Origin: Tricholomella constricta
Lineage: Eukaryota; Basidiomycota; Agaricomycetes; Agaricales; Lyophyllaceae
Direction of reading: 5' to 3'
Assembly (NCBI GenBank): GCA_013368375.1
Contig: JAACJP010000011.1
Location: 806,001-870,000 of the forward strand
DNA: 64,000 bases
The position numbers and the translations under genes are program-made. Each line of letters begins with the position of its first letter. The stretch's first letter is position 1. A model generated the notes under the pieces. That model was not told where the DNA came from. It was given only the letters and a program-made list of their open reading frames with translations, and searched no databases. Positions 1 to 64,000 of this stretch are shown here, in pieces.

Positions 1-1882
1 ACCTTTTGGATGTGATCGACATCCTTCTTCGGCCAATCGCTCCAACACGTCGATATCGTCGACATCAAGGTCGCAGAACGTACAGAAATAGTGGGCAGTC
101 GTGGTACCCGGAAGGCCCAACACTTGGCGAGCGGCGAGCATGTCACAAACGAGTGGAACAAGCATCGCTCGAAAGAGATTCCCTGTGCGGTGATTGTATG
201 TTCGCGTAAAAAATACTCCCGGATCCCAAAATTCGAGGAGGTCCTTCACCAGAAGGCCGAGTGCATGATTCAACTCGCTCGTTGAAGGCTTACCGGGACC
301 TGGAATGATTCCAGCAAGAAAAACGTTCTCAGGTAGATAACGCAGGTGGGGAGGGAGGTTGAGAAGTACCAGCCACACCCCAGTTGACGAGGCTTGCTGC
401 TTCGCCGTTTTCATATGAAACGGATTGAAGCTATCCACGGATAAGCTAAAGACGAGCCGGCCTTCTTCCGGCGGTCCGGGAAAGAAGAGGTCTCCGTCTG
501 GACCCGCCAAATTTTGGAAAACTTGGGAGAACCATATATCCTCAACAGGCCCGTCGTGCTCGGCTGGGGGCGCATATTGACAGTGCTCGAGGTGATCTTC
601 TATCCCCGGTCGCGACAGAAGGCGTCCCAACCAAGATTTTAGGTCGTGGTGCAGATGCCGCCGACAGGGTACGGTCCTACTGTGTTCGCTGCCTCTGTTT
701 ATTCCTTTCCACAGCGGCGCATCACATGGCGAGCTTTCAGGCGTCAGCTTGTGAGTGCATCGAGAAACTGCAGGGGAATTTGGGTCGTGTGGAGTGTCAC
801 TGGGATGATACGGATACAGGCAGAAACATTTGGGACAAGACAAGAATGGGTGGGTAACGGGGTCAAGGCGAAACTGGGAGCTGATTGACCGGGGGTCCTT
901 TGGAATTGAGTCGTGAGCATCGGGAGAGGCTCCGGCGTTGTGAAGAACATCCTTTTGGCCAGCGAGCTGCGCACGAAGAGCACGACGGGGGGTGAAAAAC
1001 AGATGTTCCATTACCAGGGAAACAAGCGCCGCAGCTTTCATAACAATGTTCCGAGGGCCGCATTTATGATAATGGATTTCTAACAATCATCGTCAGCGAC
1101 CTAAGAGAGACGACAACAGAGAGAACTCACCCGTGTTGATAACAACTCTTCCAGGCATCACATGTGCTCGTTGTTGAGCCCAGCTATACTCCTTTTCCTG
1201 AGCCAAGCGACCCAGCTGTTCATAGATCTGCCCTAAGAGAGCGTCTCTTCTCTCTGAAGCCTGCATAGCACTGACGTGATTTACGAGTTCGCATAATTGT
1301 TGTTCAGTTGCGAGGAACGCGTAGTTGGAACGAACTCCAGGTATTAATGCATACATACCCTCATTCGCTTCAAGGGCCTCAGAAGGTCGAGCGTACTCGC
1401 CATCGGTAGAGGGATTGTTCTTGAATACAAGCGGTGTATTCGGGGAGGTAACTGGGAGTTCTGAAAGCCAAATAACCTCCTCCTCGTAGAGAGCAATCCA
1501 ATTTTGGCCTGTATTCTGGACAGGGGGAAGAGACTGTACAGTGGGGGGGGGGTGTATCTGCCGAACGGCTCGAAGAACGCTGTCTGAAAAAAGAAAACAG
1601 CGGTCGTGGTCCATCTGATGTCTCCGCTGACGGACTACCGCGACGATGGAAAAGCGGGGTTCGGGAGCGCCCAGCGGGCGAGGTCGCCCTTTCCTGCACG
1701 GCTCTGCGCTTGTCGTCTTTAGCATGATTATCCCTGGTGCCGCGGGTATGGATTACACCTGGCCCTTCGTATTGGCCAGTGGCCTGGTTTAAGGTCGTGC
1801 AATGTGACCGGCATTTGCATACAACTGTTTTAGGGCGGGATGGCGTGTCCCTTTGTTCATGCCTCCTTCGAAGCGGAAACAT
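1..1882 (-). CDS. Tnp2-family (CACTA/En-Spm type) transposase, N-terminal part, runs off the left edge
   Basis: Minus-strand gene continuing past base 1. The N-terminal stretch from the ATG at 1882 has a Cys/His-rich segment (VCKCRSHC) followed by a basic RHAxDDKRR-like stretch typical of basidiomycete Tnp2 proteins. A 51 nt GT-AG intron (1080-1130) restores phase into an exon open to the edge. That exon reads CPKCFCLYPYHP, then LKSWLGRLLSRPGIEDHL, VFSLSVDSFNPF, LPPHLRYLPENVFLAGIIPG and YFCTFCDLDV; these blocks are characteristic of transposase family Tnp2 (PF02992 type). The N-terminal frame and the following frame differ by one step, and both run through a C-rich homopolymer near 1545-1554, so either a one-base slip there or a missed intron joins them. 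The product would cut and paste its own element; whether it is functional cannot be judged because the C-terminal half is outside the window. Confidence 0.85.
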
Positions 1883-3224
1883 TGTCAATTGGCGTTAGAT
1901 CTAAGAAAATTAGATGTTACAACATGATTTGGATTAAAGGACAGCTTTCGAACGGACCAAGCGTAGTAGTACTCGGGAAGCCTGATCATCGGCTTTTTTG
2001 TGATCGGTTTGTTGTACAATAGCGATCCTGGGAAGGAACCGTATCGTATGTGGAGATGGAGCTTTGTGCTGTGCACGTGACACGGCCCACCAAATGCGGC
2101 TTTGCTGCAGCTAACCGAGGTTCTCAATAAATCAGTCTTATCACTTGTAATTGCGCATGATCTCGTTATGTGATTAGGAAGTTGAAGAGGCGCGGCCAGG
2201 GCTGCTGTTGAGACAATTTATATCGAACTCTAAGATGGAGTCCGCGCGAAACGATTGCAGCCCTTCATTTGACGGGAATATACATAGCTAAGTGGCGAGA
2301 CTTTGATCAGCATTCGCGATTGCAGCCTTGGTCCTGTCGCGAGCAATGATGTTGAAATCTGACTGATCAGGGAGCATGATCAAAAATCGAAAAGCATACG
2401 GATCGTTTGCATAATTACTTTCTTTGTTTCGCCCACATGTCCATTTCTTGACATTGCTTCGATCTGTGGACCGGAAGGTTGACGTCCGGATGTCCTAAGT
2501 GCCTACATGGCGTTAGGAAGCTAGACTTCCTGACTAGAGCTTCGCCCGGGATGAATGGTGAATATTGATTGCAGCTGTGGTGCCTGTCGCGGCCCAGTAA
2601 CAATAGGCGGTCCCACGTACGCGTTGGCAAGCGACCGCGAGGGATAATCATGATATCATCTCAGAGAAAGTTACTTTACAACACCTAAATAAGCAAAGAA
2701 CAATCAAACATACCTGCTAGCTCTTTCTTGAACGAGCGTAAGATTCAAATCGGCCGTGCTCCTGTTGGCTGTTACAATATTCAAATAAGTAATGGATAAG
2801 TAGAAAATACTATGTCGAACATACAATTTTGATGCATAGTCATTTCAGACAACTGTAGGTTCGAATCGTCCGTGCTGTCGGCTAGAATCGTCATCCGAAT
2901 ACACCCTGTATAATGAGCTAACACACCCTTGATGGCAAACGAACCTCGTGTCGAAGTATGGGTCTGTGTAGGTCCGGGTTGTCTGCTGGCCAATAATGTT
3001 AGCGACGCCGGTTAGTTCAGAATAATGTTATCACACACCTTGCCTGTCTCTGACGCTGTGGCCGCGACGCATTGCAGGCGAGGTGCTAAGTATTGCGGTG
3101 CCGCACTGGACCCATATTAGAGGGCCACCTTCGGTCGCTTTATCCACTTTATCCAAGTGCTCTTCAAAAAATTGCTTTGATTCAACGACTACGATTATTT
3201 ACTCTCAGTTCTACAGACCCGCTG
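1883..3224. other. Intergenic, no gene seen
   Basis: No convincing exon or RNA gene on either strand. A short diverged direct repeat occurs near 2733-2772 and 2852-2890, both with a TTCRAATCG core; the copies do not fold as tRNAs. This stretch may hold the rest of the Tnp2 element including its terminal repeat, but I could not place an end. Confidence 0.5.
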
Positions 3225-3490
3225 CAAGCGGTGGCGGTGGGCCGGGATCAAGTTGGGAAAAATTTGTTTAGACTTGTGGGGCCAGACTATAAAGGGCGAC
3301 ACAGTTTAGGGCAGGCTTGAACCCGGTTACTCGAGTAACCCGATCGGCATGTGCGGTTTGAGTAACCGGGTTCAAGCCTGCCCTAAACTGACCCGCCCTT
3401 TATAATCTGGCCCCACAACTCCAAACAATTTTTTTTTCCCCACCTTGATCCCGTCCCCTACTAGCTTCTTGCCGCTGCTAGGAGCGGTTT
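3225..3490. repeat. Foldback (MITE-like) inverted repeat
   Basis: Two arms of about 120 bases are near-perfect reverse complements around a short loop at about 3345-3355. The left arm carries GTGGGGCCAGACTATAAAGG and the right arm its complement, and both continue through GTTTAGGGCAGGCTTGAACC. The inner end contains a small palindrome (GGTTACTCGAGTAACC). No ORF is inside. This fits a foldback or MITE-type non-autonomous transposon; the transposase that mobilised it is unknown. Confidence 0.8.
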
Positions 3491-4054
3491 GTCGTAGCTG
3501 TTTTTATTTAGTAGAGATATGGATAATAATCATGATCATGATGTGAATACAATTTCCAATGTAAAGTAGCTAAAGTAAAATCATGGAGCTATCTGCACGG
3601 TCAACCTGACACCTGCGTCGCAGAAATCCTTGATGGTGCCAAAAAAGCGCCGGTCTCGGATGGAGGTACGAAGATGAACCCGAGACCTATTAAGTCAAGC
3701 CTAACTTACCATTTATTAGGCACCGGACGCTCGGTTGTTTTTAAGTTTAGAGGCCACCGTGGTGGTAAGTTGCTTGAACTGCCGCTGCGTCACGTAATTG
3801 CCGCGCCTTAAGGTTGAGCTGACTTCAGGGCAAGCAACTGATTTGGGTGGCTTAAGCCTTGAGGTGGCGTGAGTCGCGCTCCCATCAAGCTCGCATTCGC
3901 GCGCAGGAATTTCTCTACCACGAGATGAACGACTGCTGTACTCTTATTACAAGTTAGAAGGAGACCAGTGAGGTCAAGGTCAACGCAGCAGCAGTATGTC
4001 CTCAGATACGTGTTCTTTGCCCGACTGACACCATCGTACTATAACACATTGCAA
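3491..4054. other. Intergenic, no gene seen
   Basis: No supported gene. Bases ~3780-3900 share short blocks (GGTGGCGTGAGTCGCGC) with 6420-6510 and belong to the same diverged repeat family as the two copies listed next. Confidence 0.4.
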
Positions 4055-4455
4055 TTTCAAAAGTACACGCTCGGCGTGTGCGACTCTCGTGGCGTTCCCA
4101 GTCGATGATGTTGACCATGAAAGGGCTGGAGGCCTCTTCCGGTCGTTCTCTGTCCTTAACTTGAAGAATTCATCTGGTTTGTTAACGCTAGGGAGAGGCT
4201 GCCGTTCTTCAGAACTTGCTCCGCCATTTCTAAATTATAGAACCTGGTTTTCCACCTCACCCTGCGAGTCATCACCCTGCCAAGCACCCAAGCTTTAGAA
4301 AGGAAGTAAGTTACATAGGTCGAGGACCCGTGTGTTTCACTAAACCTTCAACGAACGCGATTAACGGCACATACACAAGATTCTTCTCAAACATATATCC
4401 ATACTCGCGGGTGCGTTCTCGCGTTCAAGTGGTGCACGCACTGTAGCGTTCGATC
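4055..4455 (+). repeat. Diverged interspersed repeat, copy 1
   Basis: About 400 bases that recur at 6518-6892 in the same orientation. Shared blocks include AAAAGTACACGC, GGCGTTCCCAGTCGATGATG, AGGGAGAGGCTGCCGTTCTT and CTCACCCTGC. In both copies a short open frame is translatable (ending QAPKL), but it differs by many non-conservative changes and is probably not a gene. The two copies bracket the small gene at 5662-6386. Confidence 0.7.
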
Positions 4456-5661
4456 AAGTAAAGGGATCATCTTTCTAATTGACCATTTTACAGGATGCAA
4501 GCACGGAGTCGTATCCGTGGCTTTCATCATGTCTTTTATACAGGTAGTATGAACTCCTTAACGAAGTAGCACGCGGCTAGCGATAACGAGGTGCATGCCC
4601 GAGCTCGGGAGAGGATGAACCTCGTGCATGGTCGGCTCCGCCGCCCTGCCCTTCCTCACCGGGCTCCTGTCCTTCCAGCTTGGTATTGCTTCCCTTCAAC
4701 CACTGTGCGTGTGCGTTTCAAGGTCTTCGTTGATAGTTCGTTCAATGCGCTGACACTAATGGTTCTTGTATTCGCAGAATGGTGGATGGATGGATGGATG
4801 GATGGATTTCCCGCAGTGGTCCCAAAAAAGAACGAGCGGGGCCCGTACTACATGACTCTGCTTGTTACGATCCTGGTGGTGTCGGTGTTTGTCCCAAATC
4901 AGAGGCCGTGCGGCGCGTGGACTGAGAAGAAACATTGCGATGGACGCATTTGTATTTTTCTTTCTTTTGCTTTGGGTAAGTATGTTGTAAGGGAACACAA
5001 GGTGGCATAGACATGCTGTGGCTTGAGACCTAACATAGATCAGGGCTCCAAAGCGTTGGTGCGAAGCCCTGCAGCGAACGCAAACACCCAGCCCGGAACC
5101 CCGGCGCGCGTGACCTCCTGTGCACGTTTGCGTTAGCAGGGAACACATCCGATAGGAAGGTCGACTCATGGGCGATGCTGCAACTGGGGAGCTACGACAC
5201 GTCGCGCAAGTCCCGGCCTCGACGTACACGTGTTCCCTGCAAATGGAGGCAGTGGGGATTCTATTGCCCATCCATAAATTGTATACATTCCATGCCGCTG
5301 GCCCAGAGTCGTCAACTTCCAGTGACCCCCCTTATGTGTACGGTTACATTGCCCGGCTGTTGAATAGAAACGTCCGAGGTAAATGATCTCATTTGCAGGA
5401 ATTGGAAGGTTAATGAACCACATGTAAAATGACCAATTTCCAAAGCGATTGATGTAAGGACCCTGATAATGCTCTTGGAGCTTGTTCTCCCCATGTCAGT
5501 GCCCAGAATTTTTCTCCGACTTACATAGCATGCCAGCACGCCCTCGTTCAATCAAAGCATATAACATAGCAGCAGTCAACTAGGAGCAGGGATGACAACA
5601 TACACTGGGATAATCAGTAGGGGGAAATATCAATACTAGGGTAAGTATTGGATTCGCCTAA
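4456..5661. other. Intergenic with a GGAT microsatellite
   Basis: Contains a short (GGAT)n microsatellite at about 4783-4806. An open plus-strand frame spans 4591-5010 but is crossed by the microsatellite, has no recognisable domain and no supporting splice structure, so I do not call it a gene. Confidence 0.4.
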
Positions 5662-6386
5662 CTAGCCCCGAAAAAGCATGAGCTTGGGATGAAGGACTGC
5701 AGGGCCTCGCGTCGGAATGTCCAAGAAGCGATCATCGTGGCCCTCTTGTTTAATGCGGATCCGGATACCTTCTGGAACCATATAGGTCTCCCAGTTGGGA
5801 TCGGGGGCTGCTTTGCCTTTCTGCAGTCGCTCCATAGACCTGTTGAACCCAGCTGAGCCTTTCCTCTGCCTCCGGAGGCTTCCCTCGATGGAAAAGATTT
5901 GGGCGCCGCCAAAGCGGTCCGAGTAAAGAGTGATGTCCTTGGGAGTGCGAATGTATTGGCCGCTCTTGTCGACGAAGTCGAGGGAGTAAGAGTGATATTG
6001 CGCCAAGTCCCCTTCATAAACGCGGATCGAGACGTTCGGGCCGAGTTCCGTCACCTGAATGGCCTCGCCCTCGCTGGGTTTACGCTGTCAATGTAGAATC
6101 AGTTGACCGCTGCAAAAGTTGACTAGGAGCGCGAGCGACTCACTCCAATCTGCGCGGCGACGGGGATATTCATGGCTCTCTCGTCATCTGCCCGTGTGTT
6201 TTTGACCGCTATGATACCGTTCTCGATCGAACCATACTGACTGATGAGCGCGCTCCTGAGTCGTTCCATCGAAAATCTGACCTCAATCGCGAGCTCTTCA
6301 AGAAACTCCCTGGCCTCGTCAGTCTCTGACGGAGGCGGCCGAGGGGTTTGAGATTGAAACATAGAGGTGTGGTTGGAATGGCTCAT
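5662..6386 (-). CDS. Hypothetical protein, two exons
   Basis: Exon 1 is 6144-6386 starting at ATG (MSHSNHTSMFQ), the 59 nt intron 6085-6143 begins GTGAGT and ends CAG, and exon 2 is 5662-6084. Splicing gives a continuous product of about 221 residues and joins PVAAQIG to RKPSEGEAIQV. The first ~25 residues are Pro/Ser-rich, residues ~27-60 are predicted helical (EFLEELAIEVRFSMERL), and the C-terminal 130 residues are mixed charged with beta-like patterns. No signal peptide or membrane segment. I do not recognise the family. A clean in-phase intron argues that it is a real gene. Confidence 0.6.
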
Positions 6387-6517
6387 GGTGGGAGGCAATA
6401 AAGAAGCGACGGTGTCAGTTGCCGCGAGGTGACTCGGAGGTGCCTCAAGGTTGACTTGAGGGCAAGCCTAACCGGGTGGCGTGAGTCGCGCCATCAACCT
6501 GACCTTGAGCTGCCTGA

Positions 6518-6892
6518 AAAGTACACGCTTGGCGTGTGCGATCGTTGTGGCGTTCCCAGTCGATGATGTTGACCATGAAAGCGTGCGTGCCGGGGCCGCT
6601 TCCGGTCGTTCACTATGTCTTAACGCGAAAGGATTTCTCTGGCTAGGGAGAGGCTGCCGTTCTTCAGAAGTCTCTTTGAATTCTAGGATCTTCTCTGTTT
6701 CTCTACCTCACCCTGCAAGCCACGTACCCTACCAAGCGCCCAAGCTTTAACAAGGATGTACATAGTTCGCGGACCCGTGTTTCATTGAACCTACAACGAA
6801 CGCGATGGACGGCACCATGCACAACGTTGTTCCCAGCATACTGCCATACTGGCGTGTGTTCATGTGATGCACGATACTGTGGCGTTCGATAT
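6518..6892 (+). repeat. Diverged interspersed repeat, copy 2
   Basis: Second copy of the repeat at 4055-4455, same orientation, with small indels relative to copy 1. It lies about 130 bases upstream of the start of the minus-strand gene ending at 6386 and so may overlap its promoter. Confidence 0.7.
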
Positions 6893-7525
6893 TGAAATCT
6901 AGGCTGACTGCTATATTGTGGCGACGGCGTTGCTGGGGAACGGAGAGGGCTGTGTTGCAGCGGGATGCAGGTAGGTAAAGCGGGGAAGCGCTTCAAGTTA
7001 TCACGCCCATGCGTAAATTGCGTGTGAGGTGACCCGGTAGATTGGTGTCGTGTAGCAGTGCTCACGCCTGGTTTTACTTTCTCGATAGTTCAAGGCCTCG
7101 ACGTACTTTCACATTGATATCCTATCGATCATCTTTCTGATTGTACTGCAGGACGTATCAGTATAGGATGCGTTCATCACTTTATTGACACATGGGGTGA
7201 ATTGGCATATGAGGAACTTGGAAGCACACGCTCGGAAGAAGATGAACCCGTCACGTCTATGCTCTACAAGTAGGCCGTCTGATGATAGCTGCGCAAGCGC
7301 TGGACTCGAGAAAACTGCTGGATTCAAGGCCGAGGAAGTGTTCAACGAAAAGCAAGCGTATTTCCCAAGTAAGGGGCTGCAGCGAGAGCGAGAGCCTGGA
7401 CAGTGGAAATATTCGGCTAATAGATCTGGCACATGTGCAGCGGAAGTAAATATGCAAGGATTGCTCCGGATAGGATGTATTATAGGTATAAAACGGTTTA
7501 AATAAGCAACAAAGCGGTACCTGCA
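6893..7525. other. Intergenic, 3' flank of the uS5m gene
   Basis: No supported gene. Open frames on both strands here lack domains or consistent introns. The stretch ends at the stop codon of the minus-strand uS5m gene and should contain its 3' untranslated region. Confidence 0.4.
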
Positions 7526-9183
7526 TTACTTCCTCAAGCTGATGAGCTGTCTTCCACGCTCCCGCTCCATGTCGCTTTTGCTTCTCAGGCCGCTGCCCTT
7601 GTTGAGCTTTCTCCCAGGGCCACCGATACCATCACCCATCGCCAACGGCGCATGTCCAGCCTGAAGCATGCGGAACGCAGCCTTGATGACATTGATGGGG
7701 TTGCGGCTGCCCCACACCTTAGCGCTGATGTCCTTGATGCCTGCCGCCTTCAGCACCTGATGCAAGTTTGGATTGCACCTCAACCCGAAACCAACGGGCC
7801 GCGGGCGCAGGATGAGCTGCGTGGCGCCGAGCTTGGCCTCCATGTCAGTCCAAATCGTGCGTTTCTCGAAGCGCTCGACCCAGTCCATGTTGCGCACGGC
7901 CTGTGCGTAGGCCTTGGCCTCCGCGCGCGACGCGTCGTCGTCCTTGCCCTGGCCAAGCCCGACCATGCCGTCGCCGTTCCCGACGACCATGAGCACGAAT
8001 TGCCGGTGGATCTTGCCCTTGCCCGTCTGTTGCGTGATGCGCTTGTGGATGAGGGGGAAGCGGTAGAAGTTGGACAGCTCGGACGGGGAGAAGGGCAGGT
8101 TCTCCATGGAGCTCGCGGATTCCTCCGTTTCGTCCGTTTTGGTGGGGACGTAGTCGTCCGCGCCGAAGTCGAAGCCGTCTTCAGCGAGAGCTTCGTTGAA
8201 AATGGAGGAGTGGTTGCGAATGATCACGCGGTTGTGAAAGGGTGTATTCTTGTCTGGAGGAAGTTCTAGGACGTCGCGTGAGTCGAGCAGGGGGTCAGAG
8301 GCCATGAGATTGGGGAAGGGATTGGGCGGAGGACGTTCCGGGGGTTCAATAACGACGTCGGTTTCTTCGGCAGCCTCGAGAGCGGCGGTTATTTTCCGCT
8401 CCTCCTCGAATTTGAATTCGTCCGGAAGTTCTGCGACGGGTTACATTTGGGAAGGACGCCAGATACTGTTCTGCTTACCGAAACCGTCCTCGTCATCCTC
8501 TTCAAACTCATTTTGTTCACGCATCTGAGCGAAAAGTTTCTCGATATCTGGCTCCGTCTCGTTGTGCAGGACGGATTCAGTCCGATGCCAATCGGAAGTG
8601 GGATTCCCATTTGCTTCAAACAGCGACGGTTTTTCTGACGGTACTATAAGAATCATTAGGTTCAACACTATATGAAATTAGATACGAGTAATGATTACCT
8701 GAAGAGGATATCTCGCTGGCTACGCTCTCCTTGGTAATTTTCGATGATTCTTCTGCTCGGTATCAGAAACTGGTAGTGAATATTTTGGAAGTACGCACTA
8801 GTAGGCAATCTAGCCACGAAAGCATCAAAGTTGCCTGCGGGGGGATTCCCCAGGAGTTTGTTCACTTTTTTTATGAGCAAATGTTTCTTCGGCCCACGGC
8901 CCATGAACCTCGGAAGAGCCCTCTGCAGCTTGTCCCGTTTATCGTCTGTCATTTCCGACGAGATCAGAGCTGCAATAGTCGTTGCCAGCTCGTCATCCTT
9001 CACCTTCGGCAGCGAGGCCAAAAGCTTGTCGAACCTATCCGGAGGCGAAGTTGGTCGTTCTGAGCTGGCATAATGGCGTCCCAGGACCACAGGAAGGCTG
9101 CTAGTTGCACCGGGGGTCCGTTGTACGCGTACCAAGCGTGAAACGTTCCGTGGACAGAGGACTTGTCGGGACAGCCGATGCAT
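7526..9183 (-). CDS. Mitochondrial small-subunit ribosomal protein uS5m (MRPS5 type)
   Basis: Structural component of the mitoribosome small subunit. The main exon (7526-8430) carries the S5 RNA-binding and C-terminal fold: VLMVVGNGDGMVGLGQGK, then RPRPVGFGLRCNP, then HQVLKAAGIKDISAKVWGS. A 48 nt intron (8431-8478, GTAAGC to CGCAG) joins it in phase to exon 8479-8643, and an upstream exon supplies a basic, Ser/Arg-rich mitochondrial targeting sequence from the ATG at 9183 (MHRLSRQVLC). The upstream junction is awkward: the best donor (GTAATC at 8698) breaks phase, whereas a weaker GTAGCC donor at 8723 with acceptor at 8644 keeps it. An ATG further upstream in the same frame exists, but 9183 begins the targeting peptide. 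Divergent from the PITH gene. Confidence 0.85.
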
Positions 9184-9313
9184 GGCGAGAAATGGCAACG
9201 AACGCGGCCGCCCAAAAAAAGTGTTGGCTGTCACATGACATCCGGTGCGTTGAATAGAATAAATAAATAAATATAATTGATCAGCACTGACCGCGTCCTC
9301 CTCAGCTCCCCTC
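9184..9313. promoter_or_regulatory. Divergent promoter between uS5m and PITH genes
   Basis: Only 130 bases separate the two start codons, which face away from each other. It holds an A/T stretch of repeated AATA units (about 9257-9277). Inference: a shared bidirectional promoter that could co-express a mitoribosomal protein and a PITH-domain protein. Confidence 0.6.
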
Positions 9314-10195
9314 ATGTCTTCGCAGGATACCTCGGTCGCATCGAGCATCGCAGGGACAGAGATTGCGAATCTCTATGGTGTAATTGACAAAGACAAGTGA
9401 GCATCCGATTCTGAATTACCCAGGCTGCACCATAGCCAGATCTCTCATCTTGGCGTGCTTTGAGCAAGAGTGCATGGTCTCAATTTGGCGGTTCCAGAGG
9501 ATGCACAGGCAGTCATCAAACCTTGGGATGAACGAGACGATACCACCAAGTTTGCGGATTCGGGCGTCGACGATCAGGTCGGGCATTTCGTTCGCTCGCG
9601 ATCCATGACGTTCTTTAATCTTTACCTGAAGATAGTCATCCATATTCCGTTCACTCAGAATGTCAGGATAAAGTCTGTCCTTCTTAAACTCGGTAAGCGC
9701 TGTCATACATCTTTACCTAAAGTGACAAGGCTTACTGCGATGGGGCTGCTATTGCCGTCATTCTAGGACGGGGAGAAGTAACGCCGCGCCACCTGAGGAT
9801 ATACGCCAACCATCCCACCATCATCGACTTTGCCGACGCGGAGACGACGAAGCCGCAGCTTAACATCAGCTTGCTCGAGGGGGAGACAGGTGTGATTGAA
9901 TACCCATTGCGAGTGGCAGCCTTCACGAGCATCACCTCCCTGTCCCTGTTCTTTGTGGGTCTAGTCCTTCAAACAAGCTGGCCTTTCTTTTTAAAGTATT
10001 ACGTTGCTTGAACAGAGCGAGTCCGTCGGCGAGGAAGTCTCAAGGATCTATTACATCGGCTTCAAGGGCGATATGAGATCTCCGCATCGCGATGCGAACT
10101 CCAAACTGGAGGTCCCCACGTCAAATGCGGCGGATGCACCTCTTGTCGATAAGGTGTCGGAGAAGACGGCAGGTCAGCAAACCACGGCACGTTGA
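9314..10195 (+). CDS. PITH-domain protein
   Basis: Five exons, all in phase: 9314-9396, 9469-9577, 9632-9692, 9767-9954 and 10016-10195, with GT-AG introns of 54-74 nt. The product (about 206 residues) starts MSSQDTSVAS, has the LYGVIDKDKVHGLNLAVPED opening of the PITH fold, then DDTTKFADSGVDDQIVIHIP, VRIKSVLLKLGRG, RIYANHPTIIDFADAE and SRIYYIGFKGD. The PITH domain is known from the proteasome-interacting thioredoxin-like proteins (TXNL1/Txl1). Here no thioredoxin domain precedes it, so it is a stand-alone PITHD1-type protein. Likely cytosolic or nuclear. Confidence 0.9.
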
Positions 10196-10854
10196 TGTAG
10201 AACAGACGACAAGGATATAATACACCTAGAAGGGGGATACCTATCGGTACTCGTGAACGTCTCGCTTAGCTCTGACAAGGAATAGTCTTTCCGCACTACT
10301 TCGACGACACAATTGTGTCGCCCTTGGATATAGTTTTCCCGCCGTATTTATTCCAGTTTTTTTCGTTGAAAATCAACACAATGAAAGGCAGGCTCGAAGG
10401 AGGCAACATATTTGCTCCTATGTAAGCTTTCTTCTGCGCCACGATCGACTATCATTTACAGCGATATTATACAGTCTGAGGCCAAGCGAGGGGGATCCTG
10501 TGTTAGAAGTCTGACCGTGGTTAGGCAAAAGAGACAGACAATACAAACCTCAGGCATATATACTTGACAATACTAGTACTGTGATGTATCGTACTTAACG
10601 GGAGACAGAGAGTATAAAAAAGTTACGATCAGTAAAGTATTCGAGATAGTAAGGGATGTACTCCTCAGTCATGTATAACTGGCCGAATATATGTATGGTA
10701 TAGTATATGATAAATCTGGTTGGATAAATCTGGTTGATAAAGTACTTGATAGAATGGATAGTAAAATATGAAAGTGACATTTAACGGTCGTGGCTCACCG
10801 GCACAAAGGGTGACTGTGGTGGCCAAAGTGATTTTGAAATCCTAAGGAGATAAT
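10196..10854. other. Intergenic, A/T-rich, convergent gene ends
   Basis: Lies between the 3' ends of the PITH gene (plus) and the oxidoreductase gene (minus). A/T-rich from 10560 to 10790 with many TATA-like words. No gene seen. Confidence 0.5.
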
Positions 10855-12209
10855 TTAATTGTGGAGCCCAAGACCTTTGCGCACGAGTGGAGTGAGCAAG
10901 GTCTTGGACTTGATGAGCGATGAGACCCAGTCGCCGAACATGAGGCCCCAGAGAACACCAAAGAACGCCGCGCCTCCGTTCTGAAAAGATAAATGAGCTC
11001 AGCCGCGCCACGACTGCAGGCCGGGGGACACCACATACCTTGCCAATGGTGAGGACGATCATCTCACTAGCGCCCTTGTACGACTGGACCGCCTTCTGGC
11101 CGTCCAGCACAGATAGGATGTTGGCAGCGATGACGGAGGCGTGGCCACCGTACTTGGCGACTTGCTTCTGCTCCTTGAGGTCGGCGATGTCGCCAGCTGC
11201 GAAGATACGCGGGTGCCCTGGAATCTGGAACGTCGGCTCCACTGGGACGAACCCGGATGGGGCGAGGACGTCTGCGCCCAGGGAGGCGGCGATAAAGGCG
11301 GTGTTGGGTCGTGAGCCGCGGCAGGGGATCTGAAAAAGCATGAAATGAGTTTTTTTTTGAATTGTTGGAGGAAGGAAGGTAACGTACGACGAGATCTGGG
11401 GTCAGGACTTTGCCGTTGCGAGTGGTGATGGGCTTTTCGACGCTGTTAGCCGCGGCGGCTTCGGGGACGATGTCCCCCAGGACGAGCTCAACGCCACGGA
11501 GCCGCAAGCGGCGCTCGACATCTTTCCTGAACTTTTCGGGGTAGGCATCATTGAGGATGCGATCGTTTCCATGGACGATGGTCACTTTCTTTGCCTGTGA
11601 ATGGAGTGAGTAAACAATGAACTAGGCCATGAATGGAATAACACGCACCGGGTTGAGGTCTTTAATCTCCCCGGCAAACTCTGCATGGGGAAATCAGCAT
11701 CGCCGCATCTCGAAGCAAAAATATCCTCACCGATCGCGACTGCGCCACCGCCCACAAGCAGGATATCATCCGCCTTCTCGAATTTCGCGTTCCAGTCCTT
11801 GAACCACTGTGACGTCTCAGGCTTGGTGGTAGGGATCACCAGGGGCCCTTCCCAGTGGCTCCCCGGCGCGAGTACGAGCGCGGCATACCGGATCTGCTCG
11901 CCATTCGACATATCCGCCCCCCTCTCCCTCGTCGGCGATAGAAGTGACCTCGCCGGTGACGATTGTCCCGTTCCCGTTGACAAAGAGCTTGTCGTAGGGC
12001 ATGGTGACTTGCTCGTGGAAGTCTCCCTCTGGGGTGACGGTGGCGCGGATGGAGCCGGGCAGGTGAAGGAAGTAGGGACGCGCGGTGACTATGATGAGGT
12101 TGTACTTTGTGGGATCGAGAGTGGTCGAGAGCTGGCGCGCGGTTGGGGCGCCTGCGCCGCCGCCGCCTACGACGACGACGTTTTGGCGGTTATCAGAGGA
12201 TTTGGACAT
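10855..12209 (-). CDS. AIF/FSP1-like FAD-dependent NAD(P)H oxidoreductase (one-base frame lesion)
   Basis: Five exons: 11731-12209, 11649-11680, 11388-11594, 11039-11329 and 10855-10980, with GT-AG introns of 50-58 nt. Exon 1 begins MSKSSDNRQN and has the FAD dinucleotide motif VVVVGGGGAGAPTARQL. The second Rossmann motif ILLVGGGAVAIEFAGEI is formed across intron 1; the FAD-binding motif FAAGDIADL is in exon 4. The C-terminus is hydrophobic (GGAAFFGVLWGLMFG). The family (AMID/AIFM2-type) oxidises NAD(P)H at membranes or mitochondria. Exon 1 needs a -1 correction at a G6 run near 11915-11922: IADEGEG reads out of frame into GADMSNGEQIRYAALVLAPG. The summed exon length is 3n+1 and removing one G gives a clean 377-residue protein. 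A sequencing error is more likely than a true null. Confidence 0.85.
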
Positions 12210-13053
12210 GTCGATTTCTTTGAGAAATTAGGTGGCTGGAAAATTTGGAGCTGTAAAATATGCGCTCGGTGATGGTAAAACGGGCCTTTTAAAAAAAAAA
12301 ATATACTTGCGCATCTTGGCGTTATAAGTATTGGAAAATCCGGCAACCGTCATGACTATTTGTCGAAACGGTGTAAGCTAAAAATTAGCGAGTGTAATCG
12401 TGATTGACACATGCCGTGCCGAGCTGACAGAGCAACCAAACAACTTTCCTATCAAATGGCAATAAAAGTTGTAGCCTTGATCAACCTGCGGGGTTTTATC
12501 GTACTTATGCAGGATTCATAGATATGTTGAATCATTGACAATGTATGAAAAATGAGTGCATTCGCTGTCAACTCTCGATTGACTCCAGACGAAGGCACCC
12601 AAATGATAGCATTCGCGACTAGTTCTCAAATAAACAAGACCAAAAGATTGCTATAAGCCTGGACTTGAGCACCTTGGCTCCATGTCAAGCACATCGTGTC
12701 TTCGGGAGACAACGAAACTCCAACTATCTGGATGCCTGTCGACTTTTGTTTTTCAGCTTTCACGGTCACCAGATGTTGAGTCGCTGAAGTTTCTTGCTAT
12801 TTCGCAGATGCTGCAACGTAAGTGGCCATGAATCGGATAATACGAGTCACTCGAAGATGTCCTTGGAATCCCCCTCGATACTCCACGGGTTTCTCTATAA
12901 ACCATGTTTCGAGAAATCGCAGGTCGATTCGCATCTTATCAGCAGAAGATAACCGATGAGATTGCCATGTGGCATGTCAACTTCTCTGATCGCCCTCGGA
13001 ATTGATATTGAACCACCATCACCTTCGAGTTCCACACTTAGAAATTGGAAGCC
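12210..13053. other. Intergenic between two divergently transcribed genes
   Basis: Holds the promoters of the oxidoreductase (minus) and the small membrane protein (plus). An A-run lies at about 12290-12301. No gene seen. Confidence 0.5.
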
Positions 13054-13745
13054 ATGTCTCTGCAAGGTGCTCGCAGTCCCTTGTAAGTCGCCCACCTACC
13101 TCCCCGCACCAATTGAAGAAATCGAGAAATTTGTTTTCAGAGCCGTGATATTTCTCCTGCACATCGCCTTTGAAGCACCCATCGCAGTGCAGGGTGTCTG
13201 GTCACCCGCGACGCTGCCATTCCTCCAGCTCAACAACACTACGTTAGTCGTGGTCAAAGTACGTACCCTATTTTCATCATTCCAAGTCCGGCACTGATCT
13301 TCAAACGGCAAATACAGTTATACTCGGCCTTGGTTCTTGCATCATGCCTGACGTCCCTCCTGTGCTATTCACTCCCTGGTAGGTCATCTTCATCGAGTTT
13401 AAGTACCAATATTTATTGAATCCAACACCACCTAGAATTCCTCCCAGGAAAACGCGCATTCGCTATGGGACTCTGTATTTACCACAGTATCGCGTCAACC
13501 ATCCTATTCCAGGCCCCACGCTTCATCCCCCATTCCTTCGGTCCCCTCATGGAGCAGTACGTGGCAGCATTCGCGTTTGGACTTATCGTTGTAGTATATC
13601 TACTAACATCGTACCGTGCAATAGATACAAGGTCACCCCGGAGATCGTGTGGGGCGTGTTCCATGGCTTCGTGGGACTGGGCATGGTGACGTGGTGGCAG
13701 GCGACGTTGCCGCACACTGCGATGGCGCGGGGAACACAGAAGTGA
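13054..13745 (+). CDS. Small multi-pass membrane protein, unknown function
   Basis: Five short exons in phase: 13054-13082, 13141-13258, 13318-13378, 13436-13556, 13625-13745, with introns of 57-68 nt. The 149-residue product begins MSLQGARSPLAVIFLLHIAF and contains four hydrophobic stretches (about residues 11-27, 49-67, 80-97 and 118-140), so it is probably a four-helix membrane protein. It has no targeting motif I recognise and no named family. The consistent phase of four introns makes the gene real. Confidence 0.7.
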
Positions 13746-14011
13746 TACGACGTGCGTGCGTGTGTTGGTTCCTGTGAATGGTATATGTAACATAGCGATT
13801 GTGCCGGGATATGTGTGATGACGTGAGGCCGTCTATTGCGGATGACAGGATCTGGAACTCCAAGTGACCTGTCAGTGTATGGCGCTCGGGCGCTTTCACA
13901 CGCGGATGTGGTGTCTCGCACCTTGCGCGGACATACTTTCAGTAACCGCATCGGGGCTTTTGAGCACACACAAGGGAGTCGTTGTCGAGTGGAAATCGTC
14001 CTGAGCTCAGG

Positions 14012-14837
14012 TCATCGCGCGAATCGGATGCGGATGAAGAGATATGCTAGAACGGACAGGACGAGCAGAACCATAGCGATCGTCTTTGAGCCGATGACTG
14101 AGGTTTCGTGTTCGACCTAGATAGCAGGTATGTTGGACTTGTGTTGGACTGTAGCTGGATCAGAGGCTGGACTTGCAGACTCACCACAGACGTGAACGGA
14201 GACAGGATCGGGATTGTGAAGTGGGATGGCGTTGCTCGTGTGGTGCTATGCCGCGCGTAATGTGTCGCGAGGTAAATGACAAGTGCTACGAGGACCGCGA
14301 CGAGGCTAATGAGAAGGACCTATGGTAGTAACATGAGTCGATATTATGGTTGTATACGCATGCTGAACCCACCACCAGTTTCTCCAAACTTGCGTGCCTC
14401 TCTTTGTGCTGCTCACCCAGAATCGAAATCTCATACTGTAGAGAAAGTTTTATTTGAGCTAGCAATTGCAATGACCGCAGACTAACGGCGCGTTTGACCT
14501 CCTCCGCCCTCACGAGGTCCTGCAACTCGCGCTGGTGGACCTCTCGGGCGGACAGAAGCGTCTCGGCAGTAAAGGCGCGGGCTGCCCAGTATTGCTCTGC
14601 TGGGGAAGACGTAGAGGGGGCTGGGGCGTCAAAACGCGTGGTTTGGCCTCGGGAAGAAGGCTGCCGTTTGATAGCAGTAGTAGTCGTAGTAGGATGGGGT
14701 TTTGCCTGTGGCATCGGCCAGAGGGAGACAGACACGTCCTGGGCGAACTTTAACGTTCGAGATATGGGTATATTGGGGGAAATGGAGACCATTAGTTGCT
14801 CAAGCGAGCTGGGAGGCGCCTTCCTGAGCTTGCTCAT
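14012..14837 (-). CDS. Coiled-coil protein with two C-terminal membrane helices
   Basis: Exons 14373-14837, 14185-14319 and 14012-14116, introns 53 and 68 nt, all in phase; 234 residues from MSKLRKAPPSSLEQL. The N-terminal third is Pro/Thr/Ser-rich. Residues ~85-150 form a heptad-like helical region (AREVHQRELQDLVRAEEVKR). Two hydrophobic helices follow, one starting LLISLVAVLVALVIYLA and one near the C-terminus (MVLLVLSVLAYLFIRI), ending in basic residues. This topology suits a tail-anchored or hairpin organelle-membrane protein. Family not recognised. Confidence 0.65.
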
Positions 14838-15720
14838 TGTGGAACTCAATGAGGAGACTGTGGGCGTGTTATGTCACGCGATGCCAACCTCACGGGATGG
14901 ATGGTCTCTCTCTATCAGGCGTCGAAGTATCGTCAACGCCTCTTACATGGCGAGGATTCCGGACCGATTCTTATTACTGGGGCGCTTAAGCACCATCTGA
15001 TCTATTGCATACATGGTTCACGGAGGATGATGACAATGCTGATGCTGATGAAGACAATGACGAGGATAATAGTGACGAGGATGTGCCAGTGTGGGGTACG
15101 CCGGCTGTAGCTAGATTCAATCCACCAATGTATTCTGCATACTGGCATCAGCTGTGATTATGGGATCGTTCCTATCTGACTTGAAGGGAGTTTCGGACTG
15201 AGCACAAGCTCACGACGCCGCTGGGTGGACGGTGTCGGCCCCACAATCCGTAAAACTCTGCTCGAAGTCGTACAAACACTGGCCATTCACGCGTAATCGT
15301 AAGGCTGAATAGTAATGGATTGAAGGATGAGAAGACTGTTATAACATCCGGACAACACTGCGTACGATTTCGACATTCCTTCTTCGCAATACAATCATTC
15401 AAAATTCTTCTTTCATGACGCTGGTACAAGTATCAGTAAATTGTCGGGAAGGTTACCAAACAAGTGTAACAGGTAAAACGATATATCCAAACTTTTCGAA
15501 TTTACTGATGAGCAAGGAGGAAATGTATGGTGTGGGATGCCGGAACGTTCTTTGTCACTCAGCTTCCTTCACCCCTGGCACGAAATCTTCACCGCGAAAG
15601 TCCTCAGCACCACATCACCGCGGCCGATCAAGTTCGTGTAATGACAACATTTCAGGAATACGCCGTGTCTGAAAAACCACTAGAGTGACTTCATAATGAG
15701 CGGTTGCCCACTGCGAGAGG
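14838..15720. other. Intergenic with a short acidic open frame
   Basis: An acidic plus-strand frame (about 15010-15155, encoding FTEDDDNADADEDNDED and ending HQL) looks coding-like in composition but has no start and follows a stop, so I cannot build a gene. The remainder shows nothing. Confidence 0.35.
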
Positions 15721-16560
15721 TTAAAAAAATGTTGCCCTACATTCCGGTATCCAGCATGAAAACCTCGCGCTCCAGCAAGGAGCGTCAATGCGGTCTCTCT
15801 TGGTGTTGTGGTAGTAATCACCCGCCCCGGGAGGGAATGAACTCTGCCTGGCTTTCGATTCTACCTTGTTCCAGATACGTCGCTGAAACTCCACCCAGTC
15901 ATTATCCACCAGGTCATAACCATAGCCATGGTTTCCTGTTTCATCGTACAGATGTCTGGCTCGATCAGCGAGTTGGAATACTCTATCCCGAAGTTTGAGT
16001 GTGCCACTTTCCCGCTCAATCTCAGCATCATCCAACACGAGCCAGATATTGCTGATATGGGATCGAACGAGAATGGCAGGAATAAAATCATATTGGCGCT
16101 GGAAGCCAGGTATGTTAAATGTCATTGCGGAGACCTCAACAGGTCTTGTCGCCAGCCAATTGACACCGCGAAACACCTCGACCTCATCTGTGAGCTTGTA
16201 TTCCTCGTGATCCAGTGGTAGGCCTGGCCAGATCCCTCCAATAACAGCAAGCGCAGGCCACTCAAGCAGCCAAAGCATGAATGCCTCCGGAAGGCGGTTG
16301 TACTGCATAAGAAGAGTGGATATATATGCTTCCCGGTCAAAGGGCTGGAGGTTCTCGAGGACCCATGGTCGTGTTTGCGGAAACCAAGGTGAGTTAATGA
16401 TGCTTAGGTACAAATCAAGCAGCTTGCGGCGAAGGGGGAGAATATCTGCAGCATCGATGAGCTGCCGCCATTTGCAATCGACACCCCGGGCTGCAATGAG
16501 CGATTTGAGAGGAAGCAGGGATAACAATTGCAGTAGAAGCTCGTTCGGAAAGGGGGTCAT
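15721..16560 (-). CDS. F-box protein
   Basis: Single-exon frame of 279 residues from ATG at 16560. The N-terminus MTPFPNELLLQLLSLLPLKS followed by a CKWRQLI stretch is an F-box (residues ~2-45), the adaptor that binds Skp1 in SCF ubiquitin ligases. The rest has no leucine-rich or WD repeats; it contains HISNIWLVLDD and FQLADRARHLYDE blocks seen in the large, rapidly evolving F-box families of agaricomycetes. The last ~40 residues (after SSFPPGAG) look less natural and a short intron could change the C-terminus. Target unknown. Confidence 0.75.
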   Translation of the reverse strand: MTPFPNELLLQLLSLLPLKSLIAARGVDCKWRQLIDAADILPLRRKLLDLYLSIINSPWFPQTRPWVLENLQPFDREAYISTLLMQYNRLPEAFMLWLLEWPALAVIGGIWPGLPLDHEEYKLTDEVEVFRGVNWLATRPVEVSAMTFNIPGFQRQYDFIPAILVRSHISNIWLVLDDAEIERESGTLKLRDRVFQLADRARHLYDETGNHGYGYDLVDNDWVEFQRRIWNKVESKARQSSFPPGAGDYYHNTKRDRIDAPCWSARFSCWIPECRATFF

Positions 16561-16701
16561 TTTGGGGTTGGCCTTTCAAGTTACCGTTTCAGCTTTATAT
16601 GTGGGCCCGATGATCGTGACGCAAGGGTGGCGCGCTGCTATGACGTCTGAGGTCTGAAGATCTGAATCGCAGGGCGCACAAATGACTCGTCACAGTCTCA
16701 G

Positions 16702-17303
16702 TCAGTGTACCGGAGGCAAACAAAATATATATATAATTAATCTATTCCGAAACATCACTTGCGGAGCCCAACCCAGCCTACGAGCGATCGCTACTGAACC
16801 CCATGCGCGCAGCTGTCGCACCGTCCCCATCCCAGTCGCGTCGGGGCTCGTTTGCTGCTGTGACGCCAGAGCCGACGCGTGTACGCGTTGGTGTCTGTCC
16901 CTCTCTCCCCCTCCCTCTCCCTCAACAGGTATATCTCCCTCTGCTTGGAAGTTCAAACGAACCTCCTCCTTCGGCAATGGTGGCGGCAGGCTAACCTCCA
17001 CCCTTGCAACCCCCCCCCCCCCCCCCCCAAGGAAATCCGTAATAAGCGCCCCATCAAGTCGCCTCTCAAACAGATCACTGCGCACACCAGGGTGCGAGTT
17101 GATCTTCTTCACGTCGTAGGTGTTGAAGAGGTCCGCCATGGTGTTGTGGCTGGTCTTGTTGATGCCCTCCATGTACTCGAGGACGTAGTGCGTGTAGGCG
17201 TCGATTACGGCTATGCCGATGTCGTTGTCGTTTTCGTACTGTAATCCCATTTAGGTGGTGAGAAGAAAAGGAGGAGGGGAAGGGGAGGGACACACGGAAC
17301 ATC
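16702..17303 (-). pseudogene. GPI8/PIG-K C-terminal fragment (gpi8 remnant, downstream half)
   Basis: From a splice acceptor at 17239 the frame reads YENDNDIGIAVIDAYTHYV, then LEYMEGINKTSHNTMADLF, then HPGVRSDLFERRLDGALITD. This matches the C-terminal part of the GPI transamidase catalytic subunit (PIG-K/GPI8), which in the ER lumen attaches GPI anchors. The upstream exon end (17292-17303, reading DVP) stops where the Plavaka element begins; the preceding exon lies 23 kb away at 40381-40500. Just after ITDF a homopolymer of about 18 C (G on the coding strand) near 17011-17029 interrupts the protein, and what follows no longer resembles GPI8. Not functional as it stands. Confidence 0.85.
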
Positions 17304-17348
17304 AGCAAAAGTCCAAGTGCTTTTGCTTTCGGCTTTCGGGTATCTAGC

Positions 17349-17531
17349 TGTAGCGACCGTGACTACTTGGCACGGATACCCTCTCCGCTTTACCGTCTTA
17401 CTAAGCTCTCCTATCCTCAGTATTATATATAAACCAGAACTATGTGATTAGAGACCAGTTTCCCGAATACTAGAACTTACACCTGTTCTTTCGCGAGACT
17501 ACCCCCAAATCCAGTGCAGCGTAACCGTGAC
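17349..17531 (+). repeat. 5' LTR, 3' end missing
   Basis: Same as the 201 bp 3' LTR except that the last ~18 bases (ending CGCTACA) are missing: after ACCGTGAC the sequence jumps straight into pol. Contains a TATA-like TATTATATATAAA. Confidence 0.9.
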
Positions 17532-20500
17532 TTGCTACGCGGCTTCCTTGGGGCTGCTGGGTACCTGGCCGACGATATTGATCGCGTCAGAGTACCTATG
17601 GGTATACTCCATGGACTTACGGGGGACACTGTACCCTTTCGTTGGGAATATACGCACCAGCGGGCATTCGAAGATATCAAGCGCCTGGCTACTTTGTGCC
17701 GCGATCACCACCGGAAGGCGCTCCAGTACGGTCCTGAGGCGCCACCTGTGAACATCGTGACCGACGGTTGCGTTACGGGAGTGGCAGGTGTCGTAAGCCA
17801 AGGTGCTGACTGGCGAACAGCTGAAGTCGCCGCGTTCTACTCCGCCAAGTTGAATTCTGCTCAGCAGAATTACCCCGTGCACGAGATCGAGATGCTTGCG
17901 GGCGTTGAGACTATGCTGCGCCACCGGGATATCCTACAGGGTGTTCGGTTCAAGTGGTTTACCGACCATAAGGGACTGATTCACTTACTGCAGCAGAAGA
18001 ACCTGTCCGGGAGGCAGGCCCGGTGGTTGGAGAAGATCTCCGAATTTGATTTTGAGGTGGTGTATGTGCCCGGATCGGAGAACATTCTCTCTGATGCGTT
18101 GTCGCGCCTGTACTCTAACGACGGGCCTGGCACCGTACGAGCGCGTAGTGAGTACACCTACCACGATGTCGTTGATAACGACTCCCTAACCCAGCACCTG
18201 GTGTCGATGCCGGTGCTGGTGGGGCTGGAGGGCGAGAGTTTGGCCCTCCCCACGCCTGCTGCCCCCGAAGCAACCGTTGTCCCGACGCCTGAGCCCAGCA
18301 CGGTGCACGGGGCTCCCTCGGAGCCAACTAGAGGGGCGCGCAAGCGCCCCGCGGTTCCGTCTGCTGAGACGGGGCGGCCGGAAACTTCGCGAGAGTTTGC
18401 TGCTCGTATGTCCCGCAGTTTCGTGCTGAGAGGCCCTAAGCAACGAAAGGAGGGCGAGGGTGCTGAACCCGCTCCACCCAAGCTGACGATTAGGCTGCCT
18501 GCACGGCGAACGCCCGTCAACAACGCAGAAGTAACGTTTGACGAACAGATTTCTGAACGATCCAAAACTCTCCGTGAGTTAGTGACAAAAGTAAGCCCCG
18601 TTACACTCGACGAATTGATGAACGGAGGGCGAGAGCCCGTCGATTTGCTAAAGAGTGTGCGGGGAAATTACCATAAGGACGCGGTATTCGCTAAGGTGTT
18701 GGAAGCGCCACGCGAGTATAAGAATTTCGAGGTTACGACTGACGGCCTCGTCTACCTCAAAATCAATGATCGTAAGGCCCTCTGCATACCCGCTGTTAAG
18801 GTTAACGGCCGAGCCATCCGAGAGATGGTCATATCTGAGGCCCATTCACTCTTAGCACACCTTGGGCCACGCAAAACACTCACGTACCTTCGAGACCAAG
18901 TATGGTGGAAGGACCTTAGTCGAGACGTCTACGCCTTCTGCGAGACGTGCACGACCTGTAGCCGATCGAAGCCTACCAACCACAAGCCCTACGGCCTGCT
19001 GAATCCCCTGCCGGTTCCCACAGAACCTTGGGACGCGATTGGAATCGATTTTGTAGGGCCGCTGCCCGAGTCGAAGGACCGAGACGCTTCTTACGATGCA
19101 ATTACCGTTGTCATAGACCTGTTGACCGGAATGGTGCACCTAGTGCCAAGCCGGACTAACTATACCGCGCGGAACGTCGCGGAGTTGATATTCTCTGAAG
19201 TGTACAAACTGCACGGGCTACCAAAGGCCATAGTGAGCGACCGAGACTCACTGTTCACTAGTATATTTTGGACGCACCTTCACGCCCTCGTAGGGACACA
19301 ACTGAAGATGTCTAGTGCGTATCACCCAGAGACGGACGGCTCAACTGAGCGTGCAAATCGGACCATCGTACAAATGATCCGGCAATGTGTAAGCCCGACG
19401 CAAAAAGACTGGGTATCAAAGCTTCCTGCTATCGAATTCGCCATTAATTCAGCACGGTCGGAATCGACGGGCTACTCACCCTTCTTCTTGAACTCAGGGC
19501 GCTTGCCCCGCCCTCTGGTGTGGGACTCTGCCCCTTCGACTGAGTATCCGGGTGTCCGCGTGTTCGCCCAGCGTTTGAAGTCCGCGATCATGGGCGCTCA
19601 TGATAGCATCCTAGCTGCCCGAGTTAAACAGACTCGAGGAGCCAACCGAAAGCGTCAGCTGGCCCCCTTCAAGGAAGGGGATATGGCCTACGTGTCCTCG
19701 AAGAACTTGACGTTTCCAAAGGGTCTCGCACGTAAGCTGATTCCCAAATTTGTTGGTCCCTATTTACTTGTCAAGGACTTTGGCAACAACTCCTTCCGAG
19801 TTCAACTGCCAGCGACTATGCTACAAAGAGGTATCCATGATGTGTTCCACGCTTCACTCTTGAGAATTCATCGACCGAACGATGACCGACTCTTCCCTGG
19901 GAGGTTGTACGAGCCCCTCCTCGATGCTGGTGAGCAAGATTCCCATTGGGCTGCTGACAAGATATTGGCACACTCCGGATCGAAGGACAACGTGATTTTC
20001 GAGGTCCTCTGGAAGGCGGGAGATCGTTCTTGGCTCTCGTATCCACAAGCTGAAGAATTGAATTTGATACAGCCGTACCTGGAGGCTTCAGGGGTTGAGA
20101 CCGTAGCGGAACTCCCCCCGGGTAATGGTGAGCCGCCCGAAGACGATCCTCAGGTCTTTCTTGGCGGCACTTACCCCTTTCCGAGTACTTATAGCCCCCC
20201 TTCGTCATCCCCCATTCCCCAAACGCTACCCCAGCTTCGTCTAGCGTCCATTGCGCCACACCACCCTTCGTCACCATCCCTTCCTTCGCCATCGTTCAAG
20301 ATGACGGGCACCCAGGAGCGCCCCGACCAGCATTACCTGATTCCCAAGGAGATCACCTACGTGGCCCCCTGGTTCCATTTCGCCACACCTGAAAGCCATG
20401 ATCTCGAAAAGCCGCTAACCGTCCACTTCGAAACTTTAAACGCTCTCACCGAATTCAACAATAACATTCGGGATGTCCCCGCCAACTCCACCACCTGGAC

Positions 20501-21092
20501 CCCCCCAGCTGGCTACGACGAAGTGGCGGTCCTCTGGAACGGATACCGCTCACGCAATCCTTGCCGCTTCACCCGTTGGGACGCCGAGCTCAAACAGTGG
20601 GACTTCGCGACGAAGCCCTCGATTCCCCTTCCCCCCAGCACCTTCTCTCGCCCCTACTACGACCCACGCTACGAGGCGTTGTTCCAGTTCGATTTAATCG
20701 ACGAATCCGGCGAGCTCGACGGCTCCCTCTGGAAGTCCCTCACGCAGGCCGTCCTTCGCCCCCATGTGCAGGCGACTCAGAACAAGCGCCGCCGAGAAGA
20801 GCAAAGGACTCAAAAGAAGAAGCAGCAGCGCCGCCAGGCTGAGGCGCTACCATCCACCTCTCACTTCGACTCTACCTCCCCGCCGCCGGCCAAGAAGCCT
20901 CGTGATCGCGCTCCCGACGCCTCAGGCTCCGGATTAGGCCCCGGAGCGCGCGCTGGTGTGCCTCTGCCCCTTCAAAAGGCTCGCGAGGCCGCTCGCAAAG
21001 ATAAACACCTGCCCCCGGGTGATCCTATGGAGTTGACGGAGTACACGAGCGACCAGGAGGCTGCCTCGTCTGGAGCCGTCGCCAAAGAATGA
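17514..21092 (+). CDS. Truncated gypsy pol: RT connection, RNase H, integrase, C-terminal extension
   Basis: A single 1192-codon frame entering from the truncated LTR without an ATG; the first internal ATG is 17598. It opens in the RT C-terminal region (DLLRGFLGAAGYLADDIDRV). RNase H follows, with VTDGCVTG (D near residue 84), EIEMLAG, FTDHKG and SDALSR. The integrase has an HHCC finger (HSLLAHLG ... FCETCTTC) and an intact catalytic triad: D in GIDFVGPLP (~512), D in IVSDRDSLF (~576), E in TDGSTERAN (~612). A chromo-like segment (VIFEVLWKAGDRSWLSYP) follows. An unusual ~300-residue Pro/Ser-rich then basic extension ends the protein (TQKKKQQRRQAE). Integrase may still be active but reverse transcription could only be supplied in trans. 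Confidence 0.9.
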   Translation: MQRNRDLLRGFLGAAGYLADDIDRVRVPMGILHGLTGDTVPFRWEYTHQRAFEDIKRLATLCRDHHRKALQYGPEAPPVNIVTDGCVTGVAGVVSQGADWRTAEVAAFYSAKLNSAQQNYPVHEIEMLAGVETMLRHRDILQGVRFKWFTDHKGLIHLLQQKNLSGRQARWLEKISEFDFEVVYVPGSENILSDALSRLYSNDGPGTVRARSEYTYHDVVDNDSLTQHLVSMPVLVGLEGESLALPTPAAPEATVVPTPEPSTVHGAPSEPTRGARKRPAVPSAETGRPETSREFAARMSRSFVLRGPKQRKEGEGAEPAPPKLTIRLPARRTPVNNAEVTFDEQISERSKTLRELVTKVSPVTLDELMNGGREPVDLLKSVRGNYHKDAVFAKVLEAPREYKNFEVTTDGLVYLKINDRKALCIPAVKVNGRAIREMVISEAHSLLAHLGPRKTLTYLRDQVWWKDLSRDVYAFCETCTTCSRSKPTNHKPYGLLNPLPVPTEPWDAIGIDFVGPLPESKDRDASYDAITVVIDLLTGMVHLVPSRTNYTARNVAELIFSEVYKLHGLPKAIVSDRDSLFTSIFWTHLHALVGTQLKMSSAYHPETDGSTERANRTIVQMIRQCVSPTQKDWVSKLPAIEFAINSARSESTGYSPFFLNSGRLPRPLVWDSAPSTEYPGVRVFAQRLKSAIMGAHDSILAARVKQTRGANRKRQLAPFKEGDMAYVSSKNLTFPKGLARKLIPKFVGPYLLVKDFGNNSFRVQLPATMLQRGIHDVFHASLLRIHRPNDDRLFPGRLYEPLLDAGEQDSHWAADKILAHSGSKDNVIFEVLWKAGDRSWLSYPQAEELNLIQPYLEASGVETVAELPPGNGEPPEDDPQVFLGGTYPFPSTYSPPSSSPIPQTLPQLRLASIAPHHPSSPSLPSPSFKMTGTQERPDQHYLIPKEITYVAPWFHFATPESHDLEKPLTVHFETLNALTEFNNNIRDVPANSTTWTPPAGYDEVAVLWNGYRSRNPCRFTRWDAELKQWDFATKPSIPLPPSTFSRPYYDPRYEALFQFDLIDESGELDGSLWKSLTQAVLRPHVQATQNKRRREEQRTQKKKQQRRQAEALPSTSHFDSTSPPPAKKPRDRAPDASGSGLGPGARAGVPLPLQKAREAARKDKHLPPGDPMELTEYTSDQEAASSGAVAKE

Positions 21093-21167
21093 TATCCTAC
21101 TCACGCTCCACCTACTACCCTTCACGAATCCCAGTAGGCATTCCTCTCGGTATGCCTGGAGGGCGTA

Positions 21168-21368
21168 TGTAGCGACCGTGACTACTTGGCACGGATACCC
21201 TCTCCGCTTTACCGTCTTACTAAGCTCTCCTATCCTCAGTATTATATATAAACCAGAACTATGTGATTAGAGACCAGTTTCCCGAATACTAGAACTTACA
21301 CCTGTTCTTTCGCGAGACTACCCCCAAATCCAGTGCAGCGTTACCGTGACCTTCACGCTACCGCTACA
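21168..21368 (+). repeat. 3' LTR
   Basis: 201 bp, begins TGTAGCGACC, ends CGCTACA, followed by target duplication CTAGC. Matches the 5' LTR up to the deletion junction. Confidence 0.92.
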
Positions 21369-21588
21369 CTAGCTTTCGCCGGTCACTTTTGCTTGGGCTT
21401 TTCCGACTTTTCCGCCTTTTGCTTGTGCCTTTTCACCTTGAATGTCTTATGCTTGAATTTAATCTCCTTGACCTTTTGATAATCGTTGTAAGGGCTTATG
21501 AAGAATATAAAAGTGTGTTCCAACCGAAATATATTTGAGTGGCATCATCGGAGAGAAATCCGGAAACAGTGTCAAGTCTATGTCAAGT

Positions 21589-23785
21589 CTAAAATGCAAT
21601 TTCATGCGAATGGTGGTCTGAGTACTTATTGACGTAAAATAATTTATAGGAATTTAAAGAGTCTGTATGTGTGAATGTCCACGGGAGAAAAGAGGAACCC
21701 GGAACTCCAATCAAGTGCGCACCACGAAGAATTGAGTCGGTGTGAATGACGGACACAAGCCGACGGCCCCTGGCATCATGGTCAGGCTCAACCATCCAAA
21801 GTCCAGTGTCAGCACAAGGAGCGTCGCCGTACGTCGAGAACCATTGCACCAGGGCGCAGGGGTAGGTGATGCCCCCGGTTTTGAACCAGAAAAAAAGGTT
21901 GACACGTGCAACATGAAGCCCGCGGAATCCATCGAGATCAGGGTCCTTCTCGATGAAGATACAATCGAATCGGCCGGGCCCGCGTTGCCATGATGGGGAT
22001 GCGCGAATGCGTTCGCGATGCATGCCTCCAATCCCGGAAAGATCGCTTGGGGCATGGTATGTCGATACGGCGGAGTGGACGACCGTGATCCTGAGGTTGG
22101 GGCTGATCTCCGGACAGGCATCGAGGTCGACGTCCATTCCGAAATCTTCGGAGTCGGGGTGGAGCTGGTCGTAGAGGTAGCGGCGGATGTATTCTGAAAG
22201 CTTGGGTTGTCGGAGATAGATTGAAAGTGCATCGAGTGTTTTTGGGTAGTTTTTGGCTGTAGGTGTCGTAAGCTTCGGAACAATATAATAATTGGGCACT
22301 TGCCTGGGTACTTTGCGAGCTTGACATCCCCGAGTGATGTCATTCCCGGATCAGCCTCTTCATCTGCACCATCATCACCTGGAGGTAGAGGTGGCAGAAT
22401 GACACTGGCAGCTAAGCATGGTCCAATTAACATCCCTCGGGCGATGAAATCGACGCGCGCAGCAGCTAGTTTGTCGAGTCGCTGATTGGTCAGTAGCATC
22501 TGGCCGAGGGGCTGGTTGCGGCTCGAGCGCCTCCAAGGTTCCTTGACGGCTTTGATGTGCTTCGACTCAGTGATCAACGAGCACAGGCCATTTGGAGCGC
22601 CGAACTGCTGTATCAGGCGGCGGTAGTGAATGAGGGAATGTTGACGTGGTAGCGAGAAGTTCTCGCGAATGCCGTGGTTTCGAAAAATTTCGCGTTCGTG
22701 GTGGAACCGTTCGACTGCGTATCGATCGCGAGGAGTGTATTTTCGTCGATTTGAGACCGCCGGACCAGGTAACAGAATTCGAGGAAGGCGCTGATGGCTC
22801 GGACCACCTGCGAGGGGACATGGCCAGCAATTGCTGGCAGATACACCTTCTCATTTACTTGTAAATCAATAATCTTCGAAGATATCCTGAGTAGTAAATT
22901 TACCTTCATCAAAGCCTTGGAGTCGTCCCCCGTCCATTGCTTAAAACCGCGACCCTCGGGAAAGCGTCGAAGTCCGGGAAAGGAGGGTGCTGCAGCGATG
23001 CTGAGGTCTGACTATGAGTAATTGGATCTGAAACAATGGCTAAGAACCTACCGTCGATCAATGTCTGTGAGAATTTTTTTGGCTTCGGCAGCTGGGTGAA
23101 CAGACTCGATAAATTCGGTGACCCAAGACACGAGGTGATCTTTGAATGTGCCCTTGATTATTTGATGCAGAAGATCCGGTGCCAGCAGCTCGTGGATATC
23201 GGCACGAGGAAATTGAGACGTAAAAGGCTAGTTTAGATATGAGTCTACATCGAAAGCCAATTACGAGCCATGGCACATACTATGAGGTCCCCGACAATGC
23301 CATAACCCTCCCAGAGTATTGTTAAGTCGTCCTCGTAAGCTTCGCGGAGGAGTCCAGTATGTACATGCGATCGTGGGATGGCAACCGGGTCACCATCGAG
23401 GTCAGTAGGCAGCGCCGTGCATCTGATTTGCGATTTAAATGAACGAATTCTAATAAACAAATTGTTAACTTACTTTGCACACCAACCGGAGACCACGCAA
23501 GCAAGTAATACCTGCTCGGGATAGTCTGCAATGTATGGCCCCAGTCCATAGATCGCGCGTCGAAAATGACCATCAGCGCAACGCGTGATACGGGGCTTCG
23601 TCATCCAGGGTTTGAGTGATGACAGTATCCTAGTCAGTGATATGTGAAAAAGTTGCCGTCGAAATTTTCGGAACTCGATGTCATCATGGAATTGCTTGTC
23701 GGCTACGCATACGGCACATGTATCAATGATAGCATACCAACAGAAAAATAGATAACTTACTTTTGGGGATTGCAAGGAAACCAAC
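21589..23785 (-). pseudogene. Plavaka transposase, C-terminal two-thirds (split gene)
   Basis: Several in-phase exons on the minus strand. The first codons after the KDZ insertion read LVGFLAIPKSDKQFHDD (58 nt intron inside), then CADGHFRRAIYGLGPYIADY, TALPTDLDGDPVAIPRSHVH, ADIHELLAPDLLHQIIKGTF, VPSQVVRAISAFLEFCYLVR, SITESKHIKAVKEPWRRSSR, LGQMLLTNQRLDKLAAARVD, a MHRERIRASPSW block and finally LFYVNKYSDHHSHEIAF. These blocks are the usual order in basidiomycete Plavaka transposases (CMC-related DDE enzymes). The N-terminal part continues at 36256. Without the KDZ insertion the transposase would read through. Confidence 0.88.
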
Positions 23786-23792
23786 GAGGGAA
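23786..23792. repeat. Target-site duplication of the KDZ element, left copy
   Basis: GAGGGAA, repeated at 36249-36255. Joining the flanks through one copy restores the Plavaka reading frame (NALSLVGFLAIPK). Confidence 0.88.
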
Positions 23793-23814
23793 CACATATA
23801 TACACACATACACT

Positions 23815-24240
23815 TAAGCCTACCTTCATTTTGTAAGAACGTATGGCTGAAGTCTAGCCTACTTTTCGTAGAGCTTCGAGACGGTCTTCAGTTTAATTTT
23901 TTTGTCCAGCACACCTCAATCCTAACAAGTCTACCATACTGAACCGTGTAGTGTACTTCAAATAGATTCAAGTCAGCTTGAAAAAGTTCAATATATTTCA
24001 AGCGTACCTCAATCCTAACGAGTCTACCATACCAAACCGTGTAGCGTACTTCAAATAGATTCAAGTCAGCTTGAAAAAGTTATCTTTACAGCGTACCTCA
24101 ATCCTAACGAGTCTACTGTCAAACCGTGTAGCGTACTTCAAAAAGCCTAAGTTTCAACCCTAAGGTACAGCGAGTCTACCGTGCTCGCGAGTCTACCGTG
24201 CCCGAGCCGTCGCGTCAGCCTATGAAAAGTCTACCCAGCC
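23815..24240. repeat. Left subterminal repeat array of the KDZ element
   Basis: Three imperfect ~80-base units (from about 23915, 24005 and 24091) built around CTCAATCCTAACGAGTCTAC and AAACCGTGTAGCGTACTTCA, followed by shorter copies of CGAGTCTACCGTG. At least seven AGTCTA words point the same way. Located between the element end and the transposase stop; probably cis sites for the transposase. Confidence 0.75.
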
Positions 24241-24253
24241 TATACGGGCTATG

Positions 24254-27200
24254 TCAATAAAATAAGATTTCGACATATGACGAGCGTACCTTGAGTGCTT
24301 TCTCAAACACGGCTTGACAGTCTGTCGCCAGTCGCCTATACATGGCAGCCTGTCGGTGGCAGTACGCCGCTCGCCCGCCTTTCGTCGCCATCCCAAGCTC
24401 ACCCCAGACGTCTGCCATCCTCGAAAACGACGCCACGCTGCGTCGAAACTCCTCTTGCAGAATCTCCTTCTCCTCTCGTGATCTGTCACGCGCTGCTCGA
24501 TCGCGAAACCACTTAACCCGATCCACTGCCATCCATCAGCATTGAGCAAGGTGAACCATCTGAGAACACTTACTTTCGAGGCTCCATTCCGACTCCTCTT
24601 CTTGGGTCATGCCAATACGTCGCCCAACATGCCAGAACCACGGGTCTTGTTTCTTTGCATCACCCAACTTGTGGCGTTCCGTCACGTTCTTCTGCCACAG
24701 CTGTTCCTTGAGCAAAGGCTGCAATGCCTTGTCATTGGGGTCGAGGCCGAGCGCGAGGAGTTTTTTGTACACGCGTTGGTACCGCTCCATTGCTGAGGTC
24801 TTTTGTGCTTGAAGGGTGAGAAGATATTGCTGAGCGCGCGTGCTGGGACGTTGGCCGTGAACGAAGCTTTGCTTGAATTGGAGGTTAGCGTTGACGGTCT
24901 TGATAGCTAAGCGGACCTCAGCGAGGGCGTCATGGGCCTGACCTTCGCGCAGTTGGTATTCGACCTGAGCCAAGGACTCCAACCCTATGGCGCTGCGTCG
25001 AGTCACGGGAAAGTCGGAAGGTAGCAACAGAGGGATGTCCTCAGCTGCAATGGCTTCTGTCGAATTCACCTCGCTTAAGAGAGCAGGAAACATCGTCAGC
25101 TGCTCTTGACGCCAACTCGCAAGCTCTTGAGAAAGCCTGGCACGTGAGCTTGACGTCTGAGCATCGGGTTTGGACTTGGAGGATAACTGGACCCTGTAAC
25201 ATACTACGTTAGATATGCAGACGTGCGCAGAATGAGTATACGCACTGTTTCTCCTCCAGCTGTAGCGCTCTGTTTAAGAATGATGCAAGGCCGGCTCCAT
25301 TATCGTTACTACTGGAGGCAGCCAATTCAGCGCTTGCTAACGTTTGATACACCCGGTTGAATGACGGCGGCCCTTCGAGATGGTCAAGATCTTGAAGACA
25401 TGGATTTTCGTGTCGACTTACCTCCTTCCAGCTGTACCTCATATACACTCTGCACAACTCCTTTCGAGATGATCTTCGGCCTTGTATCCATTGTCTCCCA
25501 CCGTGCGATTAGATCCGGCGCATGCATATTAGTCAATGCAGCAAAATCATCCTCCCGCGTTTGAAGGGTCTTGACGCACGCGGTATACATACGATGAAGT
25601 GTTGCGGCTGTATATCTAGATCAGATATATTCTTCACCGATGGATTAAATACTGACCGATCTGATGAACTTTCGTCCAGTTCCAATACCCGAAGAAATCG
25701 TCGAGGCTGTCGTGGCGATGACCATCGTTCTGCTCCTTGGTGCTCCCTGCAGATTGGTTTTGTTCCGCCCATCCACCTTCGATGTTCTCGCCCCAAGTCT
25801 CGCCGGAATACTTCAAGTAGTTGAAGGCCCATAAGAGCATGCAAATCAGAACATGGTTCACGACGTGCATCTTGGGAATTGCACCCCGAATCTTCCCGAG
25901 CAGAGGGACGACGTCTGGAAACCATTTCATAAAACGTTTCTCGAGATTAATACAATATTGACACCTAAAGCTAATGAGTTTCAAGTGATTCTTCCCTAAG
26001 TAAGATAAACGAACCATATATCATAGCTAATCATGATCCAGCGCAGGTGGCTGGCCTCGGCAATCGCGTGTGCCAACGCATAGTCGGTGTTCGCGAACCT
26101 GCAAGGCAGGATCAGTGAAAGTTCAAATGTGTAACACGAGCAGCTTACGCTTCGCCTTTGGTGAGGTCCACCGTTCCCTGTGGCATGTAACAGCCATGGC
26201 GGGCACATTGGAAGGCAACGACGCCGCTCACCACGGCATTCTTGAATTTCGCAATGTTCTGCATCTTTCCTGCTTTGAGGTGAGGGCAGGTCGGTTCCTG
26301 CGATACACCATGAGACGACGGCCACGATAGCTGAGGAGAAACGTACCTCTTCCGGATGAATGCCAACCCTTTTAAGATAGCCCTTGAATGGCTCGGTCGG
26401 TACGAAATAGCCGTTGCCGTTGTTCAGAGCCGTGTCATCCGGATCATCATTTTTATGCTTGCGCTGGAGTCGAAAGTTTCCATCGGTGGATAGGAATAGG
26501 GTGTACTTGTGGCTATATCTAGTCAGCGATAAGGAATGTGCGTTGCAAAAAATCACTCACGTCTCATCGTCACGGGCAGCCCGGATCACAGCGTTGTCTA
26601 CGTTGAAGCCGACCTCAGGGCAAGCTGGACATCGGACCGTGAGTGAGTTTGCGCGTCGGTGGGTAAGGATGTTGTCGATGCTGTGGGCCTGGCCACTCCG
26701 TCTGACAATAGCGAGGTGGCTCCATACACGTGAGACCTGATTAAACTCGCGATACCGATCCTGTGCATCGTAGAAGTCAGCCATTGTAGTACGAATACAG
26801 TAAAATACATACCGGCACGTCCTGAGGGAAAGCATTGTTCGTTAGGCTTTGAAGGGTGCCAAAATAGTCGTAGGCAGACTTCTTCGACGTCAAGTTGCTT
26901 ATGTGAAAGTGCTTGAGTACCGAGAACGTGAAGGCGGTTTCCGGTCGCTTGATAGTTGCAGGGAAGTACCGGGCACGTACCAGTTGCTCTGCATCGGACA
27001 AAGCCTCACAATGGCAATATTTGATTTGCATGCGATGAACACCGTTGATATGGACGACGACTGTAGGGCGGCCGCTTAGGGTGGGCAGTGCGTTGGGGCA
27101 CGGCCTGCCAAAGTGTCCTAACGTCATAACGAAGCCCAATTCAGAAAGTGATACGCGCTGGAAGAAACTGCCTGTCCATCGCTGGAGGAAGTGGAACGGT

Positions 27201-27689
27201 TGACTTTCATGTGCTACGATGATGCACTCCTGACATAGGAGATTGCACTGAGAGCATTCTGTGCATCGAAAAGCACCAGCAGCCGCGCCGCAGGGACAGT
27301 CCTGTCCGATACGAGGATGGGACTCGGTCGATAAAATCGCGTCTTGTAGAATATCGAAGCTTTTCGAAAAAGTTTCCATCATTACTGACGCGCCCTGCGT
27401 TCCATCAGCAAACCTTCTGCCCCAGTGATGAAGATACACGTACTTGTTTCCTAACTGGTTTTACGTCGGGTTCGGCGGTGGTTGAAGTGGGGTTGTAGGA
27501 CGGAGTAGGCATAGAACATGTGGGAGGTGGTGCTGATACGCGTCGACACTTTGCCGTGGTTTCGTAGAATGTGCGCGTTGTCGTGCTCCCGGCTGCAAAG
27601 ACTGCCCTGTTCAATTCAATGTCATCCTCCTTGTCGGACTCGCTGTCGTAACGGCCAACGACTCCTCGACGCTTGTGAGTACGGGACAT
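24254..27689 (-). CDS. KDZ (Kyakuja-Dileera-Zisupton) transposase with CxC2 cysteine cluster
   Basis: About ten exons from ATG at 27689 (MSRTHKRRGVVGRYDSESDK). The second exon holds the CxC2 zinc cluster: CPCG, CTECSQC, CQEC, then HFLQRWTGSFFQRVSL. The catalytic KDZ region follows: VRCPACPEVGFNVD, TDGNFRLQRKHKNDDPDD, CPHLKAGKMQNIAKFKN, then SYDIWCQYCINLEKRF with a probable catalytic Asp (intron inside, in phase), IPKMHVVNHVLICMLLWAFN, GENIEGGWAEQNQSAGSTKE and NDGHRHDSLDDFFGYWNW. The C-terminal blocks are LREGQAHDALAEVRLAIKT and DPWFWHVGRRIGM, then MDRVKWFRDRAARDR. I saw no internal stop that introns do not remove, so it may be functional. Excision and insertion of the whole 12 kb unit would be its job. 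Confidence 0.9.
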
Positions 27690-27764
27690 TGGACAGGAAG
27701 GGGCTAGCTACAGAACGAGTGGTGCGTGCGCGTTAGTGTGAAATAAAATCTCTCTGGCCAGCAC

Positions 27765-28094
27765 GAGAACAATAATGGAGGCAGCATTGTACGGCAATGG
27801 CTCCTCGACCTCGATCGGGGAGGAAAGGACAATACAATAGCAGCAGAATGAAGTGGCGTATGCGCGGTGACACGCGGGACAAGAGAACAAGGCACGTTCT
27901 GGCCACAACGAGAACAAGAGTAGAGGCAGCATTCTACGGGACCTCACGATCGCTGCCAGAGCAAATCGTGTGGGCGATCGAAGATCTGACCCCAACTCAT
28001 CAACGAGAACAATAGCACAGCAGTCTACGGGACCTCACGATCGCTGCCAGAGCAGATCGTGTGGGCGATCGAAGATCTGACCCGAACTCATGAA
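27765..28094. promoter_or_regulatory. Palindromic direct repeats upstream of the KDZ transposase
   Basis: Two nearly identical 73-base units (about 27928-28000 and 28022-28094) each contain the inverted repeat CACGATC-N11-GATCGTG followed by GGGCGATCGAAGATCTGAC. A diverged relative of the leading part (GAACAATAATGGAGGCAGCA) lies at 27765-27805. They sit in the 5' region of the transposase gene and just past the 3' end of cargo gene A. Spaced palindromes in a promoter suggest sites for a dimeric protein, possibly the transposase itself. Confidence 0.6.
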
Positions 28095-28224
28095 GGCCAC
28101 TGTCCGAAGCAAAAGGTTGTATGATTCGTTATCTCTTTACCTATGTGAGATAACGTTGCGACTGTCAAAAATATATACGTGCGCTTTAGCAGTGTGCGCT
28201 TGGATAGTGTAAATTGTGCATGTT

Positions 28225-30435
28225 CTACAGTGACCACAATTGGTCAAATGGTATTATCCGCGTCATGTCGTAAGAGATGTTGGGCGCCGGATTCAAGTGC
28301 TCGAGAAGGGGCGGCGGGGGCTCAAAGCCGGGCACGTCATGAGAAAGACGACGAGGGACGATAGGCGCGCGGCGGAAGTGATTGAAAAAGGTCTGCGTAT
28401 AGTACTTTGCGACGGCTTCCTCCAAACTCTGAATTTCATCGGCCTTCCATCGCCAGCTGTCGACGTGGAGGATGCCTGGCTGTTTCCCGGGCCAAGTCCT
28501 CATGAGCCGCTGAAGTTCCAACAAGTAGCGACAGCGTTCGTCCTCGTTGTAGCTCGCGATGCCGTGATTTGCTTCAGACAGCGGCGCGGCGAGGAGTTGT
28601 CCTCCGGGAAAGCAATCGGCGACACGTTGTTGTTCTTGCCCAAGATCGAAGTCGGCGGCCCCACGACGGATGAGAATTTGCAACGCGAGGAGCTCCTGGC
28701 GAAAATTAAGCTCCGCCAGCTCCCACAAGATCTCCTCGAAGTCCTTGTCCTGAAGATCCCCGAATGGTTTGCCCTGCCAAGTTTCGTTACCATGGGCAAC
28801 TTCGCCGATTGAGGTGTCCTCGGCGCTCAAGCAGTTCTGGAGAAAGTCAGACAATAGTTCCAGGCGCGTCGCGCTCTTCGTCTGACGATCCCCTCTCTTC
28901 CTATCAGCGCCGGACGAGCTATGTTGCAGCCAGTCGAGCCCAAGCAAATCTCTCCAAGCCTTCCCAGACATCGGCCGCGCATTCGAATCATTGACACTGA
29001 GGCGATGGATGAGAACCGCGCGATAACGAAGCCAGGCACGGAGGGTCGATGCACGCCGGTCTCGTTTCTCGTAGGCAATGAACGAGGCGGGTTCCGGGAA
29101 TGCGTATCCGAAATCGGAGCCCAGAACATCTTTGTCGACGAAGTTGCTGGGCGATTGATCGACGCTGTGGAGCGCATCACGCCATGCCGGGATCGCGGGA
29201 GGAAGGATGGCGTCCGGCAGATCTTCGAACTTGCTACGACCCTGCGGCTCGTAGATGGCCTTGTTTTTCTTGCGCTGGGCGTCTATGATGTCCTTGTCAG
29301 TTGTAGATAAGTAAATCATTGAGATAAAAACTTACAGGGGCTGTACCGTTGCGTGCGAGCCTTACGATCTGTCATCGGCACATCGGGAGGTGGAACCACG
29401 GGTCGCTCCATCCGGTGGGCGTTGAACGGGTTGCAGGTTGTGTGGAAATATTTAGTGAAGTGCCGGATTGCCGTATATTTGGCCAGTTGCGTCGCAGACC
29501 CGCGATAGACGACCTTGTAGGAGGGCTTTGATGCAGCGAGCGGAATGAAACCTTCGGCGCGCTTTGCAGTGACCACTTCGTTGATGCACAGCGTAAGGAC
29601 ATCCACACGGTGGTGAACAAGGAATACAGGTATTTTTGCCCTAAATAATTCCTCGCAGACGCCGATGTTGGTAGTGAATGCCCCCATTACCGGTGCGACT
29701 GGCGTCGCTGCATCCACCTCTAAACCCCCACTAATACGCGGTTGGTAGATGTCCCGCCAGTCGAGCGCAGCTTGTAGCTCGGAGTACAGACGCTGAACCT
29801 CGCGTACGGCGAGTCGTGCACGACTGAATGTCGTCGGTAAGGAGGTGAGTCGATCAAGGAAGGAATTGAGGATGGGAGGGATCTCCCGAGCTGGGGGGTA
29901 ATTGTCGTAGACGGCACTCCGCGCTTTTTCCATCAGCAGAATGCAGGGTTTTCGAAGGCGGCTGAGCATATCATGAGAGAAGCGCCCGATCGGATAAAAT
30001 AGACGGTCCTCGCACACAAACTCGGATTCTGCAGGGAGCCACCACATTATTACCACGGGGTCACTGCGATCGCGGGGTGGATAACGAATGACTGAAAGGT
30101 ATGGGAGATCCGCGATGTAAGGCTGCGGCCACATAAGTGGGTCGTCATCTCCATAGCGTAGATCCTCGCGCAGGAACACCGGGCGATCTCCCCCCAGAGG
30201 CGGATCCCGTAGTCTCTTCGAATTCGGCGAAGTCACTACATATTCCCCCTCCCCAACGATGGCAGCGACTAAGCCATCGGTCGGCCGAATATCTGACGAA
30301 CTGTGAACACAATTATTAAACATAGAGGGAAAAGAACTTACTAGCTGGGTTGAACTGAAGTTTGAGACGCAGGAGTTGTTCAGGGTTCGCCAACAGGTCT
30401 TTCGACCCTGGGGGGTAGAGTTCCTCGCTCGACAT
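28225..30435 (-). CDS. KDZ cargo gene A: large protein of unknown function
   Basis: Three exons in phase: 30342-30435 (MSSEELYPPGSKDLLANPEQ), 29336-30291 and 28225-29282, with introns of 50 and 53 nt, giving about 700 residues. Visible blocks: VVIMWWLPAESEFV, then GRFSHDMLSRLRKP, TNIGVCEELFRAKIPVFLVH, YKVVYRGSATQLAKYTAIRH, ILPPAIPAWRDALHSVDQSP, FEEILWELAELNFRQELLAL, DCFPGGQLLAAPLSEANHGI and FFNHFRRAPIVPRRLSH. No membrane segment or known catalytic motif. From memory the block order resembles a lineage-expanded agaricomycete family of unknown function; I have no name for it. Its position inside a bounded transposon suggests such copies travel with KDZ elements. Confidence 0.75.
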
Positions 30436-30446
30436 CACGAATCGCC

Positions 30447-30990
30447 GCGTTGGTTAAGAGTACCACAGATAGATATCAGCCGACGTCACGTCGAGCCGAA
30501 AGAGAATACCAAAGGTATATCTCAAAAGTGGGAAGTGGGCTGAAAGAACCGCGGGCTATGAAGGTTCGACAGTAAGTAGTTACATAAATGAAGAAAACTT
30601 ACTGTTGATCGTGATTTCGAACTTTGGAGCTCAAGGTGCAACGTGGGTGGATAAAGAGTCCCCAGGCTATCACGAAACGCCGCGTTGGTTAAAGAGCACC
30701 ACAGAGAGAAATCAGCCGACGTCACGTCGAGCCGAAAGAGAATACCAAAGGTATATCTCAAACTGCAATCTGGGTAAAAGGAACGTCCGCAGGCTGTGAA
30801 GATTAGTTGACAGTAAGTAGTTACATAGATGAGAAAAACTTACCGTTGATCGTGGTTTCGAACTTTAAAGCTCAAGTTAAATGAAAGGAGTGTATACGAA
30901 AGTGTAAAGACGTAATGTAAAGGAGTGCTTGCAATCAGCCGACGTCACGTCGAGCTGAACGAGAATACCAAAGGTATATCTCGGTGGCAG
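30447..30990. repeat. Upstream repeat of cargo gene A with ACGTCACGT palindrome
   Basis: A block occurs three times, at about 30475, 30713 and 30936: ATCAGCCGACGTCACGTCGA, followed by GAATACCAAAGGTATATCTC. Each has a CRE-like palindrome (GACGTCACGTC) and an ATACC/GGTAT inverted repeat. The first two units are ~238 bases apart and also share AGTAAGTAGTTACATA and CTTAC-GTTGATCGTG. The array covers the promoter of cargo gene A and may itself be former exon copies of it. Confidence 0.75.
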
Positions 30991-31199
30991 AGGAGATCGG
31001 GCCAAGCAGCTGCAGCGTTGAGGATGCAGCGAATGATGCTGAAGGGAGACGTGTCGTCGACTCTGCACTTGCGCGCTGAGTTTGAAAAATATTTTTCCGC
31101 GCTTGGGCCCAGTGGCTGAGCAAGCGTGTGACCTTTCGGCAATGCCCGGGCGGACGCCAACCACTTTTTGACTTCCCATTCTCTTGAACTTCATCACCA

Positions 31200-31621
31200 T
31201 CGGGGCAGACGTTCGTCTCCCACCTGCTCGACCTGGCGTCGGCAGTGCTAGTGAATTCTCTCCTCCTCTCGTGTAGATCGTCCGCCTCCATGGATCAAGC
31301 ACCCCCGCCTTTTCCCATCAACATCGGGCCAGACGTTCGTCTCCCGCCTGCTCGACTTGGCGTCGGCAGTGAATCCTCCCTCCTCCTCTCGTGTAGATCG
31401 TCCGCCTCCATGGATCAAGCACCCCCGCCTTTTCCCGTCAACATCGGGACAGACGTTCGTCTCCCGCCTGCTCGACTTGGCGTCGGCAGTGAATCCTCCC
31501 TCCTCCTCTCATGTAGATCGTCCGCCTCCATGGATCAAGCACCCCCGCCTTTTCCCATCAACATCGGGCCAGACGTTCGTCTCCCGCCTGTTCGACTTGG
31601 TGTCGGCAGTGATTACTTTTC
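31200..31621 (+). repeat. 120 bp tandem repeat, three and a half copies
   Basis: Exact period 120 (units starting at 31262, 31382 and 31502, preceded by a partial one). Because 120 is a multiple of three the array is open on the plus strand and encodes a repeated 40-residue unit (ASMDQAPPPFPINIG). Substitutions between units include amino acid changes and no start codon context stands out, so I treat it as a minisatellite rather than a gene. Confidence 0.85.
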
Positions 31622-31964
31622 CTCACTCACTTCGTCAACCACAAGCAGCTTTATTTCTCGGGCCGCCCCTGGATTTTTTTTCAGCCTGGCGCTCACCTTG
31701 GGCACTGGATTCCGATGTGCCGCCGACGTGCTGAATTCGCTATTGTACTAATTTTTACTTCTATCATCGCTATAATCCTTTATTTTTATTTCTATGTTAT
31801 TTAGCCCATCGTCTATATCTAGAGCGCTTGTACCTACAATTACGATATATTGTTCTGCTTTGACTGGCCCAGACTGCCTCGCTTTGGCCTTCCAAAGCCT
31901 CTCAAGGAACTTTAAAGGGCGCACGATCGGTGAGGACTATAACGTCGACATCTTATTATTATTA

Positions 31965-33066
31965 ATGCCTCGCACTGCTTCTTCTACGACAGGACGTCGT
32001 CAAGCTGCCCCCTACTCTCAACGATTACCTGTCACCCATCGCTTTGGACCCTTCACCGACGCCGACCCAGCACTCCATGGCCTGAATAAATCTGCTGCCA
32101 ACAAAGTCAACGAAGAGCGGATCACGAAAGCTATCGAATTCCTCGCGGCGCCGTACAACGAGCAGCGCCGAGTCCACGGTTGGGTCTACCGAACGCCACA
32201 AGTGTGCACGGGAAAATCAGCCTCGGGGAAGGGAGACGTCTTGGAGCACTCAAACATCGGGCGGTGGTTCCAGATGGTGGTAAGTGGCATTTTCTAGTGC
32301 GTCTAACATTTCGCCTGATTTGATCGACATGTAGAAGAAGAAGAATGCGCCCTGGACGTTCACTTGGCTAACGCATACCTCGTTAGACGCGGAGATCCTC
32401 CATGATGCCACCGAGTTGGCAGCATGGTTCAATATTCGTGAGGAGCTCCAACCTCAGCCCCGGCGCACAAACCGAACAGGGCCCGTCCAGCCACTTTGGA
32501 CCTCATCAGTACCCAGTCGGGCTCCACCTTCTCCGCAGGCGGCTAGCTGGAGTTTGTCTCCACCGACGAGTCCTACGTATGACGACTTTCCCTCGTCGTC
32601 TGCCACTCTTGTTGCATCTTCCCCCATTCGGCCCGCACAACGTTCGAACAACACTGTCACTGGTTATGCTCTAAATGATAGGGACTTTACATGTGGTGTG
32701 CGACTCTTTATCTGGAAATCGGTCAGTTCGAATAATCATCTGGTCGATTTGTTACTGAGCTGTCTACAGGATGCCCACAGCCACGTTGAAATAGCTGTCT
32801 TTCCTCGACGTGGCGATCGCAGCGTCCATCTGCTGGACTTCAAGGTCGAGCTCGGAGTGTACGGGGTCGAGCTCGGGAATACACTGGAACTCTACTCAGG
32901 AGGATGGCCCGAATGGCTCGAGCATCGTTGGGCGGAGCCCCTCGCAGTTGATTTCGCGGGGCAAGCTTTTTTTCTGAAATACGCTACCGTAGTTTCCCCT
33001 CCCTGCTTCGATACAATATTCCATCTTTACAATACCATTCGCAAGGGCAAAGCACGGGCCCACTAA
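31965..33066 (+). CDS. KDZ cargo gene B: unknown protein
   Basis: Begins at ATG 31965 (MPRTASSTTGRRQAAPYSQR). A 55 nt intron (GTAAGT at 32281 to TAG at 32335) joins NIGRWFQMV to KKKNAPWTFTWLTHTSLD. One more short intron is likely around 32721-32769, within the segment LFIWKSVSSNNHLVDLLLS. The frame ends TIRKGKARAH at 33066, about 340 residues. The N-terminus is basic and Ser/Thr-rich; the middle is Pro/Ser-rich linker (VPSRAPPSPQAASW); the C-terminus is a compact acidic/aromatic region (GGWPEWLEHRWAEPLAV). Family not recognised. It is head-to-tail with cargo gene C, 400 bases away. Confidence 0.6.
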
Positions 33067-33465
33067 TTACAAATTCTCCTTACTTACAATATGTTCTTCA
33101 CAAGGAAGGCTTATCCTTCTATTGTCTTTCTCCAACCTTAATTCGAGCGACGGCACAATTTGACCCTCGACGATACCTTGGCCTTGTCTCCCCCCCCCGG
33201 GACGGAACGAGCTACTCAATGTACGGCTTTTATCTACCTTTGCACTAAACTAATCAATAATCATCGACATTAGGCTAAAGCTGGAAATGCTGCTTTGCCC
33301 GCCGCCACAGCTTTGACCTGAGGATGGCCCTACCTTAGGATGGCCCTCCAAGCGTGGACCTCTCCACGGTTGTTGTTCGAAATGCCACAGTCAAAGCGGA
33401 CTCGGGGCTAAAAAGACAGCTCTCGCAATTTCGCAGGCTTTCGCACTCCCCTCGCTATACCTGTC

Positions 33466-35744
33466 ATGGAAAATCCCCCTGACCCTGCCAACTCTGGCCT
33501 TCCGCTCGACCCGCCTACGTCTACGGCAGCAGCTCCACGTCCCAATCAAGGAGCTTTCAGCAAGGAGGAGAAAGCCCTCCTGCTCTCTCACCTTCCACAG
33601 TATCAAGAGTTTGTTGACAAGCTCGCTCAGAAAGCCACTGGCCCTCGAGGGACTGGGCAGGTGAAGGGCGACAAGGGGGACTGGGTCCTCCGTCTCGTAT
33701 ATCCTCTCTTCATCCAGCAATTCAACTCCACTGGCCCTGACGGTCCAAATCTCGAATCACTTAAACATGTAAGCATTATTTCTCCGTCAGGCATTCCGTG
33801 TTTAATTTTGTTATTCAGAAACTGAAGAAATGGTTCGTCAACAACACGAAGACTAATGTTGAGGTGCCGGCACCCTCGACGTCCAGTAAAGTCCCACGTG
33901 CGACAAGCGCCGTCGACCTATTCGCGAAAACTAAGCAAGCTGATATTCGAGACATGATCAACAAGGAGCGCACCGAAACTGGTCAATCTACCAAAGAAAG
34001 CAACCTTACTCTCCACCGGAAGTACAAGCACGAATTGTATAATGAACTTGACGACAAGACCCGTGCTGAATTTGAAGAGGAAGCAGCAATCTTGAAGGAG
34101 AATCTGAAGCAACCCCCGGGCGCTGATCATATATATGCGTGAGTTTCTCGACATATGTTTTGATTGATGCACGGCTAATTTCCTCTACAGTCAACAGAAG
34201 TCTCTACTGCCAACGGCCACGGAGGCACTGCGTGGCATGTGCGGCTGGAACTGGGGAGGGCATGGTGAGGTCATGTTCTTCCTACAAGGCGCCTATCGCA
34301 ACAAGGCGGGTGACCTCAAGACATTCAAGTACGTCAACTACTAGCCATCTTCTCTCACATTCTAATGTCTTGATAGTGGGACCGTATCCAACAATGCTCA
34401 ATCGGCGACTTTCGCTGATCAATGTGCCAATTTCAAAGACTTCCGCAACGAGTTTCGACGGTTCGCAGAGGGCGCATTGCCAGGTATTTCTTTTCCTGCC
34501 GTCATTGTTGTGCGCCGGGACTGATGGACCCTTTATGACAGTCAAGCGTCCCGAAGCGATCACTCCCATAGAGTCCGCAGTGAAGCCAGTCAAGCTCACC
34601 ATCATCTTGAACGAGGATGGATACCCCATCCTGCCATCCTTAGACCCCGAGAGTATCCCTGTCGCCAGCTGTCGCCACCTTCTGGCGGAATACATCGAAA
34701 TGGCCTGGAGTAAGTCGATGATGACCACGAGCCAATCTATTTTACTAATGAGCTTCGTTTATTGCAGAAGTCTCGAACTCAACTACAGTCCCTTGGGATG
34801 TCCTTGGTACATCGAAGCGGGACTCTGTCGGACTCACCCATTGCAACACGCTTGCCGATTTTCCGAGCCTCAATCCCAAAGTAATGAAGGCAACGGACGC
34901 TCTTCGATTGTACACGGCATTTTTCGATGCCCAAAACCGATCCCACAACATTTTACAGTTCTCAAAGCCGATGTCGCTGTCAGACGACGACTTTGACGAT
35001 GATAACAATGACAACGATGATGACAATGAGAATATTGAGACATTGCCCTCCCAACAACCCGCTCCTGCTGCCATCACACATTCCCCTCCTCTCGCCAATT
35101 TCTCACTGCCAATACTTCGTGACAGCGCCCCTGACTCAGTGTCGACTCCTGTTCTCGCCACCCCCCCGGATACAGGTGACGGCGGAGGCGAGAACACCAC
35201 CACGACCACTACTACGTCCGCCCACGCCCACGTCCCGACGATCACAAATAGCGGCGGAGACACCGATACCGCTGTGAACAGACTACAAGACACCATTTCT
35301 ACACCCGAGGCCGATTCCAACGCCGAAACCTTGGAGTCTTCCGATAACACTGGAAGCGCCTTGGGGTCGGAGCGTGGAGGAAGACGTGGGCGCGGTGGAA
35401 AACGCGGCGGTGGTAGGCGTGGTGGGAAGGGTGTCGCCGCTGCTTTGAGGGGCCCGGTGGCCATAGTGAACACTAACTCTGCGCCAGTTTTCCAGCCCTC
35501 GGCAGTCTACACGCCAGCTGCAGTCGAATCTCTACCCACAGCCGTTGCCGCCGCACCCTTGACGGGTACTCCAACATTGCCCACTCCTGCATCAACTACC
35601 ACTCAGCTCGAAGAAGAGCCTCGCCGCAGCAGCCGGAAGCGCAAGGCCCCCTCTACTCGGGATGTCTCGGACACGCCCATCGCGAAACAGGCTCCGGCTA
35701 AGCGTCGCAACTTATCAGAGAGATGGCACTACGTGGCGGCTTGA
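33466..35744 (+). CDS. KDZ cargo gene C: unknown protein with basic Gly/Arg tail
   Basis: Six exons in phase from MENPPDPANSG: 33466-33768, 33819-34138, then from 34191 onward, with introns of 48-60 nt. About 580 residues. The N-terminal region (KGDWVLRLVYPLFIQQF, LKKWFVNNTK) has Trp spacing reminiscent of Myb/MADF-type DNA-binding folds but is not a clear match. Middle blocks are YKHELYNELDDKTRAEFEEE, GMCGWNWGGHGEVMFFLQGA, CANFKDFRNEFRRFAEGALP and IILNEDGYPILPSLDP. The last third is disordered: an Asp/Asn run, then GRRGRGGKRGGGRRGGKG (AT-hook or RGG-like), then a nuclear-localisation-like RRSSRKRKAP. Probably nuclear and nucleic-acid binding (inference). It resembles a multicopy agaricomycete family of unknown role. 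Confidence 0.75.
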
Positions 35745-35749
35745 AAAGA

Positions 35750-36248
35750 TGTATGTTATATTCTGTTGAAAGTTTTGGATCGTTAACTAACTTCACAGGC
35801 TGCTTCGGCTGATTACGCTTGAAATGACTTGACAGAAGGATTTTTCAGATGATAGGTTGACTTATTTATCAGGCTGGATACGCCGACTAGATAGCTTTAA
35901 CTTGTGGAATGATTGTCTTGGCTAGACTGCTTACTTGTTGTTTCATAGGCTACGTTGACTTACGGACTTGCAGTTTGAATCTCTACATTTACTTTACACT
36001 TCATAGGCTCCCTGTATTGCTTATACGCTGCTACTTGAGAAGTCTATCGTGCACAAGATGCTCCGTACACTAGTCTCTTCCCCGACTTATTGGTGAGTAG
36101 GCTTCGCTAGACTGGCTTAGGCTGTCTAGACTTGCTGACTATGTGGGCCAGCTTCAGGTTTACAAATGCCCTTGAACTTAAGGTGTCGGCTGAGTCTAGT
36201 AAATGTCAACTTCTAGGCATTGGCTGAGCGTACGAACTGAGGTCCCCG
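35750..36248. repeat. Right subterminal region of the KDZ element
   Basis: Non-coding. TAGACT/AGTCTA words recur (GGCTAGACTGCTT, CGCTAGACTGGCTT, GTCTAGACTTGC, GAAGTCTATCG, GAGTCTAGTAA), mostly inverted relative to the left end (AGTCTAGCC). Ends with GGTCCCCG before the right target duplication. Confidence 0.6.
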
Positions 36249-36255
36249 GAGGGAA
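36249..36255. repeat. Target-site duplication of the KDZ element, right copy
   Basis: GAGGGAA, matches 23786-23792. An eighth base would mismatch (C left, G right). Confidence 0.88.
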
Positions 36256-37419
36256 AGCGCATTTCGATGGGCTCGTCGAACTTGATTTTGAGCATTTCCG
36301 ACTGACGCGTAGAGTGGGTAGTATTCGTTTTGGCCCGTTGCGACTGAAACTGTCGTTTTGTCACTTCCGAGGATCACAGGAACGAACATTGAACCGTGCG
36401 TCTCAGGATCTTCTGCGATAATATCCTGCAATTAAGATCAGCTAAATCCAATGAGAAAAATAACAAGACAGACCGCTTGATCCCATGCCCAATTGCCCGA
36501 CATGAAGTCTGAAAAAACCCGCTTTCCGTTCTTCGCGAACACCCGTTTTGGTGAATAGTCGAGCTCGGTGTCGAAATCCCTGTTACCTAATTGTCCCTCC
36601 AATACTGCGAGGGGGTCACGGAACCAGACTTCGAATGCCGACGTCTTCCATGTTGGTGGTGTTGAGCCCTCGGGGAGTTCTCCGTTGTACTTGACAGAAA
36701 ATGATTGCCAGGCAACGTCTCCTGCATCAATTGCATCTATGGAATTGTACAAATCCTTTGAATTAGCAAACGGGGGCGACGAGTTGTCCGAATCGTCGCA
36801 GTTCTTGAAAGCGGCCCAGATTTCCATAAGCTCGTCGATCTTCTTGCCGGACATTTGTTCACGTTGGTACAAAAAGTCAGCTAATTCAAACTCGGCACGT
36901 GAATGGAATGGCGTGAAGTCATCGTTGGCACGGTCAGAAGTACCGGTCGGTGGTGGTGCATCATGGGGGATCTCGTAGCCGTTCTCATCGCACGGGGCAC
37001 CTGATTACAATGATTTGACGTCAATACATTTCTTGTCCACATAAACAGCAGGTCAACTTACCGTCGAGATGGGGATGTAACTGAGTTTTCATCCCTCGTG
37101 TGTTTGTGCTCCACGGCTGACGGCGTGGTGACTCGTTCGGTCGGCCCGGGATGTCGTCCGGAAATACACCTTGGTTGTCTGGGGTTTGAGGGGGTGAAGA
37201 TGCACCATTGAGATCTGGGGGAGGCGAAGCAAATGGTGTTCGTGCTGGCGAAGGGCTCGGTGTGTGTGGAGATGATGGAGGTGGAGCATAAATAAAATGT
37301 GGGTTAAATTTACACGTATCTTGATGACGAGTAAGTCCGCCAGGGAGCTTGCAAGTTTTGAAGCAGCCTGAAAATGTACAGCGGTAGATTGGAGCATTGT
37401 ATCGAGCTCTAGGAATCAT
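36256..37419 (-). pseudogene. Plavaka transposase, N-terminal third (split gene)
   Basis: Starts at ATG 37419 with a C2H2 finger (CTFSGCFKTCKLPGGLTRHQ) and a Pro/Ser-rich linker. After an intron it reads ADFLYQREQMSGKKIDEL-like and VAWQSFSVKYNGELPEGSTP, then FEVWFRDPLAVLEGQLGN and DFMSGNWAWDQA. After a second intron it reads DIIAEDPETHGSMFVPVILG, then SDKTTVSVATGQNEYYPLYA, and stops at RRAHRNALSL exactly at the KDZ boundary. The continuing codons are at 23785 and below. The start lies 167 bases from the divergent second Plavaka gene. Confidence 0.88.
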
Positions 37420-37586
37420 CGAGCGAGATCAGGACACAAGTCGAACAATTTGCAGTGAAGAAATTATGCATTCGAGTATCGTAAAGTCCAAATTTCTCCA
37501 CGTGAGCTACGACTGTAAAGTTTGTGTAAGCCACACAAAAAAAAAAGCGACGGACACTCAAAACATACCTACTCTGTCAACGCACT
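37420..37586. promoter_or_regulatory. Divergent Plavaka promoter
   Basis: 167 bases separating the start codons of the transposase (minus) and the second Plavaka gene (plus). Contains an A10 tract at ~37538-37547. Inference from arrangement. Confidence 0.5.
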
Positions 37587-40105
37587 ATGGCTCGTGTCAC
37601 TCGACCCTCCACAGCAAACAGTCATCCTGGAGAGGCCCATAATCGATATTCGCAGACTCGTCGATCATCTGCAGAGGTGCAGGCAGCAAAACTCGCGGCA
37701 GAGGCCAAAAAAGCTGAAGCTGCGGTCAAAAAACAAGCTGTCATCAAAAGAATTGCGCAGTTAGAAACACAGACACGAACCTCAGTCAAGGAAGGTGACT
37801 TGCATGCAAATCACCCTCAGGAGAAGACTGCTATTCCTCGTCGGTTTACTCGAGGTAAAAAAGATATCCCTGAGGCTGAAGGTCATTCAAGTTTCTCGAC
37901 TCTATCGAACATTGCCATGACTTACCTATGGTTTCCGACTACAGCGAAGACTACTGACGCTGGCCGTGGCTGTCAAGTCAAGGCAGCTTCTACGAAGAAG
38001 CAGAATCTGGAAAAAGAAGGTGTGTCGTTGCCGCAGCCTCGAAAATGAACACAAATTTATACATACCTATAGATGAGGAACTTGGTGAAGCGGCATCACC
38101 GGATGATGAGGGTGTTGAAGCTGCAGGCATCGACTCGGACTCGGAAGCACCGCGGAGCCCGGAGAACAGTGAAGAGCTGGTTGATGATGAAGACTACAGA
38201 AGTGAGAGCGAAGACCAGGACGTGGACATGGACATGGAGCACGACGAGCCTGACACGACCATAACCACAAAGGCAAAGGGCGGTGGGAAGAAAACCAAGA
38301 AGGGATTGGAGGCGCGGAATCAAATCAACATGATCGCATCTCAGATAGCCCCGGAATCAAATCGCGGCCTCAATTCGGCTGAGAACAAACGGAAGGCTGG
38401 ACCGGGCACCGCTGAGTAAGAACGTGGTTTGGTTATTTTTGGAATAGTTCCTGATCTACATCCAGTTCGGCTGAGAACAAACGGAAGGGTGGACCGAGCA
38501 CCGCAGAGTGAGAACGTGACTTCATTATTTTTAGAATGGATCCTGATCTAGCACTGTCTAGACAAACCGGACCGAAGAAGGCGAGGCCCCCTCATCCATC
38601 AGGGCTCATTCGAAACTGGGAAGACGTCGTGCCCATTCACCCGTCTCTTCAAGTTAATACATCTACTACAAGGCTTACACTTACCCCTGCTCGCATTCCA
38701 GCTGTTACTCATGGCTACAATGTAATGGCACCTGCATCAACTTTGCATCACGGAAGCGAACCTGAAGATACACCGGCATTCGAACCTGGAGGGATTTCAT
38801 CAGACGACGAGGGAATGAAACAACTTCCATTTAGCACACCAGCCACTGGCTTTCAATTTCGCGTAAGTCTTTAATTTCCGATTCATTCCGAGTGCAATAT
38901 TCTTGTTGACCGTTGACTCGGATCCAGTCTATCGCCAAAGTCGAGGAGGTTCACACAGCTCCATCATTTCAATTCCAACAGCGTAATCGAAACTCCCAGG
39001 GACGACGCCCCAACGTTCGCGACCTCCCCCACGAAACTCAATTCTCTTACAACAAATATGTGCAACCGATGGCCTGCGACATGACGGGTGCGCTCCGAGC
39101 ATGGGAACACCCTAGCGACGTGGAAATCATCGAACTCTGGAACGAATGTATCGCTGTGAAAGATAAGTATGAGATCTCGACAACCACCTTCAACGACGAC
39201 GGTCTGTATTCCGTGGTCAAACGCTTGGTATGTTTTTTACTGTACTCATACAAAGTACTAACCCATCTACTCTCAGATTAAACAGAACGGGATTGCGGTC
39301 TGGCAGAACAGACTTGCCGCCAAAGCCAAGGAAGCAGTGACGGCCGAATTCAAGCTTCGCTCTATCGATGCCATCGAGGACCGCGCCAAATTTGTGGTGA
39401 CAATGCTCGGGCCTTATCCAACCGACCTCACGAAGAAGGACCGCCCATACCTTTGGCAGTCAACAAACCATTCATTTGAGAAGGAACGGGAGGTAAGTGC
39501 TAGGCTATCTCTTTATTTGACTACCGGATAACGCAATGTATCTTTCTGGCAGGGCTTGTTTCAAGGACGTCTCGTGGCAAGCACTTTCGTGACACATGTC
39601 ATGATGTCCGCTTCCGTCCCCGATGGACATAGAGTGCTCGAACGCCCCGTCGGGGCTCTCATCATGTCGCTACAAGCTGTGAGTGTTTCCTCTACTGTGG
39701 CAATTCAGATAATTATATTGTTCTACAGGTACATCGTGCATTGCTCTATTTCCTCACCGGAGTATGGGCACCCCCATCGATAACTCCGAAAGCGCGTTCT
39801 CGAAGGCCAATTGGGACGATTTTGTGGAGCCCATCGGCCCTAAAGGGGAAGGTAAGCTTAGGAGGCGCGCCACTGTTTTCAAGCCCGAGGTCGATGCGCT
39901 CACCTCCAAGCAGTGGGACGACATCATCACCGTGGCTTTAGCTACGAGGGAACACCGACCATTGAAGAACGGAGTGCACCGGGAAGTGATCGAGATTCAC
40001 GATGCATCAGATGAGGACATGGAGGTCTTAATAGATCCTCGTTACGCTTCGAAACCCTCTGAGGTCCTGCCAGGGGCACCCGGGCCCAAGGAAGAGGGCG
40101 AATAG
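37587..40105 (+). CDS. Second gene of the Plavaka element, unknown function
   Basis: Multi-exon, from ATG 37587 (MARVTRPSTANSHPGEAHNR). The N-terminal part is a Lys/Ala-rich coiled-coil-like segment (LAAEAKKAEAAVKKQAVIKR). An intron (37014-like GTGTGT at 38017 to TAG at 38072) leads into an acidic stretch (SENSEELVDDEDYRSE-type) and a basic KGGGKKTKKG. The C-terminal half has conserved-looking blocks: NVRDLPHETQFSYNKYVQPM, GALRAWEHPSDVEIIELWNE, NGIAVWQNRLAAKAKEAV, GLFQGRLVASTFVTHVMMSA, ERPVGALIMSLQAVHRALLY and FSKANWDDFVEPIGPKGEGK. It ends PGAPGPKEEGE. Such proteins commonly sit beside Plavaka transposases in agaricomycetes as I recall; their job in transposition is not established. A 92-base tandem duplication lies inside it. 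Confidence 0.75.
38374..38557 (+). repeat. 92 bp tandem duplication across an exon-intron border
   Basis: Copies start at 38374 and 38466 (both TTCGGCTGAGAACAAACGGA). Each contains the end of an exon (NKRKAGPGTA / NKRKGGPSTA) and a following GT donor. Both splicing through and skipping the second copy keep the reading phase. Confidence 0.8.
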
Positions 40106-40380
40106 ATACATATTTATTTATTTTTCTAAATATATGTAATTTGCATGCCTATCTTTTACTGCTTGCACATCGTCCTTGAAGTGAGCCTTTTGAAAGCCTA
40201 CTGTGCTTCCGAAAGTTAGGTGCAGCTTTTCATATGTCTTTTGCACCTTTCTCAAGTCAAAACCGGCTTTCTCAAGCAAAGTGACTGGGCTTGCAAAAGC
40301 CACGACGTCTTGTCCGCTTTCGGTCTTTTTCGGCTTTCAAAAGCCACAAAAGACGCCGGAAAAGACCTTAGAGTTTTCCT

Positions 40381-40860
40381 GATGAATAGGAGTTTTCGCC
40401 GAGCTTGGATGAGCCGGTAGCGAAGATGTTGGGGGAGTAGAGTTTGGAGTACATGGTGTTTGCTTGGCAGGTGTCGATCATGAAGAAGATCTCGTTGGAC
40501 CTAGTAACAGATCCATGAGATCGCGCACAAGAGCGCTCGAGATGAGTTGGGGCGTACCGCTTCTTTTGGTTCATCTGCTTAAAGGCATCGGCAATATCAA
40601 AAGCGCTGATCTAGATCTCCTCGTTGTCCTGGAATTTGAGGAATTCGTTGCCGCCGTGCCCGGTCATGTACACGAAGACATTGGATCTGTCATCGGAAAG
40701 CAGTCGTTTGGACCGCGGCACGGAGGGTTCCATGCGGCCTGCAAGCGTAGTGAATACTTGGAGTGAGAGACAAGGAGATTGTGGATGGACCAGTTAGGAC
40801 CCGAATCAAATTCTCGACAGTGACTTCGTAGCCACGGTGGAGTATTGCAAGGCTCATGTG
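40381..40860 (-). pseudogene. GPI8/PIG-K catalytic-region fragment (gpi8 remnant, upstream half)
   Basis: Three exons: 40791-40857 (HRGYEVTVENLIRVLTG), 40558-40738 and 40381-40500, with introns of 52 and 57 nt. The middle exon has RLLSDDRSNVFVYMTGHGGN with the catalytic His, and the last has FFMIDTCQANTMYSKLYSPN with the catalytic Cys, ending GENSYSS at the Plavaka end. A premature TAG (40611-40613) lies in EEI-stop-ISAFDIADAF and looks like a 6 bp TAGATC duplication. The first intron has a poor GTCCAT donor. The N-terminal coding part is missing: sequence beyond 40860 is repetitive. So the copy is broken independently of the transposon. Confidence 0.9.
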
Positions 40861-40906
40861 TTATGTCAGTCGATGGTTATGTCCCCCATAACAGGACATA
40901 ACACAT
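40856..40906. repeat. Hairpin at the broken gpi8 edge
   Basis: ATGTGTTATGTC (40856-40867) pairs with GACATAACACAT (40895-40906), with an inner GGTTATG/CATAAC stem. It marks the breakpoint between gpi8 and the repeat-rich region and could be a terminal structure of another element. Confidence 0.6.
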
Positions 40907-40929
40907 AACGTGTACAGCCACAAATTCGG

Positions 40930-42015
40930 AAACCGGTTCCCATCTGTTGGGGGTGGTGGGGCGGCATGGGGGCCGGGATGGGGTGGGAATGGGGTAGTGG
41001 GGACGTCCTGGATGTGGTGGGGACGTCGTGAAGGCGGGGACGTGGGAAGGGTGGTGGGGACGTCGTGAGGGGTGTCGTGGGGGTCGTGGGGACGCCGTGG
41101 GGGCCGGGATGGGGTGATGAGGGTGGTGGGGCGGCGTGGGGGCCGGGATGGGGTGGGAATGGGGTAGTGGGGACGTCCTGGATGTAGTGGGGGCTCCCGA
41201 GGTATGGTGGAGGCGAGAATGGGGTGGGAAAGGGTGGTGGGGCGTCGTGGGGGGGGGTGGGGCGGTGGGCACGTCGTGGGGGCCCGGGCATGGTGGTGAG
41301 GGCAGGGAGGGTGTCGTGGGGACGGGAAGGGCGTCAGGGACGCGTCCTGGGGGTGGTGGGCACGTTGTGGGGATGCTGTGGGGGCCGGGATGGGGTGGGA
41401 AGGGGGTGATGGGGGTGATGGGGACGTCTTGGGGGCCGAGTTGAGATGGTGGGGGTGGTGGGGCATCGTGGAGGCAGGGAGGGCGTCAAGGGGGTGGTGG
41501 GCATGTCGTGGGGATGCCATGGGGGCCAGGTTGGGGTGATGGGGGTGGTGGGGCGTCCTGGGCGTGGTGGGGGCATCGTGGAGGCGTGGTGGGGGTCTTG
41601 GGATGCCGTGGGGGCCAGGAGGGGGTCGTGGGGGTGGTGGAGCGGCGTGGGGGCAGGAAGGGTGTCCTGGGGGCGTCCTGGGGGCGTCCTGGGGGCGTCC
41701 TGAGGGCAGGGACGGGGTGGGAAGGGGGTGGTGGGGGTGATGGGGGCGTCGTGGAGGCGACCTGGGCGTGGTGGGGACGTCGTGGGGGCAGGAATCGGCG
41801 GGAAGGGCGTCGTGGACGCATCCTGAGGGCGGGGATGGGTTGGGAAGGGGGTGGGGTGATGGGGACGTCGTGGGGGCAGGAAGGGCATCATGTACGCGTC
41901 CTGGGTGTAGTGGGGACATCGTGGGACCGATTCTGGGGTGATGGGCATCACGAAGACGGGAATGGGGTGGGAAAGGGGTGGTGGGCGCGTCCTGGGGGCG
42001 GGGAGGGCGATTAGG
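40930..42015. repeat. G-rich minisatellite
   Basis: About 1.1 kb of plus-strand G-runs built from variants of GGGGACGTCGTGGGGGC and TGGTGGGGACGTC. The minus strand is open as a Pro/His/Thr-rich 472-codon frame purely because of the repeat. Runs of three to nine G make quadruplex formation likely. No gene seen. Confidence 0.85.
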
Positions 42016-42029
42016 GCATTGTAGGAGGG

Positions 42030-43640
42030 TGAGTACTGGACAGAAACCACAGCAGCGGGTGCACAAAAATTCCGGCCGATATCCGGATCGGATTGTGCAC
42101 GGGTAGCTCAGCAACAGTCCGGATCCGGATAGTGCAGGGAAATGCATGGAAACTGTTGCACGAGCAGTTCCGAAATCATGCCCAAAACCCGGATTGAGTA
42201 CTGGACGGAAGCCACAGCAGCGGGTGCACGGAAATTCCGGCTGATATCCGGATCGGATTGTGGACGGGTAGCTCAGCAACAGTCCGGATCTGGATAGTGC
42301 AGGGGGAATTTCTGTGCACCCGCTGCTTTACTTTCCGTCCAGTACTCAATCCGGGTTTCGGGCGTGATTTCGGAACTGCTCGTGCAACAGTTTCCGTGCA
42401 GTTCCCCTGCACTATCCAATCCAGATTGTTTCCGTACTATCCGTGCACTATCCGATCCAGACTTCAGCCATAATTTCTGTGCACCTGCTGCTTTACCTTC
42501 TGTGCAGTACTCAATCCAGGTTTCGGGCGTGATTTCGGAACTGCTTGTGCAACAGTTTCCGTGCAGTTTCCCTGCACTATCCGGATCCGGACTGTTGCTG
42601 AGCTGCCCGTCCACAATCCAATCCGGATATAGGCCGGAATTTCCATGCACCCGCTGCTGTGGTTTCCGTCCAGTACTCAATCCGGGTTTTGAACGTAGTT
42701 TCCATGCACGTTCAGCCGTAGTTTCTGTGCACATCCTGCCAGAGATTCCGTGCACTATCCGGATCCGGATTGTTGCTGAACTACCCGTGCACAGTCCGGT
42801 CCAGATATCAGCTGGAATTTCTGTGAACCCGCTGCTTTACTTTCTGTCCAGTACTCAATCCGGGTTTCGGGCATGATTTCGGAACTGCTCGTGCTGTTCC
42901 CGTGCAGTTCCCCTGCACTATCCGGATCCGGATTGTTGCTGTACTACCCGTCCACAATCCGATCCGGATATCGGCCAGAATTTCCGTGCACCTGCTGCTT
43001 TACTTTCCGTGCAGTACTCATTCCGGGTTTCGGGCATGATTTTGGAACTGCTCGTGCCATTCCCGTGCAGTTCCCCTGCACTATCCGGATCCGGATTGTT
43101 TCCGTACTATCCGTGCACTATCCGATCCGGACTTCAGCCAGATTTTCCATGCACCTGCTGCTCTAGTTTCCGTGTAGTACTCAATCCGGGTTTCGGGCGT
43201 GATTTCGGAACTGCTCGTGCTCTTCCCGTGCAGTTCCCCTGCACTATCCGGATCCGGATTGTTGCTGTACTACCCGTCCACAATCCGATCCGGATATCGG
43301 CCAGAATTTCCGTGCACCTGCTGCTTTACTTTCTGTGCAGTACTCATTCTGGGTTTCGGGCATGATTTTGGAACTGCTCGTGCCATTCCCGTGCAGTTCC
43401 CCTGCACTATCCGGATCCGGATTGTTGCTGTACAATGCGTGCACTATCCGATCCGGATATCAGCCGCAATTTCCGTGCACCCGCTGGTGTGGCTTCTGTC
43501 CAGTACTCAATCCGGGTTCTGAACGTGGTTTCCGTACACGTTCAGCCGTAGTTCCCGTGCACATCCTGCCAGAGTTTCCGTGCACTACCCAACCCGGAAT
43601 CCGGCCGTGAATTCCGTACAATATACCCGGACGGTTTGGC
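42030..43640. repeat. ~163 bp satellite array in two opposed orientations
   Basis: Units carry GATTTCGGAACTGCTCGTGC, CTATCCGGATCCGGATTGTT and CTGCTGCTTTACTTTC. From ~42310 to 43620 about eight units run one way (period near 163); from 42030 to ~42310 about two units run the opposite way, making a large inverted repeat centred near 42310. Open frames here are repeat by-products. Confidence 0.85.
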
Positions 43641-43659
43641 TACAGGTCCCATGGCTGTC

Positions 43660-43842
43660 TGTGGGTGTAGAGAGCCCGCTGCTGCAGTAAATCACGATAC
43701 AGTGTATTGAGTCCGCTACTTCGTTAATAACCCCACACTGTAAAGACGTCCGCTACAGCACAGAGGACCCGCTGCATGCGTCAACTACGGTACACTGTAT
43801 AGGCCCGCTAGAGCGTTGGTCACATTACAGTGTAGTGTCTGT
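43660..43842 (+). repeat. ~180 bp direct repeat, left copy
   Basis: Recurs diverged at about 47960-48142, with shared CGTCAACTACGGTACACTGT and ATAGGCCCGCTAGAGCG. A shorter third relative is at 48985-49065. The first two copies bracket the KDZ-like fragment and the DFDF gene. Confidence 0.75.
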
Positions 43843-43844
43843 AT

Positions 43845-44973
43845 GTGCCAGAAACACCGGCTTATCCCAATGTTCTGCCCGAACGAATTATCATTCCATT
43901 GCCGTCCTTTACCCAGGACACGGAATCACCCGCAGCCAAACTTGAGCTTGTGCTCCGCATAACACAGGCTGAGGAACTTCTCAACAACCTTCGGGAGCTC
44001 ATTGCCGAGAAGTCGTTCTTGTATTCTCAGGTGCTCCGGGTTGCGCCACGGAAAGTGGTCCGGACCCGGGTCCACGGAACTTTGGCAATCACAAACAACA
44101 AAATCGCTGCACTTGGCCGATCATACCGGAGGTGCCGGGCTGCCTTAGTGTCGCTTGGTGCCGACCGGGAAGTTCTGCAAACCTACAAGGTCTTGGAGCC
44201 GCAGGATCTGCACAGCAGTACGGCAATCCGGGATCCAAATCTTGCAGGTGCATCGACCCAACGTCTCTCATGGATCTGGCGGGTCAATGACCTTCCCGCA
44301 GATAACCCGAGGGCAGTCGTGGAGTGTATGTATTTTGTTAACCACACCCGTCTACATATTTCTGAAATTCTACTCAGTCAACCGGGTTCACTTCTTGCGG
44401 GCTCGTGCACAACGGCAGCGGTGGCGGGAAGAGTTCCAACTGCTTGGATACGAGATGGATTGGATGGTCAGATACCTTCACCATCAGTCAAACATCTGGA
44501 AGGAGCGCGGAAGGAGACCGGAAGCCGGGCCCGCTGTGATGGATAAGCCTGTGCGTACCATGAGCTATACAGAATATACATGTCCGGGACCGGACTTGCA
44601 TTCCGGAATATCTATCAGGCCCCGGATCAGGGCTACTCTCAAGCCACCGATCAATGTTATGTCACATGTGTCACACACACCGTTACATGCACAATCTGAT
44701 CGTCCACAATCCGATCTTCCTCGAGCAGCACTCATGGCCGGACTATACCCGACAACGCCACTTGACTTACAGTTGGGGAACCATGCTGAAAATGCAAGAT
44801 TTGCCCAGGAAGTTATATACTATGTCGAATCTCGTCTCCACTGTGCATTTGCGAGTGTAATAAGTACACCAGATCTAACCGACGCACAAAAATCACTCGC
44901 GGTGCAAAACATTTCAGCCGAACTGGTAACCAATTCCGTGATCCGCGTGTACGTCCTGCTGACCGCTGCTTAG
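43845..44973 (+). pseudogene. KDZ-type transposase C-terminal fragment
   Basis: Exon 1 from 43845 reads ESPAAKLELVLRITQAEELL, NLRELIAEKSFLYSQVLRVA, then RRCRAALVSLGADREVLQTY and QRLSWIWRVNDLP. A ~50 nt intron (from ~44322) joins VNRVHFLRARAQRQRWREEF and MVRYLHHQSNIWKER. These blocks resemble the C-terminal tail of another KDZ transposase subfamily. Downstream the same frame continues (from an ATG at 44734, MAGLYPTTPLDLQLGNHAEN) to a TAG at 44971, after which it stays open as DFVLAHIGAAAVLGHACD. No catalytic region is present upstream, only satellite, so this is a truncated relic. Confidence 0.7.
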
Positions 44974-45535
44974 GATTTTGTCCTGGCACACATCGGTGCA
45001 GCCGCAGTCCTTGGACATGCTTGCGATGTACCCCCCCTTAACCAAATTCTCACCAACAACCTCTTCTACTGTCCGCGATGGACACTAACTCGGCTCTTGT
45101 CACCCGAAATCCGGGCTGTCCTCGATGTCGGGTTGCCATCCGGTCATCCTTCCCGCCGGGTTGAAAACTACGAGTGTGTTTGGTGGGCCGGATTCTCGGA
45201 TTCTCCGTTACTGGACAGTGAGAACATCGCAAATGCACTTGCTCTGCATCGGAGTCAGGCCCCAGTCTCTGGCAGGTTGTCTGTGCCAACTGCCCCACCC
45301 GCAACCGCAAATTCATTCTTGGACATGCGTCTTCAAGCACACGGGGCTCACTCTACCTTCCGCACCCGCCGCTTGCAAGGTCTTCGACTCATTGCCGGAT
45401 TTCATCGACTTCACTTCATTGGTGCGCTCAAGGAGAAGCATGTGGCAAAAGGACATGGAATGTCAGGAACGGCGGGTTTGAGCGGTAAGAATACCGGATC
45501 CGGATTCAAGCGGCCGGATCCCTCCCGTTCGATTA

Positions 45536-47154
45536 ACCCGGGCGGAAGCCATTGCAGCCTTCCAGCCTGCAGCAATCGACGGAATGTTTTCGGATTACGA
45601 GCGGGATCTATCTGTAGGAACCCTGACAGGTGAATGGTCAGAAGCTGAGTCCATGCAGGGGACCCGGCGGCCGCGATTTGAGGAGCTCGCGGAAGACAAT
45701 GCCCCCCCTCCGGCCTTGAATCCGAAGAGTTTCCCGGATTGGCACGGAGTCCCATCGTACCGGCCATCTCCCCCCGGGCCCCCTCCCCTCCCATTTCAGA
45801 TTCCGGACCCACCCTATGTCCCGTCTGACCGCCAAGGCCTAAGCTGGCCCCCTCCCATGCAAACCCCTCCCACCCGGCAGGGAAGGATGGCCAAAATAAA
45901 TCAATTCAAGCAAGTCAGGCCTCCCTTGGATCTCACCTCTTCCGCGGGACCGGCCGGTGACATCTCCCCGGCTTTGAGTGCCATTCCCGTCGCTGCACCT
46001 ACAAACCAGGCGGGTCCGGACTTTGACTTCTCCGTACCGTTTCCAGACGCTGCCCCTCGCCCCGCAAGCGAGGCGGGTTTGGACTTCGACTTCTCCGTAG
46101 CATTTCCGGACGCTGCCCCTCGCCCCGCAAGCGAGGCGGGTTCGGACTTCGACTTCTCAGTAGCATTTCCAGGCGCCGCCCCTCGCCCTGCAAGTGAGGC
46201 GGGTTCGGATTTTGACTTCTCCATACCGTTAGGCAGTCAAGTCCCCCTTGCCATTCCCATCGCCCCCCCTTGCCCTGCAAGCGAGGCGGGTTCGGACTTT
46301 GACTTCGGAGCTATTCCAATCCCGCGGGGTCGGGCTGCAAGCCAAGCCGCCTCTGATTTCGACTTTTCTGTTCCGTCAGCTGGTCAAGTGCCCCCGGCTC
46401 ATACAGCAAGCAAACCGGTTCGGATGTCGAGCTTACAAATCGCAATCCCGGTCCTCAAAGTGAGGCGGGTTCTGACTTCGACTTCAATGTCAACACCGTG
46501 CCCAATGTTGGTCCCGCAGCTGCCCCCACTTCCACCGGACATACTGGCCCACACCTCATCAGTCAGGCGGGTTCCAAATTTGATTTTTCAATCCGGTCAC
46601 CCGGCAGATTCATCCGCGCTGCAAGTGAGGCACATTCCGATTTCGACTTCTCTATGTCACCCACTCGCCCTGTGATCCGCGCTGCAAGTGAAGCGCCATC
46701 CGACTTTGACTTTGCAATGCCATCCACCGCCCCCACAATATCCAATGCCATTGTCCAGGCCCCAAGCGCAGCGGGATCAGACTTCAACTTCACCTCCCAG
46801 CCGGACCCGGTAGCTATCCCAAGCCAAGCCGGATCCGATTTTGACTTTGACGCCTCTGACCGAATGGACATCGACAATGAGGTAAGCGTAGGCGCAGGGG
46901 ACACTGATGAGCATGAAAGCTCATTCAACCATCAAAGTGATACGGACACAGACACAAACACAGAAATGGATGGCTATGCCAATATGGACTTGGAAGAGGT
47001 CTCAGATGCAGACCCAGACTCGGATTCGGACTCGGAAGAGTGTCCCGCTCCGGATCCGGTCCACGGCCCCTACTCCGCTGCCCATTTTGCCAATTTCTCC
47101 GATGCACTTATTTTGGGTGAAGATGTGGATGAGCTGAATGAAGGAGATAACTAG
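45536..47154 (+). pseudogene. Gene for a DFDF-repeat protein, with a one-base frameshift
   Basis: Opens around RAEAIAAFQPAAIDGMFSDY, then Pro-rich linker, then about 13 repeats of a 20-25-residue unit centred on EAGSDFDFS. Six units are in the first frame to ~46395; near 46405-46415 one base is missing against the unit consensus and the remaining seven units continue in another frame from ~46420 to the stop at 47154. The C-terminus is strongly acidic (DADPDSDSDSEE). It would be an intrinsically disordered protein; repeated DFDF-like motifs are known as short linear binding peptides, but function here is unknown. Start codon and upstream exons unclear. Confidence 0.65.
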
Positions 47155-47479
47155 GATCTAGAGACAGAAAAATGCCTTTATTATTGTGAAAACATTGATT
47201 GCTGTATCTATCCATGCACTGTGATATTTGATTAAAATTTGAGTAAAGCTTTGTACTCTATTACAATCAATCTCCACTGGAGTGTGAGTGACTTTGGATT
47301 CATAATGCGGCTTGAAAGTGTGCAGCAAAACGACAGTGTAACTGTGTAATGTTCAAGTATATGCAGAGTACAGGACACCTTGACTGCCTGAGTCCGGAGC
47401 CAGATATTCAAATCTCAGAAACAAATTTTCAATTCTGACCCCCCATTCAGAACTCACGAGTTGATATAGAGGCCAGCTA

Positions 47480-47935
47480 GGCGCTGCCAGAACGCTAATC
47501 CAGGTAATCAATCTCGACCCGGAACCCTGCCTGAATGCTACTGAACTAGGCGCTGCAAGAACACTAATCCGGCTAATCAATTTTGACCCGGCACCCTGCC
47601 CGAATGCTAATCCGGATAACCAATCGCGACCCGGAATACACGGATCCGGAACGAAATCCGGCCGCGGCGGTAATGGACCCGGGACAAAGCAGAAATCACG
47701 GATTGCTATACAGGCCCGGTATTACGCTGCCTGAATGCTAATCCGGATAACCAATCTCGACCCGGAATACACGGATCCGGAACGAAATCCGGCCGCGGCG
47801 GTAATGGACCCGGGACAAAGCAGAAATCACGGATTGCTATACAGGCCCGGTATTACGCTGCCTGAATGCTAATCCGGATAACCAATCTCGACCCGGAATA
47901 CACGGACCGGAACAAAAGCCGGCCGCGGCGGTAAT
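47480..47935. repeat. ~120 bp tandem repeat
   Basis: Units share GAAATCCGGCCGCGGCGGTA, TGGACCCGGGACAAAGCAG and CTGCCTGAATGCTAATCCGG. Two units (from about 47642 and 47762) are almost identical; diverged units lie before and after. Confidence 0.8.
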
Positions 47936-47959
47936 TGTTTGACCATGAGGGCCCTCTGG

Positions 47960-48142
47960 CGGCATAGCGAGCCCGCCGCTGCGGTAACGTACCTTACAGT
48001 GTATGAAGTCCGCTGCTCCGTTAACAACAACACACTGTACAGGCGTCCGCTACGACACAGAAGACCCGCTCGATGCGTCAACTACGGTACACTGTATAGG
48101 CCCGCTAGAGCGTCGGTCACATTACATTGTAGTGCCCTGCCC
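47960..48142 (+). repeat. ~180 bp direct repeat, right copy
   Basis: Partner of 43660-43842, same orientation, roughly 80 percent similar by eye. Confidence 0.75.
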
Positions 48143-48149
48143 TGATATG

Positions 48150-48980
48150 TAGTGTGCTCCGCTGCAAGTCCGCGGAGGTGTGCTGCTCTGTGTCCCCCTA
48201 CTGCATCATATAGGCCTGCTACAGTGCTGGGTGTGCTCCACAGGCAATGACCCGCGGACGTCCGCGGACATGGGTAATGCCCTGCAAGCTCAATGTAATG
48301 CAGACATACTATACGTAGTGTGCTTTGCTGCAAGTCCGCGGAGGTGTGCTGCTCTGTGGCCCCCACAGCACCATATAGGCCTGCTGCAGTGCTGCGTGTG
48401 CTCCACAGGCAACAACCCGCGGACGTCCGCGGACATGGGTAATGCCCTGCAAGCTCAATGTCATGCAGACATACTATATGTAGTGTGCTCCGCTGCAAGT
48501 CCGCGGAGGTGTGCTGCTTTGTGGCCCACTGCACCATATAGGCCTGCTGCAGTGCTGGGTGTGCTCCACAGGCAATGACCCGTGGACGTCCGCGGACATG
48601 GGCAGTGCCCCGCAAGCCCCCCACCCTGCTGCCCCCCACAGCACTGTATCGGCCCCCTGCAATCCTGGGTGTGCCCCAGACAACGACCCGCGGACGTCCG
48701 CGGACATGGGCAGTGCTCCGCAAGCCCCCCCACCCTGCTGCCCCCCCACAGCACCATATCGGCCCCCTGCAATACTGGGTGTGCTCCACAGACAACGACC
48801 CGCGGAGGTCCGCGGATGTGGGTAGTGCCCCACTAGCCCCAACCTGCTGCCCCCCGCAGCACCATATAGGCCCGCTGCAGCACCAGCGGGCCCGCTGGTA
48901 CTGTGCCAGACGCTACATGTAGAGGTCCCACTGGCACCGTGCCAGACGGCTACATGTAGGGGCCCCGCTGGCGCTCCAGC
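48150..48980. repeat. GC-rich tandem array with GCGGACGTCCGCGG palindromes
   Basis: Several units of ~150-175 bases carry GCAAGTCCGCGGAGGTGTGC, CACCATATAGGCCTGCTG and ACCCGCGGACGTCCGCGGAC, then CATGGGTAATGCCCTGCAAG. The array becomes C-rich toward 48860. Open frames on both strands are repeat by-products. Confidence 0.8.
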
Positions 48981-49109
48981 GGGCCCGCTGGTGCCGTCAA
49001 GTACGCTACAATGTATGGGCCCGCTGGACCGTGGGACACGCTACATTGTAGTGCCTGTATGTGGCCAGTTTCACAGGTCCCACCATCTCAGATTCCTTTT
49101 CACTTGTCT

Positions 49110-49704
49110 ATGGCTCAGTCAACTGCTCCTCCTGCTTCTATCTCGGATTCTCTACCACATGCTTCTGTGCCACCAGTTCAATCACTGTATACCAGTGCAA
49201 GGCCCCGAGGATCATCCACGATGCCAACTATTTCAGCACAGCCATTTGTTGGCTTTTCATCTTTAGCAACTCCAATGGCTGGATCGTCATCAACACAGCA
49301 AGCTAATCGAGCACGGCTTGCATCTGCAGCTACTACACTTCCTCGTTCACAACAGCTTCAACGACGTGGCAGAACTCGTGCTGTGACAGCTCCTTGTCTT
49401 GTTAGCATTTCATCTGAGCCAAAGCTCAGTGATTGCATGGTGGAGCCAGATCTTATCAGGATTCAAATCCGGGTATACACACCACTTGTAAGATTCCTTC
49501 CTTCATTATTGATATATTTTTGTCTAATGTATATGATAGATGATTCGCTCAAGACAAACCTTTGACTTCATTTCATTTTGGGTCAATGCTCATGCTTTTG
49601 TGACCCAACTGTCCCAAAGTGATCTGCTCTATGAGTATGAGCTTCTAAGCAGTTTCAATAATTTTGACGTTGCACATTTGGAAGTTCTCTCAACACACAC
49701 TTGA
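49110..49704 (+). CDS. Truncated gene related to transposon-associated proteins
   Basis: Exon 1 49110-49487 (MAQSTAPPASISDSLPHASV, then NRARLASAATTLPRSQQLQR, ending LIRIQIRVYTPL). A 52 nt intron (GTAAGA to TAG at 49539) joins exon 2, MIRSRQTFDFISFWVNAHAF, ending at TGA 49704. Phase is consistent. The Ser/Pro-rich lead followed by an IRVYTP segment resembles N-terminal parts of long agaricomycete transposon-borne proteins, but the rest is replaced by C-rich repeats. Probably a relic. Confidence 0.45.
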
Positions 49705-49812
49705 CCTTTGAAATGTCGTTGCAGCCTTATAAAGGTGTATGCGCTACTTAAAGATGCATGAACTGCTGCAGCCCAATATGGGTGAATGAGTCTGCAGTAT
49801 GTCTGTGTGTTC
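49685..49812 (+). repeat. Interspersed repeat, copy 1
   Basis: Matches 58565-58690 in the same orientation: TTGACCTTTG, TGTCGTTGCAGCCTTAT, AAGGTGTATGC and CAGCCCAATATGGGTGAAT. The copies flank the C-rich array and the LINE. Confidence 0.75.
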
Positions 49813-49869
49813 ACAGCTCTCTCAATATCACAAGTTGTCCAAAAGGTTGTACGTCAGATGGCCTCTGAA

Positions 49870-51473
49870 TCCAAGGTGTGTATGAACCACTCCTCCCTGC
49901 CCCCACCCCATTGTGACATCTCCCTTGGCTACTCCAGCACTCCCAGAACACACACTGGGTGTGCCCTTGCTAATCTGGGCCTCGTTCATTGTGCTCCCCA
50001 TCGTTGAGCACCAAGCCCCCTCATCCAACCTCAAAACTCCTCCAGCATCTCTGCACCACCCCCAGCATGCCATCGATGCCTCCCCTGGCTCCTCCAGCAC
50101 CCCCAGGACGCACGCTGAGTGTGTCCTCGCCACTGTTGGCCCTGGTCATCGTGCTCCACGATGTCAAGCCCCAGGCCCCCTTTTCCCACCTCCAAACTCC
50201 ACCAGCACCTCCCCATCACCCCCAGCGCGCCATCGACACCTCCCCTGGCCCCTCCTGCACCCCCAGGACGCACGCTAAGTGCGTCCTCGCCAACACCGGC
50301 CCTGGTCATCGTGCTCCACGATGTCGAGCCCCAGGCCCCCTTTTTCCACCTCCAAACTCCACCAGCACCTCCCCACCACCCCCAGTGTTGGGACTTAGTC
50401 CCATTTCTCTCATCGCTTTCATACACACGGTCACATGATCATTCGGTATACTTCCACGTCGTCGCGTTCTCATCCTCAGCTGTTTACTCTTTCATACGCT
50501 GAGGATGTACGTATTTCTTATTCTCATATTCCTTTACCTACTCATTGTACTCTAGTCCGTGTTCCTGTGATCTAGGTATACTGAATCAAAGCTGTTTACT
50601 CTTTCATACGCTGAGGATTCCGTGTTCCTGTGATCTAGACTACCGGACCATCACCCAGCACGCCATCGACACCTCCCCTGGCCCCTCCTGCACCCCCAGG
50701 ACGCACGCTGAGTGCGTTCTCGCCACTGTTGGCCCTGGTCATCGTGCTCCATGATGTCGAGCCCCAGGCCCCCTTTTCCCACCTCCAAACTCCACCAGCA
50801 CCTCCCCATCACCCCCAGCGCGCCATCGACACCTCCCCTGGCCCCTCCTGCACCCCCAGGACGCACGCTAAGTGCGTCCTCGCCAACACCGGCCCTGGTC
50901 ATCGTGCTCCATGATGTCGAGCCCCAGGCCCCCTTTTTCCACCTCCAAACTCCACCAGCACCTCCCCACCACCCCCAGTGTTGGGACTTAGTCCCATTTC
51001 TCTCATCGCTTTCATACACACGGTCACATGATCATTTGGTATACTTCCACGTCGTCGCGTTCTCATCCTCAGCTGTTTACTCTTTCATACGCTGAGGATG
51101 TACGTATTTCTTATTCTCATATTCCTTTACCTACTCATTGTACTCTAGTCCGTGTTCCTGTGATCTAGGTATACTGAATCAAAGCTGTTTACTCTTTCAT
51201 ACGCTGAGGATTCCGTGTTCCTGTGATCTAGACTACCGGACCATCACCCAGCACGCCATCGACACCTCCCCTGGCCCCTCCTGCACCCCCAGGACGCACG
51301 CTGAGTGCGTTCTCGCCACTGTTGGCCCTGGTCATCGTGCTCCACGATGTCGAGCCCCAGGCCCCCTTTTCCCACCTCCAAACTCCACCAGCACCTCCCC
51401 ACCGCCCCCAGCACACCATCGACGCCTCCCCTGGCCCCTCCAGCACCCCCAGGACGCACGCTGAGTGTGTCCT
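49870..51473 (+). repeat. C-rich tandem array with 593 bp segmental duplication
   Basis: Short units (~115-125 bases) share CCAGGACGCACGCTGAGTG, CTGGTCATCGTGCTCCACGA and CCTCCAAACTCCACCAGCAC. Superimposed is a 593-base duplication: 50058-50650 and 50651-51243 include the non-C-rich insert GTTGGGACTTAGTCCCATTT, nearly identical in both copies. The array resumes at 56999 beyond the LINE. Frames open on both strands are by-products. Confidence 0.85.
51462..51473. repeat. LINE target-site duplication, left
   Basis: TGAGTGTGTCCT, repeated at 56987-56998; joining both flanks restores the array unit (TGAGTGTGTCCTCACCACTG). Confidence 0.88.
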
Positions 51474-51922
51474 TTTTTTTTTTTTTGAATCCCTGTTTAT
51501 TGACCGCTGAGCGGAAGCTCATGTCGGTCCTTACAATGCTATGTACATAATAAGGAGCCCCTTTGCCCCCTAATCCTGCACCTGCTGAGGTAGTGAATGC
51601 GCAAGTCGACGGGCCATCCTCGACGCCCCCCGACTGCCCAGAGCCCGGTGGCTCTGTTTTAGACACCTCCCTCTGACTTGTGAGGTGTACCGTTTCTAGT
51701 CCCATTCGTGAGTTTGTGTAGCGTGGGTCGGCTGGCAATGTGCTCGGCCCCCTAGGGGGACGTTCACGAGAAGGCGGACCGCCGAAACGGTAGCTAACAG
51801 GAGAGAAGTTAGTAAGTAATTCCCTGGCGGGTCAAATGACCCCCATTCCGGGACCCCTTCCTCCCCTTATACCTGTCCTTTTGTGCCTTCTCGTCGGTCG
51901 AGCTTTGAGGTGTGTTTGAGAT

Positions 51923-54900
51923 TTATTCGTCCTCGCTGTCTTCATTCGCTGCGTCACCGAATGGGTCGAGGTCTGTCTGTGCGGGGTCATCCTCATCGTC
52001 GTCACTGAGATTGTAGGGGGTAACATCACCGAATGTGTCCTTCAGGCGTTCTGTATCCGCTATGTATTGTAGTAGGGCCTTGATGCCTTTCTTCGTGCCG
52101 TAGAGAGTGTCGGCGGCGTAGGCGTCTCTTCCGAGCTTCGCAGTCATGTCGGTCCGGGCATGGCGGTAGTTGCTGCATTGGTACAGGAAATGGCGTAACG
52201 TTTCCTCGTCGTCCGGGCAGTGCTGGCATTTGGGGCTGTCGACGACCGTGAGCCTGTACAGGTGTTTGTTGAGGGGGGCGTGCCCAGTGCGAAGCTGTAC
52301 TATTAGACTGTACTGCCGCCTCGTGAGGCCCTCTGTCGCCCTGCGAAAGTTGTTAAAAGGGAGGCCTTCCTTGAAGGCCTCGTATTTAGTGTAGCGAGGG
52401 GACTTCTGCCATCGTTCTCCCCATCGTCGCTTGAGGGCCGCGTTGTGTTGTTGTTTGAGGGCCGATACGCTGGCTGGTAGTCTCCCTCCGAGTTCGCGGA
52501 TGTACTTGGGGAGTCGTCTCCATTCGCTGGTTGTCCCCTGTGCTGCCTCTTTGGCCGCCTTGTCGACTAGCTCATTACCATCCGCTCCCGAATGTCCCGA
52601 TATCCATGTAATCTGTAGGTTGTAAGTAGGCCTTGCTCTTTCCCGCCGCTGGATCCTTCTCGCTTGTTCGTGTATTGCGTCGAAGTGATAGTGACTCTGT
52701 CGCTGTCGGTATATCGCAGTAGATTGTATGACACCCTGGTTGTCCAGCGTCAGAGTCGTTACCCTAGGTAAGGTGGCCTCTGTTAGTAGCTGCAAACCGA
52801 GTGATACCCCGACCGCTTCGGCTTCGAAGGTCGTGTTACGGGATAAAGGGCCCAGGTAGTATTGAAGTGATAATGGGGGTTCGTCCTCCTTGATCAGGAT
52901 TGCCGCCGCTCCCGCGTGTCCCTTGTAGCCCGAGCCGTCCGTGTAGATTCGTATCTGTGCTTCGTTGTTGCGGTCGTCCTCCAGGGAGGCTTCCCTGTTG
53001 TCAGCGATGTGCGTCTGGAAGGGTCGTTGGTATGTTGGTAGCTGTCGTACTGGGTCGATGGTTTCCATGTCGTCGGGTTTGATGTGGTAAAGCTTCGCTA
53101 GATTGTGTAAAGGTGAGCGGTGGCGCTTAACATCGTACCTTACGCAATGCCGAATCCTCTTGTGAAGGGGGTGTGCGCTCGGTAGTGTCGCTATCCGCAT
53201 CGCCGAGCGGTGGCAGATCTTGTCCATGAGAAGGTCTATGGGGGGTAGGTTAGCATGTAGTTCCAGAGCATCCGTGGGTGCCGATCGCATCGCTCCTGTG
53301 ATGGCGAGTAGTGCCATTCTCTGTGATTTCGCGAGCTGACGGGCCGCGCCCACCGAACCCGTGTCGCGTCCGTGGTTCGATTTCCGGTGGATGGGCGTGT
53401 ACCACACATCGGCGGCGTAGGCGAATTTCGGGACCGCTACCGCCATGAAGAGGCGTTCCATGAAGTCTTGTTTAAGCCCCGTCGACGGCCTCGTGAGCCT
53501 GCGGAACATAAGGGTATACTTCGTGCCCTTGCCGGCCGCATACTTCGCATGCGCTTTCCATCTCAGCTCGTCGTCTACCATCACGCCCAGGAATCTTGCC
53601 ACGGGAGATGGTTCGATCGTCGTCCCTCTCAGGATTATCGGTGGCCGGGCCATTCTCTTCGTTTTGCCAGCTCTGTTGGGGTCCGGGTCCCGTCGTTGCG
53701 TGAGGTGGAGTAACTCGAATTTGCTGGTTTCGAATTTGGAGTTGTGTCGTTCGGACCAGTCGTAGGCTCCCTTACGCTTGTTCATTATTTTGCGGAGGAT
53801 TCTATTGGTTTCCTCGAAGTTGTCGCCCGAGGCCAGGAAAGCGCCGTCATCAACAAAGCCTAGAGCAAGCTGTCGCCGGCCCTTAGGGATATCTAGCAGG
53901 TCAGCATTGTAGAAGAGGTATACAATCATAGAGATCGGATCCCCTTGACCGATGCCGTTTACGACGTCCACCCAGGGGGACGTGTAGTCGTCGAATTTAA
54001 GCTTGGTTCGCCTGCCTGTTAGAAGCTGTTTCGTTAGATCCACGTACTCCTTCGGCACCCGTCGTTTCCGCATGTTGTGAATGAGCTGGTCCAATACTGC
54101 ATTGGGGAAGGCGCCTTCAATGTCGAGTAGTAGGGCCGACACCACGCGTCCTTGTCGCCATTCGTGTTTCACCCAGTTGGTCATAATGTGCAGAGAGTCG
54201 GTCGTCATTCGTCCCGGTCGCCCTCCGAATTGTGTGCTGGGCAGAAGTCCATTCTTCTCCATGATGTGGGTCAGATCCTCGGCGACTATAGCGGTGAGCA
54301 GTTTCGCCATGGTGTTCAACAGGGCTATCGGTCGGTAGGCCTTCGCCACGTCGTATGCCGGTTTTCCCGGCTTGCGGAGTATAACCGTTATTACCTCTTT
54401 CCAGCCAGGGTGGTATATCCCGAGGTTGACTGCCGCTCTGTATATGTGTAGTAAGTAGTCCTCGATCAACGGGTAGGCCTGTTTCAGGACGATGTTCGGT
54501 ATCTCGTCGGTCCCGCATGCCTTGTAAGGGCTAAGCTTCGCTAGGTTTCGCCGGAGCTGCTCCTTCGTTATCTGTCCGCTGGTGGGGAGTGGGTCCGGGT
54601 ATTCATAGTCGACCGGTACAGAGGTGTTCTCGGGTGGCGGTGGGAAGAGCGTCTTGGCGAATAGTTGGCTCTTTTCTTCGTTGGTCACTGCCTCGGCCGG
54701 CCTGTCATCAGTTCCCTTATACTTTAGGGTCGGTATGCGTGTTTTGCCGCCGTCGCCTGTAGGATCAGTCATGTAACGGTTCGCGATCCACAGTTCTCGT
54801 TCCATTGCCGACTCCAGGAATTCCTTCCAATGGGCGGATTTGGCCTTCAGGATTTCTGCAGCGTAGAGCTTCTTCGCTTCGTCGAGGTCAACCGAGCTAG

Positions 54901-55975
54901 GGTGGTCATCTATTCCTCTGAAGTTGTGGGCAATTGCACTCAGCTTATTAACGCGCTTTCGCATCGACTCGAGTTCCCTACTCCACCATCTCCGCGTATG
55001 TGGGGTGATCTTCGTCATTGGTATGACCTCTTGGATCGTTTCTTGGATCGCTTCTGTCAACATAGAGACCTGGTGCTGAAATTCGTCGTTGTTAGTAATG
55101 GGTACCGGGTCCGGGAAGCCTCGCGCGGTGATTTTGTTCTCGAGTGCCTTGTTGAACTTGACCCAGTCGGCCATCCTGTAGTTTCGCGTGGGTTCGGCTT
55201 GTTTCTTCGTCAGTGGGATGTCGATTATTGTAACTATCGGCAGGTGGTCCGTGCATGGGCCTTGCAGGGAGGGTATTGTTTCGCAACGGGTGTGAAGATC
55301 TTCCAGGTTGGAGCTGCAGAAGACGTTATCCGGCCTGGTCCAGTTTTTCGTTCGTCTGGCTTGAAGAGTTGGCATGCCGCGGGGTAGGATCATAACCATG
55401 TTGAACTCTGCCAGCATATCGATGAGGATCTGAGCTTCCCTCGTCGCTTGAGCCGTAAAGAGGTGGTGATTCCTCGCTTCGTCCCATAGGGGGTCGTGCC
55501 TGTTGAAGTCGCCAGCCCACATCATAAAGTCGTCCTCTCGGTCGCAGATCTTACGGCGGTTGGCGTCGACAAAGTCTTTGAGCGCGTTGAGGTTTCGGGA
55601 GTGGGTGCAGTCGTTGTAGATGTTGAAGAGGGAAAAGCGTCCAAATTCGCCACGGATCTGAATCGCCGTGATATCGTTGTTCCCCGGCATAGAGATTTGT
55701 TCCCAGGTATTAGTATCTAGCATCGCGTTGACCAGCATTACGGATCTAGTTGTGACATCCTCGTCAGTAAGGTGAGACGTCGGATATATTACTCGCCACG
55801 CTTGGGACGCCCGCGTCTTTCCATTCGTGTCGAGGTGAGGTTCTTGTAGGATTATGATGTCCCATTCTTTCTGTAGAGTGTTTGAATTAAGTAGATTGTA
55901 TTGCGCCGTTCGGGATTTCGCCATGTTTTGCTGAAGGATTCTCAGTCGTTTCGTGGTCGGGTCTTGTTCCATCAT
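51923..55975 (-). CDS. LINE ORF2: endonuclease, reverse transcriptase, RNase H
   Basis: 1350 codons without interruption from ATG 55975 (MMEQDPTTKRLRILQQNMAK). APE-type endonuclease: QNMAKS, LQEPHLD (E ~45), GDFNRHDPLWD (~155) and TDHLPIV. RT: YRPIALLNTMAKL, FGGRPGRMTTDSLH, LLLDIEGAFPNAV, GIGQGDPISM and the active-site box GFVDDGAF (FVDD 707-710). RNase H: RIYTDGSGYKGHAG (~1010), TTFEAEAVGVSLGL, LTLDNQG and ISGHSGADGNELVDKAA. A CCHC-like element CQHCPDDEETLRHFLYQC lies near 1250. All catalytic residues are visible, so this enzyme may be active. Its start overlaps the ORF1 stop, suggesting coupled reinitiation. Confidence 0.93.
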   Translation of the reverse strand: MMEQDPTTKRLRILQQNMAKSRTAQYNLLNSNTLQKEWDIIILQEPHLDTNGKTRASQAWRVIYPTSHLTDEDVTTRSVMLVNAMLDTNTWEQISMPGNNDITAIQIRGEFGRFSLFNIYNDCTHSRNLNALKDFVDANRRKICDREDDFMMWAGDFNRHDPLWDEARNHHLFTAQATREAQILIDMLAEFNMVMILPRGMPTLQARRTKNWTRPDNVFCSSNLEDLHTRCETIPSLQGPCTDHLPIVTIIDIPLTKKQAEPTRNYRMADWVKFNKALENKITARGFPDPVPITNNDEFQHQVSMLTEAIQETIQEVIPMTKITPHTRRWWSRELESMRKRVNKLSAIAHNFRGIDDHPSSVDLDEAKKLYAAEILKAKSAHWKEFLESAMERELWIANRYMTDPTGDGGKTRIPTLKYKGTDDRPAEAVTNEEKSQLFAKTLFPPPPENTSVPVDYEYPDPLPTSGQITKEQLRRNLAKLSPYKACGTDEIPNIVLKQAYPLIEDYLLHIYRAAVNLGIYHPGWKEVITVILRKPGKPAYDVAKAYRPIALLNTMAKLLTAIVAEDLTHIMEKNGLLPSTQFGGRPGRMTTDSLHIMTNWVKHEWRQGRVVSALLLDIEGAFPNAVLDQLIHNMRKRRVPKEYVDLTKQLLTGRRTKLKFDDYTSPWVDVVNGIGQGDPISMIVYLFYNADLLDIPKGRRQLALGFVDDGAFLASGDNFEETNRILRKIMNKRKGAYDWSERHNSKFETSKFELLHLTQRRDPDPNRAGKTKRMARPPIILRGTTIEPSPVARFLGVMVDDELRWKAHAKYAAGKGTKYTLMFRRLTRPSTGLKQDFMERLFMAVAVPKFAYAADVWYTPIHRKSNHGRDTGSVGAARQLAKSQRMALLAITGAMRSAPTDALELHANLPPIDLLMDKICHRSAMRIATLPSAHPLHKRIRHCVRYDVKRHRSPLHNLAKLYHIKPDDMETIDPVRQLPTYQRPFQTHIADNREASLEDDRNNEAQIRIYTDGSGYKGHAGAAAILIKEDEPPLSLQYYLGPLSRNTTFEAEAVGVSLGLQLLTEATLPRVTTLTLDNQGVIQSTAIYRQRQSHYHFDAIHEQARRIQRRERARPTYNLQITWISGHSGADGNELVDKAAKEAAQGTTSEWRRLPKYIRELGGRLPASVSALKQQHNAALKRRWGERWQKSPRYTKYEAFKEGLPFNNFRRATEGLTRRQYSLIVQLRTGHAPLNKHLYRLTVVDSPKCQHCPDDEETLRHFLYQCSNYRHARTDMTAKLGRDAYAADTLYGTKKGIKALLQYIADTERLKDTFGDVTPYNLSDDDEDDPAQTDLDPFGDAANEDSEDE

Positions 55976-56986
55976 CTTGAATCCGGCGGCAGGCTTCCTC
56001 TGTAGTATGGTGCTACCGACGGTTCCCTAGAGGTCCTCTGCACGGCGTTCGGGCCAGTGGCTGGTTGGTTCTTGTTGGTCTCCGGGGGGTTTGGTGATAG
56101 CGATCTTCCCTGGTATGTCGAAGGTGGTGCAAGGCTTGTCTCCCTGCTCACCGGCGGTTGACGTCCCGTGTTCTTGCGTTGTCGTTGGCTCTGGGGTGCT
56201 TGTACGGTGATCTGTGGATTGTAAGTCATATTCCGGGCCTGGGATGTTCGCTGTGCGGTGGAATGCGTCCACGGCTCGTCTGTGGGGAAATAGGGCATTG
56301 AGTTTTCAGGCATGCGCGCATTTAACTCATCTCTTTTCGCTCGATAGGCCGGGCATTGGCGCCTGTCTCCACTGACGTGTCCCTGACGACCGCAGGGCGT
56401 GCAGTATAAGTCCTGGCTCGTGCAGTCTCTGGTCATGTGTGTTGTGTCTCCGCATCGGCCGCAGAAGTTTCGACTCTTGACGCAGGTCGCGGCCAGGTGG
56501 TCCCAGCCTTGACATTTGTAGCAACGGACCGGTTCCTTCTTGTCTTTCTCGACCCCGATCCGTTCGCCCAGTATGAAAAGACCCCGTACAGCCAGATCGT
56601 TCGCGACCGTTTGATCGTATAGCTTGATGGCCAGGTGGGCTGTTCGCTGCGTTGGGGATCGACGTTCGATCGGTTTGATCCATTTGATCGTGGCGATGGA
56701 GTCTTGCGGGATGTTGTTCTTCTCTTGAAGCGCGAAGAGCTGGATGCCGGAGGTCGGGTCGAAGTCCACCGAGACGAACCTGGCTATCATGTTGAATGTA
56801 CGACGTTGTAGGGTTGCCCCTTGGCTGAGGGCGTTCGCGAAGGCTTCAGCGTTCGTGTTAATCCATCGCGCGGCGGCATCGTTGTTGGCCTCGAATAGAA
56901 TCCCGCCGTTGTTGAGTCGTTTTGCTGCGCATACTTCGAACTTGGTCTTGGGGTCTACCGTCTTGATCGCTGTGTTGGCTTTGTCG
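55972..56986 (-). CDS. LINE ORF1 (gag-like), 5'-truncated
   Basis: Open from the truncated end (AIKTVDPKTKFEVCAAKRLN) to the stop at 55972. Three zinc knuckles follow: CYKCQGWDHLAATC, CGRCGDTTHMTRDC and CTPCGRQGHVSGDRRQC. A Gln/Pro/Ser-rich tail completes it. It would bind the element RNA. The original start is lost, although an internal ATG at 56790 (MIARFVSVDFDPTSG) exists. Confidence 0.88.
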
Positions 56987-57400
56987 TGAGTGTGTCCTCA
57001 CCACTGTTGGCCCTGGTCATCGTGCTCCACGATGTCAAGCCCCAGGCCCCCTTTTCCCACCTCCAAATTCCACGCTGAGTGTGTCCTCACCACTGTTGGC
57101 CCTAGTCATCGTGCTCCACGATGTCGAGCCCCAGGCCCCCCTTTCCCACCTCCAAATTCCACCAGCACCTCCCCACTGCCCCCCACCACCCCCAGCATGC
57201 CATCAACACCTCCCTGGCTCCTCCAGCACCCTGAGGACACACGCTAAGTGCGTCCTCACCAATGTTGGGCCTGGTCATCGTGCTCGACGATGTCAAGCCC
57301 TGAGCCCCCTTTTCCTACCTCCACCACCCCCACAACCTCCCCACTGCCCTCCAGCACCCCTTGCTCTCTCTCATTCCATATCTAGATTACTTTACTTGTA
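56987..57400 (+). repeat. C-rich array, continuation
   Basis: Begins with the right LINE target duplication (56987-56998) and continues the same units as 49870-51473, more diverged toward 57370. Confidence 0.85.
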
Positions 57401-57642
57401 ATCCTCGTAGCCACTCCAATATAAATTCACTGTCTCTGTGCCCTCTGTGACTGTGGCAAATTTTTGGTCGCTTCTTATGTCCACCATCTAACATGCAAAC
57501 TCCATTCCCTGCTGAACTTCTGAACCACTTTGCCAATGATCTGGCTGAAATGGACTGCCAACAAGGGTTGCTTAACTAGGTAAGGTGCAGCCGTTGAACG
57601 GCAGGACCAAGTTCTGTAAGTGTGCCCCGCCCTTCAACAACT

Positions 57643-58445
57643 TCACTGTCGTTTCATCTGTGTCTGCGTGCTCCCTGACCTTATCTGCAGCTGCTTCTTC
57701 GTCTTCTCCTCTACCTCCGTCGTCGTCATCATTTCCGCCACTGCCTCACCAACCCCAACCCTCTCCAACGCCCTCTGCAGCGTCTTGATTGCTTCGGCCC
57801 GCATCTCCTCCCTCCCAATCTGCAGCACCCTGAGCATCTCCAAATCACTGCTCATCTGCAGCGCCCTCTGCATCAGCGCCCGCAAATCTGCACTGTCCTT
57901 TTCTGCATCCACCGTGTCCTGGCTCGTGTGCAATGTCTTGAGCACGGGCAATATCTGTGATTCATGGAGACGGGATGGCGACACCGCCATCACCGACTGC
58001 TCCACCATCTCCATCGGCAGTGGCGAGTATAGTAACAGTAAGACTTACCCTTAGTCTGTGGTACAAGAACTAAATTGAATATGCTAGGGTAGGTATGTAT
58101 ATGTAGGTAGAGTTCTTTGTGTCATGTAGTGAAAGGAAATAATGAAAGGATGAAAGGGTGAAAGGGAAAGCGTACTTACGGTGTCTCAAGGATCACTGAA
58201 TTGTAACACTCCTCCTCACTGTAAGTTTGCTCCTCCCCATGTGAAATCATGCTCCAATTTGTATCGGCGATGTCTTCAGACACTTGAGATTGTGTGTCAT
58301 TGCCAAGATAGGAAATATCCGAGAGAGAACTATCTGAGTTGCAATCATTGTTGTTGTGTCCGTCGGGGTAAATTCCGGAGTGAATCTCATCAACTGCCAG
58401 ATGCGGTAGAGCGAATTTCGACCATTTAGCAGATGGACTATCCAT
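57643..58445 (-). CDS. Candidate small gene, unknown
   Basis: First exon from ATG 58445 (MDSPSAKWSKFALPHLAVDE, acidic Ser/Asp-rich, ending SVILETP at a GTAAGT donor, 58176). A second open segment, 57643-58014, encodes a helical region (DSADLRALMQRALQMSSDLE, LRVLQIGREEMRAEAIKTLQ) followed by MKRQ-stop. The intron(s) between, 58015-58175, contain more than one acceptor and I could not settle the joint. No family recognised. Confidence 0.4.
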
Positions 58446-58564
58446 GATAGTGGTGAAGATCAAGATCTCTTTGCATATACATGTACAAATAGTTATGTAA
58501 GCATGCTTTTAAAACATATATAAAATCTGATGTGGCACGTTTCAACAATTTTCTTAACACACAT

Positions 58565-58690
58565 TTGACCTTTGTGTTGTCGTTGCAGCCTTATTAAGGT
58601 GTATGCACTACTCAAAGATGCACGACCTTCTGCAGCCCAATATGGGTGAATAAGAGTGCAGTATGTCTGTGTGTGTGTCTGACTCCATAT
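58565..58690 (+). repeat. Interspersed repeat, copy 2
   Basis: Partner of 49685-49812. From 58700 to ~60025 no supported gene is seen; frames on both strands are short and A/T-rich, with an A9 tract at 59560-59568. Confidence 0.7.
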
Positions 58691-60025
58691 GAAACAATTT
58701 CCAACATTTGTATCCTTTGTGCAGCTTCAAAAGCTCAAGGTGTGTATGGACCATATAATCCACCTTCCGCTTCTTACCTACATATCTTTTGGTGTGTGTG
58801 CATCTCTTCTGTCTATCTGTCTCCTGTTCCTTTTCTTTGCTTTTGATTTTACTTGTCCCTGATAAATGTGCTTTATGTACATGGTGTCAGGGCTACATTG
58901 AACACTGCCCTTGTCCTTTGAGCTGCACGTCTGAATCCTGTGATATATCTGTTGCAGCAATGGGGATCAGTGTGCCATTTATTGTAGTTGAGACAGTGGC
59001 TGCAAAGAAGGTACTGGTGTCAGAGAGGTTTGTTGATTGGCCAGACACTGAGACCTGGTCGAGCAGCAGCAGTAATGATGGAAGAATCAGTCAGCATGGT
59101 TGTCGAGGTGTCGGGGGAGCGTGCTGAGATGGTTATCATAGCAAATATGAAATGGATACACACAATGGATCTACCAAGTGGGGCATCTAGATGTGGCAGA
59201 GAAATCAGTGATGTATTTGAGCCTCTTAAGAGAGCATGCATGGGGTTTTTGGAAACAAGTGAATGTGTCTTGTTGAGGAGCTGAAAGTATTATGATCTGT
59301 GGGAGGTGCAAGTGCAGACTAATTGTCTCGGGCTAAAGGGTAATTATATTGATGGTCCTCATATCAGCTAATAGCAACAGCAGTCGTACATTGACAACAC
59401 CCTGTCATTAACACGACAAATCCTCCATAAATGTCAGAAAAATCAAAGCAACACTACAGTATTACCCAAAAGACTCTGCAGCATGGTGGTCAAAAGGCAA
59501 TGTGAATTTAATATAATGCATGGTAATAAACTAAATGCAATGCAAGAGTATTGTAAACAAAAAAAAAAGCATACTTTTGACTGGGCATCACCATCCAATG
59601 AGAACCACATTGCTGTCCAAGAAATTGGACACAGCGTAAAGTCCAAAAATTTATGAGCAGTAAATTGTAGGAAATTGGAAAGAATACCCAACAAATTCCG
59701 ATGAATATCACAAGGATTATGACTGTGGTATAATGTTGTGGATTTACAGGAATTGCTCTCAATGTCCCTTCAATTGGCTTCACAATATACCGACGTTTTC
59801 TTCCCAGTTTTCTTTAAATCTCACGCAGGCAAATTTGTTAGGATTTAATGTACTGCACCTGTTATTCAGAGGGCGGTCACTGGGTAAATATATGTGTATG
59901 GATACATGATTGTTGTCCGTCCCTCAAGACTTCGATGTTTAGCCAATCCCATCGACGCCGCAGAGAAACCCAGGCCTCACTGTCTACATTGCCCTCTTCT
60001 GGGACCACCGTTCCTACAGAATATA

Positions 60026-60433
60026 TTAGAGCACCTGAATACTGCACAAGGTAATAAATAGTCGATTTCGAGTAGTGAAAAAAGCCAAAGAATACCTGAT
60101 ATAATGTTCCGCGTCAGCTGTCAGATCTTGAGAGCGTAAAGCTCCGGGGTAACAAAAGGGATTCCTGTTGTTGATCCTGGCACCGAGATTATAAACGAGG
60201 CAGAAAATTGGCTCAGTCATTTGTGGGCTCACCAAAAACCCCGCATTGAAGCAATCGGCATCGTCGCACAAGTCTTTCTGCCCAGCCTGTACGAGTACAT
60301 GCAGTTACCATATATCCTTGTAATGAAAGTAACAACGCACATTGCACCTTGATGATCATAGGTTGTTTTGTGTTTCTTATGGAAAATGGTTCTGGCATGT
60401 GCACGGCAGCCTTGCAGGACACTCCATCGCACG
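60026..60433 (-). CDS. Candidate Cys-containing protein, 5' exon unresolved
   Basis: An acceptor (TTCCAG) opens TPSAACDGVSCKAAVHMPEP. A 61 nt GTGCAA...TACAG intron joins in phase to AGQKDLCDDADCFNAGFLVS, then QMTEPIFCLVYNLGARINNR and NPFCYPGALRSQDLTADAEH. A last 54 nt GT-AG intron, also in phase, leads to ISIQVL-stop at 60026. Eight cysteines in about 100 residues suggest a disulphide-stabilised, possibly secreted protein, but no signal peptide was found: the upstream exon could not be joined. Family not recognised. Confidence 0.45.
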
Positions 60434-60995
60434 CAGCACTTGGGGTTACTGGAAATAGTTGATAGTGTGTGTGTTAGTTGAATACAGGTGGGCCCTTATG
60501 CAATAAATGAAAGAATGTTGATGTCGAGCTTAGCTTCTGTCAGTGTTCCCGTCGTGGTCGCCGTTGTGGTCGTTGTCCTTTCCGATAAACACGATGGCAT
60601 GAGGCAACCGACAAGGCCACCAAACTGGGAAAGAATTTGAATTGTGATTGAAGATATGCAAGATCTTGCAAGAGAATTTTCAGCGAATTCTTCGCTTCTC
60701 ACAATTCACAAAAATATCTGTTTGGGAAATCGTGTCACGGGTATTCATTGTGAAATTGGTGGGAATTCTGACAATCCTTTTCAATTCCCCTCAGCTGTAT
60801 CTCTTGACTTTTCGCTGTGGGAATTGGAATTGGAATAAAATTCAATGAACTACGTTATGATAAAATACCTCGTCCATTAGTAAGTAGAGAAAGGCAGAAG
60901 ATAACATAAAATAAGTTGAACAGAAAATTTAGATGTTTGAGCTAAGGAGGCTACATGAGAAAGGTGCAGAAGCAGTGTGCAGCTGATGTTTTACT

Positions 60996-61128
60996 CACGT
61001 GTTCATCCGATTGCTTGGACGACAACGTGACATTTTGCTCACGTGAATGTCTGATTGCTGGCAATGTGATGCTTTACTCACGTGCTCGGACGATTGCTCG
61101 GACGACAACGTGATTTCTTGCTCACGTG
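60996..61128. promoter_or_regulatory. Cluster of four CACGTG sites in ~42-base repeats
   Basis: CACGTG at 60996-61001, 61040-61045, 61079-61084 and 61123-61128, spaced 44, 39 and 44 bases. Each is preceded by CT, and neighbours share GCTYGGACGACAACGTGA. This is the E-box bound by bHLH factors. It lies ~320 bases past the 3' end of the following minus-strand gene, so its target is not clear. Confidence 0.6.
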
Positions 61129-61449
61129 GTTGCGCAAGTCATAAACTGCTCCCTGTACATGGTCATTCCCTACTCACATTATCATGCATTGATCATTTTT
61201 CTATGCCATATGTATGTTCAATCCGCTCTCCTGCCTCCCAATATATCACCGAATTTCGGCTAATACGTGGCTTTTAACTAAGATAAGATGTCGATCATCT
61301 AATCACATCAGAAACAGGCAGTAAGGAGGAAAGCCAACTGGACATCATGAACAGGGTTTCTCGCCATCTACAGTCAGTATCTGTGTAATACATTTTGTTT
61401 ATTCAACATATATTCATTTCATTCTATGTCTTTTTCAAGCTTACGTCCC

Positions 61450-64000
<2,551 letters not shown>

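What the first reader, a model, noticed from the sequence alone, without database searches (positions are those of the whole stretch)
23793..36248. A bounded 12.46 kb KDZ transposon with three co-travelling genes of unknown function
Seen directly: the Plavaka transposase is interrupted codon-precisely, with GAGGGAA on both sides, and everything between is therefore one insertion. It contains a seemingly intact CxC2-KDZ transposase and three further multi-exon genes (A minus, B and C plus), all with conserved-looking splice structure. Established: KDZ elements in basidiomycetes are known for lineage expansions and for carrying non-transposase genes such as TET/JBP dioxygenases. Here none of the cargo shows TET/JBP motifs. 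Inference: genes A, B and C form a cargo or accessory module (DNA binding, regulation or host interaction) of a KDZ subfamily not described as such.
Basis: partly seen in the sequence, partly recalled or inferred. Interest (0 to 1): 0.93.

Follow-up and report, generated by a model that had tools for sequence, protein, structure and literature searches.

The report
Fungal transposon with own DNA-bending helper
A 12.5-kb jumping gene present in over a dozen places of a genome that is likely a mushroom's carries, besides its transposase, three genes that stay together and are kept by selection, one of which likely makes a DNA-bending protein that would help the transposase pair the element's two unlike ends.

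Summary
It is one of 16 two-ended copies; 13 have an exact 7-bp duplication. The ends lack terminal inverted repeats (5'-CGCATATATACAC...GAGGTCCCCG-3') but carry an inverted array of AGYCTA hexamers. Transposase, A, B and C occur in the same order and orientation in 16 of 16 copies; where measured, all four show purifying selection between copies (median dN/dS 0.15, 0.31, 0.28, 0.25), and locus tags of other fungi place A, B or C relatives side by side. They look like core genes of a KDZ element, not passengers. C has a predicted HMG-box-like fold (below sequence cut-offs); A has a confident model without a known match; B is unidentified. None of 23 TET/JBP matches lies in these copies; 15 weak ones lie near other KDZ genes. 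Best reading: a Kyakuja-like KDZ lineage with its own accessory proteins, C likely an architectural DNA-bending partner for pairing dissimilar ends (inferred). Anti-silencing is the main rival.

The parts
23786..23792 (.). left copy of the 7-bp target-site duplication GAGGGAA
23793..36248 (.). the complete element, 12,456 bp, no terminal inverted repeat
   Evidence: ends shared by other copies; best 20-base match of the first 80 to the reversed last 80 bases is 11 of 20
23793..24292 (+). left subterminal array: 12 AGYCTA hexamers, all forward; includes a 93-bp tandem repeat at 23913-24142
24254..27689 (-). KDZ transposase gene, 985 aa, 11 exons, CxC2 and KDZ domains
28225..30435 (-). gene A, 702 aa, 3 exons; confident predicted fold (of a homologue) without a known match
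31192..31612 (+). 120-bp tandem repeat, 3.5 copies, between the divergent genes A and B
31965..33066 (+). gene B, 332 aa, 3 exons; no domain identified
33466..35744 (+). gene C, 670 aa, 6 exons; HMG-box-like domain and a low-complexity C-terminal part with Gly/Arg-rich and basic stretches
33894..34118 (+). predicted HMG-box-like domain of C (residues about 127-201)
   Evidence: position transferred by alignment from the modelled homologue P0026
35699..36248 (-). right subterminal array: 7 AGYCTA hexamers inverted, 2 forward
36249..36255 (.). right copy of the target-site duplication GAGGGAA
36438..37004 (-). upstream piece of the interrupted Plavaka transposase
   Evidence: Pfam Plavaka
23470..23785 (-). 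downstream piece of the interrupted Plavaka transposase
   Evidence: Pfam Plavaka; frame restored by the join

Best explanation
This is a KDZ DNA transposon without terminal inverted repeats whose transposase is accompanied in all 16 two-ended copies by three genes kept by selection, one of which (C) likely encodes an HMG-box protein that would bend the element's unlike ends so that the transposase can pair and cut them. Shown: exact ends, 7-bp duplication, empty sites, inverted AGYCTA arrays at both ends, constant four-gene order, purifying selection on the four genes among the copies compared. Predicted: HMG-box-like fold of C. Inferred: the AGYCTA arrays are binding sites of the transposase or of C; C supplies bending for synapsis; A and B are further subunits or regulators of the transposition complex. 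The element would cut itself out, pair its ends through the arrays and insert at staggered cuts of 7 bp with little sequence preference.
Confidence: 0.5

Rival explanations
1. A, B and C are anti-silencing or chromatin factors that protect the element from host methylation, doing the job that TET/JBP dioxygenases likely do in related KDZ elements; C would act on chromatin rather than on the transposon ends.
For: No TET/JBP match in the 16 copies, whereas 15 of 23 TET/JBP matches of the genome lie within 15 kb of another listed KDZ match (read by hand). Private transitions at CpG sites are 2.9 times as frequent per site as at other C/G sites (190 of 1402 against 172 of 3721) with equal transversion rates, as expected if the host methylates CpG in these copies. 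Kojima 2025 (PMC12730594; parts 1-3 of 7, passages and legends read) argues that TET likely helps transposons escape silencing.
Against: All 15 TET/JBP matches near KDZ are below Pfam's cut-off, and 0 of the 6 over it lie near a listed KDZ match, so the TET contrast is soft (this lowered these odds from 0.28). No enzyme domain found in A, B or C. CpG decay in C15 and C29 shows no complete protection. An HMG-box-like protein fits end bending at least as well.
Confidence: 0.25
2. The element is a fusion of two once separate units, a KDZ-A left arm and a B-C right arm, each with its own role, that still exchange by recombination.
For: Copy C27b is 98-99% identical to the window in six of seven 800-bp bins from about 31 kb on (90% in one), but 84-95% in the nine bins before; dS against the window is 0.29 in KDZ and 0.02 in B (Fisher p 2e-18). 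Left-end and right-end identity classes occur in several combinations (read by hand).
Against: Recombination between complete elements explains the same pattern; no complete arm with its own two ends was seen, though none was searched for; four genes together in 16 of 16 copies.
Confidence: 0.07
3. A, B and C are captured host genes carried as passengers.
For: They have introns and no domain over a Pfam cut-off.
Against: The A, B and C matches of the genome lie in this element family or its remnants; purifying selection; linked relatives in other genera.
Confidence: 0.03

Closest known systems
Kyakuja (KDZ) DNA transposons of Agaricomycetes, as described by Kojima 2025, PMC12730594
   Same: KDZ transposase; 7-bp duplication; no terminal inverted repeats
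   Different: described ends 5'-CA..TG-3', here 5'-CG..CG-3' in 14 of 16 copies and CA..CG in the window and C5 copies; the families described there carry a TET/JBP gene, here none but A, B and C; separate from 4 KDZ genes near weak TET/JBP matches in the same genome. Reference Kyakuja sequences could not be compared
Zisupton and Dileera (PMC12730594); KDZ1-3 of Cryptococcus neoformans (PMC12810828, passages read)
   Same: KDZ transposase, in KDZ1-3 with a CxC-type zinc cluster; KDZ1-3 are 9.2-11 kb long
   Different: 8-bp duplications (4-8 bp in KDZ2 and KDZ3); inverted repeats in Zisupton and KDZ1-3 (139-241 bp); accessory genes like A-C not seen in the passages read
RAG1/RAG2 with HMGB1 (V(D)J recombinase; PMC6941560, passages read)
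   Same: works-like comparison only: a transposase-derived recombinase, a second protein without transposase homology, and an HMG-box protein that bends the ends for synapsis
   Different: no homology claimed; HMGB1 is a host protein, C is encoded by the element
CACTA/En-Spm elements with subterminal repeats and the binding protein TNPA (recalled, no call)
   Same: arrays of short motifs near both ends, extra protein besides the transposase
   Different: CACTA has inverted terminal repeats, 3-bp duplications and an unrelated transposase

Membership tests
KDZ transposons | KDZ transposase domain (PF18758) over the curated cut-off | tested here: met
   176.9 bits, cut-off 26.6, profile 1-217 of 217
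KDZ transposons | CxC-type cysteine cluster upstream of the transposase domain | tested here: met
   CxC2 112.3 bits, cut-off 27
Kyakuja | 7-bp target-site duplication | tested here: met
   13 of 16 two-ended copies exact, 1 with 6 of 7, 2 none
Kyakuja | no terminal inverted repeats | tested here: met
   7 of the first 20 bases match, best 20-mer 11 of 20
Kyakuja | 5'-CA..TG-3' termini | tested here: not met
   CG..CG in 14 of 16 copies; CA..CG in the window and C5 copies
Kyakuja | transposase falls in the Kyakuja clade | not testable with these tools
   no named reference sequences were compared; the in-genome tree only separates this lineage from other KDZ genes
TET-bearing KDZ transposons | TET/JBP gene (PF12851) inside the element | tested here: not met
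   0 of 23 TET/JBP matches of the genome fall in the 16 copies
Zisupton / Dileera | 8-bp duplication and, for Zisupton, terminal inverted repeats | tested here: not met
   7 bp, none
HMG-box proteins (gene C) | sequence match over the curated Pfam cut-off | tested here: not met
   best 17.2 of 25.4 bits (HMG_box, P0028 segment) and 16.6 of 22.4 (HMG_box_2, window segment); 0 of 4 homologues
HMG-box proteins (gene C) | three-helix HMG fold | tested here: inconclusive

The most novel reading that the evidence does not exclude
The element carries a complete, self-supplied recombination complex for ends that do not match each other: a KDZ transposase, a large partner of unmatched fold (A), a third factor (B) and its own HMG-box DNA bender (C), arrived at independently of the RAG1-RAG2-HMGB1 machine; in this lineage the set takes the place of the TET/JBP gene of its relatives.
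Probability: 0.18. Interest if true: 0.85.

Novelty: new variant of a known kind. Interest (0 to 1): 0.6.

Why it matters
Eukaryotic cut-and-paste transposons usually need one or two proteins and inverted repeats (recalled). Here a KDZ lineage without inverted repeats keeps four genes together in each of 16 two-ended copies, under purifying selection where measured, and relatives of three of them sit side by side in other fungi. That makes a concrete question testable: what extra proteins a transposase needs when its two ends differ, and whether an element can bring its own DNA-bending factor. Other KDZ genes of the same genome, some with a weak TET/JBP match nearby, give a natural comparison.

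Tried and rejected
Rejected: two adjacent insertions instead of one (the two-ended copies share both outer borders and, in 13 of 16, a duplication across them). Not supported: A as a divergent TET/JBP dioxygenase (no Tet_JBP match of the genome lies in A, B or C; no PDB match of the A model; very divergent types are not excluded); A as a viral protein (no BFVD match at E <= 0.001).

Full report
Insertion. The sequence shows GAGGGAA at 23786-23792 and 36249-36255; between them lie 12,456 bp. The flanks joined read on in frame through the Plavaka transposase, whose Pfam profile is split 1-99 / 167-242 across the insertion. A 300-bp flank join matches five further places of the 44.1-Mb genome from base 1-3 to 300 at 77-82% identity, so uninterrupted Plavaka relatives exist; C49 and C18 may be one locus assembled twice.

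Family. Searching the own genome with the first 498 and last 509 bases gave 26 and 31 matches. Paired by contig, strand and distance they make 16 two-ended copies after merging duplicates with the same flanks (C117 and the start of C34 repeat C27:621-633k; C55 repeats C34:438-460k; C84 repeats C7). Unpaired ends remain at C18:163k, C2:2002k, C16:441k, C53 (right) and C16:674k, C16:717k, C29:346k, C41, C45 (left). Spans run from 12.3 to 34 kb, and one pair spans 102 kb. Duplications of 7 bp are exact in 13 (window, C17, C5, C38, C46, C14, C27:323k, C27:621k, C2:1831k, C7, C15, C2:2138k, C29), 6 of 7 in C34, absent in C27:198-223k and C11:8.7-110k, which may not be single insertions. Ends are 5'-CGCATATATACAC or close variants (CA for CG in the window and C5) and GAGGTCCCCG-3'. 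There is no inverted repeat. The copy at C17 differs at 4 of 1,998 and 4 of 2,009 compared bases and has another target site, so the family moved recently (inference).

Subterminal arrays. AGTCTA, picked as the most enriched hexamer, occurs 12 times in the outer 980 bp against 1.2 expected (0 of 2000 simulations as high). With AGYCTA, six of six fully fetched copies have 9-14 forward and no reverse hexamers at the left, 1-2 forward and 7-11 reverse at the right, and 3-7 in the 11 kb between. That these are protein binding sites is inference.

Genes. Models: KDZ 24254-27689 minus, A 28225-30435 minus, B 31965-33066 plus, C 33466-35744 plus. KDZ has the full KDZ profile and CxC2. In the own genome A gave 56, B 43 and C 98 exon matches (all candidates of the first look scored; C searched with its first 421 residues); they lie in the 16 copies, in their duplicates, or in remnants at C16:433-441k, C45:17-24k, C53:16-19k and C15:33k. 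All four genes have a match in 16 of 16 copies with the same order and orientation (read by hand; the KDZ search scored only 47 of 384 candidates). A match does not mean an intact gene.

Selection. Besides the window, nine copies in eleven pieces (C16 among them a remnant without a left end) were used where they covered the gene. Nei-Gojobori dN/dS, pairs with dS above 0.05: KDZ 0.15 (33 of 36 pairs, 0.12-0.36), A 0.31 (42 of 45, 0.20-0.52), B 0.28 (32 of 36, 0.20-0.41), C 0.25 (27 of 28, 0.18-0.40). Against: window versus C5 gives 1.63 in B, on six differences. Exonic indels of these copies are multiples of three in 72 of 81, non-exonic ones of the five whole copies in 79 of 331; one 662-base gap caused by the fetch border was left out. 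C of the C5 copy was left out because its span was too long. Some copies are broken: KDZ in C2a, C29, C27b, C15; A in C27b, C15; B in C27b.

Other species. Protein search: 25 relatives of A, 4 of C, 1 of B; the named ones are Agaricales (by recall) (A and C lists capped). Whether a KDZ gene lies there was not seen. The host is therefore likely a member of Agaricales, perhaps Lyophyllaceae (inference).

Relation to TET. Tet_JBP gave 23 matches, none in the 16 copies. 15 of 23 lie within 15 kb of a KDZ match listed (distances read by hand; the KDZ list was cut), but all 15 are below Pfam's cut-off, and 0 of the 6 over the cut-off lie near a listed KDZ match. In a tree of 17 KDZ domains the 8 sequences of this lineage form one side of a long branch (96/100), apart from 4 KDZ genes near weak TET matches; the rest of the backbone is unresolved. 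Private mutations in six aligned copies show CpG transitions 2.9 times as often per site as other C/G transitions, with equal transversions, which suggests CpG methylation by the host (inference). CpG is not depleted overall (observed/expected 0.97-1.05; window flanks 0.93).

Mosaic copies. C27b is 98-99% identical to the window in six of seven 800-bp bins from about 31 kb on (90% in one) and 84-95% before; dS is 0.29 in KDZ and 0.02 in B. Copies exchange arms, by recombination or gene conversion (inference).

Literature. Kojima 2025 (PMC12730594; parts 1-3 of 7, passages and figure legends read) describes TET-bearing Kyakuja families with 7-bp duplications, no inverted repeats and CA..TG ends. 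KDZ1-3 of Cryptococcus (PMC12810828, passages) have 139-241-bp inverted repeats and 8-bp or 4-8-bp duplications. In Pleurotus intact KDZ genes are preceded by CxC2 (PMC7641404, passages). HMGB1/2 bend the ends for RAG (PMC6941560, passages).

Verdict. A real, complete and recently mobile KDZ element of Kyakuja-like anatomy, not filed as Kyakuja because the terminal dinucleotides differ and no reference was compared. Its three extra genes look like core parts. The best mechanism, marked as inference, is that C bends and A/B assist the pairing of unlike ends; anti-silencing remains a serious rival.

Noticed in passing
window 17448-21092: Large open frame with reverse-transcriptase RNase H, integrase and Tf2-1-like SH3 domains: a Ty3-type LTR retrotransposon next to the Plavaka gene.
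   Followed up: no
window 31192-31612: 120-bp tandem repeat, 3.5 copies, in the space between the divergent genes A and B; could be a promoter or recombination spot.
   Followed up: no
C27:621336-633623 (L063, L064) against the window: Chimeric copy: right half nearly identical to the window, left half divergent; left-end and right-end classes occur in several combinations among copies.
   Followed up: partly
element termini, window 23793-23794 and 36247-36248: The left end is CG in 14 of 16 copies and the right end CG; CA..TG of described Kyakuja could be the product of CpG decay at both ends.
   Followed up: no
G000 C11:8712-110729: Outermost ends 102 kb apart, with gene A split between 13-15 kb and 90 kb and no matching duplication: nested insertions or rearrangement.
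   Followed up: no
G000 C31:506k, C11:67k, C20:115k, C20:296k, C20:356k, C7:678k, C16:650k, C18:197k, C1:827k, C35:78k: A different KDZ type (ten places with nearly equal scores, open 285-residue frame), apparently another recently active KDZ family.
   Followed up: partly
G000 C6:995k, C39:264k, C17:814k, C10:65k, C61:165k, C95:9k: The six TET/JBP matches over Pfam's cut-off are not near a listed KDZ match; their surroundings were not read.
   Followed up: no
proteins P0013-P0015, P0017, P0018, P0021, P0024; P0019, P0020: Gene A relatives are multicopy in Pluteus cervinus and have distant paralogues in Lyophyllum atratum, so the A family is broader than the B and C hits found.
   Followed up: no
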